DNA from: Rosistilla carotiformis
GTDB taxonomy: Bacteria; Planctomycetota; Planctomycetia; Pirellulales; Pirellulaceae
Direction: 5' to 3'
DNA: 64,000 nucleotides
Assembly (NCBI RefSeq): GCF_007753095.1
Contig: NZ_CP036348.1
Location: forward strand, 4,999,411 to 5,063,410
Numbering within the stretch: position 1 is the first letter of the stretch; the number at the start of each line of letters is the position of its first letter. The notes beneath the pieces were generated by a model. That model was not told the origin of the DNA. It saw only the letters and a program-made list of their open reading frames with translations, and made no database searches. Position numbers and translations under genes: made by a program. Positions 1 through 64,000 of this stretch are shown piece by piece.

Positions 1-199
1 CCCCGGCCCCCAAGGTCCTCGCAAGAAGAAGGAAGAAGAAGTCGCGACCGCACAGCCGACGCAACAGCCCTACGGCAGCCAAACGCCTTATGGCAACCAC
101 GCCCCTTATGGCAACCAATCGCCCTACGGTTCGCAGCCAACCCGCACGCCTCAACCCAACTCTTATCAGCAGCCACCACAACGCCCCCATTTTGGTTAA
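1..199 (+). CDS. C-terminal tail of a Pro/Gln/Tyr-rich protein (5' end outside window)
   Basis: The reading frame with codons starting at base 2 is open from the window edge to a TAA at 197-199. It encodes 65 residues: a basic then acidic patch (RKKKEEE), followed by a low-complexity tail with four PYG units (PYGSQ, PYGNH, PYGNQ, PYGSQ), ending in RPHFG. No domain is visible in this fragment, so the function cannot be called. Such tails occur at the ends of planctomycete membrane and envelope proteins, but that is only an analogy. Confidence 0.6.
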   Translation, partial: PGPQGPRKKKEEEVATAQPTQQPYGSQTPYGNHAPYGNQSPYGSQPTRTPQPNSYQQPPQRPHFG

Positions 200-235
200 G
201 CAACGCGAAATAGGGCCGGCATCAAAATGCCTTAA

Positions 236-283
236 GGGCAGGTAGCCTACCTGCCCCTCCCGCTGGCGGTCCACCGGCGGGAG
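236..283. repeat. Two adjacent inverted repeats
   Basis: A near-perfect palindrome has arms at 236-245 and 247-256 (GGGCAGGTAG / CTACCTGCCC). It is followed directly by a second hairpin with arms CTCCCGC at 257-263 and GCGGGAG at 277-283. They lie about 40 bases after the stop of the upstream gene and 175 bases before the aldolase start. No T-run follows, so this is a possible factor-dependent terminator, mRNA-stabilising structure or protein-binding site. Confidence 0.5.
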
Positions 284-457
284 CGTGGTCTGGGCGATTC
301 CGCCCCCTCCCAGAAATCGCTTGCCCGGGTAAGCTGTGGCTCGCCAACGCTGCGCCGTTTTCGCAACCGCAGCCGACAGCGGACTCGTGATCTTGCCCCA
401 CTGGCCGACAGGTATCTCGTCGGGCCCGACCTTCCCTCCACCCCATCGCCCACCACC

Positions 458-1129
458 ATGAAGTCTCAATTCCCCGACGCGATGCTTGCGCGAATGCAGG
501 CCTGCGGCGTTGTCGCGGTGATCGTGATCGACGAACCTCAACATGCCGTCCCTTTGGCCCAAGCCCTGCTGGCCGGCGGCATCCAAGCGATCGAACTGAC
601 CCTCCGCACTCCCGCGGCGCTCGATGCGATCGCCGCGATTGCCACGGAGGTTCCCGATGTCCTGGTCGGCGCCGGAACCGTCCTGACCACCGATCAAGTC
701 GATGCGGTGATCGATGCCGGAGCCGCCTTCGCGGTCGCGCCCGGTTTGAACCGGCGAGTGGTCGAACGGTCGCAAGCCCGCGGTCTTCCGTTCGCCCCCG
801 GAATTGTCACCCCATCGGATATCGAACTGGCGGTCGAACTGGGCTGCCGCGAGTTGAAATTTTTCCCCGCCGAACCGAGCGGCGGGATGCGCTACCTGAA
901 CAGCATGGCCGCCCCCTATGCACACCTTGGCCTCCAGTTCATTCCGCTGGGCGGATTGGATGCAAAAAACATGGCATCCTATTTAAGTAGTCCGCTGGTT
1001 CCCGCGATCGGCGGATCGTGGATCGCTCCGCGGAAATTGATTCAACAGAAAGCCTGGGCGGAGATTACCGAAAACGCAACCGAAGCGAGCCGCATCGTCG
1101 CCGCTACCCAAAACAAGGAAATCGCATGA
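458..1129 (+). CDS. eda: KDPG/KHG aldolase (2-dehydro-3-deoxy-phosphogluconate aldolase)
   Basis: This 223-residue class I aldolase cleaves 2-keto-3-deoxy-6-phosphogluconate to pyruvate and glyceraldehyde 3-phosphate, the last step of the Entner-Doudoroff and hexuronate routes, in the cytosol. Visible features are the catalytic glutamate in IELTLRT (Glu46), the GAGTV turn at 71-75, the Schiff-base lysine in ELKFFPAE (Lys134) and the phosphate-binding GGSW near 185. The length fits the family (about 210). The stop overlaps the next ATG as ATGA, so it is probably translationally coupled to the KDG kinase downstream. Together they convert KDG from uronic acid or pectin/alginate-type sugars into central metabolites. 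No dehydratase lies nearby. Confidence 0.93.
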   Translation: MKSQFPDAMLARMQACGVVAVIVIDEPQHAVPLAQALLAGGIQAIELTLRTPAALDAIAAIATEVPDVLVGAGTVLTTDQVDAVIDAGAAFAVAPGLNRRVVERSQARGLPFAPGIVTPSDIELAVELGCRELKFFPAEPSGGMRYLNSMAAPYAHLGLQFIPLGGLDAKNMASYLSSPLVPAIGGSWIAPRKLIQQKAWAEITENATEASRIVAATQNKEIA

Positions 1130-2217
1130 GTAAGGTCGTCACGTTTGGTGAAATCATGGGTCGGCTGGCCCCTCCAGGCTTTCTGCGTCTGCCTCAAGCG
1201 ATGCCGGGCTCTCTGGATGTCACCTTTGCCGGTGCCGAAGCGAACGTTGCCGCGTCGCTGTCGATCCTCGGGCTCGACGCCCACTTTGTCACGGCGCTGC
1301 CGAACAATCCGATCGCCGATGCCTGCGTCAATTCGTTGCGATCGATCGGGATCGATACGTCATCGATTCTTCGCAGCGACGTCGGCCGACTGGGCCTGTA
1401 CTTTCTAGAGACCGGCGCCAACCAACGCCCCAGTCGCGTGATCTACGATCGCGACGGATCGACGATCGGGCAAACACCCGCCGATGCGTACGACTGGAAC
1501 AAAATCTTCGACGGCGCCGATTGGTTCCATGTCACAGGAATCACCCCCGCCGTTTCCGAAGTGGCTGCGCAGGCGACGCTTCAAGCGGCCAAGCTGGCGA
1601 AACAGAAGGGGCTGACCGTCTCATGCGATCTAAATTTCCGCGGCAAGCTGTGGCGCTGGGACTCCTCCTCGACGCCTCACGAACTGGCCGGACGAACGAT
1701 GCGACACCTGCTTCCGTTTGTCGATGTCCTCATCGCCAACGAGGAGGACTGTGGCGACGTGTTGCAAATTCGCGCCGCCGAAACCGACGTGGCGTCGGGA
1801 AAACTGAGTGCCGAGCGTTATCCCGAAGTCGCTCGCAACGTGGTCGAACAATTTCCCAACCTGCGCTATGTGGCCACCACCTTGCGCGAGAGCTTCTCCG
1901 CGACACACAACAATTGGGGAGCGATGCTGTACGACGCCAACGCCCAATCGGCCACCTTTGCCCCGCAAACCGATGGTCAATATGAACCCTATTCGATTCG
2001 CAATATCGTCGATCGCGTGGGAGGCGGGGATTCGTTTGCTGCCGGCCTAATTTTCGGCCTGCTGCACGACGATTACCAAACCCCGAAAGCTGCGTTACAA
2101 TTTGCCGTGGCCGCTTCCTGTTTGGCGCATTCGATCATCGGCGACTTGAATTTTTCCAGCCGCGAAGAAATCGATGCGTTGGCCAAGGGAAGCGCCAGCG
2201 GTCGCGTCGTCCGATAG
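1126..2217 (+). CDS. kdgK: 2-keto-3-deoxygluconate kinase, PfkB family
   Basis: A 363-residue ribokinase/PfkB-family sugar kinase that phosphorylates 2-keto-3-deoxygluconate to KDPG, the substrate of the aldolase encoded just upstream. The start is the ATG in the ATGA overlap with the aldolase stop; the frame is open further upstream, but that would overlap the aldolase by over 100 bases. Visible are the N-terminal VVTFGEIMGRL strand, the GAEANVA substrate loop near 40-46, CDLNFRGKLW mid-protein (typical of KDG kinases) and PfkB signature 2, DRVGGGDSFAAG, with the catalytic Asp. Substrate specificity is inferred from the operon partner and family resemblance; another 2-keto sugar kinase is possible. 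Confidence 0.9.
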   Translation: MSKVVTFGEIMGRLAPPGFLRLPQAMPGSLDVTFAGAEANVAASLSILGLDAHFVTALPNNPIADACVNSLRSIGIDTSSILRSDVGRLGLYFLETGANQRPSRVIYDRDGSTIGQTPADAYDWNKIFDGADWFHVTGITPAVSEVAAQATLQAAKLAKQKGLTVSCDLNFRGKLWRWDSSSTPHELAGRTMRHLLPFVDVLIANEEDCGDVLQIRAAETDVASGKLSAERYPEVARNVVEQFPNLRYVATTLRESFSATHNNWGAMLYDANAQSATFAPQTDGQYEPYSIRNIVDRVGGGDSFAAGLIFGLLHDDYQTPKAALQFAVAASCLAHSIIGDLNFSSREEIDALAKGSASGRVVR

Positions 2218-2238
2218 GCCTCCCGCACCCCAAGCATC

Positions 2239-2613
2239 ATGTCCGAACCATCTTCCTCCTCCCTGAATTCCTCCACGCCCGATTCGGAGCGGAAGCATCC
2301 GATCGACGCGGTTCACTTTGTCCACCACGCGATCAAGCATGCAATCCGCGACACCGCGGCACAGCAGTCGGGCAACGTAACCGGAGAGGGACTGTGCCGG
2401 ATCCTGCTGGAACTGGCGGTCGACGAATTTGGTGGCGAGGGAGCCAACGTGCTGAAGCAGTGGAACATCCAGACCAGCGACGACGTGGGCCTGATCGTCG
2501 TCCGGATGCAGGACGCCGAAGTCGAGGAAGCTCGTCGCGTCGATCAGAATTCAAACTTCGCCGGCTGGTTCGATCTCGACCAGCCCGCCGAGCAGTGGAA
2601 TCTGAAGTGGTAG
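2239..2613 (+). CDS. Minf_1886-type small conserved protein
   Basis: A 124-residue protein starting 21 bases after the kdgK stop. Its core (residues about 28-115) resembles the Minf_1886 / Verrucomicrobia-Planctomycetes-restricted family: an AIKHAI helix, a central NVTGEGLCRILLELAVDEFG segment, then VLKQWNI, an IVVRM strand and a C-terminal FDLD. It has no signal peptide or membrane segment, so it is probably cytosolic. The function is unknown. The close spacing suggests co-transcription with eda-kdgK, but a housekeeping role unrelated to sugar catabolism is equally possible. Confidence 0.72.
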   Translation: MSEPSSSSLNSSTPDSERKHPIDAVHFVHHAIKHAIRDTAAQQSGNVTGEGLCRILLELAVDEFGGEGANVLKQWNIQTSDDVGLIVVRMQDAEVEEARRVDQNSNFAGWFDLDQPAEQWNLKW

Positions 2614-2643
2614 CGTCGGCCGCTTTGGCCGATTTCGCATCGC

Positions 2644-3762
2644 TCACTTGTTCATCAGGAAGTGTTCAAAGAACGCGTAGACCACGGCGTTCGATTCGGC
2701 GTTGGGGGAGTGGTCGGGACGGTTGGTCATCGCCACGCGGTTCTCGTAGCCCAGCATTCGATTGACGGCGATCGTGTGATTGAGTGCCTGCCAGCGCTGA
2801 GGTGGATCTTCCGAACCGCCCGAAACCAGGAAGGGTCTCGGCGCCATCAAGGCGTGCAGTTCATGCAGATCGCGCCCCTGCTGCATCAATTTTGGATAAA
2901 GCCCGTAGGCCGGATTGCTGTCGGTGATCAGCCCCCGTTTCCGCCACGGGCGCGGATGATACCCGAGGTACCAGGGTTCCCAGTAGTTCACGCTGTTCCG
3001 CGCGTTATCGAATACGATCCCCGGATCGGACCAGACCGCACAGGCGAAGCGATCGAACAGGCACGATGCAAACATCGCCCACTTGCCGCCAAAGGAATGA
3101 CCGACGATTCCAATCCGATCGGCGTCGACCTCGGGGCGTCGCGCCAGCGCGTGCCACGCATTGGCCGCCGCGTAGCCGAGCATCGACAGCGGCTGCACTT
3201 GGGCATCATCCAGGCTGGGGTAATACAAACCGTAGGTCTTCGCCGCTGAGGCGTCGGTGGTTCCAATCGATAGAACAACAAAGCCACGCCGCGCCAACTG
3301 AAGTGCAAAGTCGCGACCTGCCTTCCCAAACCCAATCGCGGTCTCGGGTTCGTAAAAGACGGTGATCACCGCAGGCCGCTCCCCTTCGCCATCGGGAATC
3401 AACAGATAACCTTCGGTCGACTCTTCGGGCAACCAGCGGAAGCGGACCTTGTGCTGCACAAAATTCTCTCTCCGCTCCGAAGCGAGCACCTCGAGATCCT
3501 GATCTTCGATCAGCGCTGGCCACTGCCCCATCAGACCTTCCCATTGCCGGAGGATCTCCGCGCGGCGGCGCTTCCAGTCGGATTGGTTTTCAACCATCGT
3601 GCCGTCGTTAAACTGGAGCGGCGAGCGAAAGGCTCCCATGTCGCCTTGCCAGTCTGCAGGCGGCGTGAAGTAGCGAGCGATGCTTGCAGGGGGCTGACGG
3701 TCTTGAGCTGTCAGCGAGGCGGCCGAGAGGGCGAGCAGGAACAGAGGAATCCAACGTTTCAT
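2644..3762 (-). CDS. Secreted alpha/beta hydrolase (dienelactone hydrolase / acetyl-xylan esterase-like)
   Basis: A 372-residue exported protein. Residues 1-20 are a Sec signal peptide (KRW, hydrophobic core, SLTAQ). The hydrolase fold shows the nucleophile elbow GHSFGG with Ser223 in an IGIVGHSFGGKWAM strand-turn-helix, an acidic candidate in SDPG shortly after, and a probable catalytic His351 in RPDHSPN near the C terminus. An alternative relation is to carbohydrate esterases such as glucuronoyl esterases, which share the fold. It probably de-esterifies a polysaccharide or small ester outside the cytoplasm. It is convergent with the Minf_1886-type gene (30 bases between stops). Substrate unknown. 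Confidence 0.8.
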   Translation of the reverse strand: MKRWIPLFLLALSAASLTAQDRQPPASIARYFTPPADWQGDMGAFRSPLQFNDGTMVENQSDWKRRRAEILRQWEGLMGQWPALIEDQDLEVLASERRENFVQHKVRFRWLPEESTEGYLLIPDGEGERPAVITVFYEPETAIGFGKAGRDFALQLARRGFVVLSIGTTDASAAKTYGLYYPSLDDAQVQPLSMLGYAAANAWHALARRPEVDADRIGIVGHSFGGKWAMFASCLFDRFACAVWSDPGIVFDNARNSVNYWEPWYLGYHPRPWRKRGLITDSNPAYGLYPKLMQQGRDLHELHALMAPRPFLVSGGSEDPPQRWQALNHTIAVNRMLGYENRVAMTNRPDHSPNAESNAVVYAFFEHFLMNK

Positions 3763-3930
3763 AGGTGGGGTCTCTTGGAGGCGGAGGGATTGGATGTCGG
3801 CGATTTCTCACACGACAAGGCGGGGGAAAGCGGCGTATTGTTTCAATAAACGGCCGCAATCAGCGGGAAGGGCTCGCGCGACGGTGCCCGAAGGCTGCGT
3901 GAGATCGCGCGACAAAAAAGGAAGGAAATC

Positions 3931-5706
3931 ATGGCGGATCAATCATACAACAGTTTACCTCGCGGCTGTATGGTCGGCTTTGCCATGCCGTTTGTACTGG
4001 TTGGGGTAGCTGCGACGGGGTTTCTTTATTGGAACACCTACCAATCCTATCGGGCGCATTCGTGGGTCGAGGTGCCCGCGACGATCCTCAACGCCAGCTT
4101 AAAGACGCACCGCGGCGGCGACAGCACAACCTACAGCGTCGAAACTCGCTACCGTTACGATTTTTTGGGGAAGACCTACCACAGCGAGCGCGTCAGCTTC
4201 AGCCCCTTCACTTCCGATGGCGATCGCAAATGGAACCGCGCCTTGTCCCGGCGGCTGAAACGCCACGTCCGCGACAAGACACCCTATCCCTGTTTCGTCG
4301 ATCCCTCGGCGCCGCAAAACGCGGTCCTGGAACGCGATTCGCGGTTCTCGCTGATGCTGCTGCTTTCAGTCTTTGGACTCGCCTTCGGTGGCGCCGGGAT
4401 CGCGATGCTATTCCATGATCGCAATCTACCCTGGCACGAGAAACGCCGGCAGATCGCTCAGGCTTCCGGCCAGATGTGGCGATTGCGCAGCGACTGGGAA
4501 GCGGGCGAAATCAAGGTCTCACCGCTGCATCGGTTATGGCATTCGCTTCCCTGGCTGGTGCTGCTGAGTCTGTTGTCGCTGCCGACGATTCTTTTGCTGC
4601 CGCAAGAATTCCAGCGTGGAAGTTGGTGGGCCTACCTGGGATTGATCGGCCCGTTGGCGATTGCGATCGCAGCGGTCAAAGTGTTCACCGCGATCTGGCA
4701 TCAGATCACTCGAGGCGATTCGCGCATTCAACTGGCAACCGTGCCGGGAGTGATCGGCGGCCCCGTGACCGGGATCATCCACAGTTCGCGTAAGCTGAAC
4801 ATGTCGACCGGCGTTCGAGTTACGCTGCGCTGCGATTGCACGTCAAAATACCGCGGCGAGATGCGGTCGAGCGCCGTCACCGAGACGCGCTGGCAGGATG
4901 AACAAACGATCCTCACCGATCTGAAGTCCTCCGATGCCAACGCATCGGCGGTACCGTTCGATTTTGTCGCCCCGTTCGACCTCCCCGATTCGGCGCCGCT
5001 GGACGACGACAAGGTCGTTTGGATCTTAACGGCGAAAGGGTTGGACGCCGGATCTCCACTGGACATCACCTGCGAACTGCCGGTCTACAAGACGGCCGAC
5101 AGCAGTGAAGACCTGAAGCGTCCCGAGAGTCTTGTCACCGACTTCAGCGACCCCGATCAGTCCGACGACATCCTGTTGGAATCGGGAGTCCGCATGGTCG
5201 ATGAAGGGGTGCGGAAGCGATGGTGGATCACGGGGCAGAAGACGTTGTCGGGGATCCTAACGCTGCTGGTCTTCGCTGGCGGTTTCAACCTCGCCGCCTT
5301 TCTGATCTTTCACTACGAGGGACCTTGGTTCATCGGAGTGGTCTTGGGGCTGATCGGATTCCCGCTGGCACTCGGCTTCATCCACACGATGCTTTGGCGC
5401 TGCCGGATCGAAACCGCAGCGGGGATGGTGCGCATTCGCAGCGGAATGATTCCGCTGGCTCGCTGGAAAAACATCCCCTTGGATGACATCGATCGCTTGT
5501 CGATCCGGCAGACGACCCGGGTGAACGACAATGCGTATTTCGAGGTCTATTTCCAGGCTCGCAATCGCAAACCGATTACCGTGGGCAAAGGGATCCACCG
5601 CAAGCATCGGGCGCAACAATACGCCACTGCGTTATGGCGGCAGGTGATCGGCAGCGAGCCGCCCGGAATCACAACCCGCCGTTTTGGTGACGACAAAAAG
5701 CGGTAG
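3931..5706 (+). CDS. DUF3592-domain multi-pass membrane protein
   Basis: A 591-residue membrane protein. After a first hydrophobic segment (about 14-36) comes a DUF3592-like stretch, WVEVPATILNAS with TYSVETRYRYDFLGKTY, matching the family pattern of a beta-rich extracytoplasmic domain that begins with W..v.a.I. Further hydrophobic segments lie near 133-157, 200-220, 230-250, 445-470 and 475-495. The C-terminal part (RIRSGMIPL, then a WKNIPLDDID strand) resembles a PH-like membrane-associated domain. No enzyme motif is seen and the function is unknown. It starts at ATG 3931 after GAAGGAAATC and stands alone between an opposed hydrolase and an opposed lipoprotein. Confidence 0.75.
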   Translation: MADQSYNSLPRGCMVGFAMPFVLVGVAATGFLYWNTYQSYRAHSWVEVPATILNASLKTHRGGDSTTYSVETRYRYDFLGKTYHSERVSFSPFTSDGDRKWNRALSRRLKRHVRDKTPYPCFVDPSAPQNAVLERDSRFSLMLLLSVFGLAFGGAGIAMLFHDRNLPWHEKRRQIAQASGQMWRLRSDWEAGEIKVSPLHRLWHSLPWLVLLSLLSLPTILLLPQEFQRGSWWAYLGLIGPLAIAIAAVKVFTAIWHQITRGDSRIQLATVPGVIGGPVTGIIHSSRKLNMSTGVRVTLRCDCTSKYRGEMRSSAVTETRWQDEQTILTDLKSSDANASAVPFDFVAPFDLPDSAPLDDDKVVWILTAKGLDAGSPLDITCELPVYKTADSSEDLKRPESLVTDFSDPDQSDDILLESGVRMVDEGVRKRWWITGQKTLSGILTLLVFAGGFNLAAFLIFHYEGPWFIGVVLGLIGFPLALGFIHTMLWRCRIETAAGMVRIRSGMIPLARWKNIPLDDIDRLSIRQTTRVNDNAYFEVYFQARNRKPITVGKGIHRKHRAQQYATALWRQVIGSEPPGITTRRFGDDKKR

Positions 5707-5709
5707 CCG

Positions 5710-6234
5710 TTACGGTGAGACTTGAGCCGGCACGCCGCCAAACGGAAGCGTTTGGGAATTCGGCGGCAACGGAACAGCCGTCGGCGGCATGGCGGTCGGC
5801 GGCAACGGTGTCGCGACGCCGGTGCGCGTTTGGGATCGCAGTTGGTCGGCACGCGCGGCAATCACATCGGCGGGCTCGCTGACGCGCGGGACCATCTTGG
5901 TGTCGATCACCCGTTCGTCGCGGACCTCAAACGGCCACAACGTCTCCGCGATGAAATCGATACCCGGCAACTGGTACCAAGGGGGATTGATCTTATGCCG
6001 CAGCGTTTGGGTTTCGTAACCGTCGCGTTCAACGCGGACCTCACGGGTTCCGTAATAAACGAACGGGGTTGCTGCGGGAGAATTGCCGATAACCTGATTG
6101 TCGACCGATACCAACGCACCGGGGGGATCGGTACGGACCATCAGCCGACGACGCACACATCCCGACGAAATCAGGACGATCACGACAACTAAAACGTTCA
6201 TCGATAAAGTGCACCGAGGCCCCAAACCATTCAT
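5710..6234 (-). CDS. PEGA-domain lipoprotein
   Basis: A 174-residue lipoprotein. The start at 6234 has an AAGG site six bases upstream. The hydrophobic signal ends in the lipobox ISSGC, with Cys26 as the lipidated residue. Residues about 32-75 are a PEGA domain: TDPPGALVSVDNQVIG, then PFVYYGTREVRVERDGYE, the classic short beta unit of surface proteins. The C terminus is rich in Pro and Thr and may span cell-wall material. It is convergent with the DUF3592 gene (3 bases between stops) and divergent from the PP2C gene. A structural or carbohydrate-associated envelope role is inferred from the domain only. Confidence 0.85.
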   Translation of the reverse strand: MNGLGPRCTLSMNVLVVVIVLISSGCVRRRLMVRTDPPGALVSVDNQVIGNSPAATPFVYYGTREVRVERDGYETQTLRHKINPPWYQLPGIDFIAETLWPFEVRDERVIDTKMVPRVSEPADVIAARADQLRSQTRTGVATPLPPTAMPPTAVPLPPNSQTLPFGGVPAQVSP

Positions 6235-6336
6235 AGCTTGCCTTAATATAGGACTGCCTGCGTCCCCCGTTTCCGCAGAATTCGGTGGCAGTGTAGTAAT
6301 ATGGCCGGCTCGCTCGCCAGACCGATTGCCCGCTAG

Positions 6337-7680
6337 GTGATCGGCAGTGAACTAAATACAATAGGTTTCGGCCGCGACACGGGGCTAGCAAACGCACATT
6401 CCGAAAAGAGGGCTGATCCCATCGAACACGCTATCTTGTCCGACGTAGGCATGCGTCGCGCGAACAATCAGGATTCCGCCGTCGTCCAGATATCCGACTC
6501 GCCCGATCGATGGCAGCGACGCGGACACATGTTTGTTGTGGCCGATGGGATGGGTGCGCACGCCGCGGGAGAATTGGCTAGCAAATTAGCTGTCGAACAG
6601 ATCCCACACCACTACTTCCGCCCTTCCGACGCTCCGGTGCCCGAAGCGCTTCGCAAAGCGATCCTAGAAGCCAATCAAGAGATCTACCAGCGAGGCCAAC
6701 AAAACCCGGAGTTCCACAACATGGGAACCACCGGCAGCTCCCTGGTCCTTGGCCCCGAAGGCGCCTGGGTAGGGCATGTCGGCGACAGCCGCGTCTATAG
6801 ACTGCGCAAGCAATCGCTGGAACAACTGACCTTCGACCACAGTCTGGTCTGGGAGATGGAAGCCGCCGGCCCGATCGACAAGAAGCTCAGCCGCAACATC
6901 CCCAAAAACGTGATCACTCGTTCGTTGGGCCCCAATTCCCAAGTGATGGTCGACGTCGAAGGCCCTTGGCCGCTGCAAGCCGGCGACACGTTTCTGCTGT
7001 GCAGCGACGGCCTGACCGGGCAAGTCGACGACGTGGAAATCGGCGTGTTGATGGATTGCCTTCCCCCCAAGGATGCCTGTCGCGTGATGGTCGACCTCGC
7101 CAATCTTCGTGGCGGCCCCGACAACATTACGATCATCATTGTCCGCGTTGACGATGCGGAAGTCGTCGCTAGCGGCGCTCGAAATTCCTCCCCCTCGCAT
7201 CGCAAGCCGCTCCAAATTTCGATGCCGCTAGCAATGATTGCCGGCACGTGCCTGCTCGCGGCAATTGTGTTTGCCTTGCTGGGCAGCTACGGCCCTGCCG
7301 CTGCAGCGGGATTGGTTAGTGGCATCGCCGGACTCCTGACGCTGATCGGTGTCGGCAGCCCCAAGCAAGCCGCTTCCCCAAGCTCCAACACCCCGCGAAG
7401 CACCACCAGCCCCTACCGCCGGTACGACTGTTCCGACAGCCGTCCACTGATTCGGAACCTGATCGGTACCGTCAACGCACTCCGCGACGCGGCCGCGGAA
7501 AAGAAGTGGTCCGTCGATTGGAGCGAAATCAACGCATTGGAATTCAAGTCCAAGCAGGCACAGCAAAATGGTTCGCCACGGGAGGCGGTCACTCTTCAGT
7601 CCGAGGCGATTATCGCCACGATGGAACAATTGCGCGAACAGCACCGCCGTCAGGCCAGCGATTCGACGATCGACTTCTAA
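6337..7680 (+). CDS. PP2C-type protein serine/threonine phosphatase with membrane anchor
   Basis: A 447-residue protein whose first 275 residues form a PPM/PP2C phosphatase. Metal-binding and catalytic motifs are visible in order: SDVG.RRANNQDS, VVADGMGAH, the GHVGDSRVYRLR strand, LLCSDGLT and GGPDNITIIIVRV. Two hydrophobic segments follow (about 296-318 and 322-342), then a roughly 90-residue C-terminal tail without a known domain. It should dephosphorylate Ser/Thr proteins at the inner face of the membrane, opposing Hanks-type kinases such as the one at 22.3-23.9 kb. The start used is GTG at 6337; it has no clear ribosome site, so the first 25-30 residues are uncertain. Confidence 0.9.
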   Translation: MIGSELNTIGFGRDTGLANAHSEKRADPIEHAILSDVGMRRANNQDSAVVQISDSPDRWQRRGHMFVVADGMGAHAAGELASKLAVEQIPHHYFRPSDAPVPEALRKAILEANQEIYQRGQQNPEFHNMGTTGSSLVLGPEGAWVGHVGDSRVYRLRKQSLEQLTFDHSLVWEMEAAGPIDKKLSRNIPKNVITRSLGPNSQVMVDVEGPWPLQAGDTFLLCSDGLTGQVDDVEIGVLMDCLPPKDACRVMVDLANLRGGPDNITIIIVRVDDAEVVASGARNSSPSHRKPLQISMPLAMIAGTCLLAAIVFALLGSYGPAAAAGLVSGIAGLLTLIGVGSPKQAASPSSNTPRSTTSPYRRYDCSDSRPLIRNLIGTVNALRDAAAEKKWSVDWSEINALEFKSKQAQQNGSPREAVTLQSEAIIATMEQLREQHRRQASDSTIDF

Positions 7681-7822
7681 TATACGACTTCTAATTTACG
7701 GCCGACGCGCGGACGATCGGATCGCCCATCTTTTGAAGATTCACACCAGGTAGGGACTCGATTGTTCTTGCCTCGAGATTTTGCTTCCTGCTACACTCCG
7801 CAGCCATTTGTCTCATCTTTGC

Positions 7823-7828
7823 GGAGGG
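7823..7828 (+). promoter_or_regulatory. Shine-Dalgarno site that fixes the histidine kinase start
   Basis: GGAGGG lies six bases before GTG 7835. The frame is open further upstream to an ATG at 7781, but that start has no such site and would put a non-hydrophobic extension before the first membrane segment. GTG 7835 is therefore preferred. Confidence 0.75.
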
Positions 7829-7834
7829 TCGCGC

Positions 7835-9460
7835 GTGCTCCGATATTTAAGAATCCGAACGAAACTGCTGATTGCCCTCGGCTTGCTGTGCGCGATTGTC
7901 TTGACACTTTCGGTTGGCGGTTTTCTTTCGATCTACGCTTACCGGCAACTCGCCAGCAGCGTCAGTGATCGTGCGGCCGAACTTCCGCTGACCAGCTCGT
8001 TGACTCGCGACGTCGAACAACTGCGGAACACCTACCACCACATTCACGACCATTCCAGCAGCGAAAATCCGCTAGCCCGAATCTCGTTGACCAACGAGCG
8101 CGAACAATTCCGAACCTGCGTAGCCGACGTCCGCTCTTCGGCCAATGCGTATCGGTCGGAATTGGATGCTGGCGACGATGTCTCGTCGCTGCTGTCGGAC
8201 CGATCGCGTGAGCGACATACGATCGACGCGATGCTCCGTGGGCTCGAACGGATCGACGAGATCGTCCGCGCCGAAAACTGGGCGCTCAAAGAAATCGACT
8301 ACGCACGCCTGGAAATCGAACTCGACAGCTTGGCCGATTCGGCGCAACAACTGCCCACCTTTCTGCAGCAACACATGCTTAGCCTGCGCGAGGATGTTCG
8401 CGTCTTCTACCGCATGGTCATCGGCTGGATGTGGGGATGTTCGATCTTGGCGTTTGGGATGTTTGCCGCGCTGATTTTCCTGTTCCATCGGGTCGTGGTA
8501 AAACCGTTTGGCATGCTGTTGAAGGGAAGTCGGACGATCAGCGAAGGGGCCTTCGATCACCGCATCGAACTGGGCACGGGAGACGAATTGGCGGAACTCG
8601 CCCAGTCGATGAACGACATGACGTCGCGGTTCCTGAGCACCGAATCGGAACTGAAGAACGTGATCGCGGGCAAAGAAGAGGAGATCTGCAAGCGAACCAA
8701 TGAAGCGATCCGAAACGAACAACTGGCCAGCGTTGGGTTCTTGGCCGCCGGGGTCGCGCACGAGATCAACAATCCGTTGGCATCGATCGCGTGGAGCGCT
8801 GAAGCGTTGGAATCCCGATTGCACGACCAGCTGTACGATACCGATTCGACCGAACCGTTGAACGACGACCAATTGTCCACGTTGCGAACCAATCTGCGGC
8901 GGATTCAAGACGAAGCCTTCCGTTGCAAAGGGATCACCGAACACCTGCTCGATTTCAGCCGCTTGGGGAATGTCAAACGAGAACCGACCGACCTGAAGCA
9001 CTTGGTCGAAGATGTCGTCGCGATGGTCGGAACACTGGGCCAATACCGCTGCAAGACGATTCGCTTGGATTGCCCCGAAGAGGTCAATGCGGCGATCAAT
9101 GGCCAAGAGATCAAACAGGTCGTCCTCAATCTGTTGACCAATGCGTTAGAGAGTGTCGATACCGACGGCGCAATCGACGTGCGACTGCGACAACGGGGCG
9201 ATGTCGCCGTGATGACTGTCGAAGACGATGGTTGCGGCATGGACGATCATGTCCAAACCCATTTGTTTGAACCCTTTTTCACCAGCGGCAAAGAAGGCCA
9301 AGGCACCGGATTGGGCTTGAGCATTTCCTACCGAATCGTCCAACAGCACGGCGGCCGGATGACCGCACAAAGCGAAGGACCGGGACGGGGCGCCCGCCTA
9401 GAAGTCACACTCCCTTTAAAACAAACCGTGGAAACCGATGTCCAAAAAAACGCAGCCTAG
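7835..9460 (+). CDS. Membrane sensor histidine kinase (HAMP, HisKA, HATPase)
   Basis: A 541-residue two-component sensor. In order: basic N terminus, first membrane helix (about 8-34), a helical extracytoplasmic sensor of about 165 residues, second helix (about 197-218), a HAMP linker, then HisKA with phospho-acceptor His309 in GVAHEINNP. The ATPase domain follows with N box (VLNLLTNAL), G1 (VEDDGCGMDD), F box (FEPFF) and G2 (GTGLGLSIS). The sequence around the His is of the NtrB/ZraS type, which fits its partner: the next gene, overlapping by 23 bases, is an NtrC-type regulator. The signal sensed is unknown; the helical sensor recalls four-helix-bundle small-molecule sensors. Confidence 0.93.
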   Translation: MLRYLRIRTKLLIALGLLCAIVLTLSVGGFLSIYAYRQLASSVSDRAAELPLTSSLTRDVEQLRNTYHHIHDHSSSENPLARISLTNEREQFRTCVADVRSSANAYRSELDAGDDVSSLLSDRSRERHTIDAMLRGLERIDEIVRAENWALKEIDYARLEIELDSLADSAQQLPTFLQQHMLSLREDVRVFYRMVIGWMWGCSILAFGMFAALIFLFHRVVVKPFGMLLKGSRTISEGAFDHRIELGTGDELAELAQSMNDMTSRFLSTESELKNVIAGKEEEICKRTNEAIRNEQLASVGFLAAGVAHEINNPLASIAWSAEALESRLHDQLYDTDSTEPLNDDQLSTLRTNLRRIQDEAFRCKGITEHLLDFSRLGNVKREPTDLKHLVEDVVAMVGTLGQYRCKTIRLDCPEEVNAAINGQEIKQVVLNLLTNALESVDTDGAIDVRLRQRGDVAVMTVEDDGCGMDDHVQTHLFEPFFTSGKEGQGTGLGLSISYRIVQQHGGRMTAQSEGPGRGARLEVTLPLKQTVETDVQKNAA

Positions 9461-10817
9461 TGGTTTATCGATCCTGTTCGCTGACGATGAAACCGGCTTG
9501 CAAGAACTGATGCGGGCCGAATTGCCGCGGATGGGTCACACCGTCACGATTTGCCCCGATGGCTTAACCGCTTTGGCAGCTGTCGAAAAGCAGGCCTACG
9601 ATTGCCTCATCGTCGATCTGGACATGCCCGGCATGAACGGGATCGAAGTCCTACAGCGGACCAAAGAATTGCAACCGACGTGCGAAGCGATCGTGTTGAC
9701 CGGCAAATCGACCACCGAATCGGCGATCATCGCAGTCAAATGTGGCGCTTTCGATTATCTGACCAAGCCGTCGCGGCTGGCCGACCTGGCAACGCTGTTG
9801 GGCCGTGTGGCCGAACGACGTCAGATCAGCAAACAGATGTCTGCGTTGCAGCTGCGTTTGCGTCGCGCCGAAGGGGACCCGCAACTGATCGGCAAGCATC
9901 CATCGATGCAACGTGTCAGCCAATTGATCGCCAAGGTGGCCCCCACCGAAAGCACCGTCCTGATCCGCGGCGAGACCGGCTGTGGCAAGGAACTAGTGGC
10001 ACGTGCGGTCCACGATCAAAGCCGCCGGGCGAATGAATCGTTTGTGGCGATCAACTGTGGCGCGCTTCCCGAAAATCTGATCGAAAGCGAATTGTTCGGT
10101 CACTGTCGCGGTGCATTCACCGGCGCCGATGCCGCGCGGACAGGCTTGTTTCAAGTTGCCGATGGCGGCACGATTTTCTTGGACGAGATCGGCGAACTGC
10201 CGTTGGCGATGCAAGCCAAGCTGCTGCGTGTCTTGGAATCGCGTGAGATCCGCCGCGTGGGTGACAGCCAAGTTGAAAAGATCGATGTCCGCGTTGTCTG
10301 CGCCACCCACCGCAATTTGGAAGAAATGGTCGAGAAAGGGGAGTTCCGGGAGGACCTGATGTTCCGGATCAACACCTTTGAAATCGAAGTTCCGGCGCTC
10401 CGCGAACGGGCTAGCGATATTCCTGAATTGGCAGGGCACCTGCTGCGCCGCTTCAATACGGAAAATCTGACCGATGCGGAGCTGTTCACGCCCGAGACGA
10501 TGACCGCGCTGATGGCGCATGTCTGGCCGGGGAACGTTCGCGAACTGGCCAATGTGATTGAACACGCGGTGATTTTGTGCGATTCGCTGCCGATTCGTCC
10601 CGAGCACTTACCGCGTCACTTTGGCGACCGACAACTGCGGAAAGAGCTACGCAGTTCGAGTCCGATGAGCCTGCGAGAGATGGAGAACGTTGCGATCGAA
10701 CAGGCGTTGGTGCGTCACGACGGCAACAAGTCAGCGGTCGCCGCGGAACTGGGCATTAGCCTGAAAACCCTGTATAACAAGCTGAACACGGTTGCCGCGG
10801 AAAAACAATCCGCGTAA
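9438..10817 (+). CDS. NtrC-family sigma-54-dependent response regulator
   Basis: A 459-residue regulator. The receiver domain has the acidic pair DD at 16-17, phospho-acceptor Asp60 (IVDLDMPG) and Lys110. The AAA+ domain carries Walker A GETGCGKE (178-185), the sigma-54 contact loop GAFTGA (225-230), Walker B TIFLDE (about 245-250) and an RxR-type arginine region. A Fis-type helix-turn-helix closes the protein (about 415-455: NKSAVAAELGISLKTLYNKL). It should activate RpoN promoters when phosphorylated by the kinase whose gene overlaps its start. I found no convincing -24/-12 promoter nearby, so the targets are unknown. Confidence 0.95.
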   Translation: MSKKTQPSGLSILFADDETGLQELMRAELPRMGHTVTICPDGLTALAAVEKQAYDCLIVDLDMPGMNGIEVLQRTKELQPTCEAIVLTGKSTTESAIIAVKCGAFDYLTKPSRLADLATLLGRVAERRQISKQMSALQLRLRRAEGDPQLIGKHPSMQRVSQLIAKVAPTESTVLIRGETGCGKELVARAVHDQSRRANESFVAINCGALPENLIESELFGHCRGAFTGADAARTGLFQVADGGTIFLDEIGELPLAMQAKLLRVLESREIRRVGDSQVEKIDVRVVCATHRNLEEMVEKGEFREDLMFRINTFEIEVPALRERASDIPELAGHLLRRFNTENLTDAELFTPETMTALMAHVWPGNVRELANVIEHAVILCDSLPIRPEHLPRHFGDRQLRKELRSSSPMSLREMENVAIEQALVRHDGNKSAVAAELGISLKTLYNKLNTVAAEKQSA

Positions 10818-10866
10818 CCCTCGCGACGCCGATGCGTCGGACTTTGGCTGCCGCAGGTGACTTTTA

Positions 10867-11280
10867 ATGAATATCGATTCCGACCCGCGCGCCGCCAGCG
10901 ATCGCACCGTGGCGGGTTCCGTCTCGCACCTGCGTGTGGTTTCGGATTTGGAAGCGGCGGAATTGGCAGCCGAGATTCCAATCGGATCTCCGTTCGCTCC
11001 CGGCACGGCGTTACCGTTGGAATGGGTCGGGCAAACGATCTCGTTTGAAGCCGGCGTGTGGCGGGAAACCATGCTCGGCGGATTGCTCGCTTCACTGATC
11101 ATGATCGTCTTTGGACTCGGGTCGCTGGCGACCTTTCCCATCGGATCGACAATCATCGCCAGCGGCGGGTGTCTTCTCGGCGCGATGGCCTTGGCAACAC
11201 GCAGACCAACTCTGGCCATGGCCGCCACGATGGGCAATCTGATCGTATTGGCGATTGGATTGATGCGCGCGTTTGCCTAA
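10867..11280 (+). CDS. Small membrane protein of unknown function
   Basis: A 137-residue protein 49 bases after the NtrC-type regulator, with an AGGTGA site six bases before the ATG. The first 65 residues are soluble and acidic. The rest holds about three hydrophobic segments (roughly 68-90, 93-110 and 117-135), with RRP between the second and third. No family is recognised. The position and direction suggest it is the last gene of the kinase-regulator transcript and may be an accessory of that system, but this is only inferred. Confidence 0.65.
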   Translation: MNIDSDPRAASDRTVAGSVSHLRVVSDLEAAELAAEIPIGSPFAPGTALPLEWVGQTISFEAGVWRETMLGGLLASLIMIVFGLGSLATFPIGSTIIASGGCLLGAMALATRRPTLAMAATMGNLIVLAIGLMRAFA

Positions 11281-11283
11281 TGC

Positions 11284-12330
11284 CTATTCGCTGTCGCTCA
11301 GTTCGCGAACGAACGTGACATCCGGCTTCGAGCGTGCTTTGACTTTGCAGAACTCGGCAACATAACGCTGCACCGATTTCTGTTCGGGAACTTTGAAGCG
11401 ATCCCCTTTCTGAAGGATCGGCTTGTATTCATCCATCTCACCAAATTGACGTGTTCCCGCCGCCTGGCAAGGAAACCAATGAGGTGTGCCACTGGCATCG
11501 TGCAGCATGAATTCTGGGTAGCAATGTCCAGGGATCCAGACCATCCGCGCGGGGATCTTTTTAGCGCGACAGATCGCGACAAACAAACTTGTCAATTCTT
11601 CGCAATCGCCGTAGCCATCGTCGAGCGCTTCGACGGCGGTTTTGATTTCGCCTTCGCGATACTCGACATGATCGCGGACCCAATCATAGATCTGTTCGAC
11701 CTGTTGCCATGGGGTTTGGTCGTCGGTCGCCGGCAATTCGTTCACGATCTTGCGGATCTTGCCATGCCGTGGATCGATGTAGGGACTGCTGCCAAGAAAA
11801 ACACGCTCCTCGCGTTCGACCTTTTGAGGAATCACAAGATCGTTGATTTCCCCCACGTTTTTTATCCGTGACTTGGTCACTTCAAAGGTGAACAGCGCGT
11901 CCGAAGCGGTGTTGGGGGGAACGTTGACCATCCGAACCAACACCTGTTTGGCACCGCCCAGCATGTCGCGTGTATCCCAGCGATCGACATAACGGCTGAG
12001 ACTCTGGTCGACGACTTGGACGTTTTGCTCGGGCCATTCGGTTGGGACCGGAAAGGTTGCGTAGATCTCTTCGCACAACGATCCGGCGGTCATCACTTTC
12101 ACGCCGACTTGCCACAATTGTTTTTCGGGAGCCACGAACTCCAACCGCGCGTCGTCGGCCGTCGCGGTTGTCTCTTGCCCAACCGCGGAGGGCGCACAGC
12201 AAGCCGCGGCGACTAATAGCAGCGAACGTCGCGACAGAGGCGCATGGGTGGAACCCAACGATCGCCGAAGATCGTGACCAAGCGTAGGGCGTGGTTGGGG
12301 CTGGCGACGAGGATGGATGGGATAAGTCAT
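11284..12330 (-). CDS. Exported transglutaminase-like cysteine protease-fold protein
   Basis: A 348-residue protein with a transglutaminase core in its C-terminal half. The catalytic Cys is in GYGDCEELTSLF, followed by ICRAKKIPARMVWIPGHCYPEFML, which supplies the His, and an Asp shortly after in HDASG. A preceding YDWVRDHVEY helix is typical of the superfamily. The start chosen is ATG 12330, giving a long basic leader ending in SRRSLLLVAAACC, which looks like a Tat or long Sec signal. An earlier in-frame start exists at 12441. It probably acts in the envelope as a peptidase or amidohydrolase. It is convergent with the small membrane protein. Confidence 0.8.
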   Translation of the reverse strand: MTYPIHPRRQPQPRPTLGHDLRRSLGSTHAPLSRRSLLLVAAACCAPSAVGQETTATADDARLEFVAPEKQLWQVGVKVMTAGSLCEEIYATFPVPTEWPEQNVQVVDQSLSRYVDRWDTRDMLGGAKQVLVRMVNVPPNTASDALFTFEVTKSRIKNVGEINDLVIPQKVEREERVFLGSSPYIDPRHGKIRKIVNELPATDDQTPWQQVEQIYDWVRDHVEYREGEIKTAVEALDDGYGDCEELTSLFVAICRAKKIPARMVWIPGHCYPEFMLHDASGTPHWFPCQAAGTRQFGEMDEYKPILQKGDRFKVPEQKSVQRYVAEFCKVKARSKPDVTFVRELSDSE

Positions 12331-12552
12331 CGGGCGCGGCCTGTTTCGGATAGGAACAATAGTGCACTTCGGTGACAGCGGCTGTTCGACGACCGCTACG
12401 CTCCGAACACGCAGCACAATCCATTTTGGTGGCACGGCCAAGTTGACCGGCTTTCTCTATGCTGATCTGAAGAGATGCGGTTGTCGAGTCCGATGACAAC
12501 CGTATTGCACTGCGAAATAATCGCACGGATCGCAAACACGGTCCGAGCAAGT

Positions 12553-12948
12553 TTAGTTGTTCGCCGGTTGTGGCAGTTGAGGTGCGGGAGCCATGTTGGT
12601 TCCAGGACCGTTGGGAACGACATAACCGCCGTCGACATATTGTCCAGGTTGCGGAACCCCTTGGCTCGATTGCCAACCGCCTTGGTAGCCATAGTCATTA
12701 TAAGACCCAATCCCGTTGGAATACCCATCGGTAACCACACCGCCTGCGTACCCCGAATAGGAATCGGTTCCACAACCGCATCCGGCTTCCATGGCCGGAG
12801 CGTAGTCGTACGCTGGAGTGGCTGCCGCGGCACAAGCCGCACCACAGGGAGCGCCAACACCACTACAAAAGCCGTTCCCCATGCCGGTGCAGCCGGTCAA
12901 TGCGGCCAACGAAACAACAGCTACAAGCGTTACAAATCGTGCATTCAT
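12553..12948 (-). CDS. Gly/Tyr- and Cys-rich small lipoprotein
   Basis: A 131-residue lipoprotein. The ATG at 12948 is preceded by GGTGAG four bases upstream, so it is preferred over the in-frame GTG at 12957. The signal ends in the lipobox LTGC. The mature part has nine further cysteines in its first half (CSGVGAPCGAAC, GCGCG), then a Gly/Tyr/Ser-rich repeat-like region (YSGYAGG, DGYSNG, NDYGYQGG) and a Pro-rich end. There is no enzymatic motif. It is probably an abundant or structural envelope lipoprotein. Confidence 0.75.
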   Translation of the reverse strand: MNARFVTLVAVVSLAALTGCTGMGNGFCSGVGAPCGAACAAAATPAYDYAPAMEAGCGCGTDSYSGYAGGVVTDGYSNGIGSYNDYGYQGGWQSSQGVPQPGQYVDGGYVVPNGPGTNMAPAPQLPQPANN

Positions 12949-13095
12949 TGTTCTCACCTAATCCCTAATTTTGAGTTAAAAACCGTGCAGCTTCTTTAAG
13001 CCGCACAACTCTAGGTTGTGGGATTACGCGTGCAAGCAAGAATGAGGTTTTTTTGCAACATCATTGTCAGGTTTGATGCAACGGAGAAAGGTGCG

Positions 13096-14139
13096 GTGCG
13101 TTTTGTAAACATCCCGCGGTCATCGAACCGTATCGATGCTTTGCAATCGATAGGTTTCCGATCGCTCGCGACCATGGCGTTCGCGTCGATATTGATGATT
13201 CTTAGTGCCAGCGAAGGCCATGCGCGGATGCTTCGTGACGGGGACGAATATTGGGTCCTCAACACACGTTGCATCAGTAGCGCTGCCTGTTGCGCTAACC
13301 TAGAAAATCCGAATCTCAAAGTATTTCGATACCATCAGGGTCGGGGCCTCCAACACGATAGTGTCGATGGTTTGTATTCACGTGTCGCCGAAGATCGTTC
13401 GTACCTCAACGTGATCTACTTTCACGGGAACCGCTTTACCGCCCAAGAAGCAATCGATCGATCGTTACGGATCTACCGTTACGTGAATCGACGTTGCCAC
13501 AACCAAACCAAGATCCGTTGGATTTTGTGGAGCTGGCCCAGCGATCCGATCCTGAATCCGCTGACCGATGTTCGATCCAAAGCCGATCGGGCCGATACCC
13601 AAGCATTATATGCCGGTCGGGTGCTGCAACACTTCCCCGCCCCTGATCGGTTAGAAATGGTCGGCTACAGTTTCGGTGGACGGATTGTTACCGGCGCCCT
13701 GCACACGGCTGCCGGAGGTGCGATTAAAGGCCGTACGCTCCCAGGGCAACCGCTGCTAGGCGCTCGAATCGGCATCCACCTGGTGGCTCCGGCGCTCGAC
13801 CGGCACTGGCTGGGACGCGGTCAGATGCACGGCAAAGCGGTAGAGAACATCGGCGCCATGAACCTTTTTTATAATAGTAGGGACCGAGTCCTCAGCCTGT
13901 ATGCGATGGTCAGCAAGTACCACAATCCAACGGCACTCGGGTTTGCCGGACTCGGACCGCTGGCTAAACGATCGGATCAACTGCCGATTGAGATTCACGC
14001 CAAAGATTGTGGCGGATCCGTGGGAATTCTCCACGACGAACTGAAGTATTTCGAACCCTGTTGCAATGCAGCTGAGATGATCGCGGCGTCGCTTGAGATC
14101 AACGAAGCCGAAACGATTCAACTGACGATTGCCAATTAG
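13096..14139 (+). CDS. Exported alpha/beta hydrolase-like protein (lipase-type elbow)
   Basis: About 347 residues. The frame is open from GTG 13018, with an ATG at 13042, but GTG 13096 has a GGAG site nine bases upstream and is preferred. A hydrophobic signal (ATMAFASILMILSASEGHA) follows a basic N-region of about 24 residues. The mature part has strand YLNVIYFHGNRF, WILWSWPSD, and the nucleophile elbow VGYSFGGR with Ser192, as in esterase/lipase proteins of the DUF900 kind. A late His in VGILHDEL is a candidate catalytic base. Several cysteines (CISSAACC, ECC-like near the end) suggest disulfides outside the cytoplasm. Substrate unknown. Confidence 0.7.
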   Translation: MRFVNIPRSSNRIDALQSIGFRSLATMAFASILMILSASEGHARMLRDGDEYWVLNTRCISSAACCANLENPNLKVFRYHQGRGLQHDSVDGLYSRVAEDRSYLNVIYFHGNRFTAQEAIDRSLRIYRYVNRRCHNQTKIRWILWSWPSDPILNPLTDVRSKADRADTQALYAGRVLQHFPAPDRLEMVGYSFGGRIVTGALHTAAGGAIKGRTLPGQPLLGARIGIHLVAPALDRHWLGRGQMHGKAVENIGAMNLFYNSRDRVLSLYAMVSKYHNPTALGFAGLGPLAKRSDQLPIEIHAKDCGGSVGILHDELKYFEPCCNAAEMIAASLEINEAETIQLTIAN

Positions 14140-14279
14140 TTTTCCACCACCGCGCGTTTCGCGGCGGATGTACGTCGATTGCGACGCGAGCCCCGCCGGT
14201 CCAGCCGTCTTGACGAACCCATCGGGGCGCCCCATTCTGTTGATAAAACCTTTTCCCTCCGATCGACGGTTAATTTCTC

Positions 14280-15011
14280 ATGTCTGATGCTCCGCATAAA
14301 ATTTCGCACTCGACGGTTAGCACGCTGCATCACATTCATAAGAAGTTGACCGAACTGAACAGCCAAATCGGTCGTGGCCCACGCCAACTACAAGCGGGGA
14401 TTAAGGCGATCGAAACGTTAAAAGCCTCCGAACAACAAGCCAAGGATGCGCTGCAACAGGCCAAGATCGCGTGCGATCGAAAACAGTTGCAATTGAAAGA
14501 ACGCGAACAACGGGTTGCCGATCTCAAAGCCAAATTGAACACCGCGGCAAGCAATCGCGAATTCCAAACCTTCAAAGAACAGATCGCTGCCGACCAACAA
14601 GCCAACGGCGTATTGGCCGATGAAATCCTCGAAGCGATGGAAAAGATCGATGAATTGGGGCGGGAATTGAAACTCCGCACCGAAGATTTAAATCAACGCG
14701 AAGCGGACCATGCGTCGTTACAAAGCGAAGTCGATGCGCGGGTGTCGGTCGCCACTGCCGAACGCGAACGTGTCATGGAGGAACTCGCGGTCGCCGAAGA
14801 ACAGCTTCCCGACGATGCGGTCGAGATCTACCAACGCTTGATTCGCAGCCATGGTGAAGATGGATTGGCGCATGTCGAAGGTCAATCGTGCGGCAACTGT
14901 GGCGCTACCTTTGCCCCCCAAGTCCTGAACCGATTGATGTTGTCCCACTTCATCTGTTGTCCCACCTGCGGGGCGATCCTTTACATGACCGCCGATTCGG
15001 TTTCCGAATAA
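14280..15011 (+). CDS. Coiled-coil protein with C4-type zinc ribbon
   Basis: A 243-residue cytosolic protein. Residues about 10-180 are a long heptad-rich coiled coil (LNSQIGRGPRQLQAG, then EQRVADLKAKL and EFQTFKEQI). The C terminus (about 200-240) is a zinc ribbon with two CxxC pairs, CGNC and CPTC, separated by about 25 residues. This is the architecture of the zf-RING_7 / C4-type zinc-ribbon family, widespread and of unclear function, sometimes linked to nucleic-acid binding. The next gene follows after 30 bases on the same strand. Confidence 0.85.
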   Translation: MSDAPHKISHSTVSTLHHIHKKLTELNSQIGRGPRQLQAGIKAIETLKASEQQAKDALQQAKIACDRKQLQLKEREQRVADLKAKLNTAASNREFQTFKEQIAADQQANGVLADEILEAMEKIDELGRELKLRTEDLNQREADHASLQSEVDARVSVATAERERVMEELAVAEEQLPDDAVEIYQRLIRSHGEDGLAHVEGQSCGNCGATFAPQVLNRLMLSHFICCPTCGAILYMTADSVSE

Positions 15012-15041
15012 CCCCTTCCCGATTGTTGGGCCGTTTGCACC

Positions 15042-15599
15042 ATGAATTCCAAATTTGGCCAACGACATCACGCACTGCCAGAGACGCTCAGCAAGTCGGT
15101 GTTGACGATGCAGATCATCTCGATCGCTTTACTGTTTGGCGCGATCAATATCTCGGTGATCCTGGTTGTGATGACAATGCTCCGCGACGATGCGGTCCTC
15201 AAAACCAATCTCGAACCGCTGGTGATTGTCGTCATGGCCGTTGCAATGCTGAGCACCGCCGTTTCGGTGATTTTACCGTCGATGCTGCGACGGTCGGCCG
15301 AACAGCACGCTTCGCGGGCTCGCAAATTACGCGACGACGCGAACCATCCGACGATCGATCCCATGGCTCCACTGACCGAACCCGAAGCGTTGATGTTGGC
15401 CCGTTACCAAACCGCGCACATCGTGGGTGCAGCGTTGTTGGAAGGCCCCGCCATGCTGGCGACCGTCGTGTTTTTCTTAACATCCAACGCGATCTGCCTG
15501 GGCATCGCCGTCTTCATGATCCTGTTGTTGGCAACGCGTGTCGCCACACAGGGCAAAGTGGTCACGTGGATGGAACAAACGATTCGCCACGCGGCCTAA
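15042..15599 (+). CDS. Four-helix membrane protein of unknown function
   Basis: A 185-residue protein with hydrophobic segments at about 22-46, 60-82, 127-147 and 150-167, and a basic loop after the second (RRSAEQHASRARKLRDD). No recognised domain is seen. It lies 30 bases downstream of the zinc-ribbon gene and is probably co-transcribed. Its TAA stop overlaps the stop of the convergent FAD/Fe-S gene. Confidence 0.65.
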   Translation: MNSKFGQRHHALPETLSKSVLTMQIISIALLFGAINISVILVVMTMLRDDAVLKTNLEPLVIVVMAVAMLSTAVSVILPSMLRRSAEQHASRARKLRDDANHPTIDPMAPLTEPEALMLARYQTAHIVGAALLEGPAMLATVVFFLTSNAICLGIAVFMILLLATRVATQGKVVTWMEQTIRHAA

Positions 15600-18556
15600 A
15601 CCGGTCGCAACGCATCGCGGAGAATCTGCACCGGATGTTCGGCTTTGCGGCCGGTGCCATCGGCGATCTGATGACGGCAACTGGTCCCCGGCGCGGCGAT
15701 TAGGTTCTCCGCCGGTTCCTTGCGAACCGTTGGAAACAAAACCAATTCGCCGATTTGCATCGACAAATCGTAGTGCTCTTGCTCGTATCCGAAGGATCCC
15801 GCCATGCCGCAGCACCCCGACGGAATCAATCGCACGGTGTAGTTCCGTGGCAATTGAAGCATCCGCACCGTGGGTGCCAGCGATGCCAAAGCCTTCTGAT
15901 GACAGTGACCATGCAAGCGGATCGTCCGCTGCGTATCGGTGAACGCGTCGGACGGAATCCGCCCCGCATCCATCTGCCGCGCCAAAAATTCATCGATCAT
16001 CAAGCAGTGTTCACTCATCTTCACTGCCGCGTCTCGCAGGTCGCCGCGGACCAGTTCCGGGTATTCGTCGCGAAAGCTCAGCAGCGCCGACGGCTCGACA
16101 CCAACCAACGGAAGGTCTGCGCTGACGCGATCCTTCAAGAGACGGACGTTCTCTTCGGCAACCTCCCGCGCCTGCCGCAGCAATCCCTTGGACAACGCTG
16201 CCCGTCCGCTCTCGCGATGCTCGGGAATCTCGACAGCGTACCCCAATCGTTCCAACAACTCGACCGCCGCGATCCCGACGGGCGTATCGTTGTAATTGGT
16301 GAATTCATCGCAGAACAACAGCACGCGGCCGTTTTTCCCCGCTGCCGCGTGCGGGGTATGCTTGGCGAACCAACGACGCAGCGTTGTTCGGTGCATCGTT
16401 GGCAGCGAACGCTTTTCGGCAAAACCGGCGAAGCGTTTGAAAATCCGCGAGGTCACGGGATTGCGGACGATGAAGTTGAACATCCACGGGGCGATCGCTG
16501 CCATCTGGCTGTTGCGGGCAAAGTTTGCGATCAATTTGGCCCGCCGAGGAACGCCATGCGCATCGTAATAGCCTTGTTGAAACTCTGCCTTCAGTTTGGC
16601 AACATCGACGTTCGACGGACACTCTCGCTTACAGCCCTTGCACGACAAGCAAAGATCCATCACCTGACGGACCTCTTCACTGTCAAACGGGAATCGATCC
16701 CCATCGGCTGCCGTCAAAACATGCCTCAGCATGTTCGCCCGCGCCCGCGTCGTGTCCTGTTCGTTGCGAGTCGCCATGTAACTAGGGCACATCGTGCCGC
16801 CGGACAGCTGCGTCTTGCGGCAGTCTCCCGAACCGTTGCACAGCTCAGCCGCACGCAACACGCCTTCGGTACCGCTGAAATCCAGCACCGTTGGAATCTC
16901 CGGCGTCGCCTGCCCCGGCTTGTATCGCAGGCTTGAATTCATCGGCGGCGTATCGACGATCTTGTTAGGATTGAAGCGATTCTCGGGATCCCACAACCGT
17001 TTGATCTGCCGGATCACTTGGTAGTTTTTCGCACCGATCATCTGTTCCAGAAACTCACCACGCAATCGGCCATCGCCATGTTCGCCACTAAGCGACCCGC
17101 GATATTCTTTGACCAAATCGGCGATCTCCTGCGCGACCGCGCGAAACTGTTGGTTCCCGGCGTCGGTCTTGAGGTTGATAATCGGCCGCAGATGGATCTC
17201 CCCCGATCCAGCGTGCGCGTAGTGCACACACTCCAATCCATGTTTGGTCTTCAGCCGGCGATTAAATTCCGCAATAAACTCGGGCAGGTCTTCGATCGCA
17301 ACCGCGGTATCCTCGATCACGGCACAAGGTTTCGCATCGCCGACCACGTTGCTGAGAATCCCCAAGCCCGCTTTGCGGAGATCCCACACTTTGTTCGTGT
17401 CGTCTCCGGTTAAGACAGGAAAATGATACCCCAACCCGGCCGCTTTCATCTCCGTCGCCAACCGCTCCGCCGCGGCAACGGCCTGTTGATCGGTGTCAGC
17501 ACGGAATTCAATCGCCAGAATCGCTCCCGGCGTTCCGTCGACAAAACTCATGTTGGCGCGTTGCTCCCGATTGCGAGCCGCACCGCTGAGAACAAAGTGA
17601 TCGACCAGTTCGCACGCATGTATCGAATGCTTGACCGCCAACAAAGTCGCTCGTAGCGATTCGTCGACCGATACGAAATGCGGGCACAATAGCGCCGACG
17701 CCGGTGGCGGCAACGGCAGGCAACGCACTTTGATCTCGGTGGCGAAGAACAGCGTTCCTTCGGACCCCGCCAACAACTTGCAAAAATCGAACGGTTTTTC
17801 GCTCGGCGCGTCGGCCGGTGCCAACGGCGATGCATCCATCAATAGATCGACAGCATATCCCGTGTTGCGTCGCGGAATCTGTGGCTTGGGAAATTCGCGA
17901 TCGATCTCTTCGCGAACCTCCGGTTGACTCAAAAGATCTCGAATCCCGCGATAGATCTGCGACTCCAACGAATCATTCTCCAGAGCGCATTTCGCCGCAA
18001 AGTCTTCGTCGCTGAGCGCGGTGAAGGTCGCTTCGCTGCCATCGCTCAAGAACCCACGGACTTCCAAAACGTGGTCGCGAGTACTGCCGTAGACGATCGA
18101 ATTCGATCCACACGAATTATTGCCAAACATGCCGCCCAACATCGCTCGATTCTGAGTCGACGTCTCGGGACCAAACAGCATCCCATGCGGTTGCAACGCC
18201 ATGTTCAATTCGTTGCGAATCACTCCCGGCTGCACACGTGCCCACCCCGCTTCGCGATCGATCTCGAGGATCTGCGTGAAGTGGCGGGAGATGTCCACGA
18301 CGATCCCCGCGCCGACGACTTGGCCGGCCAACGAGGTGCCGGCGGCTCGCGGGATCAGGCCGATCTTGTGCTCGGCGGCAAACAGGATCAACTGCCGCAG
18401 ATCGGCTTCGGTTTTGGGAATCGCCACCGCCAACGGGGTTTCTTGATACAGCGACGCATCGGTCGAATAGACGGTGCGCGCGACCGTGTCGATACGCAAC
18501 TCCCCTTCGAGCTGTGACTGCAATGCGACAAGCGACGACTGAAGACGATCTTGCAT
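15596..18556 (-). CDS. FAD-linked oxidase fused to Fe-S domain (YdiJ-like 2-hydroxyacid dehydrogenase)
   Basis: A 986-residue fusion. The N-terminal half is a GlcD-type FAD-binding PCMH domain (IPRAAGTSLAGQ, PGVIRNELN, GGMFGNNSCGSNS) plus the FAD-oxidase C-terminal domain (HAGSGEIHLRP, GSLSGEHGDGRLRG). Around 585-660 there are cysteines for 4Fe-4S centres, including CLSCKGCKRECPSNVD. The last 250 residues carry CCG-type motifs (GHCHQKAL, PSGCCGMAGSFGYE). The order and length match E. coli YdiJ, a D-2-hydroxyglutarate dehydrogenase. Oxidation of a D-2-hydroxyacid with transfer of electrons to a carrier is expected; the exact substrate (D-lactate, glycolate or D-2-hydroxyglutarate) cannot be read. 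No transmembrane helix is visible. Confidence 0.9.
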   Translation of the reverse strand: MQDRLQSSLVALQSQLEGELRIDTVARTVYSTDASLYQETPLAVAIPKTEADLRQLILFAAEHKIGLIPRAAGTSLAGQVVGAGIVVDISRHFTQILEIDREAGWARVQPGVIRNELNMALQPHGMLFGPETSTQNRAMLGGMFGNNSCGSNSIVYGSTRDHVLEVRGFLSDGSEATFTALSDEDFAAKCALENDSLESQIYRGIRDLLSQPEVREEIDREFPKPQIPRRNTGYAVDLLMDASPLAPADAPSEKPFDFCKLLAGSEGTLFFATEIKVRCLPLPPPASALLCPHFVSVDESLRATLLAVKHSIHACELVDHFVLSGAARNREQRANMSFVDGTPGAILAIEFRADTDQQAVAAAERLATEMKAAGLGYHFPVLTGDDTNKVWDLRKAGLGILSNVVGDAKPCAVIEDTAVAIEDLPEFIAEFNRRLKTKHGLECVHYAHAGSGEIHLRPIINLKTDAGNQQFRAVAQEIADLVKEYRGSLSGEHGDGRLRGEFLEQMIGAKNYQVIRQIKRLWDPENRFNPNKIVDTPPMNSSLRYKPGQATPEIPTVLDFSGTEGVLRAAELCNGSGDCRKTQLSGGTMCPSYMATRNEQDTTRARANMLRHVLTAADGDRFPFDSEEVRQVMDLCLSCKGCKRECPSNVDVAKLKAEFQQGYYDAHGVPRRAKLIANFARNSQMAAIAPWMFNFIVRNPVTSRIFKRFAGFAEKRSLPTMHRTTLRRWFAKHTPHAAAGKNGRVLLFCDEFTNYNDTPVGIAAVELLERLGYAVEIPEHRESGRAALSKGLLRQAREVAEENVRLLKDRVSADLPLVGVEPSALLSFRDEYPELVRGDLRDAAVKMSEHCLMIDEFLARQMDAGRIPSDAFTDTQRTIRLHGHCHQKALASLAPTVRMLQLPRNYTVRLIPSGCCGMAGSFGYEQEHYDLSMQIGELVLFPTVRKEPAENLIAAPGTSCRHQIADGTGRKAEHPVQILRDALRPV

Positions 18557-18707
18557 GGGTTCGATCTACTACTCTCGCAGGACCTCGCGCCCTGCCCAAA
18601 TCACAGGTGGGAAATAAACTCGTGCCGGACAGCTTCGCCGATGCACACCGCCGCGAAGCACGCCATCACGAGTGGTCTTTTAAAGGTGGGAATTTCGCGC
18701 GGACGGC

Positions 18708-19790
18708 TCAAATGCTGGCCGCCACGCAGATTTCGGTTCGCCCGGTTGCCAGTTGGCGTGCGCGGATGTTGGTGTAGCCCCACGATCGAATCTGATCCAA
18801 CCAGATCGGAATATCAATTGCCCGTTCATAGGAACTCAACTTCAGCGTTAACAGCATTCCGGTGATCGACGTATCGCGATGCTGGACAATGTTCTCGACC
18901 GTGGTCAGCGTCTTTTCAGGTTTCACGTTTGAATCGACCAACAACCATCGGGTTTTCGCATAATGGTGGCGTTTGATGTCGCCACCGCGTGCCCGGAAAT
19001 GTCGGTAATTGCTGTGCTCCATGATCGATTCGTCCATCTCCGCAGGATCGATCCCGGTGACGTGCAGCCCCAGTTCCAGGAGCCGTTGCACCGAGCCGCC
19101 GGGAGCGCTGCCGATCTCGACCACTTGGTCCCCTTCATGCAACTGGAAACCGCTCCAGGCGATCGCTTCGGAGGTTTTATAGTAGGCCCGCGAGATGACC
19201 TCTCGGTCGCGATTCATCGGAAACGTTCCGCCGGGCCAACGATCGACCGCGCTGACAACTTCGTGCCAACCGACCCACCACTGATTGGATTCGACCATCA
19301 CGACATCCAGCACGCGATCGCCGGGACGCGCGATCTGATTCGCCATCGGCGATGCGATCAAATCCTCTTCGTGCAGTTTCGCGGCCAAGAAATCGGCCAC
19401 CGCTTCGGTCAGCGGTTCATTGCCGGGCATGAAGCCGCGTTCGCCAACGGGCAATCGATCGCGTCCCCAGAGATGTAACAGGTCGGGCTTGGGAAGATTG
19501 GCCTCCCGCAATAGCTCGCTCAACTGGCCAGCCAACCTATCGGATTCCTCACCGGCAACCTTACCGATCGACCACGAGGCGGTGCGGATGAAGATCCCCG
19601 AAGGGAGCGTCGCCTGGGCAGATTCGGCCTCGCCAGAATCGGCGGCGACGTTTTTAAGCGTTACGAATCCAGGGCGTGAAAAGGCGAGCCGCCACTTGCG
19701 ATCGTCAAGTTCCGCCTTGAGCGCTGGTTCGGAACCTTGCTGGCAGCATAAAAAACAGAACGCATTGGGGGCGGGCGGCTGGTTGGTCAT
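18708..19790 (-). CDS. FtsJ-fold rRNA 2'-O-methyltransferase, RlmM-like
   Basis: A 360-residue protein with a THUMP-like N-terminal part (CFLCCQQGSEPALKAEL...) and a C-terminal FtsJ/RrmJ-type SAM domain: VVEIGSAPGGSVQRLLELG is the SAM loop, LLVDSN the Asp region and LTLKLSSYERA the Lys-containing strand. This is the layout of RlmM (23S rRNA C2498 2'-O-methyltransferase). The RNA target is inferred only. Its ATG overlaps the stop of the upstream exported-protein gene by four bases, so the two are one transcription unit with translational coupling. Confidence 0.78.
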   Translation of the reverse strand: MTNQPPAPNAFCFLCCQQGSEPALKAELDDRKWRLAFSRPGFVTLKNVAADSGEAESAQATLPSGIFIRTASWSIGKVAGEESDRLAGQLSELLREANLPKPDLLHLWGRDRLPVGERGFMPGNEPLTEAVADFLAAKLHEEDLIASPMANQIARPGDRVLDVVMVESNQWWVGWHEVVSAVDRWPGGTFPMNRDREVISRAYYKTSEAIAWSGFQLHEGDQVVEIGSAPGGSVQRLLELGLHVTGIDPAEMDESIMEHSNYRHFRARGGDIKRHHYAKTRWLLVDSNVKPEKTLTTVENIVQHRDTSITGMLLTLKLSSYERAIDIPIWLDQIRSWGYTNIRARQLATGRTEICVAASI

Positions 19791-20581
19791 TCATTTTGCG
19801 CAACCCGAGGGGTGCGGAATTGGTCGGCGGGTACATCTTGGAAACTTACTAGCATACCACCGATTTGCGAAATCAGCGCCCGGTCTTGTACCGACAACAT
19901 CGGACTAAATTGATGTTCCGATCGCAATGTTTCGGTTTGATCGCCAACGGTCGCCCGCAGCGTGATTTTGCTGGGCAAAACCTCACTGGCGGACATCTGT
20001 TCGTTCAGAGCCAAGCGGGCGAAGGGGGCCCCACGAGGATTTTGATACATATTCAACCGCGTCGCCCAGCCGGTGAAGTCGTTGTAAATCTTCGAAAGTC
20101 CCGGTTGTGAGGCCGCTTGCGTTTCGGCGATGTACAGAAAACCAGGGAATCCAGCCTGCACCACCCCGGTTTGCGGATCGCTGATCGGCTGCGTGCTGAC
20201 ACCAATCGCATCGGCTTTGCCCGTTTCCAAGGCTTGCTGGCGAAGGGCTGTCATGTAACGGACCAGATCGTCACAGCCGATCGTCGTCCGTTGCTGCGTG
20301 GTGGCGTCGAGCAACACGACCCTCGAACGAGGGATATCAAAAACCGTAATCTGCGATTTTTCCGGCAACTGAATATCGTAAGCGATGCCGGTATCGAACA
20401 GTGTCAGCGTTTCGCCCACCAGCGCCGGCTTGCGACCATCGAAATAGATTTTTGTTTCCGCGCGAAGGCTGGGATGATCGCTCGACTGCGCCGCCAACGG
20501 ACCTGTCCCAAGAACAGCGCACATTCCGACAAGGGTCAACATCAACGCGGCAGTCCGTCGCATGGGTTCCATGACCAACAT
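19787..20581 (-). CDS. Exported protein of unknown function
   Basis: A 264-residue protein. ATG 20581 is chosen because AAAGGGA lies five bases upstream; the frame is open to 20695. Residues about 8-30 form a signal peptide (RRTAALMLTLVGMCAVLG, cleavage near LAAQ). The mature part is beta-rich with the segments KIYFDGRKPALVGETLTLFDTG and SRVVLLDATTQQRTTI, and reads like a planctomycete envelope protein without known domain. It is the first gene of a unit with the RlmM-like methyltransferase, an odd pairing of an exported protein with an RNA modifier. Confidence 0.7.
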   Translation of the reverse strand: MLVMEPMRRTAALMLTLVGMCAVLGTGPLAAQSSDHPSLRAETKIYFDGRKPALVGETLTLFDTGIAYDIQLPEKSQITVFDIPRSRVVLLDATTQQRTTIGCDDLVRYMTALRQQALETGKADAIGVSTQPISDPQTGVVQAGFPGFLYIAETQAASQPGLSKIYNDFTGWATRLNMYQNPRGAPFARLALNEQMSASEVLPSKITLRATVGDQTETLRSEHQFSPMLSVQDRALISQIGGMLVSFQDVPADQFRTPRVAQNE

Positions 20582-20941
20582 TCCAATCCCTTTCAAATGA
20601 AGTCTCCGAAGTGGTGGCGGTAAGCCACCGCGTCGGTTGAATCGAACCAACACGCGCAGCAGACTTCGCAGCCTCGCCGAAGCTAACAGAACCACGCGAT
20701 CGATTCCAGATCGAAGTCCCCCCTGAACACCGCCATCGCTGCATCAAAACAGGCCCCGCTGGCCCGGCCTCAATACAAAACAGTCAGCTTTCGTAGCCAT
20801 CATGCCCTTGACCGGCCGATAAACTAACGATAGAGGTTGAACTGCTCAGATGTTTTTACAACATTGAGATACCGCCCTGCCACCGATATCTGAGCACCAC
20901 GAAGGTTTGTTGCAACCGCAACTTGCTCACGGAGGAAAATC

Positions 20942-21403
20942 ATGAGTGGCATGGCTCTACTTTTGCTGTTCGGCGTTGTCGCCGCAGCGATTCCCGACAC
21001 CCAGTCGGCGGATGAACAGGTCGATCTGATCGAACTGAATCATTTCTTTGATGAACAAGGTCGGCATGTGTTCGACCAAGTCATCTTCTATCAGTGGTCG
21101 CGGACTCACAATCGCTTCCACGTTAAAGCATGGCGGTTGGTCAAAGACCCCGAACAGCTACCGCAAAAGTCGTGGAAGCCTGTCGGATACCGCTGTGTCT
21201 GGCACGACGATGGCATCCTACGAAGCGTGCGGTCTCCGGCCTATCGAGAAACGTGGTCGCAAGTGGACCCCGAGCGCAGCAACCGTCAACTGCTTCCGCA
21301 AGAACAACGCATCGGTTTACTGAAGCCGGTCCTGCGGGAACCCAGCAAACGGCCTACGGCTTCCGAAGTGGCGGTTTCCGAAGAACGACCGCAACTGCCC
21401 TAG
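20942..21403 (+). CDS. Small protein with putative signal peptide, unknown function
   Basis: A 153-residue protein with a strong GGAGG site (20931-20935) six bases before ATG. The first 16 residues are hydrophobic (MALLLLFGVVAAA), consistent with export. The core includes DLIELNHFFDEQG, FDQVIFYQWS, RFHVKAWRL and YRETWSQVDPE, a conserved-looking block rich in Trp and His. The C terminus is charged and Pro-rich. I do not recognise the family. The flanking intergenic regions are about 250-300 bases, so it is probably monocistronic. Confidence 0.65.
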   Translation: MSGMALLLLFGVVAAAIPDTQSADEQVDLIELNHFFDEQGRHVFDQVIFYQWSRTHNRFHVKAWRLVKDPEQLPQKSWKPVGYRCVWHDDGILRSVRSPAYRETWSQVDPERSNRQLLPQEQRIGLLKPVLREPSKRPTASEVAVSEERPQLP

Positions 21404-21706
21404 CGCATTGGCGATCGCGGCCGATAAACGAACGGGTTCACAGACACCCTCCTATGAACGATCGCGTGGAAACCGCTCCCCGCGACGACCGCTCGGGGTT
21501 CGCAGACGTTCCTGAACGGGATCGCTGACGATACCTCGAAACGCGTGCTTCACGGCGACGCGACCGATCGCTTCGTGGGAACGCTGGCTGAACACCCACG
21601 GCAAGCGGCGCCGTCTTCGGGTGGTCACAGGTTGGTGCCGTGGTGTTGGTTCGGGTACGATTTCGGGATCTATCTCTCGACCAACCTTCCCGCAGCGGAA
21701 AGCCAC
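21404..21706. other. Intergenic region, nothing recognised
   Basis: This 303-base stretch separates two same-strand genes. I see no convincing coding frame, terminator with T-run, RNA gene or repeat in it. It presumably holds the promoter of the nitroreductase-type gene. Confidence 0.5.
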
Positions 21707-22288
21707 ATGCAGCCACCATCGATCCATCAATTGATTCGCACGCGACGCACGATCAAGCCCGCCCAAATGGACGCGCGGCCCATCGATCGCGATCAAATTC
21801 AGACCCTTTTGGAAGACGCCAATTGGGCGCCGACGCATGGGCTGACCGAACCTTGGCGGTTCACGGTCTTTCTTGGCGACGCACGGAAACGGCTGGCGCA
21901 GATGCTGGCGCAAACCTACCGCGAAATCACTCCGCCGGGCGAATTCAAGCAGAACAAATTCGACAGTTTTGCCGTCAACCCCACCCTTGCGCCACTGGTC
22001 ATTGCGATCGGCATGAAACGCCAGCCCAGCAAAAAGATCTCGGAGATCGACGAAATCGCCGCCGTCGCTTGCGCCGTACAGAACATCCATCTTTCGGCGA
22101 CCGCGCTTGGCCTGGGTGGCTTTTGGTCGTCCAACCCGGCTGCCTGCAGCGACGCGATGCGAAACTTCGTCGGACTAGGAGAAGAGGACCGCGTGCTAGG
22201 ACTGTTTTATGTGGGCTACCCGGCCACGGACTGGCCCGCGGGGACGCGCCAGCCGATCGCCGACAAAGTGCGGTGGGAAACAGAGTAG
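21707..22288 (+). CDS. Nitroreductase family oxidoreductase
   Basis: A 193-residue flavoprotein of the nitroreductase fold. The N terminus has the FMN-phosphate signature IRTRRTIKP (xRRSxR-type), followed by ANWAPTHGLTEPWRF (the conserved ApwP-like segment) and C-terminal GLGGFWSSNP and GLFYVGYP, all typical of the YdjA/NfnB-like branch. It should bind FMN and use NAD(P)H, as a homodimer in the cytosol. ATG 21707 is chosen because it directly precedes the family's usual beginning; the frame is open to 21545. Substrate unknown. Confidence 0.88.
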   Translation: MQPPSIHQLIRTRRTIKPAQMDARPIDRDQIQTLLEDANWAPTHGLTEPWRFTVFLGDARKRLAQMLAQTYREITPPGEFKQNKFDSFAVNPTLAPLVIAIGMKRQPSKKISEIDEIAAVACAVQNIHLSATALGLGGFWSSNPAACSDAMRNFVGLGEEDRVLGLFYVGYPATDWPAGTRQPIADKVRWETE

Positions 22289-22346
22289 TCGATGCGAAGA
22301 CAATCCTTCCGAATGCCCCCAGCGATGATTCGTCGACGGGCAAGCA

Positions 22347-23870
22347 TCAGTTGCCAATAATCACGACGTTGCCGGTTTTCCCGCCTTCGGAACGTTTGAT
22401 CATCCCGCGTCCCTTATCCTCGGGCGAGAAGACGAACACGATCGACATGACCACGCTGAAAACGACGGCGAACGCCGCCATCCCAATCCCGGCGTAGATG
22501 ATCGTTTTGTTTTGCGAAGCATCGGTTGCAGCCGACTTGGGTTTCGGCACGGTCACCGCGGAAGCAAAGGTGTGTGCGGAGGCAGCCGGTAGCGATTGGA
22601 AGTTCGCCGCGGTGGCGGGCATCACGGTGGGCAGGTCAATCCCCGTCAACAAATCATCCAGGCTCGCATCGCTGCCATCATCGGAGGTGTTCGAGAGTGA
22701 AAAATCATCAAACGGTGAATCGGAGACCGGATGGGCCCCTCCAGCACTCGACCCACTGTTCGAATCGGTGACGATCGACGACAGCGACTCCTGCGGTGAA
22801 TGTTCGGGGATCGAGATCGGCACGCCCGAAGAAGTGAAATTCCATTGCACGCGATCGATCGCTTGCAACAAAAGCGTCGCGGTGGGGTAGCGGTCTTCGG
22901 GGCTCTTGGCCATCAAACGCATACAGATTTCCGCCAGCTCGGTAGGACAGTCCGACCGTAGCTTGCGAGGATCCGGCGGCGGCATCGTTTGGTGCCGCGC
23001 GATTCGCTCCTGCACCGTTCCTTGCGCGAATGGCGCGCGGCCGGTGAGCATGAAATAGAGGGTACACCCGAGACTGTACAGGTCGGATCGACCATCGGCC
23101 AAATGACTGGCTCGAATCTGTTCGGGGGCGACGTAATCAGCGGTCCCCAACACGCCTGGTGTCTCGCCCGACAACGAGGGATCTTCGTCGTACCGTAACC
23201 GCGCCAAACCGAGATCGGAAATCTTCAGCACGCCATCGCGATGGATCAGAATATTCAGCGGCTTGATATCGCGGTGGATGATGCCACGTTCGTGAGCGTG
23301 CTGTAAACCCGACGCGCTGCAGCGCAGGTATTCCAGCACGCGATGCAACCGCAATGGCCCCTGCTGCTGAACCAAACGTTGCAAATCCATCCCGTCGACA
23401 AATTCCATGACCATAAAATGCTGGTCGTCGACACGATCGAAATCGATCACCTGGACCACGTTGGGATGATTCAACATCGCGCAGGTCCGCGCTTCTTGTT
23501 GGAACCGAGAAAGGTTCAGAGGATTGCTGAGTCGTCGACGCGGTAGCACCTTGATCGCGACGCGTCGCCGCATCACCGCGTGTTCGGCCAAAAAGACCGC
23601 GCTCATTCCCCCCACGCCCAACTGGCGCAGCAACTTGTATTTGCCTAAGAAAAAACCTTTCCAGCGTCCCGATAGCAGGTTCTTGGCTTGCCACTGGGTG
23701 ATCGCCCCGCCGCCAATCAAATCTTCGGCGAGGACCTTCACATCCTCAGGCAACTGACCGCCATGTTTCGTTTGGATGGCCGCAAGCGACTTCCGCAGCG
23801 AATCAAGCTCCATTAGCTCGCTGCGACGCAATCGTCGAACAAAATCGCGCGTCGTTGTCGTGGTGGTCAT
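22347..23870 (-). CDS. Hanks-type membrane serine/threonine protein kinase
   Basis: A 507-residue kinase. The start is ATG 23870; the frame extends to TTG 23900. An N-terminal helical region of about 75 residues precedes the kinase domain (about 77-340), which shows LGVGGMSAVF (glycine loop), VAIKVL (lysine), HRDIKPLNIL (catalytic loop), SDLGLAR (DFG replaced by DLG) and VAPEQI (APE). A Pro/Ser-rich linker and one membrane helix follow (about 458-483). It should phosphorylate Ser/Thr on the cytosolic side. The 256-base gap from uppS suggests its own promoter. The extracytoplasmic tail is short. Confidence 0.92.
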   Translation of the reverse strand: MTTTTTTRDFVRRLRRSELMELDSLRKSLAAIQTKHGGQLPEDVKVLAEDLIGGGAITQWQAKNLLSGRWKGFFLGKYKLLRQLGVGGMSAVFLAEHAVMRRRVAIKVLPRRRLSNPLNLSRFQQEARTCAMLNHPNVVQVIDFDRVDDQHFMVMEFVDGMDLQRLVQQQGPLRLHRVLEYLRCSASGLQHAHERGIIHRDIKPLNILIHRDGVLKISDLGLARLRYDEDPSLSGETPGVLGTADYVAPEQIRASHLADGRSDLYSLGCTLYFMLTGRAPFAQGTVQERIARHQTMPPPDPRKLRSDCPTELAEICMRLMAKSPEDRYPTATLLLQAIDRVQWNFTSSGVPISIPEHSPQESLSSIVTDSNSGSSAGGAHPVSDSPFDDFSLSNTSDDGSDASLDDLLTGIDLPTVMPATAANFQSLPAASAHTFASAVTVPKPKSAATDASQNKTIIYAGIGMAAFAVVFSVVMSIVFVFSPEDKGRGMIKRSEGGKTGNVVIIGN

Positions 23871-24126
23871 CTTGCTCGCACTGCGGTTTGCCCGTTGCAA
23901 AAAACGTTCGAGGGTGGACGATGCTTGTGCCGCCTACGGGGCATACCATCGCCCCAGTTACGCAACCCAAGTTGTAGGCCTGTAGGGTAGCCGCGTCGAT
24001 GTGGAAACGCATGAAGACTGCGTTAACGTTCCGTGAAGCGGCCGAAGATTGGCATAAAAAGAAGGCATTTGCCCGTTTCAGGCAAACTACAGCCGGCACC
24101 CATCGCATCCACGCCCAGCGCGACGG

Positions 24127-24885
24127 TCAGCTGGGCAGAAGCCCGCCAAAGCGACGCTGCCGCCCCGAGAAATCATGCAGCGCTTGCATCAGATCTTCTT
24201 CGCGGAAGTCGGGCCATGATCGATCGGTTACCCAGAGTTCGGCGTAACTGATCTGCCACAAGAGATAGTTGCTGATCCGCATGTCACCGCCGGTGCGGAT
24301 CAACAGATCGGGATCCGGCATCCCAGCGGTATAGAGATGATCGGCGACCATCGCTTCATCGATCGCATCGGGTTGCAATTCACCACTTTGGGCCTTGGAA
24401 GCCAAACGACGCACCGCTTCGACGATCTCGGCACGTCCTCCATAATCGACCGCCAACACCAGCTGCATGCCGGTGTGTTCGGCGCACAACTGCTGCGTAA
24501 TTTCCAGCTCGCGAAGAACCGCCGCGGGCAACCGGTCGCGGCGCCCGATCATGTTCAATCGCAAGCCGTTATCGATCAGCGTCCGCCGCTCTTCGACCAA
24601 ATACTGCTCCAACAGATGCATTAAGAAATCGAGTTCGACCGGAGGTCGTTTCCAATTTTCACTGCTGAAGCAATATAACGTGAGGGCTTCGATCCCAAGC
24701 GAGGCACACTTTTCAGTCGTCCGGCGCACGGTATCGACACCGTGCCGATGGCCTTCGATCCGCGGTAAGCCACGTCGTTGAGCCCAGCGGCCATTGCCAT
24801 CCATGATGATGGCGATGTGCTTGGGCAACGCATCGGCCGTGATGGCAGGGGCGTGGGTCGATGGGGTGGGTTCAGCCTGAGACAT
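24127..24885 (-). CDS. uppS: Undecaprenyl (isoprenyl) diphosphate synthase
   Basis: A 252-residue cis-prenyltransferase that condenses isopentenyl diphosphate units onto farnesyl diphosphate to make the lipid carrier for cell-wall and glycan synthesis. Signatures are IIMDGNGRW with the catalytic Asp, RRGLPRIEGHRHG, LYCFSSENWKRP and the C-terminal RTGGDMRISNYLLWQ followed by WPDF. ATG 24885 follows an in-frame GTG at 24888. The start lies six bases from the purA stop, so it is co-transcribed with purA. Confidence 0.95.
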   Translation of the reverse strand: MSQAEPTPSTHAPAITADALPKHIAIIMDGNGRWAQRRGLPRIEGHRHGVDTVRRTTEKCASLGIEALTLYCFSSENWKRPPVELDFLMHLLEQYLVEERRTLIDNGLRLNMIGRRDRLPAAVLRELEITQQLCAEHTGMQLVLAVDYGGRAEIVEAVRRLASKAQSGELQPDAIDEAMVADHLYTAGMPDPDLLIRTGGDMRISNYLLWQISYAELWVTDRSWPDFREEDLMQALHDFSGRQRRFGGLLPS

Positions 24886-24891
24886 CACAGG

Positions 24892-26214
24892 TTACGCGAT
24901 CGCCAAGTCCAACTTTGTTTGCTCGGTAAAAATCGTTTGCGCTCGATCCGGTCCCACCGAAATGATTCCCACGGGGAATCCGATCAACTCTTCCACGCGG
25001 CGGATGTACCGATGCGCTCCTTCGGGCAATTCTTCCAGAGTCCGCGCGTCATCGACGGGAGTCTTCCAGCCCGGAATGGTTTCGTAAACCGGTTTGCAGC
25101 GACGCACTTCATCGGCGTGGCAAGGGAAATGTTTGGTCTGCTTGCCGTCGATTTCATAAGCAACACAGATCTTGATTTCGTCCAGATGGCTCAACACGTC
25201 CATCATCATCAACGACAGACGCGAGACGCCGCTCAACCGAGCGGTGTAACGCAAGGCGACGGCGTCGAGCCATCCGCAACGACGTGGCCGCCCGGTGGTT
25301 GTGCCGTATTCATTGCCCAGCTTGCGAATCTTGTCGCCGATTTCGTCGTGCAATTCGGTTGGGAACGGACCGCCGCCGACGCGTGTGCTGTACGCTTTAC
25401 AAACGCCGACAACTTCATTGATCCAACGCGGTGGAACTCCCGCACCGGCACAAACGCCAACGCCCGAAGCATTGCTGCTGGTGACGAACGGATAGGTGCC
25501 GTGATCGATGTCCAACAGCGCCCCTTGAGCGCCTTCGAACAGAACCTTGCGATTCGCTTCACAAGCAGCCAAGACCGGCTCGGTCGTGTCACCTGTGAAT
25601 TCGCGAAGCCGGTCGGCCCAACCGCCAGCGATCGCCGCCACATTACTCGGTTCGATGCTGGCCAATTCGTCGGCCGAAGCCCCCATCCCTTCCAACAGCC
25701 GGTACTTCTGCGCGGCGACGGCGGCGATCCGTTCCGCGCGATCGGCTTGCATCAGATCGGTCATTCGAACCGCATGCGTTCGGCCCACCTTGTCGCGGTA
25801 ACATGGTCCGATACCACGATTTGTGGTGCCGATCGATTCGTTGCCAACGCTGCGATGTTCGTTGATGATCCGGTCTTCGATCATGTGCCACGGCATGACC
25901 AAGTGGGCTCGTTCGCTGATTCGCATGTTGTCGACACAGCGGACGCCGCGTGCGGCCAATCCATCGATCTCTTCCAACAGCGTGGTGGGATTGATGACCA
26001 CGCCGGGGGTGATCATGTTCTGGACCGACGGATGCAGGATGCCGCTGGGAATATGATGCAGTTTGTACGTTTCGTCGCCGCTCACGACGGTGTGCCCCGC
26101 ATTGGCACCCCCGGCGTAACGCACGACCATTTCGTAATCTTTGGCCAGCAGATCGACAAGCTTACCCTTGGCTTCATCGCCCCACTGCAGCCCTATTACA
26201 CAAGTTCCTGGCAC
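24892..26214 (-). CDS. purA: Adenylosuccinate synthase
   Basis: A 440-residue enzyme that makes adenylosuccinate from IMP, aspartate and GTP, in AMP biosynthesis. The start is GTG 26214, with AAAAGGA eight bases upstream and the protein beginning directly before the conserved [10 protein letters not shown]; an in-frame ATG at 26301 would add 29 unlikely residues. Motifs: [16 protein letters not shown] and the [23 protein letters not shown] strand. The P-loop reads GDEAKGK where E. coli has GDEGKGK, a Gly to Ala change. It precedes uppS by six bases and follows hslU after about 200. Confidence 0.95.
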
Positions 26215-26222
26215 CGAATCGG

Positions 26223-26229
26223 TCCTTTT
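26223..26229 (-). promoter_or_regulatory. Shine-Dalgarno site that fixes the purA start
   Basis: On the minus strand AAAAGGA lies eight bases before GTG 26214. It supports a GTG start at the position where PurA proteins normally begin. Confidence 0.6.
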
Positions 26230-26422
26230 CAAAAAACAAGTCGCCTCGGGGGCGACGTCAAAATTGCCAAAGCCAACTAGTGTATTGGCAGACCGACGCA
26301 ATCACAACGGGCGTCGGCGGCAACCTGGCAAATCCGCCTCGGAAGCGACGCCGCCGGCGCTGTGAACGTTGCATTCTGCCCAACCTCCATGGCAAGCGCT
26401 CCCCCGACGAAGCGTACGACCC

Positions 26423-27832
26423 CTACAAAATGAACTTGCTGAGATCTTCATCCTCGGCGATCTCGCTGAGCCGCTGTTCGACATAGGCCGCATCGATCTT
26501 GACCACGCTTTTTCCCATCCCGGGAGCGTCGAAGCTGAGATCTTCCAGCAATCGCTCCATGATCGTGTACAACCGCCGAGCACCGATATTCTGCGTCGAT
26601 TGGTTCACCTTGAACGCAAATCGAGCCAATTGAGCCAGGGCGTCCTGCTGGAATTCGATCGTCACCTGCTCGGTCGCCAACAAGGCTTCATATTGACGGG
26701 TCAACGAATTCTTTGGCTCGGTCAAGATCTGCAAGAAATCATGCTCGGTCAGTTCATCCAATTCCACCCGGATCGGAAACCGGCCCTGCAGTTCGGGCAT
26801 CAATTCACTCGGCTTGCCCCGATGAAACGCTCCGGCGGCAATGAACAGGATATGATCGGTACGGACATAACCATACCGGGTCTGCACGCTGGTCCCTTCG
26901 ACGATCGGCAAGAGATCGCGTTGCACCCCCTGACGTGAGACATCGGCGTTTTTGCCATCGGTGGCAATCACCTTATCGATTTCGTCGACAAAGATGATTC
27001 CCAGTTCTTCAGCCAATCGGATCGCTTCGGCGTTCATCGCCTCGGGATCCAACAACGCTTCGGTCTCTTGCTCCATCAGCACGGTCCGCGCTTCGCGGAC
27101 CTTCATCTCGCGATTTTGTGATCCTCGCGGCATGATCTTTTCGAACATCCCTTGCAGGTCGATGTCCATGTTCTCCATGCCCATCCCCCCCACGACCATC
27201 GGAGGCGTCTTCGACGCGGTGGTCACCTCTACGGTACGCTCTTCCAACTGGCCGTCGCGCAACATCTTCCGCATCTTGTCGCGCGTCCGCTGCAGACGCT
27301 TTCCGACATCCTCGGAATCATGCGAGGAGGCATCCCCCTCGGGAGCGGAATCATCGGCGACATCGTCCAGGCTGGGCAATTCGCTCGACCCGGGAACCAA
27401 CAAATCGACTAACCGGTTCTCGGCCCGCTGTTCGGCCTCCTCACGCACCTGATCCTGAAACTTCTCACGGACCAAGCCCAAGCCGTTCTCGACGAGCTCG
27501 CGTACCATACTTTCGACATCGCGGCCGTAATATCCGACCTCCGTATATTTTGTCGCTTCGACTTTGATGAACGGCGCGCCGGTCATTCGGGCCAATCGCC
27601 GAGCGATCTCGGTTTTCCCGACCCCTGTTGGACCGATCATCAAAATGTTTTTTGGCGCAATCTCGACCTGCATCTCTTCGCTCAACTGCTGCCGTCGCCA
27701 GCGATTCCGCAGCGCCACCGCGACCGCTCGCTTGGCCTGCGGTTGCCCGACGATATAGCGATCCAATTGCTTGACGGTTTCGGCGGGAGTCAGCTTGCCC
27801 AGCGAGTCGACAACGTTGTGCGTGTCTTTCAC
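26423..27832 (-). CDS. hslU: ATP-dependent protease ATPase subunit HslU (ClpY)
   Basis: A 469-residue AAA+ unfoldase that feeds substrates to the HslV peptidase. Visible are [25 protein letters not shown] in part, Walker [10 protein letters not shown], the pore GYVG-like segment (EVGYYGRD), Walker [10 protein letters not shown], the inserted I-domain (rich in Glu, about 160-240) and a C terminus ending DLSKFIL, the tail that docks into HslV. Its ATG overlaps the hslV stop by four bases (ATGA). The pair forms the HslUV protease in the cytosol. Confidence 0.97.
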
Positions 27833-28371
27833 GATACGATCTCCAGTTCTTCGACAACGATGTTGCGATTGGTATAGATGTCGATGTCCGCGGCGATCTC
27901 CAACGATCGACGAACGATCTCTGCGGCCCCAAGATCCGAATGCGCCAACAAAGCCCGCGCGGCGGCGATCGCGTAATGGCCGCCTGAACCGATCCCAATC
28001 ACGCCGTCGGTCGGTTGGATCACGTCGCCGGTACCGCTGATCAACAGCGAATGTTTCACATCCGCCACCGCTAACAAAGCCTCCAACCGACGCAGCGCCC
28101 GATCCATCCTCCAGTCCTTGGCCAATTCGGTTGCCGCTCGAGGGACATTGGCCGGATAGTCTCGCATCTTCTCTTCAAAGCGTTCCAGCAATGCAAACGC
28201 ATCGGCCGCCCCCCCCGCAAATCCGCACAGCACACGGCCTTCGTTCAAACGCCGGACCTTTGACGCGTCGGCCTTCATCACCGTTGTTCCCAACGTGACC
28301 TGGCCATCGCCTCCCATCGCCACCGTGTTGCCTCTGCGGACCGATAGGATCGTGGTTGCGTGAAGTTCCAT
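27829..28371 (-). CDS. hslV: HslV peptidase subunit (ClpQ) with short propeptide
   Basis: A 180-residue threonine protease of the proteasome beta fold. The start MELHA precedes TTILSVRRG, so after processing the N-terminal nucleophile is Thr6. E. coli HslV needs only Met removal. Other family marks are [10 protein letters not shown], the catalytic Lys in [18 protein letters not shown] and [13 protein letters not shown]. The frame is open upstream to 28524, but the family's usual N terminus fixes ATG 28371. It overlaps hslU by four bases. Confidence 0.96.
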
Positions 28372-28534
28372 AGAAGACGCCTCGGTCCAAGTGTTGGGAA
28401 AGTTGCCTGAGAATCCATTCATTGTCGCGGGGACCGACATCGGCCGCCAGATGCCCGCTTTCGCAGATCGATCTCCACAGCGGATGACAGCGGCGTTCCG
28501 CTGGCACCCATCGGTTGCGTTCACGCCGTTCGCG

Positions 28535-29605
28535 TTACACCAACAATTTCAGCACTTCGTCTCCCATCGCAACGGTGCCGATTGCCGGCCCCCCCGCCGC
28601 GATGTCGCGAGTGCGCAATCCAGCGGCCAAGACCTTGCGGACCGTCGATTCGATCGCCAACGCCTCGTCTTCCAACTGCAACGAATGTCGCAACAACATC
28701 GCACAGGCCAGGATCGTAGCCAAAGGATTGGCGAGATCTTGGCCGGCGATATCGGGAGCCGAACCGTGAATCGGTTCGTACAAGCCCGGTCCATCCGAAC
28801 CGATCGACGCCGATGGCAACATCCCCAACGAACCGGGAAGCATCGACGCTTCATCGGTCAAGATGTCCCCAAACATATTGCCCGTCACAACCACGTCGAA
28901 ATCTTTCGGGCGGCTGATCAAGTGCATCGCCATCGAATCGACCAAGACGACGTCGTACTTCAAGTCGGGGAACTCTTCGCGGACGACACGCTCGGCGACC
29001 TGACGCCACAAGCGACTCGGTTCCAACACATTCGCTTTGTCGACACTGGTCAGGTGCCCCTTGCGACCGCGAGCGGCTTCGGCAGCCAAGCGGACCACGC
29101 GTTCCACTTCCGGTACGCTATAAACCATCGTCGCCATCGCGTGCTCGACCCCATCGACCACTTCGCGTCCCGACGGTCCGAAATAGATTCCACCGGTCAA
29201 TTCGCGGAAGAACAGGATGTCCGTCCCTTCGACGATCTCGCGTCGCAGCGGCGATGCGCCCACCAATTCGGGAAACGTTTGAATCGGACGGAGGTTCGCA
29301 AACAGTCCCAATTCCTTGCGGATCTTCAACAATCCAAACTCTGGACGGGTCTTGGCCGAAGGGTCATCCCACTTGGGGCCACCGACAGCGCCCAACAAAA
29401 CGGCATCCGACGCGAGGCAGGCATCGATCGTCGGTTGGGGCAGCGGGTCGCCGGTTTGATCGATCGCGATTCCGCCGATCAAGCAGCTTTGGAAGGTAAA
29501 TTGATGATTAAATTTTGTCGCGATCGCTTCGAGAACGCGTTGACCTTGCAGAACGATTTCGGGACCAATGCCGTCACCAGGCAGCAGTACAATGTTGGCT
29601 TTCAA
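28535..29605 (-). CDS. leuB: 3-isopropylmalate dehydrogenase
   Basis: A 356-residue enzyme of leucine biosynthesis that oxidises and decarboxylates 3-isopropylmalate with NAD+. Motifs are [13 protein letters not shown] at the start, [33 protein letters not shown] (substrate and nucleotide contacts) and [15 protein letters not shown] plus [15 protein letters not shown] near the C terminus. The length matches the family (about 355). It is 163 bases upstream of hslV on the same strand; other leu genes are not in the window. Confidence 0.97.
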
Positions 29606-29973
29606 GACAATCCGCTTTCGGTTTAAAGGGGAGCGAGGAAATTTAGATCCGATGGGAACGCGAGTTTAGCGACTCCTGGAACATTTCCGAAGCCCCGCTG
29701 AAGATTCCTGCCTGTCAGCGCCTGTTTTTTCAGCCCCAATCCTTAGAGCACGGACTTGCCCGAGCGGCAGGGGCGAACGCGCGCGCAAACCGTCTCGGAT
29801 CGAACTACTCTTCAATCCGAGATTCGCCACACCGCATAGCCACAAAAAAAACGAAACCGGACAAAAATCCCACAATTGCTGGAAGCACCCGTTCAAATTT
29901 GGTAATAATAGGAACCCCACCTGGGCTACGTTTGTCCAAGAATCCTCCCCACCGGCTCACGGAACGAACCATC
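29606..29973. other. Divergent intergenic region between leuB and the DUF1501 gene
   Basis: This 368-base stretch must hold the promoters for leuB (minus) and the DUF1501 gene (plus). I see no coding frame I would support, no RNA gene and no repeat. An upstream in-frame extension of the DUF1501 frame to 29899 is present but lacks a Tat-compatible leader. Confidence 0.5.
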
Positions 29974-31326
29974 ATGCTGTCGATCAATACGACGACGAAG
30001 AGAGCATCCAAGTTATGCGACGGACTCTCACGACGTGAAGTCTTGAAGATCGGGGCGTTGGGGATGGGCGGAATGACCCTGCCGCAATTGCTGCAGGCCG
30101 AAGCGGCCGCTGGAATCCGGGGCTCCCAAAAATCGATCATCATGATCTATATGGTCGGCGCGCCGCCGCACCAAGACATGTACGACCTGAAGATGGATGC
30201 ACCGTCGGAGATTCGCGGCGAATCGCGTCCGATGGCGACCAACGTCCCCGGCATTCAGATCAGCGAATTGATGCCCGGAATCGCGAAGATCATGGATAAA
30301 TGCGTTCCGCTGCGCAGCGTCTACGGATCGCCCAACGGTGCCCACGATTCATTCATCTGTTACACCGGACGCCCAACGCAAAATCAGCCTCCGGGCGGCT
30401 GGCCTTCGATCGGATCGACCGTCGCGCAATTGCAAGGTCCGTCGGATCCATCGGTCCCACCGTTTGTAGGCCTCGCCCCCGACGCGGGGCATCCGCCCTA
30501 CGGATCGCCTGGCCTACCCGGTTTCCTAGGAGTCGGCAATGCAGCGTTTCGCCCCTCCGGCCCGGCTCAGAAATCGATGGTGCTGTCGGATATCACGCTG
30601 GACCGGATGAATGACCGCAAGCAATTGCTAACCTCTTTTGATCGCTTCCGTCGCGATGCCGACGCGTCGCGTACGATGGAGGGGATCGACCAACTGTACG
30701 GCCAAGCGATGGACATCCTGTCCTCGGGGCGACTGGCGGATGCGTTGGATCTTTCGAAAGAAGACCCTGCCACGCGGGAGCGTTATGGCAAAGGAAACCC
30801 CGCTAAATATGGCGACGGGGCCCCGCGGAATCTGGAACATTTCCTGATGGCACGGCGCTTGGTCGAAGCCGGCGCTCGGGTGGTCACGCTGAATTTCGGC
30901 CGCTGGGATTTTCATAGCCGCAACTTCAGCGAGCTTCGCGACACCCATCTACCCTGGTTCGATCAAGGCCTCTCCGCCCTGATCGAAGACCTCCACGATC
31001 GCGGCATGGCCGACGATGTCTCGGTCGTCGCCTGGGGTGAGTTCGGTCGGACCCCCAAGATCAATAAAGACGGTGGACGCGACCACTGGCCACGCGTCGG
31101 CGGTGGTTTGCTGGCCGGCGGTGGCATGAAAACAGGACAAGTGATCGGATCGACCGATCGGCTCGGTGGCGAGATCGATTCGCGACCAATCCACTTTGGC
31201 GAAGTCCATTCGACGCTGTATCACAACCTGGGCATCAACCCTCACAGCACGATGGTTCGCGATTTCTCAGGACGCCCGCACTTCCTGGTCGACAACCATC
31301 CGGCAATGCCGGAGCTGATCGGTTAA
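29974..31326 (+). CDS. DUF1501 domain-containing Tat-exported protein
   Basis: A 450-residue member of DUF1501, a sulfatase/alkaline-phosphatase-fold family greatly expanded in planctomycetes. ATG 29974 gives a leader with SRREVLKIGALGMGG, a Tat motif, and AEAAAG near the cleavage site. Family hallmarks are MIYMVGAPPHQDMYDLK near the N terminus, VPLRSVYGSPNGAHD, VTLNFGRWDFHS, and VVAWGEFGRTPKIN with the following GRDHWPRV. Typically these genes pair with a DUF1553/DUF1549 partner; none is visible next to it. Biochemical function is unknown. Confidence 0.9.
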   Translation: MLSINTTTKRASKLCDGLSRREVLKIGALGMGGMTLPQLLQAEAAAGIRGSQKSIIMIYMVGAPPHQDMYDLKMDAPSEIRGESRPMATNVPGIQISELMPGIAKIMDKCVPLRSVYGSPNGAHDSFICYTGRPTQNQPPGGWPSIGSTVAQLQGPSDPSVPPFVGLAPDAGHPPYGSPGLPGFLGVGNAAFRPSGPAQKSMVLSDITLDRMNDRKQLLTSFDRFRRDADASRTMEGIDQLYGQAMDILSSGRLADALDLSKEDPATRERYGKGNPAKYGDGAPRNLEHFLMARRLVEAGARVVTLNFGRWDFHSRNFSELRDTHLPWFDQGLSALIEDLHDRGMADDVSVVAWGEFGRTPKINKDGGRDHWPRVGGGLLAGGGMKTGQVIGSTDRLGGEIDSRPIHFGEVHSTLYHNLGINPHSTMVRDFSGRPHFLVDNHPAMPELIG

Positions 31327-31364
31327 ACAGCAACGGCTACCCTGCAACGGCATCGCAACGAAGT

Positions 31365-32789
31365 TTACTTCCCTGATTGCTGGTAGATCTCCAGCGTCTT
31401 GAGCATCTCTTCTTGAAACTTGCCGGGCAATGCGGTCGCTTTGGTTTGCCACTGGATCGCTTCCTCGACATTGCCTTTTTCGAAATAGACGCGAGCGGCG
31501 GTGTCCAGCGCGATCGGAGCTTTTTCGTTGGTCAGTTCGACCGAACGCAATGCGGCTTTCAAGGCCAGATCCAGATCGCGATCCTCCCCTTTGGTTTCCG
31601 CAGCGATCAACCACGCGAACTGGCTGAGCATGTTGGGATCATCCCATTGTCGTTCGACCAACGTGTCGATCACGGGATAGGTTTCGGCAAATTGCCCGGC
31701 CTCACGGAGGACTTCCAATTTGATCATCAGCGGTTCGTTCCGTTCAGGAAATTCAACCGCCATCGCGTCCAACGCACCGATCGCCGCCGCGAAGTCTTTG
31801 CTCTTGATCCAACCGCCCATTCGCGCCCGCAGCGCGTTGAAGGCCATTTCGTATCGTTTCGCTTTGTCGCGTGTCGTGCGTGCCGCGGCGATGTCCCAGT
31901 CCCCTTCTAAGATCGCCGCCAACGGGCGATCGATCTGAGCGGGATGCCCAATCCATTGAACGATCCCGTCGCGGCCGACGATGAACGCGCACGGGATGCC
32001 ACGTTCCCCAGCAGCTTGCATATAGCGCAGCTTTGTCGATTTGTTACGGTCCGCGGCAATCGTGTATTGCAGGACGTCATCCCACGTTTTTCCGGGGGCC
32101 GCATCGGTCGCGAAGAAGTCGCTGATCTTCTCGGCCGGTTCGTCACTGATTCCAATGAACTGAACCTGGTCCCCCAGCTCCTGCTGCAATTGACTCAAGT
32201 GCGGCATGTTCATCTTGCAGGGGCCGCACCAAGTCGCCCAGAATTCGACGACATAAACTTTGGAATCATCAAAGCCATCGACCTCGGTCCCCTTCAACCA
32301 GCTGACAATTTCGAGCTGCGGTGCGCGATCGCCAATGGTCAGCGAGCCGTTGTCGGCAAGGGCGTCGATCGCGGGAGGACGGGCCGCCGAAGGCTGGATG
32401 GCCGCAGGCTTGACTGCGGCCGGTGGTTTGAGTGCCGTAGGCGGAGCCAACGGTGCGGGAGGCGTCTTCACCGTCGCTGGCTTGAGCGTCACTTCGGCCG
32501 CCGGGACCGAAGCGGCCGCTTGAGGCATGGCCTCGGTTTTGGCTTGTGAAACGGGGCGCAACGACGGCTTCGGCCCCAGCTGGACATCGTAGGAATCGAC
32601 TGCCCCCGCGGCGGTTTCCACGCCAACGGACTCGGGGACATCGATCTCTGCAAGCTTGCGAGACGATGCCAAGCCCTCAGTTTCTGAACTCGCCTTGTCG
32701 AGCGTGGTTTGGCTCGGACCACCGCAACCGACGACTAGGATCGGAGCCACCAACAACAGCCAGAAGCGGCGGGGACGAAGAGTCAACAT
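31365..32789 (-). CDS. TlpA-like thioredoxin-fold lipoprotein with C-terminal repeat domain
   Basis: A 474-residue lipoprotein. ATG 32789 gives a signal with lipobox VVGC and lipid-bearing Cys22. Residues about 75-140 are a Pro/Ala/Lys-rich linker. Residues about 150-310 are a TlpA/ResA-like redoxin: NGSLTIGDRAPQLEI, then EFWATWCGPCKMNMPHL with active-site Cys188 and Cys191, and CAFIVGRDG. The final 150 residues are helical and TPR-like. It probably is an extracytoplasmic thiol-disulfide oxidoreductase, anchored in the membrane. It is convergent with the DUF1501 gene (38 bases between stops). Confidence 0.85.
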   Translation of the reverse strand: MLTLRPRRFWLLLVAPILVVGCGGPSQTTLDKASSETEGLASSRKLAEIDVPESVGVETAAGAVDSYDVQLGPKPSLRPVSQAKTEAMPQAAASVPAAEVTLKPATVKTPPAPLAPPTALKPPAAVKPAAIQPSAARPPAIDALADNGSLTIGDRAPQLEIVSWLKGTEVDGFDDSKVYVVEFWATWCGPCKMNMPHLSQLQQELGDQVQFIGISDEPAEKISDFFATDAAPGKTWDDVLQYTIAADRNKSTKLRYMQAAGERGIPCAFIVGRDGIVQWIGHPAQIDRPLAAILEGDWDIAAARTTRDKAKRYEMAFNALRARMGGWIKSKDFAAAIGALDAMAVEFPERNEPLMIKLEVLREAGQFAETYPVIDTLVERQWDDPNMLSQFAWLIAAETKGEDRDLDLALKAALRSVELTNEKAPIALDTAARVYFEKGNVEEAIQWQTKATALPGKFQEEMLKTLEIYQQSGK

Positions 32790-32983
32790 TTTATGTAGCT
32801 CTCGATGAGGCGAGTGTTTTGAAAGATCGGGAATGCAAAAAAGCGTGATCGAGCACACGATTTCTCATCGGCAATCAAATCACGCTTGGTCAACGGATGA
32901 CGTATCGGCAGGGGGGTTTTTGACAATCCGGCGACCTGAAAAGATCAAAGTCGCCCTAGTCTAACATCCCTACTTGCTAGCCC

Positions 32984-34684
32984 CTAGAATTCGGGGCGGC
33001 CTTTGCCAGCCTGAGCTGCGACGCCGATGACTTGCAAAACACCGTCGTCGACCGAAAAACGGACGCGTTGCCCATTGGGTTCCACTGGCTGAACAAAGCG
33101 AACCTTATCGTGTTCCGGGTTGTTCTGCAGCGTCTTGAGCAACATGTCGGTGATCGAATTCTCACTGACCCAATACGCGTATTGCAGTGCTGGCAACAAC
33201 GACAGGGTTCCTTGCGACAACGGCAATGCTTCGGCTGGGGTGCCACTGGTCGATGCGTCGACCGTTTCCTTCAACAGGGCGTCGATATCCTTGCCCGCAC
33301 CGATGTAAATTCGATCTTCGCTGGTCGCGATCAACAACGGAAGCTTGGAACCGAACATTTTGTTCAGCTCCTTATTTCCGGCGGGCAAATCGACATGGCC
33401 GTGATGTAACGTCAGGCCGGCATAGCTGCCGTCGTTGAACTTAAACTGCGGCGCGTCGGCGTTCCCGGCAAATTCGCCCAAGATCTCCTTGGCCAATTCC
33501 TCGACCTTTTTGCCGTTGGTCACCGCGCCACCAAAAAGCACTCGCAATTCATTCTCTTGGGTGGTAGCAACCACTCCGCCGTTGATCTTGCCCATCTCGA
33601 CGTTTGCGGCCAGCAATTCCTTCACGCGAGGCAAATACTGTTCGATCTTGGCACTGTCGCTGTCGGAAAGTTCGACGTACTGGCCGATCACGGCTCGCAA
33701 TTGTTTCATCGATTGGTCGATCGATTCCAACGAAACCTCTTGCTCCCGTTCGCCTGTCGTCGCCGCGGCGTGGGTGAAGGCCGTCGCATCGGGACGAATC
33801 ATGCCAGCAAAGCTGGTCGGGATCGACTGACGATCGTTGTACATTTCGGCAAGCGACGAACCTTCGATCGCGGTTCCCGAGGCATCGACGGCGATTTCAT
33901 TGTTCTCGGCATCGATGGTCACCCCGATCGTGATGTATTCCGAATCGCGCATCATCAATTCCATTTGCTTGATGACGGCTTCGTTCGGTGGTGCGGCTTG
34001 AACGTTTCCTTCGCCACGTTCTTGCATGCGTTTGACGGCGTCGTCGAACGCTTGACGCATTTGAGCGACCAATCCCATTCGCATCGGTTCAGGAATCTGT
34101 TGAAGATTGGCACGGATTCCGATGTCGTGATCCAAGTGCATGTCCTGCAGCAACGATTGAGGATCCTCTGGCAGATCGTTCAATGCGCCGCGATCGTTGG
34201 CGACATACGCCCAATCGCCTTGATTGCGGATGTAGATCAGATTGGGGCCGGCCTGCATCACCATCGTGCCGTCGTCCAGAGAATCGGCGGGCCCAAACTG
34301 TGGCTCCAAACGCTTCAAAACCGCTTTGACATCAGAGATTGCAACAAACAACATCGGCGACGGCACACCATCGATCATCCGCACGATCACGCCCAAAGGC
34401 TTCGATCGGTCGATTCCCTGGCTGTAGGCGCCCACGTAGATGTTCAGCATAGCGCCAGCTTGCGGCATGCCCGAAATCGTCGACAGATGGTTCACATCGC
34501 GTAGCAAGCCATCCAAACTGGCCAACGCGAGGACAACCACGGGTTCCTTATTGACACCGGCTTGCCCTTGGTCGACCTGTGGCGCGACTGCGTAAACCGA
34601 GGGTGCCGCAGCAACCACTGCCAACAGGCCGACGATGATCGTTCGCCGCGCGATACCGATTCCATGATTTAAGAGGCTGACCAT
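32984..34684 (-). CDS. Large exported protein of unknown function
   Basis: A 566-residue protein. ATG 34684 is preferred because AAGGA lies ten bases upstream and it begins a signal peptide (RRTIIVGLLAVVAAAPSVYA). The mature protein shows alternating strands and helices: VVVLALASLDGLLRDVNHLS near 50, and VEMGKINGGVVAT and IATSEDRIYIGAGKDIDALL later. The middle contains a helical, Met- and Glu-rich stretch. It looks like a member of a planctomycete exported family with repeated beta-alpha modules, but I do not recognise a named domain. It is upstream of the TlpA-like gene on the same strand, 195 bases away. Confidence 0.7.
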   Translation of the reverse strand: MVSLLNHGIGIARRTIIVGLLAVVAAAPSVYAVAPQVDQGQAGVNKEPVVVLALASLDGLLRDVNHLSTISGMPQAGAMLNIYVGAYSQGIDRSKPLGVIVRMIDGVPSPMLFVAISDVKAVLKRLEPQFGPADSLDDGTMVMQAGPNLIYIRNQGDWAYVANDRGALNDLPEDPQSLLQDMHLDHDIGIRANLQQIPEPMRMGLVAQMRQAFDDAVKRMQERGEGNVQAAPPNEAVIKQMELMMRDSEYITIGVTIDAENNEIAVDASGTAIEGSSLAEMYNDRQSIPTSFAGMIRPDATAFTHAAATTGEREQEVSLESIDQSMKQLRAVIGQYVELSDSDSAKIEQYLPRVKELLAANVEMGKINGGVVATTQENELRVLFGGAVTNGKKVEELAKEILGEFAGNADAPQFKFNDGSYAGLTLHHGHVDLPAGNKELNKMFGSKLPLLIATSEDRIYIGAGKDIDALLKETVDASTSGTPAEALPLSQGTLSLLPALQYAYWVSENSITDMLLKTLQNNPEHDKVRFVQPVEPNGQRVRFSVDDGVLQVIGVAAQAGKGRPEF

Positions 34685-34953
34685 CAATCTAATGTCCTTC
34701 ACAAAATAGACTTCGAAGCAAATCTTGGGGGAACCTGCGCAGGTCTGCCGCGACAAAGCACGGCGATCTCCCCAGCAACGCGAATCGTCACACCACCCCC
34801 AAACGTCAACTCAGGCCAGCTGGTCTGAAGCGTCCAGCGGCAGTTGGCGTTTGGGGGAAGTGGGCGCAATCACGATGGACGGATGCGGATTTCAAGCGAA
34901 TGGCGAAGGTGAAGGCAGCGGACGAAGCAAACGACGCCGCTGCGGGCAAGCAA

Positions 34954-35175
34954 CTATCGCTCGCGGTAGACGATTCGGCCCTTGGTCAGATCGTAGGGCG
35001 ACAGTTCCACGCGGACCTTATCGCCGGGCACGATCCGGATAAAGTGCTTTCGCATGCGACCTGCGACGTGCGCAAGCACTTCGCTTCCCGTCTCCAACTG
35101 GACGCGAAATCGCGTGTTTGCCAGAGCCTGAGTTACAGTACCTTCCACTTCAAATGCTTCTTCGTTCTTTGCCAT
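34954..35175 (-). CDS. infA: Translation initiation factor IF-1
   Basis: A 73-residue OB-fold protein that binds the ribosomal A site during initiation. The sequence begins [14 protein letters not shown] and continues with [28 protein letters not shown] and [18 protein letters not shown], which is the full IF-1 consensus and length. ATG 35175 is used, with GAGAGG just upstream; an in-frame extension to 35193 is not needed. Confidence 0.97.
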
Positions 35176-35557
35176 AGACCTCTCAACAACCAAGCAGGAC
35201 GTTTGCTTTGCAAACCGTTCGCTCGTACTATTTCAGTGATTTGCGATGCGGCGGACGCCGCAAGATAGGGGATGGGGGCGATCGGCAAGCGTCTAATGCG
35301 CGTGTTGCCAATCGGGTTGTTCAGCATTTATATACCATCGACCCGGTATCGGTCTACCGAAGCTTGCGTTTTGTTGCGTTCGAAGCCATCGGGCAGGACC
35401 TTTCGGCCAGGCGAATCGCTTTATCTAAGCTAGCATTGCCGCGGGCTGCACTGGCGCGCTGAAACAGTCGACAATTACGAAATACGCGGTTGCGGCCCCA
35501 AATCTCGGTCGAGTGCGTCGCAACCTTTCCTCGATGTCCATTGAACGGGAAACATCC
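35176..35557. other. Divergent intergenic region between infA and the 84-residue gene
   Basis: A 382-base stretch with the promoters of both genes. It contains one perfect palindrome, arms 35247-35253 and 35256-35262 (TGCGGCG / CGCCGCA), without a T-run. I see no supported gene. Confidence 0.45.
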
Positions 35558-35812
35558 ATGGCTGAACAGCACAGCAGATATCAAGAAAAGATCATCAAAA
35601 ATTATTATCGCAATCGCGACCAGATCGCGTTGCAGCGTTCTCAAGAATTGGTCACCGAGCTCTATCTGACGACTGGCAAAAAGCGGGAACAGGTTTGGAA
35701 GAACCTGGTCGGACACTTGGAGAAGCTGGGGCTGCCAGCAACCCAAATCACGCACCTGCAAGAAAAAGACGACCCCGCCGTGATCGCCGAAGTTCTCCAA
35801 AAGTACGCGTGA
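35558..35812 (+). CDS. Small conserved planctomycete-type protein
   Basis: An 84-residue soluble protein starting MAEQHSRYQEKIIKNYYRNRD. It is entirely helical by composition: YQEKIIKNYYRN, ALQRSQELVTELYL, KREQVWKNLVGHLEKLGL, ITHLQEKDDPAVIAEVL. I believe this pattern recurs in planctomycete genomes, but that is memory and not a search. ATG 35558 is preferred over 35534 and 35513 because the family-like beginning starts there. Function unknown; it could bind nucleic acid or a protein partner given its basic helices. Confidence 0.65.
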   Translation: MAEQHSRYQEKIIKNYYRNRDQIALQRSQELVTELYLTTGKKREQVWKNLVGHLEKLGLPATQITHLQEKDDPAVIAEVLQKYA

Positions 35813-36061
35813 CCGTTGCCGACGGGGACGTGGATGCCGCGGGACGCAAGCACCCGCGGGCGGCCCCAAACCCGACCGAGAACCAAGGCGTGGGATGACA
35901 ATTGCCAGATCGTCGAGAGGTCCGCAGAAATGCCGAAGAGACGATTGGACGATCCGTCCAAGTGGCCGCCGCTTAATTCGCCGTCGTTCGATGGCAAGCC
36001 TTGCTGACGCGGATCGGTTCACGTCGCCGAACGTTGGGGCGGGTGTTGCGTTGGAGGAGAC

Positions 36062-37273
36062 GTGAAGACTGTGAATTCACTACGGATCGAGATCGGAGTC
36101 GTCGTCGCGGGGGAATTGGACACGGTCGATCGGGAAGCCCTGGGGAAGGCGATCGAGTGGTTGTCCGATGAGTTGACGAAAACGCATTCCACCGGCGGCC
36201 TTCAGTTTTGCTTTACCCAGCTGCAACGTCCGGAGATGCTTGTCGGTTTCCTCGCCGAACCGAGCATCTTGTTGCGACAGGCACAAGAGGAGCGTGACCG
36301 AAAGCACTGGGACTTTGTCTTTGTCGTGACCGCGGCGGAATTGATCGGAAAATACACGTCGTCGTCCTGCTTTGCCGCTCTCAGTCGCCCTTTCGATGCG
36401 GCGGTTTTCTCCACCTCGCTGATCGACCCCAAAGCCAGCGGAGAACCATCTGGTCGCGACCAGCGTGTCGAACGGATCGCCGGCCGCCTGGGCCGCTTAA
36501 TGCTGCACGCAATCGGTCACTTGTCGGGCTTGGGGCAGATGGGTGATGCGGAAAATTTCATGTATCGCCCCACATCGGCCTCGGAAGTCGACCGGATGTC
36601 CGAACTGGAAGAATGGCAACAGGAACGTCAGCAGGCCTCCCTAATCGAAATGGCAGACCCTCGACTCGAGGAAGACGCTCCGGCCAACATCCGTCGTTGG
36701 TGGTTTGCCCCGCAAGCGGCATGGATCAATCGCCGCGAAATCGCCGAAGCCGTCTGGGCGGCCCGTCCGTGGCAATTCCCTCGGCGGCTGTCGGGGCTCG
36801 CAATCGCCTCGGTATCGACATTGCTGGTCCTGATGATGACCGCCGAAGCGTGGGACCTCGCCCTGGCGCAAAGCATCCCCGCGCAGATCCTTCTCGCCGT
36901 TCTTGTCCTCATCGCAGCGACCGTCTTTGTCGCCATGCGGCAACAGTTGCTAATCCGCCGCAGCAGCACGCGCAGCGAACAAAACGTCGTCACGACCGTC
37001 TCGGCATTGCTGATCGTTTCGGTGGGCTTGGCGACGATGTGGGTAATGCTGTTGGTCTTCGCCCTGCTGATCTCGTCGCTACTCTTTTCCGCCCCATTGA
37101 TCGCAAGTTGGGCTGCGTCGGGCAACCTTGCCGCGGGACAGGTTGATTTTGGATGCCGGTTCGCAATGAGCAGTTTCGGAAGTTCACTGGGCCTGTTGAT
37201 CGGTGCCCTCGGCGCCAGCTTTGAGTCCCAAAACTACTTTCAGCATGTCATCTTTGTCGACGAAGAACTTTAG
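36062..37273 (+). CDS. Membrane protein with metzincin-like domain lacking the catalytic Glu
   Basis: A 403-residue protein with a GTG start preceded by GGAGGA. Residues about 5-215 are soluble; RLMLHAIGHLSGLGQMGDAENFMY (His149 and His153) looks like a metalloprotease zinc helix of the archaemetzincin type, but HExxH reads HAIGH, with Ala150 at the catalytic Glu. The nearby VFSTSLIDP strand and a Met after the helix also fit the fold. The C-terminal half has about four membrane helices (roughly 245-265, 270-292, 312-345 and 370-390). It is probably a zinc-binding or fully degenerate pseudoenzyme. Its end overlaps the convergent SPW gene by 26 bases. Confidence 0.65.
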   Translation: MKTVNSLRIEIGVVVAGELDTVDREALGKAIEWLSDELTKTHSTGGLQFCFTQLQRPEMLVGFLAEPSILLRQAQEERDRKHWDFVFVVTAAELIGKYTSSSCFAALSRPFDAAVFSTSLIDPKASGEPSGRDQRVERIAGRLGRLMLHAIGHLSGLGQMGDAENFMYRPTSASEVDRMSELEEWQQERQQASLIEMADPRLEEDAPANIRRWWFAPQAAWINRREIAEAVWAARPWQFPRRLSGLAIASVSTLLVLMMTAEAWDLALAQSIPAQILLAVLVLIAATVFVAMRQQLLIRRSSTRSEQNVVTTVSALLIVSVGLATMWVMLLVFALLISSLLFSAPLIASWAASGNLAAGQVDFGCRFAMSSFGSSLGLLIGALGASFESQNYFQHVIFVDEEL

Positions 37274-37640
37274 CCGACGGTTGCGTCGAGGATTCGTGTT
37301 CGGCCAGCGTTTTCTGCCAAACCAGCGGCGGCTGCGAAGCGTGGCTGGGAATCAATGCGATCATCAGCAGGAATAATCCGACGACGATGTGATTCTGATG
37401 CGCCGGTGGAGGCGGCAATTCGGCAAAGCGGCCCCAGAGAATCATCCCCAAGGCAATCGCTAAGATCAGCAGATGCGCGTGCCGTGTGGGATGCCAATAC
37501 GACAGGCCCGACAACACCGCGATCAGCACGGCGATTCCAAGGTCCGCCCAAAGAAGAGTTGGGTCGGATTGCACGGCGAAGATGAATGGACTGAGCGCCA
37601 GCCATACCGCCGTCATGATTTCGACAACGCGTCCCCACAT
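37248..37640 (-). CDS. SPW-repeat-type small membrane protein
   Basis: A 130-residue protein with four hydrophobic segments (about 8-24, 30-47, 55-70 and 85-97). MTAVWLALSPFIF and the following YWHPTRHAH fit the SPW repeat family (Pfam SPW), in which two SPW-like motifs lie in membrane helices. Its ATG shares a base with the stop of the VKOR-like gene (TAATG), so the two are translationally coupled. The C terminus overlaps the convergent pseudo-metzincin gene by 26 bases. Function unknown. Confidence 0.72.
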   Translation of the reverse strand: MWGRVVEIMTAVWLALSPFIFAVQSDPTLLWADLGIAVLIAVLSGLSYWHPTRHAHLLILAIALGMILWGRFAELPPPPAHQNHIVVGLFLLMIALIPSHASQPPLVWQKTLAEHESSTQPSAKVLRRQR

Positions 37641-38272
37641 TAGGTTGTCTCCCGAGACAAGAGAGTTTCGGCGGCATGCTCGAGTGCATCACTGCGATTT
37701 CCCCAGAACGCGTCCCAGAGAAGCCGCTTGCTTCGATTCTGTCGCCACACGATCCAAAGATAGGTGAGCGACGCACGGACTTCATCCCACGCCCAATAGA
37801 CGAGGATTAGCGAAATCGCAGCGGTCACCAAGCACAAGAAACACCACGATCCAACAACGAACGCCTGGCAAAGAACCAGCACGACGCTAACGATCCCCAA
37901 CGGGATCACATCGATGCCGAATAGTATCACCAACCAAGGACGATACTGCCAACGCCGGGGCGATCCCGCCAACCCCAGCACGGCGTCTCCCAGGTACGCC
38001 AGGACGCCGAGTGCGGCATCATGGATCCCCAGGATGCCGTACATTCTTTTCGCCGTGTCCGACTTCAGCACGTCATTGGTCCCATCGCCGAACACCGGGT
38101 CCCATGTCGTTTCGATCAGCCCCCATTGGAAGAGCGCCAAGTGGGAAGAGATCACCGCGGCAACGAACGCCAACAGACAGATCGGGATCCGCTGGGACCA
38201 CGCCGAAGGATTGTGCGAGTACGGTGGAACGTTGCGGTGAAGGTCGTCGACGGGAAGGGTGACGTTAGACAT
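37640..38272 (-). CDS. VKOR-family membrane protein without the loop cysteines
   Basis: A 210-residue membrane protein with four to five helices. The C-terminal part has WCFLC (Cys144 and Cys147) in a helix, the redox pair of vitamin K epoxide reductases, in the setting VLVLCQAFVVGSWCFLCLV. The first loop, which in VKOR normally carries two more cysteines, instead reads WDPVFGDGTNDVL with none. The only other cysteines are Cys32 and Cys135. ATG 38272 is preferred over the open frame to 38398, which overlaps the epimerase gene. It sits between the SDR epimerase gene and the SPW gene, all minus strand. It may use quinone and the single CxxC differently from classic VKOR. Confidence 0.78.
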   Translation of the reverse strand: MSNVTLPVDDLHRNVPPYSHNPSAWSQRIPICLLAFVAAVISSHLALFQWGLIETTWDPVFGDGTNDVLKSDTAKRMYGILGIHDAALGVLAYLGDAVLGLAGSPRRWQYRPWLVILFGIDVIPLGIVSVVLVLCQAFVVGSWCFLCLVTAAISLILVYWAWDEVRASLTYLWIVWRQNRSKRLLWDAFWGNRSDALEHAAETLLSRETT

Positions 38273-38367
38273 AGTGACCCGTTGGGTTTGCACATGATGA
38301 CTAGGAATAAAAGCCGTCGCCTCGCTTCCAACCGACAAGCCAGCAGGAGCCAAGGCCGACAAAGCGT

Positions 38368-39426
38368 TCAGCTTTCGAGCCCGTTGAGACGAAGCCACTG
38401 ACTGCGGTTTTTCTCCAACGCGTCGAGTATCTTAGGCAGGTGATCGATCAGCCGATGCTTCGGCTGCCAACCCAACAATGCTTTCGCCCTCGAGATATCC
38501 AGTGCGTAGTGATCGTCGGCCATGTCGACCATGAAGGGCTTGATGAACGCGTCGCCCCCGGAAAGCTTATCGGTGACCGCCGCTCCGACTTTGGCGACCG
38601 TCTTGGGGACATAGAGCGTTGTCCAATCTTCGCCATGAATTCGCTGACCAATCGCATCCTGCAATGCTTCATACGACGGAGGATCGGGTTCACCGATAAG
38701 GATCGCCGTCTTCGCTTCGATCTTCGCCCGATTTTCCACTGTGGCGATGATGGCGTCGACGACATCGTCCAGATGAACCACCGATTGGCCTGCGTCGGTA
38801 TCTCCGGGAAAGAAGTAGCTCTGAAAGTCTTTTTCATCGATCCGCTTGATCTGCTGGACCAGCGTCGGTTGACGGCCGTAGTCGGTGTACACCCCTGCAA
38901 CCCTCAGGAACACCGACCGCACGCTGGGATGCCCTTCCCGGATTAACCGCTCGGTTTCGATCTTACTCTTGGGATAGGGCCACTTCGCCAGCAACGGATC
39001 TTCTTCGGTGATCCGCTGTCCCGGTTCACATGGCGCGTGGACCAGCATCGTGCTGGTGAAAATGAATTGCTGCAACTCAAAGCCATCGAGCGCGTTCAAC
39101 AGTCGATCGGTGCCGTGAATCGTGATCGCTTCGTAGGCGTCGCTATCTTCACCTGAAAAATCGTAGTAGGCCGCCATATGCACGACGCTCGCCAACTTCC
39201 CATCCGTACGGCGGCGGACGTCTTCGATCGCAGCACGCACATTGCTGTAGCTTGTGATATCGCACTCGATGTCGTGGACATGCGGATTAGCTTTGGGCGG
39301 TTCGGGCAGGCCAACGCGGTCGAAGCCGAAAACCTCGTACCCGCGATGGGCCAACGCTTCACAAACCGGCTGGCCCAGCAAACCCGAGCTGCCGGTGACG
39401 ATTACAGCAGGACGTTGAGTAGACAT
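38368..39426 (-). CDS. NAD(P)-dependent epimerase/dehydratase (extended SDR)
   Basis: A 352-residue extended short-chain dehydrogenase. AGGAG lies four to five bases before ATG 39426. The Rossmann motif is VTGSSGLLGQPV at the N terminus; the active site is YPKSKIETE (YxxxK) with a preceding Ser/Thr in FTSTMLVHA. Substrate-side segments include VYTDYG and VVHLDDVVDAI. The sugar-nucleotide or other substrate cannot be read. It is first in the minus-strand cassette with the VKOR-like and SPW genes, 95 bases upstream of the former. Confidence 0.86.
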   Translation of the reverse strand: MSTQRPAVIVTGSSGLLGQPVCEALAHRGYEVFGFDRVGLPEPPKANPHVHDIECDITSYSNVRAAIEDVRRRTDGKLASVVHMAAYYDFSGEDSDAYEAITIHGTDRLLNALDGFELQQFIFTSTMLVHAPCEPGQRITEEDPLLAKWPYPKSKIETERLIREGHPSVRSVFLRVAGVYTDYGRQPTLVQQIKRIDEKDFQSYFFPGDTDAGQSVVHLDDVVDAIIATVENRAKIEAKTAILIGEPDPPSYEALQDAIGQRIHGEDWTTLYVPKTVAKVGAAVTDKLSGGDAFIKPFMVDMADDHYALDISRAKALLGWQPKHRLIDHLPKILDALEKNRSQWLRLNGLES

Positions 39427-39636
39427 GATGCTCCTTGAAGTTTTCGTTTCGGAGATTCGATGATGAGAATCCCTCGCAAACGCCATGCCATCGCGGTGTG
39501 ATCGGATCGAACCTAAAGAACCGGAAGAACTGGAGCCCGCAAGCGTCTAGAACGCCAAGCCACGTGAAAGCCTATGGCATGCACCAAGGCCCTCTGCCCC
39601 GATGCGATGACACCAGATCATGCGGAACCCGATGAC

Positions 39637-40692
39637 TTATAACGTCCAGTAGATTGCCATGCCGCCGAGGTAGACGACCAAGACGGCAAATGAATCGATC
39701 CCCATCCCCAAGATCGTTCGGTCGCGTCGCTCCAGGATTCCCCACAGATAGAGACTGGTCGCGATGATCCCGATCGCACCGAGAAAGGCAGCCGAGGGTT
39801 GCAGCGCATCAAAGACAGGCCCCTCGCGATAGACAAGTTCGGCAGGAAGGAACAATGCGATCTCCAAGCTGTTGGTTCCCAAAATGTTACCCGCCGCCAT
39901 ACTGTAGGCGCCGAACCGGACCGCCGAATACGTGGTGCTCACTTCAGGCAGGCTTGTCGCAAGCGCGACCAACGTTGCACCGACGATGCTCTGCCCCATT
40001 CCCGTCTGTTCGGCGAGGGCTTCGCCTGTGCTGGCGACAAAAAAGCCACCGACAAGGACCACGACCGATGCCGCGAAAAACGACGCGACCAATCGCGACA
40101 TCGAAACGTTTCGGAACGCTTCATGATGCGCGTCTTTCAGATCATGGGCCGACTCCGGCGGCTGTGCGATTTCGCCTCGCGGCTCCCACCGCGGGTCCCC
40201 TTCGTATCGGTAAATCACCCACATCGAAAACAAGTAGGCCACGAACAGAAGGACCGGCCAAAACCCAACGCCCACCACCGCGAACAGTTCCCCGCTGACG
40301 ACCGCCGCCGAGGCCAATGCAATCAGTCCGATCAACATGATCCCCGCCATCAGCAACGACGACTGGGGAGAAAAGAGCGTCAAGGGTCGGCCTCGAACCA
40401 CCAAGGCATCGATGACCGCGAGCACGGCAATCTGCATCACGACACCTCCCAAGAGGTTCGTTCCGGCGAGCTCTGCCGCCCCCGAGTGCGAGGCGGTCAG
40501 GGTGGTCGCCAGCTCCGGCAAGCTCGTCGCCCCGCCTAGCAACAGCACTCCCGCAAATGCCTTCCCCAACCCGGTCCGATCCGCGAAAAGATCGACGTAC
40601 TTGCTAAGCTTCGTCCCCGCCCCCCATACCAGCAGCGCTCCGGCAATGAATATCGCCGAATTGACTCCCACACTGTTGTTTGCAAAGTCCAT
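39637..40692 (-). CDS. CaCA-family sodium/calcium exchanger
   Basis: A 351-residue antiporter with about ten membrane helices. The two alpha repeats are GGATSLPELATTLTA with GTNLLGG, and ALATSLPEVSTTYSA with GNILGTNSL. These repeats hold the ion-binding Glu and Asn/Thr residues of YrbG/Na+/Ca2+ exchangers. The start at ATG 40692 follows an in-frame GTG at 40704. The protein should export Ca2+ in exchange for Na+ or H+ at the inner membrane. Confidence 0.92.
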   Translation of the reverse strand: MDFANNSVGVNSAIFIAGALLVWGAGTKLSKYVDLFADRTGLGKAFAGVLLLGGATSLPELATTLTASHSGAAELAGTNLLGGVVMQIAVLAVIDALVVRGRPLTLFSPQSSLLMAGIMLIGLIALASAAVVSGELFAVVGVGFWPVLLFVAYLFSMWVIYRYEGDPRWEPRGEIAQPPESAHDLKDAHHEAFRNVSMSRLVASFFAASVVVLVGGFFVASTGEALAEQTGMGQSIVGATLVALATSLPEVSTTYSAVRFGAYSMAAGNILGTNSLEIALFLPAELVYREGPVFDALQPSAAFLGAIGIIATSLYLWGILERRDRTILGMGIDSFAVLVVYLGGMAIYWTL

Positions 40693-40979
40693 CAACGCGC
40701 ACACCGCTCTCTATTGCTGAAGTGGATCTGGAATTCCGATATCGGCGACTCTATGCAAGAGACATGCCGGGCCCCCAATGCGATCATGCATGGTCCTAAG
40801 ATGAAGGCAGCAAGCCGTTGCGAATTGGTTTCCGCGAGAACCGGCGGTGAGCCGTATGATCGGGAACGCATTGGTCGTTCACCATCCGGGCTGCTGGATT
40901 CCAAACCAATCCGCCGTGGCAACGATCTCGCTGGAGTGCCTTCTCGAGACTGCCGCGCCCCCAAACTCCAACGCCCGGT

Positions 40980-41177
40980 TTAAGAGGGCCCATCACCGGA
41001 AAGGTTGACCAAACCGGGCGGACGCGCCGCCATGATATACACCGCGTGCAGCATGCCGGGCACGAACCCAAGCATCGTCAAAAGCACATTGCACCAAAAA
41101 TATTTCCCGATGCCAAACTGCATGTAGACCGACAATGGCGGCACAAAAAAAGCGATCAGTAGTCTTACATAGTTCAC
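40980..41177 (-). CDS. YqaE/Pmp3-family small membrane protein
   Basis: A 65-residue protein with two membrane helices. The core is LLIAFFVPPLSVYM, then GKYFWCNVLLTMLGFVPGMLHAVYIM, matching the Pmp3/YqaE consensus (LLPPLxVFL, NxxLTxLGxxPGxxHA). The start is GTG 41177 because GGGAG lies six bases upstream and family members begin at this point; the open frame extends to 41210. Homologues are small proteolipids, often stress-induced, that affect membrane potential. The C-terminal tail is soluble. Confidence 0.9.
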   Translation of the reverse strand: MNYVRLLIAFFVPPLSVYMQFGIGKYFWCNVLLTMLGFVPGMLHAVYIMAARPPGLVNLSGDGPS

Positions 41178-41634
41178 GGCTAGCTCCCATTCCGTATTCA
41201 TTCCCAACACCGCGTCACGCTCAAGCTACGCCGCTCGGCTTCTCTTTCGGACCGCGGAAGGGCAACGCGCATCGGCCTTCCCCACGGCCCGATCGGCAAC
41301 CTGCCGCAGCTTCCCGCGGATCTGGCGCCGAAGGACTTTGGACACGACGATGACGAACCGACCTGCACAGTTTTCGCGGTCTCTGCAAGCACGGGCCGCA
41401 TCGCCGGCAACGCAGTGAATTCGCAAATCACGTTCCAATGCGATCGACTTGCTGGACGTCCTGTGGGCAATCGACTGGAAAGGATCGACGCGAGCTGCCG
41501 CACACGGGGCTTGCAACGGAGGCAACGGAAATCCACGAATGCCTTCAACCCGAACACCGCTTGCATCATAATGGCGTTCAAACCGGAATCTTCGCTCCGC
41601 GTCCTCAAGCTCATCGAAACCAGGCAGGCTCCTT
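41178..41634. other. Intergenic region, nothing recognised
   Basis: A 457-base stretch between the YqaE-type gene (minus) and the sulfatase (plus). Overlapping open frames occur on both strands, but none has a ribosome site, a domain or plausible residue composition. The promoters of both genes must lie here. Confidence 0.5.
41184..41188 (-). promoter_or_regulatory. Shine-Dalgarno site that fixes the YqaE start
   Basis: GGGAG on the minus strand, six bases from GTG 41177. It supports a 65-residue product instead of the longer frame from 41210. Confidence 0.65.
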
Positions 41635-43182
41635 ATGGATCGTTCACTTCGGGTGGGGCTACAGTGTCTCGCCACGGCCCTCATTCTTTCCATCTCACCT
41701 TTTGCCGGAACGCAATCCGCACGAGCCGACGATGCCCCGCGTCCCAACATCGTCTTCATTCTGGCCGACGACATGGGCTGGAACCAACCGGGGTTTCAGG
41801 GGGGCAATCCCGAACTGACACCTCACCTAGATGGTTTGGCAGCCCAGAGCGTTCGGCTGACGCAGTTCTACAGCCATTCGGTCTGCGCTCCGACGCGTGG
41901 GGCCCTGTTGACCGGACGCTATGCGTTCCGCAATTGGATGGACTGGCGATCGGAAGATTTTGGCAAGCCGAGCTATCTAAAGAAGCTTGGTTTGACGTTG
42001 GCTCACAACGATCGCGGCGAACCGACACGGCGGATCCACGCATTGGATACCAACGAACGGACGGTGGCCGAAGCGTTGCAAGAAGCGGGCTATTTCACGG
42101 GGATCGTCGGCAAGTGGCACTGCGGCGAATGGCTCGACGAACACCTGCCGATGGCTCAAGGTTTCAACCACCAATACGGACACTACGCCTGGGGCGTCGA
42201 CTACTACACCAAAACGATCGAGCACAACGCGCCGGCCCGGTTTGCCGTTTACGATTGGCATCGAAATCAGCAACCGATTCAAGAAGAGGGTTATACGACC
42301 GACTTGATCGCGGCCGAAGCACAGCGGGTGATCGCTAGCCAGTCGGCCGACAAGCCTTTCTTTTTGTACGTTCCGTTTAACGCGGTCCATGGTCCGCTGA
42401 ACGATCCGCCGCGTTATACGGACAAGTTCGACGTCCGCCAGGCGATGCTCAAGTGCCTGGACGACGCGGTGGGCAAGATCGTCGCGGCAGTCGATCAAAG
42501 CGACTTCGCCCAAAACACGCTTGTTGTTTTTGCGAACGACAACGGGCCGGTACTGGAAGAGATGAGCAAGCCGTATCGGGGCACGAAGAACACGACTTTT
42601 GAAGGGGGCGTCCGCGTTCCCTGCTTGGTCCGCTGGCCCGGGCATGTCGATGCCGGCAGTTCCAACGACGGAATGATGTTCATCGCCGATTGGTACACGA
42701 CCTGTATCGCGTTGGCCGGCGGATCGCGCGAACAACCGCTTCCGGTCGATGGCCTCGACATGACCGGAATGCTCTTCGGCGGCGAACCAAGCCCACGCGA
42801 TGAGATCATCTTCGAGGTGACCGGCAGCGTTCGCCTGCCGACCATTCGCAGCGGCGATTGGAAGCTGATGGGAGATGTTCTTTACAACATCAAGACCGAT
42901 CCGTACGAGACGACCGATGTGGCCGACCAGCATCCGCAGGTCGTCCGCCGACTCGCCGATCGTTTGGCGGAAGTTGGCCGCCAGCGGCCGCCGCTAGGGG
43001 ACAAGCCACTGCTGATGGATCCCCCGCTTCCCTATATTTATGGTCAGAAGGAGAGTCTCGCGCCGCCGGCGTGGCTCAAACAAGCCGTCGATGCGGTCCG
43101 CGCGAAACAACCGCAACATTGGGCTCCGGGAGAAACGCCCTGGCCGCAAGCTCCCGTCGGCGCCAACGCGGCCAAGCAATAA
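41635..43182 (+). CDS. Secreted type I sulfatase
   Basis: A 515-residue exported hydrolase with a signal peptide (LQCLATALILSISPFAG, cleavage near SARA). The formylglycine site is SVCAPTRGALLTGRY with Cys84 in CxPxR. Metal and substrate residues are visible in FILADDMGWN (Asp45 and Asp46), GKWHCG, and the late FANDNGPVLEE. The Cys needs conversion by a formylglycine-generating enzyme encoded elsewhere. It should cleave sulfate esters, for example from sulfated polysaccharides, a common planctomycete trait. The substrate is not predictable. Confidence 0.93.
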   Translation: MDRSLRVGLQCLATALILSISPFAGTQSARADDAPRPNIVFILADDMGWNQPGFQGGNPELTPHLDGLAAQSVRLTQFYSHSVCAPTRGALLTGRYAFRNWMDWRSEDFGKPSYLKKLGLTLAHNDRGEPTRRIHALDTNERTVAEALQEAGYFTGIVGKWHCGEWLDEHLPMAQGFNHQYGHYAWGVDYYTKTIEHNAPARFAVYDWHRNQQPIQEEGYTTDLIAAEAQRVIASQSADKPFFLYVPFNAVHGPLNDPPRYTDKFDVRQAMLKCLDDAVGKIVAAVDQSDFAQNTLVVFANDNGPVLEEMSKPYRGTKNTTFEGGVRVPCLVRWPGHVDAGSSNDGMMFIADWYTTCIALAGGSREQPLPVDGLDMTGMLFGGEPSPRDEIIFEVTGSVRLPTIRSGDWKLMGDVLYNIKTDPYETTDVADQHPQVVRRLADRLAEVGRQRPPLGDKPLLMDPPLPYIYGQKESLAPPAWLKQAVDAVRAKQPQHWAPGETPWPQAPVGANAAKQ

Positions 43183-43192
43183 CGCTAATTTG

Positions 43193-43660
43193 CTACAGCT
43201 TGACCCAACCCGGCTGCAGGGGCTTTTTCACGTTCAAGTGATGGCCACGAATCACGTGGGGTACCCACAGCGATTGCTGAATCAGATCGATCAGCGTGTT
43301 GGGGTCCAGCGGCTTGAACAGACAGCGAGCCGGCGAGATCGGGTCGAGCCGCGTTTCCAGCCCGGCCCAACAGCTTTCCGCGATCAGGATCACTGGCACG
43401 TCGGCCAACGGTTCGGGATGCAGCTCGCGAAGCGCATGGATTTGGTCGATCGCAGCGGCCGCATCGTCGGCGACATCCCACAAGATCATATCGATCGGCC
43501 TTTGCTCGACCGCCTTGCAGGCCGCTTTGGCGTTACGAGCGCAATAACATTCGTAACCTTGCGAATCGATCACCGCGGCGAGCGCCGTAAGGCTCACTGG
43601 GCGAGGGTCAACGACCAACACGGTCGCGCTGCCGCGGTGCCGGTGGGTAATGTGAGACAT
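43193..43660 (-). CDS. Stand-alone response-regulator receiver-like protein
   Basis: A 155-residue protein with GAGGA seven bases before ATG 43660. It is a single receiver-like domain: TVLVVDPRP (only one Asp of the usual acidic pair), the phospho-acceptor position in MILWDVADD, and the Lys in CLFKPLD. A short basic tail follows and there is no output domain. It is probably a CheY-like or connector protein, with a non-classical acidic pocket. It is convergent with the sulfatase (ten bases between stops) and divergent from lysS. Confidence 0.7.
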   Translation of the reverse strand: MSHITHRHRGSATVLVVDPRPVSLTALAAVIDSQGYECYCARNAKAACKAVEQRPIDMILWDVADDAAAAIDQIHALRELHPEPLADVPVILIAESCWAGLETRLDPISPARCLFKPLDPNTLIDLIQQSLWVPHVIRGHHLNVKKPLQPGWVKL

Positions 43661-43983
43661 GGCTTCGTTCCTCGTCATTTCAAAGACCGGGCGAACCACG
43701 TTGGCAACGGCAGGGGCATCCAGACGCTTGCCTTCGCGGGCCCATCTGGAACAAAATCGGCATAAAATTCGATCTGCTTGCATTCCGATTGGGTAATTCT
43801 TGACGATTTGTCCAGCATTGGCTCGGTTTGGTGCGGTTGCAGCAAATAACCGCAAGTCTACAATCGCCCCAGCGAGCCGATCGATTGCGGACGACCGGGA
43901 GCTGCGGATTCCGCACTCCGTTGGCAAACACCTGCAGACGCCCTCGTTTTCTTCCCCTCTTTCCGTTAACGCTTGATTCCACG
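43661..43983. other. Divergent intergenic region between the receiver gene and lysS
   Basis: A 323-base promoter region for both genes. The frame ahead of lysS is open but has no coding character, and I see no RNA gene or hairpin with a T-run. Confidence 0.45.
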
Positions 43984-45555
43984 ATGAATAAATCTCCCGA
44001 CGACGCTCTGAACGACGATGGCGATCACCAACGCGCGCGACGCGAAAAACTGGCGAAACTGAACGCCGCCGGAGTCGATCCGTGGGGCCAGCGATTCGAC
44101 GACCGGTCGATGATCCAAGACGTGCGGCAACGGGCCGAAGAGGTCAAATTCCAGCTGGAAGATGGGACGTTGGTCGATCTGCCCGATTTCGATCAACCCG
44201 ACCTGGAATACCGCCAATGGAAATCCGATCAAGGCCCCGGGGGGGAGATCGGTCCTCAGGTTCGCGTCGCCGGACGGATCATCCTGATGCGACCGACCGG
44301 CAAGCTGGTCTTCTTGAACCTTCGCGACATGACCGGCGATATCCAGATCTTCATCGGCAAGAACCAAGTCGGCGAAGAGAACTTTGCCCTCTCGAAGCTG
44401 TTCGATCTGGGCGACTTGGTTGGCGTCGACGGGCGTCTGGGGCGAACCAATACCGGTGAACTGACCGTCTTCGCCGAACGCTTGCACTTCCATTGCAAGA
44501 TGCTCGAGCCACCACCCGAAAAACATGCCGGTCTGGCCGACGTGGAACTGCGTCAACGGATGCGTTACCTCGATTTGGTTTACACCGATGGAGTCCGCGA
44601 CACGTTCCTGAACCGCACGCGGATCGTCAAAAGCATTCGCGAAACTTTGGACCAAGAGAGCTTCTGGGAAGTCGAGGGGCCAACGCTGCACACGATCGCC
44701 GGTGGCGCCGCAGCTCGCCCCTTTACGACGCACCACAATGCGTTGGACATGGACCTGACGATGCGGATCGCGTTGGAACTGCATCTGAAGCGACTGTTGG
44801 TTGGCGGCATCGAACGCGTCTACGAACTGGGCCGCGTCTATCGTAACGAAGGGATCAGTCCACGGCACAATCCCGAGTTCACGATGCTGGAATGCTACCA
44901 AGCGTACGGCGATTACGAATCGATGATGGACCTGACCGAAAAGCTTGTCGTCAACGCGATCGATGCGATCGGTGGCGGTTACAAGCGAAAGTTCGGCGAC
45001 GTCGAAATCGATTTCACTCCGCCGTTTGCACGCCATAAATACGACGACCTCGTCGCCCAACATACCGGGATCGATCCCCATGACGCCGAACAATTGACCG
45101 CGTATGCGAAAAGCGTTGGCCTCGATCCGACCGGCAAACACCCCGACGTGATCAAAAACGAGATCTTCGAAGAGAAGGTCGAAGACACGTTGGTCGGTCC
45201 CGTTTTTGTGATCGATTACCCCGCCAGCATCTGCCCCCTGACCAAACGCAAGACCGACAATCCCGCGATCGCTGAACGCTTTGAAATGTTCATCTGCGGG
45301 ATGGAATTGGCCAACGCCTACACCGAACTAAACGACCCCGATCTTCAAGAGCAGCTGTTCAAGACTCAATTGGACGGCCAGGAGGAAGAGGATTCGATGG
45401 CCAAGATGGACAACGACTTCATCAAAGCCCTCCGGCACGGAATGCCTCCGGCGGGTGGTCTGGGTGTTGGGATCGATCGCTTGGTGATGCTGTTGACCGA
45501 TTCGAAGAGTATTCGCGACGTGATCCTGTTCCCGCTGTTGCGACACATCGACTGA
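43984..45555 (+). CDS. lysS: Lysyl-tRNA synthetase, class II
   Basis: A 523-residue enzyme that charges tRNA-Lys. An N-terminal OB-fold anticodon-binding part (VRVAGRIILMRPTGKLVFLNLRD) is followed by class II motif 1 (VKSIRETLDQESFWEVEGPTL), motif 2 (GRVYRNEGISPRHNPEF) and motif 3 (GLGVGIDRLVMLL). ATG 43984 is used; the upstream open frame does not resemble the family. The family is usually near 500 residues; a slightly longer N terminus is seen here. It appears to be a single transcription unit. Confidence 0.97.
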   Translation: MNKSPDDALNDDGDHQRARREKLAKLNAAGVDPWGQRFDDRSMIQDVRQRAEEVKFQLEDGTLVDLPDFDQPDLEYRQWKSDQGPGGEIGPQVRVAGRIILMRPTGKLVFLNLRDMTGDIQIFIGKNQVGEENFALSKLFDLGDLVGVDGRLGRTNTGELTVFAERLHFHCKMLEPPPEKHAGLADVELRQRMRYLDLVYTDGVRDTFLNRTRIVKSIRETLDQESFWEVEGPTLHTIAGGAAARPFTTHHNALDMDLTMRIALELHLKRLLVGGIERVYELGRVYRNEGISPRHNPEFTMLECYQAYGDYESMMDLTEKLVVNAIDAIGGGYKRKFGDVEIDFTPPFARHKYDDLVAQHTGIDPHDAEQLTAYAKSVGLDPTGKHPDVIKNEIFEEKVEDTLVGPVFVIDYPASICPLTKRKTDNPAIAERFEMFICGMELANAYTELNDPDLQEQLFKTQLDGQEEEDSMAKMDNDFIKALRHGMPPAGGLGVGIDRLVMLLTDSKSIRDVILFPLLRHID

Positions 45556-45584
45556 TCGCTCGGCATGTCGTTTGCACGTTCATT

Positions 45585-45610
45585 CTCCTGATTCTTTTTT
45601 GTGTCAGGAG
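45585..45610 (+). promoter_or_regulatory. Hairpin that covers the ribosome-binding site
   Basis: An inverted repeat has arms CTCCTGA (45585-45591) and TCAGGAG (45604-45610) with a 12-base T-rich loop. The second arm includes most of the AGGAGG ribosome site (45606-45611) of the following gene. If the transcript folds here, it would sequester the site and reduce translation. Confidence 0.55.
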
Positions 45611-45611
45611 G
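45606..45611 (+). promoter_or_regulatory. Perfect Shine-Dalgarno site
   Basis: AGGAGG six bases before ATG 45618. It makes ATG 45618 preferable to the GTG three bases upstream. Confidence 0.8.
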
Positions 45612-45617
45612 TGTGTG

Positions 45618-45929
45618 ATGAACGACGTATTTCTAACTCGCGAGTGGAATGATCTCTGCCACCGCGTAACGCGTACCGCCAGTCGATTGGGACGGCGGTT
45701 CGACCGAAGCGACCATTTCGGTCAGGAAGCTCACGATTTCTGTGCGCTTGCCCCGCCGGAGAGCTATCCAGAACTGCTGGTGCGGGTCCGGGAAGCGACC
45801 GAACTTGCGAAGGCATGGCAGGCGCCGCTGCCATCTTGCGGACGGTTGAGCGAAAATTCGATCGATGAGGCGTTGGACGAGTCGTTTCCAGCGAGCGATC
45901 CCCCCGCTTGGACCGCTTCGATGGTTTAG
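45618..45929 (+). CDS. Small protein with a C-terminal SFPASDPPAW motif
   Basis: A 103-residue soluble protein. The C-terminal part (SIDEALDESFPASDPPAWT) is a motif found at the ends of many small bacterial proteins of unknown function. The N-terminal two-thirds are basic and helical (LCHRVTRTASRLGRRFDRS). There is no signal peptide. Translation may be controlled by the hairpin over its ribosome site. It follows lysS by 62 bases; co-transcription is possible. Confidence 0.72.
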   Translation: MNDVFLTREWNDLCHRVTRTASRLGRRFDRSDHFGQEAHDFCALAPPESYPELLVRVREATELAKAWQAPLPSCGRLSENSIDEALDESFPASDPPAWTASMV

Positions 45930-46124
45930 AGCCCTCGTCGCCGCCGCCCCCTCCGGACGACTGGAAATCGCCCTCGCCAGCGATTAACCTACAGCGTACT
46001 CGAACGCCCGTGGCCAGACTGCTACGGGCGATCGCCCACCCCGTACAACCACGCTTCGGTTGTCTCGATGATCGTCTACGGTAACCGACATCTCTGCCTT
46101 CCTCTAAACCCACGACAATATCTG

Positions 46125-47234
46125 ATGGTTAACACTCGAATCACTGGCTGGTTTGCGATCACTTGCTTGATGCTTGGTACAACTGTCGCCGACGACAAGG
46201 CGGCCGAACCGGCGAAGCCCGCCGCGGCGGCGGAAGCGAAACCCGAGGCAGCAAAGCCCGAAGAGAAGAAAGACGTAAAGGCTGAAGAGAAGAAAGAGGC
46301 GAAGCCGGAGCCGAATAAGGAAGAGAAACCGGAACCCAAGAAGGAAGCCAAGCCAGAGCCTAAAAAAGAAGCCAAGCCAGCGGAGAAAAAAGAAGCCAAG
46401 CCGGAAGCGAAGCCCAAGGAGATGAAGGCTGAGGCCAAGCCAGAAGAGAAGAAGCCAGAAGCGAAGCCAGCGCCGACCTTCCCCGACAAAGCGCTCGAAG
46501 CGGCGGTGCGAGCCGAGGTTTTCGCCAAGCGATACAACAACGAACCGATCACCGCTGAGGATGTGAAAAACATCTCGCGTGTTGTCGGCAAGGGGAAAGG
46601 AATCAAGAGCCTCGAGGGGCTGCAACACTGCGAAGCGATCATGTTGATCGATTTGGAAGACAACGAGATCGCTGACCTCGGGCCAATCAAAGACCTCACC
46701 CGCCTGCAATCGGTCACTTTGGCAGGGAACAAGATCAGCGACATTAAACCGTTGGCTGGATTGGTGAAAATGCAGCTGCTGGATCTGTCGCGGAACCAAG
46801 TCAGCGACCTGGCACCGCTGAAGGCGATGTCGAACCTGCGAACCTTGTACGTCGCCGACAACAAGCTGGCCACGCTGGCACCGATCGCCGAACTGACCAA
46901 AATCTGGTCGCTTGACGCCGCAGGGAATCAGATCAGCGACCTCAAGCCGCTGTCGAACCTCGGTTGGTTGACGACGCTCGACATCCAACGCAACGCGGTT
47001 GCCGACCTCAGCCCGCTGAAGTCGCTGGACGATCTCGACTTCATGCTGCTGCAAGACAACAAGATCACCGACCTGAGCGTCTTGGTCGAGATGTGCAAGA
47101 AGGACTTCGAAGGATCGAAGCGGTTCGCCCCCTTCCTGAAGCTGTACGTGAAAGGGAATCCGCTTTCCGACGACGCTCAGAAACAACAGCTGGCCAAACT
47201 GAAAGAGTTCGGAACGCGCGTCCACGTCGAATAA
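46125..47234 (+). CDS. Exported leucine-rich-repeat protein with Pro/Glu/Lys spacer
   Basis: A 369-residue protein. ATG 46125 begins a signal peptide (TGWFAITCLMLGTTVA). Residues about 22-120 are a low-complexity spacer of EAKPE and EKKEAK units, strongly charged and repetitive. The rest holds about six 22-residue LRR units of the internalin/SDS22 type (for example LTRLQSVTLAGNKISDIKPL and LKAMSNLRTLYVADNKLATL), suited to protein binding. It ends without an anchor. It probably acts on the cell surface or is released. It is convergent with the SGNH hydrolase. Confidence 0.85.
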   Translation: MVNTRITGWFAITCLMLGTTVADDKAAEPAKPAAAAEAKPEAAKPEEKKDVKAEEKKEAKPEPNKEEKPEPKKEAKPEPKKEAKPAEKKEAKPEAKPKEMKAEAKPEEKKPEAKPAPTFPDKALEAAVRAEVFAKRYNNEPITAEDVKNISRVVGKGKGIKSLEGLQHCEAIMLIDLEDNEIADLGPIKDLTRLQSVTLAGNKISDIKPLAGLVKMQLLDLSRNQVSDLAPLKAMSNLRTLYVADNKLATLAPIAELTKIWSLDAAGNQISDLKPLSNLGWLTTLDIQRNAVADLSPLKSLDDLDFMLLQDNKITDLSVLVEMCKKDFEGSKRFAPFLKLYVKGNPLSDDAQKQQLAKLKEFGTRVHVE

Positions 47235-47249
47235 GCAACGCTGCACGAA

Positions 47250-47284
47250 TCGAGCGTGCGAGCCGACAGTGCTCGCACGCTCGA
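47250..47284. repeat. Perfect 13-bp inverted repeat
   Basis: Arms TCGAGCGTGCGAG (47250-47262) and CTCGCACGCTCGA (47272-47284) with a nine-base loop. It lies between two converging genes, so it may terminate both transcripts, although no T-run follows. Confidence 0.6.
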
Positions 47285-47309
47285 ACCGATCTATGCAGGC
47301 CGATGGCCT

Positions 47310-48158
47310 TTATTTCTCCGATCGCTTCCGCAACAGCGGGGCCATGTATTTGGCCGTCTCATCGGCGATCACGTTGTACCCGGCGAGGTTTGGATGGCGA
47401 TCTCCGGTCCACCCGGGCAGATGCCCCAGAATCGCATCCAGCTCGTTCCCCATCACTTCGACGCTGGGGCCATACACAAACGGCTCGACCAGCTCGTGGT
47501 ACTTGGCCGGAATCTTGGCTAGCGGGTAACGCCGATAGTTGAGCATGTTGTAGCCCTTCTCCAGCTCCGCTGCGTAGCGCGGATAGATATCGAACACTTC
47601 CAGCTGCTCTTCCTTGGCAACGGCACGAACCAAGTCGTTGATCTGCGTGCTCGCCTCTTCTCCCGAAAACGGGATCACGGTCATCGGGATCAAGATCGCA
47701 TCGGGATGGTCGACGCGAAGCCGCGCGAGCAGTTTCTTGAAGTCGGCGGGGAAGTCGTCGACGAAATTGTCCAGCCGCGCTCGATCGTTGAGACCATAGC
47801 GGATCAAGATGTAGTCGAGCCCCGGCAGCTTGGCGACGTCGCGGTCATATCGCTTCGAATCGAACAGCCGGCGGATGTATTCGCCACTGAGACTCGAATT
47901 GATCACATCGCACTCCGGCAGATCCTCTTCCGCCGCCAACAGTTGTTCCAACACCGTCTCCAGATGCGGTCCTTCCGGACGAATCCGTCGCGGCACACTC
48001 CCTTCGGCGGTGCTGTCGCCGAGCAATAAGATCTGCACGCGACCTTCGTGTTCGGCGAGCGCTTCGTTGGATGGAAACGGGTGGATCAAAAACGCGGCAA
48101 ACAGAGCAATTGTGGCAAACGAACCGTTCAAGCCACGGCGATCGGTGGGACACTTCAT
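47310..48158 (-). CDS. Exported SGNH/GDSL hydrolase
   Basis: A 282-residue protein with a signal peptide (TIALFAAFLIHPFP, cleavage near NEALA). Block I is ILLLGDSTAEG with the nucleophile Ser, block III is IRYGLNDRA, and block V is DRHPNLAGYN with catalytic Asp and His. This is the SGNH esterase layout; the substrate is probably an acylated sugar or ester in the envelope. Confidence 0.85.
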   Translation of the reverse strand: MKCPTDRRGLNGSFATIALFAAFLIHPFPSNEALAEHEGRVQILLLGDSTAEGSVPRRIRPEGPHLETVLEQLLAAEEDLPECDVINSSLSGEYIRRLFDSKRYDRDVAKLPGLDYILIRYGLNDRARLDNFVDDFPADFKKLLARLRVDHPDAILIPMTVIPFSGEEASTQINDLVRAVAKEEQLEVFDIYPRYAAELEKGYNMLNYRRYPLAKIPAKYHELVEPFVYGPSVEVMGNELDAILGHLPGWTGDRHPNLAGYNVIADETAKYMAPLLRKRSEK

Positions 48159-48356
48159 CGATAGGAATCCTTGCAGGTGGGAAATTTGGTAGGACGAGAA
48201 GCCCCATGGTGGCTCAGTCGCGGGCCAAATGCAAGTTTGTGCGCGGTGTCGCCAAGGCGATGACGCCGCCGCGACCCAGGTGAATCCGCCGACACGTGTC
48301 AGCCGACTGATACCTCAAACAGGAACGCCGATTGGACCTCGATAGCTCTCGGGGCA

Positions 48357-48390
48357 AACAAAAAAACGCCCTGTCGCAATGACAGGGCGT
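48357..48390 (-). terminator. Rho-independent terminator of the Gfo/Idh gene
   Basis: A perfect ten-base stem (48366-48375 with 48381-48390, loop GCAAT). On the minus strand it is followed by a T-rich run from 48366 downward. It lies 38 bases after the stop of the oxidoreductase gene. Confidence 0.85.
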
Positions 48391-48427
48391 TTGGAGTTTT
48401 TACTAACCGCTTTCAACCAGTTGCCGA

Positions 48428-49732
48428 TTAGGCGAATGGGCTGTACTTGCCGGGAACCGGATGTGGGTACTTGCCATCTTCGCCGGGAACGGTTGGTGGA
48501 ACCGAATCGATCGTGTATTCATCGATGCCTGGGCAAAGGTCCTTTCCTTCGGCCAACAATTGATCCCATTGAACCACCTTGCCCGAGTAGCAGGCTTCGC
48601 GGCCCAGGATCGCGGTGAAGGTGCTCTTCGCACCATATTCACCTTCGTTGTAGATCTCGCCCGCCATCAGAGCTTCGATCAAATCGTGTTGCTCTTGCTG
48701 GTGACCGTTCAGGCGTTGTCCTTCGAACTTCCACGCGTTCGGGCCGGTGATCGATCCCGATGGATCGGCGGTACCCTTCGAACCGTGAACCGCTTCGCCG
48801 ACGTGAGTCCACGATCCGGCCAAGTGGCGTCCTTGGCTGAACATCTTCGTGCCGTCGGAGAAGGTGTATTCGCAGAACGTGTGGTCGAAGATCTGGCTCT
48901 TGGTGGCATCGCCTCCCATTCGCATCTCGCGACCGCCCATGCCGTTGCATTCGACGGGATACGATCCCTTAACCCAGCAACCGACGTCCAGGTTGTGGAT
49001 GTGTTGTTCGCAGATCTGGTCGCCGCAGATCCAATTGAAGTGGTACCAGTTGTTGCACTGGAACGCCATTTCCGATTGGCCTTCGGTTTTGGGACGGTAC
49101 CAGATGCCGCCGCCGTTCCAATAGACGCGTTGAGCGATGATGTCGCCGATCGCGCCGTTGTGGATGCGGTCGATCGTTTCGATGTATTGTGGTTCGTGGC
49201 GGCGTTGCAGACCGATACCAACCATCAGGTTCTTCTTCTTCGATTCTTCCACCGACTTCAGCACGCGGCGAACGCCTGGTGCATCGACGGCAACCGGCTT
49301 CTCCATGAAGATGTGGCGTCCCTTGTTAACCGCATATTCGAATTGTTGCGGCTTGAAACCGGGAGGAGTCGCGATCACAACCAGATCGCAATCGACGTCG
49401 ATCGCTTGCTTGTAGGCGTCCAAACCGGTGAAGATCCGTTCCTTAGGAACGTCGACCTTGTCTTTGTGCTTGTTGGCCAAGCTCTTGATCGAGCGTTCGG
49501 CTTTGTCGCCAAAAGCGTCGGCGACGGCAACCAGCTTGGTGTTCCCTTTGGTGTTCATGATCTGCATCGCGGCACCGGTACCACGACCACCACAACCGAC
49601 TACTACAAAGCGGATTTCGTCGCTGCCAGCAGCATGCGCGGTGCGAGCCACCGAACTGGACAACGCCGCTCCCGTGGCGGCAATCGTAGATGTCTTTAAA
49701 AAGCCTCGACGTGTAGAGTCGTTCTGCATCAT
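48428..49732 (-). CDS. Gfo/Idh/MocA-family oxidoreductase, Tat-exported
   Basis: A 434-residue enzyme. The start used is ATG 49732, with AAGGA five bases upstream; an adjacent ATG follows at 49729. The leader has DSTRRGFLKTS, a Tat signal, cut near AHAAG. The Rossmann fold follows with FVVVGCGGRGTG, and the EKPVAVD region carries the conserved Lys of the family. C-terminal metal or substrate residues are not clear to me. It acts outside the cytoplasm, which is characteristic of many planctomycete members. Substrate unknown, probably a sugar derivative. The gene ends at a strong terminator. Confidence 0.92.
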   Translation of the reverse strand: MMQNDSTRRGFLKTSTIAATGAALSSSVARTAHAAGSDEIRFVVVGCGGRGTGAAMQIMNTKGNTKLVAVADAFGDKAERSIKSLANKHKDKVDVPKERIFTGLDAYKQAIDVDCDLVVIATPPGFKPQQFEYAVNKGRHIFMEKPVAVDAPGVRRVLKSVEESKKKNLMVGIGLQRRHEPQYIETIDRIHNGAIGDIIAQRVYWNGGGIWYRPKTEGQSEMAFQCNNWYHFNWICGDQICEQHIHNLDVGCWVKGSYPVECNGMGGREMRMGGDATKSQIFDHTFCEYTFSDGTKMFSQGRHLAGSWTHVGEAVHGSKGTADPSGSITGPNAWKFEGQRLNGHQQEQHDLIEALMAGEIYNEGEYGAKSTFTAILGREACYSGKVVQWDQLLAEGKDLCPGIDEYTIDSVPPTVPGEDGKYPHPVPGKYSPFA

Positions 49733-49966
49733 TGGGATCCTTGGTTCATTTAATTGCGAAGTTAAAGCTGCACGCGTTGCCCGATCCCACCCCGATTTGG
49801 CGAAACAGGGGAGGAGTGCCAACGGACAGCGATCAGTGTCGTCCACGCATTATATACGAATGATTCCAGCGATGGGACGGCGATTCGTCCCTTTTTCGCC
49901 ACCCTAGGGCAGCGAATCACCCAACGATCGACCCGACCGTCGGAATCGTTCACACTGACGCGATGA

Positions 49967-52780
49967 TTAGCGTGCTTGAACCTGCAACCGCGTCTCGTCG
50001 CCGACGCCTTGAGACGTCTGACGGCTGGTCGCTTCGGCCCGCACGGTCATCAATTGCGGCTGGTTTCCGCTGATCAACACCGTGTAGCGGATCGCCTCAC
50101 CGGCCCTCAACTGGCTGATCGGCTGCAGCCGGACGATCCCATCGGCGGAGATGTTTTCGACCGGATCCCCTTGGAACATCGTCGACTGCACCGCTTCGAG
50201 CCGCGTTCCGGCTGGCAGCAGGATGCTCAGGATGACATCGTCCTCGGGAACGTTCCGATTGTTCGTCACGACCAAGTCGAGCGAGATTCGATCGCCGACG
50301 ACAACCGGGTTGTCGCGAGATTCGATGTCGACCTGCAAGCCGCCGATTCCGCTGCCGACCGCACCGGGCGTTTGGGCCGGTGGCGTCGATGGACCTGGAA
50401 TCGGAGTCGTGCTGCCGTTGATTGGCGGTGCACCAATCGGTGGCGGCTGGGGCGTCGGTTGTTGCGGCGGCTGAGCTGGCTGCGGCGTGGGAGCCTGCCC
50501 CGTCGCAGGGGGCGGAGCCACAGTCCTTGCTAACACCTGCAACGTCGTATCGGCCGATGCGTTGGCACCTTGTTCCGACGAGATCGCTACATCCAATCGA
50601 GCCACGCCGGGGCGACCGTCGACGCGGAACTGCCCTTCGACCGGCAATTCCTCACCTGGTTGGATGCTTGGTAAAACCCAGCTGACCGTGAAGATCCCTA
50701 GCTGGGACGAGTCGTAACCTTGGGTGAATTGCAACGCAGTCAACGCGGGGTCGTAGGTGGCCACAACGCGGACATTTGTCAGCGGCACGGTCCCGTTGTT
50801 GTAGACGAAGTACTTCACCAACACTTCCTCCCCCTGTTGCACCGACTGGCTGCCGGTCACGATGCGAGCCGAAACCATTGGGTTGGCCGGTGGTGGATTG
50901 ACCGCGTTGACGCAGGCCGTTTCCGTCGCTCGTTGAGCGTTGCCGCCAGTTGCGATCACTTGAACGCATCGCTGCCCCGGTTCCCGAACCTGGTAGGTCG
51001 CTTGGATGGTCCAAGGCTTGTTAGGCAGCAAAGGCTCTTCCAATACTTTCACGACATGCTGTTGCCACTGACCGGTGTCGGCGGCAAAGGCCAACAGACC
51101 TTGATCCCCTTGAGCGTGCACTTGGACGCCCGAGATCGGTTGATCGCCGTTGTTGCGTACTTCAATATTGAACGTCGTCTCTTGCCCAACCTCGGCACGA
51201 GCGTTCGGATCGGCTGGGGTAATCGTGACGACCAGGTTCCGTTGGACGACGGTCACGTTGACGGTGTCCTCGGCAAACGTGTTCTCCGCTCCACGAGCTT
51301 GCACCGGAATCTGGAAGCTCGCTTTGGCGCGAACGTTCAATTCGATGTCTAGTTGAGTCTGAGCGGGCAGGTTGTCGATGTCCCACAAAACCTGAGCCCC
51401 GACCAGCGTATGTTGCGCCGGCACTCGGCTGCCATCAGCTTGGATCAACGAGGTGCTGACCAGTTCGACGCCTGGGGGCAGTTCGGTCAAAACGCGAACG
51501 TTTTCCGCAGTCAAATCGCCCGAGTTGGAGACGTTGATGCCGATCGCAAACTCTTCGTCGCGAGCAACAAATGGCGGGGCACCGGTTCGAACGACCAACC
51601 GTGGTGCCGACCAAGTAACCATCGTCTGCCCCGCTCCCAACGTCATCCGCGGCAACGCTTCGTCTAATCCCGCAGGGCGGATCACTGTGGTTTGAATGAA
51701 CGCGGTTCCGGCAACCGGCGCGATCGGACGCAGGATCGCGGTGGCATCGCCATTTTCGTTGACGACCGCTTCGATCACCGCTTGCGGTTGCGATTGGCCA
51801 TTGTCGAACAGTGCGACTTCAGGATTCATCACCTGGTAGCGGACCTTCCAGCCCGACGCTGGCAGTTCACCCTCTTTGCGAGTGACATGGGTGGTTAATT
51901 GAGCCTGTTCGCCGGCGCGCAGATTCAGGGGCGCAGGGAATTGCCAATGCGCATCGACCCAGTAGATCGTCGCGGTCGCTTTGCGTTGATCCCAGCAATC
52001 GCTTTCGGGAGCCATCACCGTGACGCGGCTGATCCCTTCGCTGGGCGAGCTGATCGACAACCAAGTCTCTCCCTTCTTCACAGGCACATCGTCGCCGCGG
52101 CGCAGGTTCCCACGCGTGATCAACGATGCGACGGTACTGGTCCGCCCCAGCGCATAGCTGCCGGTTTTCTTTTCGACCGGGTTGCGAGCGACCAAGCGAT
52201 GCAGCGCTCCCTGTTTATCGTCGCCGACGTCGATGAAGTGGCCGACGCTATCGGGCGTCAACATCCACTCCAGCGGTTCGCCGGTCATCAGGTAACCGTC
52301 GGTTCCACACACACCGGAAAGCAAGACAACTTCGCCGCCGACCGGCGCGATGATCTTGCGATGATTCAATAGGATCCGGCCGCGTTTGCCACGGTCGGGC
52401 AGATGCAACAACTTGCGCAGATCGCAATGCTTGTCGAACAGAACCGCTTTGGGACCGTCGGCGCACTCGTCGACCACCTTGGCTGGTGGCGGGGCGGGAG
52501 CGGTCTGCGGAATGCCCGCACCTTGCAGACAAGGGGGCGGCGGCGCGGGATCGGTGAACGCCGGCTCGGGCAGGCACCCAAACGGACCGCAGCCATTTTG
52601 CAATTTATCGGTGCAAGGCAGCGTCAGTGTCGTAGTATTCGGGCATGGCAGGAAAAAGCACTCGCCCGTCGGATCGATCGCCGGCAATTGGAGGTGAGTG
52701 CAACCGGTGACGCATGGCATCATCAGAACGCACGCCCAAAGCGCAGCGGTGAAGTAGTGGTGGGTCCTTGTAGCAAACAT
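49967..52780 (-). CDS. Large DUF11-repeat lipoprotein
   Basis: A 937-residue lipoprotein. ATG 52780 gives a signal ending in the lipobox CVTGC (Cys27). The next 60 residues are Cys-rich (CFFLPC, LPCTD, NGCGPFGCL). Three or more Ig-like DUF11 units follow: for example EFAIGINVSNSGDLTAENVRV, then TFNIEVRNNGDQPISGVQV, VKYFVYNNGTVPLTNVRV and SLDLVVTNNRNVPEDDVIL. A Pro/Gln-rich linker (about 770-810) precedes the last one. These repeats make extended surface or matrix proteins. It has a large coding size but no enzyme. It is alone on its strand between gap and the Gfo/Idh gene. Confidence 0.88.
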   Translation of the reverse strand: MFATRTHHYFTAALWACVLMMPCVTGCTHLQLPAIDPTGECFFLPCPNTTTLTLPCTDKLQNGCGPFGCLPEPAFTDPAPPPPCLQGAGIPQTAPAPPPAKVVDECADGPKAVLFDKHCDLRKLLHLPDRGKRGRILLNHRKIIAPVGGEVVLLSGVCGTDGYLMTGEPLEWMLTPDSVGHFIDVGDDKQGALHRLVARNPVEKKTGSYALGRTSTVASLITRGNLRRGDDVPVKKGETWLSISSPSEGISRVTVMAPESDCWDQRKATATIYWVDAHWQFPAPLNLRAGEQAQLTTHVTRKEGELPASGWKVRYQVMNPEVALFDNGQSQPQAVIEAVVNENGDATAILRPIAPVAGTAFIQTTVIRPAGLDEALPRMTLGAGQTMVTWSAPRLVVRTGAPPFVARDEEFAIGINVSNSGDLTAENVRVLTELPPGVELVSTSLIQADGSRVPAQHTLVGAQVLWDIDNLPAQTQLDIELNVRAKASFQIPVQARGAENTFAEDTVNVTVVQRNLVVTITPADPNARAEVGQETTFNIEVRNNGDQPISGVQVHAQGDQGLLAFAADTGQWQQHVVKVLEEPLLPNKPWTIQATYQVREPGQRCVQVIATGGNAQRATETACVNAVNPPPANPMVSARIVTGSQSVQQGEEVLVKYFVYNNGTVPLTNVRVVATYDPALTALQFTQGYDSSQLGIFTVSWVLPSIQPGEELPVEGQFRVDGRPGVARLDVAISSEQGANASADTTLQVLARTVAPPPATGQAPTPQPAQPPQQPTPQPPPIGAPPINGSTTPIPGPSTPPAQTPGAVGSGIGGLQVDIESRDNPVVVGDRISLDLVVTNNRNVPEDDVILSILLPAGTRLEAVQSTMFQGDPVENISADGIVRLQPISQLRAGEAIRYTVLISGNQPQLMTVRAEATSRQTSQGVGDETRLQVQAR

Positions 52781-53135
52781 CGCTCTTGCAGTTTTTGCGG
52801 GTTCCACAAACGAATCCGTTCAGGCAGACCTTGCCCGCAGAAACCTAGCATTCCCATGGCGCAATGATGCCTGGATGCAACATTTGGCGTTGAGAATTCG
52901 CCACGTTTGCCGATCTTCCGCGCGACCTTAACGACTGCAACGATGGTCCGGGCTTGAGCTTCCCGTGCGACACCGCGACCGAAACAACTTCGCAAGCCTG
53001 CACACCTAGCGGCTTGCGCTCGGTGGCCCCCGGCAACGGCTGATGTCAGCGACGTTCTGACAACAAAAAAACCCTCGCTCTAAAAAGAACGAGGGTTTTC
53101 GCATTTTGCTACGATTTTTTACGTAATCGGCAGGA
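52781..53135. other. Intergenic region before the DUF11 gene
   Basis: A 355-base stretch holding the terminator of gap and the promoter of the DUF11 gene. No other gene or repeat is supported. Confidence 0.5.
53062..53096 (-). terminator. Rho-independent terminator of gap
   Basis: An 11-base stem (53071-53081 with 53086-53096) with one C-A mismatch and an A-rich loop. A T-run on the minus strand follows. It lies 40 bases after the gap stop. Confidence 0.8.
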
Positions 53136-54221
<1,086 letters not shown>

Positions 54222-54413
54222 TCAATGTCGCACGGATTATAGCGGTAAAAAACGCCCCCCAGCCAGTCCCCAGGTCGCATTTTGCGGTTAGATCGACTCT
54301 CTAGAGTAAAGCGACCTGCGAGCGAAACTTCACCCAAAGACCGTCATCACTCCCTAATCGTCCGGTTGCGTGTCAACCGGAACCCTTGTTGTCTCTAACC
54401 GTTTGAGCTGTGC

Positions 54414-55217
54414 GTGCAAATTGAATCGATTCCTTCGTGGCAGTTGCCTGCGGGCGTGAGCCCAGGAACCTGGGATTATGCCGCGCGACCGGCGATCGCA
54501 ACAGAGTATGACCAATACTTCGTCGACCACCCTCTGTTTGCCTTGGATCAACAGCTGGTTTTGCGGCATCTGCCTCCCGCCGATTCACAAGGGGCTGCGA
54601 CCGTTGCCGATCTGGGCTGTGGCACCGGGCGGGCGTTGGTTGCACTGGCGGCCAGCGGGTATCGCGGGCTGGCGATCGATCTGAGCCAGCACATGTTGGA
54701 TGTGGTGCAACAGAAAACCCAAACGCAGAATCTGCCAATCGTTTCAGTCCGGGCAAACCTTGTCGATCTGAATGGGATCGCCGACCAATGCGTCGATCAT
54801 GCCGTCTCGCTGTTTAGCACGTTGGGGATGATTCGCGGTCGTCAGCACCGGATCGCGGCGCTTGCGCACACACGGCGAATCCTCAAACCGGGGGGGCGAT
54901 TTGTGCTGCACGTTCACAATATCTGGTCGTCCCTTTACGATCCCTCCGGCCCCGCCTGGCTATTCCGTTCGTGGTGGTCCAGCCGCAAGCAAACCGACCA
55001 AGAATTTGGCGATCGCGTCTACCAATATCGCGGACTGCCGAACATGTTCCTTCACAACTTTGGGTTGAATGAGCTGAAGGCCGACCTGAGGCAAGCCGGT
55101 TTCCAAGTCGATCAGATCTTCCCACTGAATCAAACGGCCAGCGGCGTGTTGCCGTTGCGGCACCTGCTGCCGCGCGTCCGCGCCGGGGGCTTTGTCGCCG
55201 TTTGCCATCGTGATTGA
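54414..55217 (+). CDS. Class I SAM-dependent methyltransferase
   Basis: A 267-residue methyltransferase. SAM motif I is VADLGCGTGRAL, followed by AIDLSQHML (motif II) and ILKPGGRFVL (motif post-III), with HNIWSS after it. The fold matches the ubiquinone/small-molecule methyltransferase group (Methyltransf_11/25). The substrate is unknown. The start is GTG 54414, with no strong ribosome site. It stops exactly next to the opposite gene's stop: TGATCA gives TGA on both strands. Confidence 0.82.
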   Translation: MQIESIPSWQLPAGVSPGTWDYAARPAIATEYDQYFVDHPLFALDQQLVLRHLPPADSQGAATVADLGCGTGRALVALAASGYRGLAIDLSQHMLDVVQQKTQTQNLPIVSVRANLVDLNGIADQCVDHAVSLFSTLGMIRGRQHRIAALAHTRRILKPGGRFVLHVHNIWSSLYDPSGPAWLFRSWWSSRKQTDQEFGDRVYQYRGLPNMFLHNFGLNELKADLRQAGFQVDQIFPLNQTASGVLPLRHLLPRVRAGGFVAVCHRD

Positions 55218-56252
55218 TCACGATTCGGCAGGCGCCGTGCTGGCAGCCTGAAACGATTCCCGGACCTCCCGTTGTCCCGTCCAATAAAAGACGACTCCGA
55301 TCATCGCGATCGTGATCTTGACCATTTCGTACACCAACCCCACGATCGTTCCCGATGCGTCGGTCGGTTGTTGAGGCAATTTGGCATAGAGATGGTCCAG
55401 GGCGCCTTCGAAGACACCGATTCCAGCCAGTGAGATCGGCAATCCAGCAACGGCGTTGGCAATCGGAACGATCACCATATGCTCGGGTAGCGTCGGAGGA
55501 TGTCGATACAAACCCGCGGCGATGAAATAGATTGCCACCGCCAACATCATGTGCACCACGACCGACATCGCGATCGTGATCATGAACGCCCCGGTATGGT
55601 GCCGGAAGGCGCGTAAAGGATCGGCGATGCGATGCACGAAAGGCCCGACCATCGGCACGTCCATTATCCGGTCCAAAGCTTTGTCGATCAGAGAACCGCC
55701 CAACACGATCCCTAACATAAAGGCGGCGCCGGCCAAGGTTAACGAATAGACAACGGTGCGGATCATCGCAACATCGTCTCCGGCCAACGAGTCGCCGATC
55801 ATCCACAGCGCGACCGATGCGACCAACAGCAATCCGTACAGCCCCACAACGCGATCCACAAGCGCCGTCGCAAAGACTTCGATCTTTTTCCCTGGAGTGC
55901 GACGGGACAGAAAATAGGCTTTGAAGACATCCCCTCCCACCGCTCCGATCGAAACAAAGTTCAGCAAAAAACCGATCGCTCCCAACCGAACCCCTTCGGT
56001 GGGCGTCAACGGAATGTTGTGAGACCGCACCAACAGCCACCAACGAAGGTAGCTGAGCACGGTCGCCGCGAGGCCGACCAACATCGCCAGGGCCAGCAGA
56101 GAGTATTCCTTTGGCGAAGCTTGCAGCGCCGACCACTGTTCGGGCTGGATCTGGGAAACGAGATACCAAACGATCCCAACCGGTACGCCAAACTTGGCGA
56201 CCGTCAACAGAACCTGCTTCACAGACATTGTTTTACTGGGTGTGCTTTTCAT
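55218..56252 (-). CDS. LPG-synthase TM-domain protein (UPF0104/AglD2-like)
   Basis: A 344-residue integral membrane protein with seven to eight helices. The family signature is LRWWLLVRSHNIPLT near residue 70 and FLLNFVSIGAVGGDVFKAYFL at about 95-115, plus GLPISLAGIGVFEGAL at about 275. These match the lysylphosphatidylglycerol synthase TM region / flippase-like proteins. It lacks the C-terminal catalytic synthase domain, so it is probably a lipid flippase or glycolipid-linked transporter. Confidence 0.88.
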   Translation of the reverse strand: MKSTPSKTMSVKQVLLTVAKFGVPVGIVWYLVSQIQPEQWSALQASPKEYSLLALAMLVGLAATVLSYLRWWLLVRSHNIPLTPTEGVRLGAIGFLLNFVSIGAVGGDVFKAYFLSRRTPGKKIEVFATALVDRVVGLYGLLLVASVALWMIGDSLAGDDVAMIRTVVYSLTLAGAAFMLGIVLGGSLIDKALDRIMDVPMVGPFVHRIADPLRAFRHHTGAFMITIAMSVVVHMMLAVAIYFIAAGLYRHPPTLPEHMVIVPIANAVAGLPISLAGIGVFEGALDHLYAKLPQQPTDASGTIVGLVYEMVKITIAMIGVVFYWTGQREVRESFQAASTAPAES

Positions 56253-56675
56253 CGCGGCATTTTATCAGGAGGGCTCAAAAATCCGACACACCCAGTTTGT
56301 GTCCTATAGTTAGAGGATAGGCCCGGAAACCGCTTTTTGTATAGAGGATTGCAGCCTTCGATAGCGAACCAACCTCCGAGAGTTGATGTGAAAGAAAGCA
56401 GGCGATGGCATGCGAACAGGCGACCCGAACGACCGAAACTTCGTCACCGACAGCCTCAAGCATAGTTACCCTAACGGTAAAATCTCTGCCTGCGTTTCGA
56501 TTTTCTGCTCCCCTTCCATTGGTATTGCTTGCTGCTGCCTTACACGACAACTAGCATAAGGGTTCCATCCCACCGCCATTTTGCGCGGCACGGCAGCCGA
56601 CCACCCTCCCACTGGCATCCGGTCGACCGTCGCTTACAAAACACGAAGAGTCGCTTTCCCTGGAGACTGTTGATA
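56253..56675. other. Divergent intergenic region before the SHD1 gene
   Basis: A 423-base promoter region for the flippase-like gene (minus) and the SHD1 gene (plus). I found no supported gene and no strong hairpin. Confidence 0.45.
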
Positions 56676-58814
56676 ATGAATCGACGAATTCGCCGTCAGC
56701 TGAGCGTGATGATCGTCACGACGCTGACCGTCATCATGGCTGTGCCGCCTCATGCCGTTGCCGGTTGCTTTGCACCCTCGGCATCGAACTGCTGCTGCCC
56801 ATGCCCCGCGTCCTGCGCTCCCGTTTACTGTGCGCCCAGCTGCAGCACCGCGCCGGTCGTCTCCCGGTCGGCCTCCTGTGCCCCCGCGGTCGTCTCGTCG
56901 CCGGCTTGTGGAATCAGTACCGCCGCACCAGTCGTCTCGTCCAGCCTCCCCGCGTACCCAGCCGATAACTGCCCGATCTGCAAGACCGGATCGTACAGCG
57001 GTGATTCGACCGCGGAACCTCAAACGGTTCTCACCTTGCCGCCAGCGGCCGCAGAAGAAACCACTCCACCGCCAGCCCCCGAAGTCATTGGCGACTCCAC
57101 CGAGACTCCCGATGCCAAAGACGACCAGGTGATCCAACCTGCGACGGCGACCGAACCGATGCCGACCGAACCCAAACCTGCGCCGACGCCGGTCAATCCC
57201 GAACCGATGCCGACCGAAACGCCGAATCCTTTCAGCGAACGCAATGCCACGCCAGAGCCAGCCGAACCCAAAGCAGCTCCCGCGGAACCCAAGGCGGCTG
57301 CAGAGCCCAAAGCGGCTCCTGCCGAACCCAAGGCGGCTGCAGAGCCCAAAGCGGCTCCTGCCGAACCCAAGGCGGCTGCAGAGCCAAAAGCAGCTCCTGC
57401 TGAACCCAAGGCGGCCGCTGAGCCCAAACCAGCTCCTGCCGAACCCAAGGCGGCACCCGCTGAGCCCAAACCAGCTCCCGCCGAACCAACGCCTGCACCG
57501 GCAGAGCCCAAGGCAGCGCCAGCGGAACCAAAGCCCGCTGACGACGATCCCTTTGGAGCGCCTGCCGAACCAATGAAAGAAGCGCCTGCAGACGATCCCT
57601 TCGGTGCCGCTCCGGCCGAACCGAAGCCTGCCGCCGATCCAAAACCTGCTGCGGACGATCCCTTCGGGGCGGCACCTGCCGAACCGACCCCCGCCGCGGA
57701 TCCCAAACCAGCAGCCGACGATCCGTTTGGCGAAGTTCCAGCCGAACCGAAGCCTGCTGCAGACGATCCTTTTGGCGCGGCACCCGCCGAACCGATGAAG
57801 GACGCACCCGCGGACGACCTGTTCGATGCACCTGCGGAACCCAAGCCAGCAGCCGACGATCCCTTCGGGGCTCCCGCCGAACCAAAGCCTGCTGCGGATG
57901 ATCCTTTTGGCGCTCCCGCCGAACCGATGAAGGACGCACCCGCGGACGACCTGTTCGACGCGCCGGCCGACCCCAAACCGGCAGCCGACGATCCCTTCGG
58001 AGCTCCCGCCGAACCGATGACAGAAACGCCTGCCGACGACCTCTTCGGCGAGCCGAAGGCCGCTGAAGAACCCAAACCGGCAGCCGACGATCCCTTCGGA
58101 GCGGCACCGGCTGAACCGATGAAGGAAACGCCTGCGGACGATCCCTTTGGGGCCCCCGCTGAACCGAAGCCTGCCGCGGACGATCCGTTTGGAGCGGCAC
58201 CGGCTGAACCGATGAAGGACGCGCCCGCGGACGACTTGTTTGGCGTTCCAGGTGAACCAACGCCTGCGGATCCGAGTGATTTGTTCGGAGAGCCCGCCAA
58301 ACCTGCCGACGCCGCACCCGCGGACGATTTGTTTGGTGAACCTGCCAAGGAAGCCCCCATGGAAACCGACGACCTGTTTGGCGCCCCGCCCGCAGCAACC
58401 GATTCCGCGCCCGCAGACGACCTGTTCGGCACGCCACCGGCAGCAACCGAACCGGCTCCCGCGGACGATCTGTTCGGCACGCCTCCAGCAGACGACGCGG
58501 CTCCCGCAACGGAACCGGAACCTGCCGGTGGGCTCGACGACCTGTTTGGTGACCCCAAGCCGGCCGACGACAACAAAGAAGCGGCGGACGATCCGTTCGG
58601 CGACCTTTCGATGCGTGTCTGGAAGGACAACACCAGTACCTTTGAAACCGAAGGGCGACTGATCCTGATCGGAACCGATTTCGTGAAACTGCTGAAATCC
58701 AACGGTCGCACCTGCACCGTGCCGACGCGACGGTTGAGTCCTTTGGACGCGGATTACGTCGGACAGATCGCAAAATCGATCAACGGTCCAGTGATCCAAC
58801 TGGTCAGCAACTAG
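56676..58814 (+). CDS. Exported Pro/Ala-rich repeat protein with C-terminal SHD1 domain
   Basis: A 712-residue protein. ATG 56676 has GGAG ten bases upstream and begins a signal peptide (MNRRIRRQLSVMIVTTLTVI, cleavage near HAVAG). Next is a Cys-rich stretch (FAPSASNCCCPCPASC), then an acidic Pro/Ala linker containing N184-P-F. Residues 204-255 are four 13-residue repeats (EPKAAAEPKAAPA). From about 289 to 640 there are 22 short D[PL]F[GD] motifs: twelve DPFG, eight DLFG and two DLFD. The C terminus (646-712: MRVWKDNTSTFETEGRLI...) is an SHD1 domain, as in yeast Sla1. It ends in a perfect terminator. It probably assembles with itself or partners outside the cytoplasm. Confidence 0.82.
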   Translation: MNRRIRRQLSVMIVTTLTVIMAVPPHAVAGCFAPSASNCCCPCPASCAPVYCAPSCSTAPVVSRSASCAPAVVSSPACGISTAAPVVSSSLPAYPADNCPICKTGSYSGDSTAEPQTVLTLPPAAAEETTPPPAPEVIGDSTETPDAKDDQVIQPATATEPMPTEPKPAPTPVNPEPMPTETPNPFSERNATPEPAEPKAAPAEPKAAAEPKAAPAEPKAAAEPKAAPAEPKAAAEPKAAPAEPKAAAEPKPAPAEPKAAPAEPKPAPAEPTPAPAEPKAAPAEPKPADDDPFGAPAEPMKEAPADDPFGAAPAEPKPAADPKPAADDPFGAAPAEPTPAADPKPAADDPFGEVPAEPKPAADDPFGAAPAEPMKDAPADDLFDAPAEPKPAADDPFGAPAEPKPAADDPFGAPAEPMKDAPADDLFDAPADPKPAADDPFGAPAEPMTETPADDLFGEPKAAEEPKPAADDPFGAAPAEPMKETPADDPFGAPAEPKPAADDPFGAAPAEPMKDAPADDLFGVPGEPTPADPSDLFGEPAKPADAAPADDLFGEPAKEAPMETDDLFGAPPAATDSAPADDLFGTPPAATEPAPADDLFGTPPADDAAPATEPEPAGGLDDLFGDPKPADDNKEAADDPFGDLSMRVWKDNTSTFETEGRLILIGTDFVKLLKSNGRTCTVPTRRLSPLDADYVGQIAKSINGPVIQLVSN
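57285..57440 (+). repeat. Four tandem 39-base repeats
   Basis: Units start at 57285, 57324, 57363 and 57402. The first two are identical and the rest diverge at synonymous and a few other sites. They encode the EPKAAAEPKAAPA units of the SHD1 protein and continue downstream as less exact repeats. Confidence 0.85.
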
Positions 58815-58858
58815 CCAACACGCAGCGGCAAAACGCTGCGAAGTGTTAAATTTCAGCG

Positions 58859-58897
58859 AAAGGGACCGCTTCCTAGCGAAGCGGTCCCTTTTCTTTT
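58859..58897 (+). terminator. Rho-independent terminator of the SHD1 gene
   Basis: A perfect 14-base stem (58859-58872 with 58878-58891, loop CTAGC) followed by a T-rich run. A smaller hairpin, arms 58821-58827 and 58834-58840, precedes it. Confidence 0.9.
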
Positions 58898-59013
58898 ACA
58901 CCGAACATCCCCCACCACCGAGCAATATCTTTTCACCAAAAAAAGGTGACGTGCCGAAAGCTTCACACTTGATGCGCCCCGATTCTCAATTAACTTAGTT
59001 GAGCTGAACTTCC

Positions 59014-60216
59014 GTGCAGGATTCCCGGCCCCTCCCATCGCCGTCGATTCACCCAATGCCCTTGGCCGACTCTCCCAACCAACCGTCCCAGTCGCCATCG
59101 GAACGCAACGCCGATGTTCCCCCATCGTCGTTGCCGACCGCGGCGGGAAAGCATCACGTCCGATCGATCCACGCAAGTTGCCTGGACGATGGATTGGTTG
59201 CCCGGTGGGAGGAATTGCGATCGAGCAATCCGGCCCTCTACAGCCCCTTCTTTTCGCCTGAGTTTACGCAAGCGGTCAACCAAGTTCGCGACGACTGCCA
59301 GGTCGCAATCATCGAACAGGCCGGCATTCCGATCGCCTTCCTTCCCTACCATCGCAGCGGCCGATCGCTGTTTCCCGTCGGTCGCACGATCAACGATGCT
59401 CACGGCCCCATCTGCGGCCCTGGCACGACGATCGATTGGCGTGGCTTGCTGACCGAACTCGATGCCACCGGATACGAATACCATGCCCTCTTCTCGTCGG
59501 CCGACGACGTTCAAGAGCACGCCTTTGGATGGACCAAAGCGTTTTTATGCGACCTGAATGCATCCGACCTTCGCTACGATCTCTGGCTGGAACAGAATCG
59601 GAAAACGATTTTTAAACAGCGACGCAAAACGAAGAAGTTGATTCGCGAGGAGGGACCGCTGCGGTTGGAGTATGCGTCGACCGACCCCGCCGTGCTCGAT
59701 CGCTTGATCCAACTCAAACGCGAACAATATCAACGCACTCGGATTTTTGACATCTTCTCGGTCGATTGGATCCGCAGCCTCTTGCACCTGATGCTCACCC
59801 GCGACGGTGCCGTCCAAGGACGCCTTTCGGCGATCTACGCCGGAGACCAATTGGTCGCGATGCACATGGGAATGCAAGAAGGCAAGCTGCTGCATTATTG
59901 GTTCCCGGTATACGATCAGGACTTCAGCTACGCCTCCCCCGGCACCGCGTTGTTTTTAGAAATCGTTCGCCAGGCGGAAGCCAACCAGATCGACAAGATT
60001 GATTTTGGGTACGGTGAATTACCCTATAAATGGACACTCAACAACGTCATCGACAGTGTCCCCCACGGCGCGATCTGCGTCTCGCCCGCCGCATGGCACG
60101 CGAGGCGTCTACGCGGTGGGATGATGCGAACGCTCAAGGCGTTGCCCGGCAAGGAGTGGTCGAAGCGGCTGCTACGCAAAGTCCATCCACAGTTCGGCCG
60201 CGGCAGTTACCACTGA
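59014..60216 (+). CDS. FemAB/GNAT-type acyltransferase (CelD/BcsL-like)
   Basis: A 400-residue cytosolic protein. The first 45 residues are Pro/Ser-rich and probably disordered. The rest follows the FemAB-like double GNAT fold of the CelD/BcsL family: SPFFSPEFTQAVNQVRDD, the central QRRKTKKLIREEG basic helix, HMGMQEGKLLHYWFPVYD and LFLEIVRQAEANQIDKIDFGYGEL. Members are linked with exopolysaccharide clusters or peptidoglycan modification. The start GTG 59014 is uncertain; ATG 59056 is an alternative. Confidence 0.78.
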   Translation: MQDSRPLPSPSIHPMPLADSPNQPSQSPSERNADVPPSSLPTAAGKHHVRSIHASCLDDGLVARWEELRSSNPALYSPFFSPEFTQAVNQVRDDCQVAIIEQAGIPIAFLPYHRSGRSLFPVGRTINDAHGPICGPGTTIDWRGLLTELDATGYEYHALFSSADDVQEHAFGWTKAFLCDLNASDLRYDLWLEQNRKTIFKQRRKTKKLIREEGPLRLEYASTDPAVLDRLIQLKREQYQRTRIFDIFSVDWIRSLLHLMLTRDGAVQGRLSAIYAGDQLVAMHMGMQEGKLLHYWFPVYDQDFSYASPGTALFLEIVRQAEANQIDKIDFGYGELPYKWTLNNVIDSVPHGAICVSPAAWHARRLRGGMMRTLKALPGKEWSKRLLRKVHPQFGRGSYH

Positions 60217-60333
60217 TCTCCGCCGTTTGTGTCGGCGGCCCGATTCGGGTCACCCCGTCCCCGTCGGGTCGGGCGTCAATTCCGTTCCAACGCGTGGGGC
60301 GTTGCTGCCGCGGTTAACGAGTCGAGCGACGTA

Positions 60334-61620
60334 CTACTTCTCTCCGATCGCAAACAACCGTTGCTCACCGCGAATGTAGATTCGGCCATCGGCGATCGCT
60401 GGCGATGCAAACGCCCGCTCGCCCAGTTGCGGTTCAGCGATCTGCTGGAACTCTTTCCCCGGCTGCACGATGTGCATCGTGCCATCTTCAGCCAACAGGA
60501 AAACCTTGCCAGCCGCCACGACTGGCGAGGCGCTAAACTTGCGCCCCAACCGCACGTTCCAGAAGCGTTCCCCGGTTGCCGTGTCGTAACAATTGGCTGT
60601 CCCCCGATCGTCGGCCACGATCAAAAACGGTCCAGCCAAGATCGGCGAAGGGACATAGCTGCGGACGTCGGTGCTGTGCCAACTGACATGCGAATCGCTG
60701 ACATCATCGCGTCCGTCGGGGCGGATCGCGATCACGTGATGCGTTGGATAGCCCGCTGTGACGAAGAAGTGTTTGCCGTCGTAAACCGGCGACGCGACGA
60801 ACTGTTCGGTCGGCCCTTCAACCGTCCACAGCGTCGCCCCATCGCGCGGATTGAAACTGGTGACGGCCAAGCTGCCCGGCAAAACAAGCTGATCCGCACC
60901 TTCGACCTCACGGATCAGCGGCGTCGCATAGCTGCGCGTTTGATGCCGACGCGGCACCTTCCAGACGGTTTGCCCCGTTTTGCGATCCAAGGCCACCAGG
61001 AACGAATCGCCATCGTGATCTCCGTTGATGATCACGAGATCGTCATGCAAAACGGGATTGCTGCAAAAGCCGTGGACGCTGCGAAAGACACCCGGCCGCG
61101 CTAACCAACGCTGTTTGCCGGACAAATCGTACGCTGCGACGACGATCTTGCCCGGCGTGAGGTTGCGTGCCCTGCCGACGTTTTTCGCCGGCGCCTCGCT
61201 GCCATCGACCTCCAGGAAAACGGCAACGACCTGATCGCCGTCGGTCACTGGTGTGCTGCTGGCAAAGCTATTTAACGAATGCTTCGTTTCTAACGGCGCG
61301 TTGAAAACGGTCGATTCCCAAAGCGTCTCCCCCGTCGCCGTGCTCAAACACAACAACTGGCGGTCCTGCTGATCTTCGAGGCATGTGACAAGAAAGATCT
61401 TGTCGTTCCAGACGATTGGCGATCCATGCCCCGTGCCGGGCAAATCCTTCGTCCAAACGATGTTCTTCCCCGTCGTGCCGTCCCAATCGGTCGGCGGCGT
61501 CGATTCCAAGCTGCTGCCATCGCCGCGCGGCCCCCGCCAGCCTGGCCACGGTTCCGCGTCCGCCGATGCGACAGGAAAGATCATCAAAAGGGCGATGCAG
61601 GTTCGCAGCAGAAGTTTCAT
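60334..61620 (-). CDS. Exported PQQ-like beta-propeller protein
   Basis: A 428-residue protein with signal peptide (MKLLLRTCIALLMIFPVA) from ATG 61620. The mature part is made of seven or so WD-like PQQ blades, for example LLCLSTATGETLWES, VVAAYDLSGKQRWLA, LVALDRKTGQTVWKV and ATGERFWNVRLG. The beginning WPGWRGPRGDG is typical of planctomycete PQQ-repeat proteins. It has no dehydrogenase Cys pair or visible PQQ ligands, so it is more likely a binding scaffold than an enzyme. Confidence 0.88.
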   Translation of the reverse strand: MKLLLRTCIALLMIFPVASADAEPWPGWRGPRGDGSSLESTPPTDWDGTTGKNIVWTKDLPGTGHGSPIVWNDKIFLVTCLEDQQDRQLLCLSTATGETLWESTVFNAPLETKHSLNSFASSTPVTDGDQVVAVFLEVDGSEAPAKNVGRARNLTPGKIVVAAYDLSGKQRWLARPGVFRSVHGFCSNPVLHDDLVIINGDHDGDSFLVALDRKTGQTVWKVPRRHQTRSYATPLIREVEGADQLVLPGSLAVTSFNPRDGATLWTVEGPTEQFVASPVYDGKHFFVTAGYPTHHVIAIRPDGRDDVSDSHVSWHSTDVRSYVPSPILAGPFLIVADDRGTANCYDTATGERFWNVRLGRKFSASPVVAAGKVFLLAEDGTMHIVQPGKEFQQIAEPQLGERAFASPAIADGRIYIRGEQRLFAIGEK

Positions 61621-61767
61621 CGGTGAGACCAGAGGGCGAGAGGATCGACCGCAGAAGTGCGGGACCGATGTTCTACGCTGCCCCAAGGCGAAACGCAAGT
61701 TTTTACCGCGGCGAACCGAGTAGGGGCTGCGTCTCTGCTACCGTCAGGCGGCCAAGGCACTGCCGAT

Positions 61768-62928
61768 CTAGCGTGGCAGCGGCAGACCGCTGTTGGTGGC
61801 GATGTTGTCGCAGTGGATCACGGTGTCATAAGGACAATGCCCTAGGACGTCGGCGATCTGGCCACTGGGCAAGCCGATGATTTTTGTCGCTTCGTCGGAA
61901 GTGTAGTTGATCAGACCACGAGCGATCTCATTTCCTTGAGGGTCGACGATGGCAACGACTTCGCCACGATCAAACACTCCCTCGACGCGGCGGATTCCGA
62001 TCGCCAACAGGCTCTTTCCTCGGTCACCTACCGCGCGAGCGGCACCTGCGTCGACGTGCAGTTCGCCCGCCAATGCCGCTGCCGAATCGATCCACCGCAG
62101 CCGGCCGCGAATCGCTTTCTCTTCGGGTTGAAACAGCGTTCCGATCGATTCGCCAGCCAAGATCTTTTCCAACACACGATCATCGCGGCCGGGGCCGATG
62201 ATCACCGAGTGGCCATGCGAGGTGGCGATCTGAGCGGCGACAAGTTTGCTGCTCATCCCTCCCTTGCTGACACTGCTTTTTGTGTCGCAGGCCATCGCGA
62301 TCACCTCGTGGTTGATCGTTTCAACCGTCGACATCCTTTTGCTGTTCGGATCGCTGGGGTGGCAGGTATGCAGGCCGTCGATGTCGGTCAGGATCACCAA
62401 CATCGCATCGTTAATAAGACTGGCAACCGAAGCGGCCAAGCGATCGTTGTCGCCAAAGGTGGTCATCAGTTCTTCGACCGCAACGCTGTCGTTTTCGTTG
62501 ATGATCGGAATCGCCCGAAAGGCCGCGATCTGACGCAGTGCATTCCGCAGGTTCAAAAAGCTGGAGCGATTTCGCAGATCGTCGGCGGTCAGTAGAACCT
62601 GCGCCGCGTGCCGCCCATGTTTTGCGAACGCGTGCTCGTAGGCTTGGATCAGATCGGTTTGCCCGATCGCCGCCACGGCTTGCAAGTCGGCCAGCAATCG
62701 CGGACGTTCGGTCAGTCCCAGCTTGCCGATCCCCGCTCCGACTGCACCGCTGCTGACCAGCACGACGGTCCGCCCCGAGTCCATGACTTTGCATAATTGT
62801 TCGGCGAGGATCGCGATTCGGTTGCGGTCGAGCCCGCCGTCAGGAGATGTCAGCACACGCGTGCCGACTTTAACGACCAAGGTTTTTGCCGCGTTGAGCG
62901 CTTCGATTCGATGGATGTCGGTTGCCAC
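61768..62928 (-). CDS. proB: Glutamate 5-kinase with PUA domain
   Basis: A 386-residue enzyme that phosphorylates glutamate, the first step in proline biosynthesis. The amino-acid kinase domain shows LVVKVGTRVL, VLVSSGAVGAG, NENDSVAVEEL, FGDNDRLAASVA, LTDIDGLH and GGMSSKLVAA. The last 100 residues are the PUA domain (RGRLRWIDSAAA, then GEVVAIVDPQGNEIARGLINYTS). It is a complete, normal-length protein. proA is not in the window. Confidence 0.96.
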   Translation of the reverse strand: MATDIHRIEALNAAKTLVVKVGTRVLTSPDGGLDRNRIAILAEQLCKVMDSGRTVVLVSSGAVGAGIGKLGLTERPRLLADLQAVAAIGQTDLIQAYEHAFAKHGRHAAQVLLTADDLRNRSSFLNLRNALRQIAAFRAIPIINENDSVAVEELMTTFGDNDRLAASVASLINDAMLVILTDIDGLHTCHPSDPNSKRMSTVETINHEVIAMACDTKSSVSKGGMSSKLVAAQIATSHGHSVIIGPGRDDRVLEKILAGESIGTLFQPEEKAIRGRLRWIDSAAALAGELHVDAGAARAVGDRGKSLLAIGIRRVEGVFDRGEVVAIVDPQGNEIARGLINYTSDEATKIIGLPSGQIADVLGHCPYDTVIHCDNIATNSGLPLPR

Positions 62929-63433
62929 TTTAAATTCCTATGAGGTGACAACCATTCTGCGCCAACCGACCCCGCGGCGCAAAGCCCCCGCCGCGAAACG
63001 TCGCGCGCGATTGGATCCTCACGGTTAAGACAACGACTGGCCTTCAACCGTCTGCCACCGATGAAAACGATGGTTCGCAACCACTTGGGGTGGTTTCTCA
63101 ATGAGGGCCAAGCAGGGAAAAGCACGGTTTTGGGGACAGCGATGAACTGAAGCCACAGCCCGATGGGCTGTGGGGGCGATGCACACTCGAGCGAACGACG
63201 CGCGGGCGATGCCCTCGCGGTTAAACGAGATTTGGGGACGCACCCTGCTGGTGGTATCGCTTCCGCTCAACCACCGCCTCATCGCTGCCGCCCCCCTGGC
63301 GCGGTAATGATAAACGCAGGTCCACTCTTTCCATTACACCGCAGAGAGGTGTGGATATCTTTTGTGCCCTGAGCCGCGTTCAGCGGCGCTAGTGTCAAGC
63401 CAGCCGGAGCTGGCGGCTGAGATCGCTTGGAGT
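62929..63433. other. Intergenic region between proB and thiC
   Basis: A 505-base stretch with no supported gene. It holds the proB promoter and the downstream end of thiC. Near 63400 there is an imperfect hairpin (AGCCAGCCGGAGCTGGCGGCT, one bulge). Related short sequences recur elsewhere, for example GCGGTTAACGAG near 60312 and GCGGTTAAACGAG near 63220, possibly dispersed short elements. Confidence 0.4.

Positions 63434-64000
<567 letters not shown>

Follow-up and report, generated by a model that had tools for sequence, protein, structure and literature searches.

In eukaryotes, DPF and DLF motifs are ligands of several unrelated receptors. Many short motifs of the DPF type are carried on the disordered chains of Eps15-type DPF/NPF adaptors, which are cytosolic and have other receptors than SHD1, while FG repeats recur regularly along the disordered chains of FG nucleoporins. 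The SHD1 domain is known from Sla1-type endocytic adaptors, where SH3 domains stand alongside it. A passage in PMC7889276 gives NPFx(1,2)D as the signal recognized by the SHD1 of yeast Sla1, with DPFxD, NPF and DPF as less effective variants, and a passage in PMC5906684 mentions SHD1 in extracellular bacterial proteins. Our searches of the open-licence literature found nothing linking the Sla1 homology domain with bacteria or SLA1 with planctomycetes, nor anything on the NPF motif in bacteria and planctomycetes.

We analyzed a stretch of 64,000 nucleotides from the planctomycete Rosistilla carotiformis (referred to here as the window), and within it one gene whose product joins an SHD1 to an array of D-x-F motifs. 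Like Eps15-type adaptors, the protein carries numerous short motifs of the DPF type on a disordered chain, but it is apparently exported and bears an SHD1 of its own; the likeness is likely convergent. Compared with the ligand of Sla1, its motifs occur in multiple copies on the same chain as the SHD1, with the acidic residue before the Phe and not after it, and in most members of the family the motif reads D-L-F-G rather than NPFx(1,2)D.

Organization of the gene and its product

The features of the locus, in window coordinates, are as follows.

56676..58814, + strand: gene for the exported-type SHD1 and D-x-F array protein, 712 residues plus stop (translation, orthologs)
56676..56762, + strand: putative signal peptide, residues 1-29 (MNRRIRRQLS...PHAVA/GC), read by eye, with a similar layout in orthologs
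56763..56981, + strand: Cys-rich N-terminal stretch, residues 30-102, holding 12 of the 13 Cys (the 13th is residue 680)
57225..57233, + strand: single NPF, residues 184-186 (motif count in the protein)
57546..58601, + strand: motif array, 22 copies of D[PL]F[GD] within residues 291-642 (motif count)
58608..58772, + strand: SHD1 domain (PF03983), residues 645-699 (Pfam profile, structure comparison, model)
58773..58811, + strand: C-terminal tail, residues 700-712 (AlphaFold confidence mostly low)

An earlier note, made from the sequence alone, had described a C-terminal SHD1, 22 D[PL]F[GD] motifs, one NPF at residue 184 and apparent export; translation, profile and counts bore out this architecture. 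Judging from the signal peptide read by eye, the 712-residue protein is apparently exported. Between the Cys-rich part and the SHD1 lies a long linker rich in Ala, Pro, Glu, Lys and Asp. Among the 68 orthologs with an intact 5′ end, 60 have at least four Cys in the first 100 residues past the hydrophobic core, the position of which was guessed by our script (median, 10 Cys), and the rest of the linker is free of Cys in 60 of the 68. An antisense open frame of 721 residues (window 56634-58799, − strand) spans almost the whole gene; the GC-rich repeats are its most likely cause.

The C-terminal domain

The Pfam SHD1 profile (PF03983) matched the protein at 34.9 bits, against a curated cut-off of 23.7 (E = 1.4e-8), confirming the domain assignment. 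The sequence of the solved yeast Sla1 SHD1, 2hbp, was matched at E = 1.4e-11 by a profile of 15 ortholog domains and at E = 0.015 by the single SHD1 sequence of the Rosistilla protein. We modeled residues 581-712 with AlphaFold, using 48 of the 49 named ortholog loci described below; the model contained 49 residues with pLDDT of at least 90, all in the SHD1 part, and 2hbp ranked first in both structure searches. The SHD1 fold of this protein is thus shown by the profile and the predicted model. In the same model the linker had a pLDDT of about 50-64 and the motifs were not confidently docked on the SHD1; values were slightly higher in the motif blocks (64, 60 and 57) than in the others (55, 53 and 50), a difference too weak to use. 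Unlike Sla1, the protein is bacterial and apparently exported, and no other Sla1 domain, SH3 included, was matched in a Pfam scan to E = 1, which returned SHD1 and Nucleoporin_FG only. NCBIfam gave no family.

The Lys of the LLKxNG stretch aligns with a Sla1 Lys, which we take to be K525, a ligand contact required for NPFxD binding, and it is Lys in every ortholog domain that has a letter at that column. The same column holds Lys in 70% of the other SHD1s that have no [NDS]PF after them, so this Lys is not specific to motif-bearing SHD1s; in the group followed by NPF it is Lys in 32% and Arg in 50%. The ortholog SHD1s are more basic than the others, with a mean net charge of +2.1 (n = 80) versus +0.57 in the NPF group (n = 28) and +0.47 in the remainder (n = 94; Mann-Whitney p = 4.6e-7), four of the 126 nonfamily SHD1s, with DPF or SPF only, being left out of the comparison. 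Arg or Lys dominates at domain columns 16 and 26 in the orthologs and not in other SHD1s, and the 60 residues that precede the ortholog SHD1 have a mean charge of −11. Such a basic domain would suit an acidic D-D-x-F ligand, but it is also expected if it merely balances an acidic chain. At column 35, in the TCTV stretch, 55% of the orthologs have a Cys, which does not rank with the leading residues of this column in other SHD1s and could take part in disulfides.

The D-x-F array

The 22 motifs of the array comprise 12 DPFG, 8 DLFG and 2 DLFD, whereas shuffled linkers contained a mean of 0.14 D[PL]F[GD] motifs and a maximum of 3. The DNA shows tandem repeats with periods of 18-132 bp, and for this reason motif copy number alone is weak evidence. 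The Sla1-type motif NPFx(1,2)D is absent from the protein, whose one NPF is followed by SERN.

A DNA pattern for DD[LPFS]FG, which misses some D-x-F motifs, had 67 matches in the genome, all of them listed; 19 lay inside the array gene and they formed no other cluster, while the same pattern read backward gave 5 matches. We viewed 30 of the 48 matches outside the gene, and many looked antisense or out of frame by eye; at least one (L182) was a single copy in a seemingly real exported protein. On this genome-wide count, if the SHD1 of the Rosistilla protein reads such arrays, the one on its own chain is the only one seen for it.

Orthologs and retention of the motif

Members of the Pirellulaceae SHD1 and D-x-F ortholog family, as defined here, have an A1 domain score of at least 65 bits, an SHD1 near the C terminus and D-x-F before it, the limit having been set after a two-peaked histogram; the Rosistilla protein belongs to this family. 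Its C-terminal 77 residues had matches at E ≤ 1e-5 in 75 of 119 genomes from its taxonomic family, its own included; the weakest of these matches are probably paralogs. A scan of named genomes yielded 49 loci, all from planctomycetes to judge by title or genus (Rhodopirellula, Stieleria, Rubripirellula, Roseiconus and Aeoliella among them), and in 46 of them one or more D[LPIAMV]F lie upstream of the SHD1. The SHD1 loci used throughout were the best-scoring plus chosen list entries and not a random sample; 252 domain hits collapsed to 206 by identical domain ends, and one locus parse by regular expression counted 31 of 39 loci, the remaining 8 being left out.

The merged sets gave 80 distinct orthologs, 12 of which are truncated at the 5′ end. 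In 76 of the 80 the SHD1 is preceded by one or more D[LPIAMV]F, in 69 by at least three and in 56 by at least five (median, 8 D-x-F motifs per ortholog; maximum, 23), and two of the four orthologs that have none are among the truncated ones. The motif is retained in homologs, a check that the earlier note had proposed. Its dominant middle residue is Leu in 62 proteins, Pro in 8, Ile in 4, and Met and Ala in 1 each. Between genera D-x-F is kept, and spacers, repeat units, flanks and the middle residue vary. In the linkers of 50 distinct orthologs, Asp stands at position −2 of 493 of the 633 Phe, compared with about 70 expected from the frequency of Asp. Within the last 60 residues before the SHD1, DLF occurs in 57 and DPF in 19 of the 80 orthologs, versus no more than 7 for each of their permutations. 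As a background set we used 278 mechanically chosen non-SHD1 open reading frames near orthologs, some of which are possibly not genes; D[LPI]F[GD] accounted for 6 of their 4,576 Phe.

NPF beside other planctomycete SHD1 domains

Three further SHD1 proteins, one with PQQ repeats, are encoded in the Rosistilla genome, and the domain is common to this and related genomes. The other planctomycete SHD1 proteins that we examined differ from the family in having no D-x-F array near the domain: D[LPI]F is almost absent within 60 residues of it. In two of their families, NPF is instead frequent shortly after the domain. Among the 126 nonfamily SHD1s, 28 have NPF within 60 residues downstream (31 of 130 Phe), compared with none for each of FNP, FPN, NFP, PFN and PNF, and 2 for DPF; upstream there were 3 NPF and 1 FPN. 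In the background set NPF made up 2 of 4,576 Phe.

The same A1 limit and patterns were applied to a held-out set of 80 loci, 77 of them in other families of the order. It held 81 domains absent from the first set, 4 of which were ortholog-like and were left out. NPF followed 16 of the other 77 (18 of 88 Phe), the five permutations again occurred 0 times each and DPF twice, and upstream we counted 5 NPF and 1 FNP. Of the 48 clusters formed from the first set, 3 contain such cases: one in 16 of its 35 members (SHD1 mostly N-terminal), one in 11 of 14 (SHD1 mostly C-terminal) and one singleton. In the held-out set 3 of 28 do (14 of 28, 1 of 6 and one singleton). Clusters were formed by single linkage, so that the largest may merge several families. 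Since the cases sit in few gene families, NPF after SHD1 has few independent origins. Its spacing from the domain and its flanks vary among these proteins. It stands either in C-terminal tails, such as ADNPFEP, or directly behind an N-terminal SHD1, and it sometimes appears twice after the SHD1, as in L197 (NPFKVAEDDNPF). A tblastn search of plasmids gave no SHD1 match, and of 8 stretches in viral contigs none was confirmed as an SHD1 with NPF. The recurrence of NPF in other families supports, without proving, the idea that bacterial SHD1s read [N/D]-x-F motifs.

The earlier note had also counted the NPF at residue 184 among the ligand-like motifs. This tripeptide is retained in all three members of the genus, and a single NPF is found in some other orthologs, but it lies within 60 residues upstream of the SHD1 in 1 of 80 orthologs and downstream in none. 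It is not a family feature and was rejected as the key ligand.

Gene neighborhood

We compared 42 loci, namely the window and those on long enough contigs, of which 5 were duplicates. A histidine kinase gene is present upstream of the ortholog in 25 of the 37 distinct loci, divergent from and adjacent to it wherever coordinates were compared. One such kinase (L126) matched Pfam HAMP, HisKA and HATPase_c and has a CxxCH in its sensor part. By eye, loci with the kinase often also carry genes resembling RNase HI and GrpB. In the genus of the window the kinase is located elsewhere (L163 and L195). The genes next to the Rosistilla gene are conserved among congeners; beyond these, only the GAPDH and PQQ-repeat genes recur, near one ortholog (L099). 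The neighborhood was rejected as a guide to function here, as the kinase is frequent in the set but missing from the genus's own locus.

Discussion

The reading that we favor, at a probability of about 45%, is that the protein is an exported multivalent scaffold of the envelope, whose SHD1 binds D-x-F repeats of its own or a neighboring chain. It builds on the observed architecture, the retained pairing of array and domain, the charge difference and the presence of NPF near other planctomycete SHD1s. The Cys- and Pro-rich N-terminal part might form disulfides or anchor the chain, and the acidic, Ala- and Pro-rich linker would act as a flexible spacer for many [D/E]-D-[L/P/I]-F-[G/D] stickers. 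Binding of these stickers by the C-terminal SHD1 of the same or an adjacent chain would then create a reversible, multivalent network. As DPF is reported as a weaker variant of the Sla1 signal in a passage of PMC7889276, it is a plausible SHD1 ligand. Against the scaffold, the array is not NPFx(1,2)D: its acid precedes the Phe, and Leu, not Pro, stands before the Phe in most members. The earlier note's idea of self-association into a network or a matrix on the cell surface is partly supported: the SHD1 profile matches and homologs retain the motifs, but a role of the lone NPF has no support, and the protein may lie at the cell surface or in the periplasm.

The xxFG motifs might instead cohere with one another in a nucleoporin-like extracytoplasmic gel, the SHD1 having a separate role such as binding another part of the envelope. 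In favor are the match to Pfam Nucleoporin_FG (PF13634; 81.7 bits versus a cut-off of 32.2, over five stretches) and the predominance of DLFG, DPFG and DIFG, which together account for 539 of the 690 D[LPIAMV]F found across the 80 orthologs at a median spacing of 20 residues; regularity of the FG repeats and disorder of the chain are likewise shared with nucleoporins. The PF13634 match may, however, be a low-complexity likeness. Whereas the repeat profile is matched, the eukaryotic nuclear-pore origin of FG nucleoporins is not shared by an apparently exported protein from a prokaryote genome with planctomycete relatives, an acidic D-x-F core and a C-terminal SHD1. The linkers are strongly acidic, and D-x-F is kept more than FG: DLFD, DPFA and DLFS are present, and two orthologs (L063 and L075) carry 11 and 9 DPF and not a single D.F[GD]. 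Arrays also accompany the SHD1 throughout the set, although the set was gathered through SHD1 and the search for arrays lacking an SHD1 covered the Rosistilla genome alone. We consider such cohesion unlikely.

A bridging role, in which the motifs dock an unrelated envelope receptor and the SHD1 binds something else, perhaps the NPF tails of paralogs or the wall, also appears rather unlikely. One of the three other SHD1 proteins of the genome does end in ADNPFEP (L001:1501-1710), a minority of SHD1s in other families have NPF downstream, and the diversity of eukaryotic DPF/DLF receptors offers a precedent. Yet no receptor candidate was found; neighboring genes are conserved only in congeners, save two genes shared with one further locus, and the kinase that adjoins many orthologs is encoded elsewhere in Rosistilla. 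Finally, the tandem DNA repeats might suggest a low-complexity repeat expansion, in which the motifs arose as filler by duplication and do not act as ligands; the conservation of D-x-F across genera with different spacers, repeat units and middle residues, and its far lower frequency in the background, make this highly improbable.

Returning to the scaffold, we tentatively extend it, at somewhat less than even odds, to bacterial SHD1s as [N/D]-x-F receptors, as in yeast, that planctomycetes would use extracytoplasmically in two ways: with one or two NPF motifs beside the domain in other SHD1 families, and in this family as a self-assembling exported polymer with one receptor and up to 23 stickers per chain and N-terminal disulfide cross-links. 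Planctomycetes are now reported to have peptidoglycan, which counts against the scaffold reading. A passage in PMC3035269 describes an SDS-resistant planctomycete envelope as protein rich in proline and cysteine and held by disulfides; the remark fits the composition of the Rosistilla protein, though it cites work on another species and is silent on this protein. The wall amino acids of P. brasiliensis listed in a passage of PMC4334474 include proline and not cysteine.

If this reading is true, a receptor and short-motif pair of yeast endocytosis would extend to exported bacterial proteins. The SHD1 and D-x-F protein would be a concrete candidate for a protein network in planctomycete envelopes, and NPF would provide a ligand hypothesis for the other SHD1 proteins of these bacteria.
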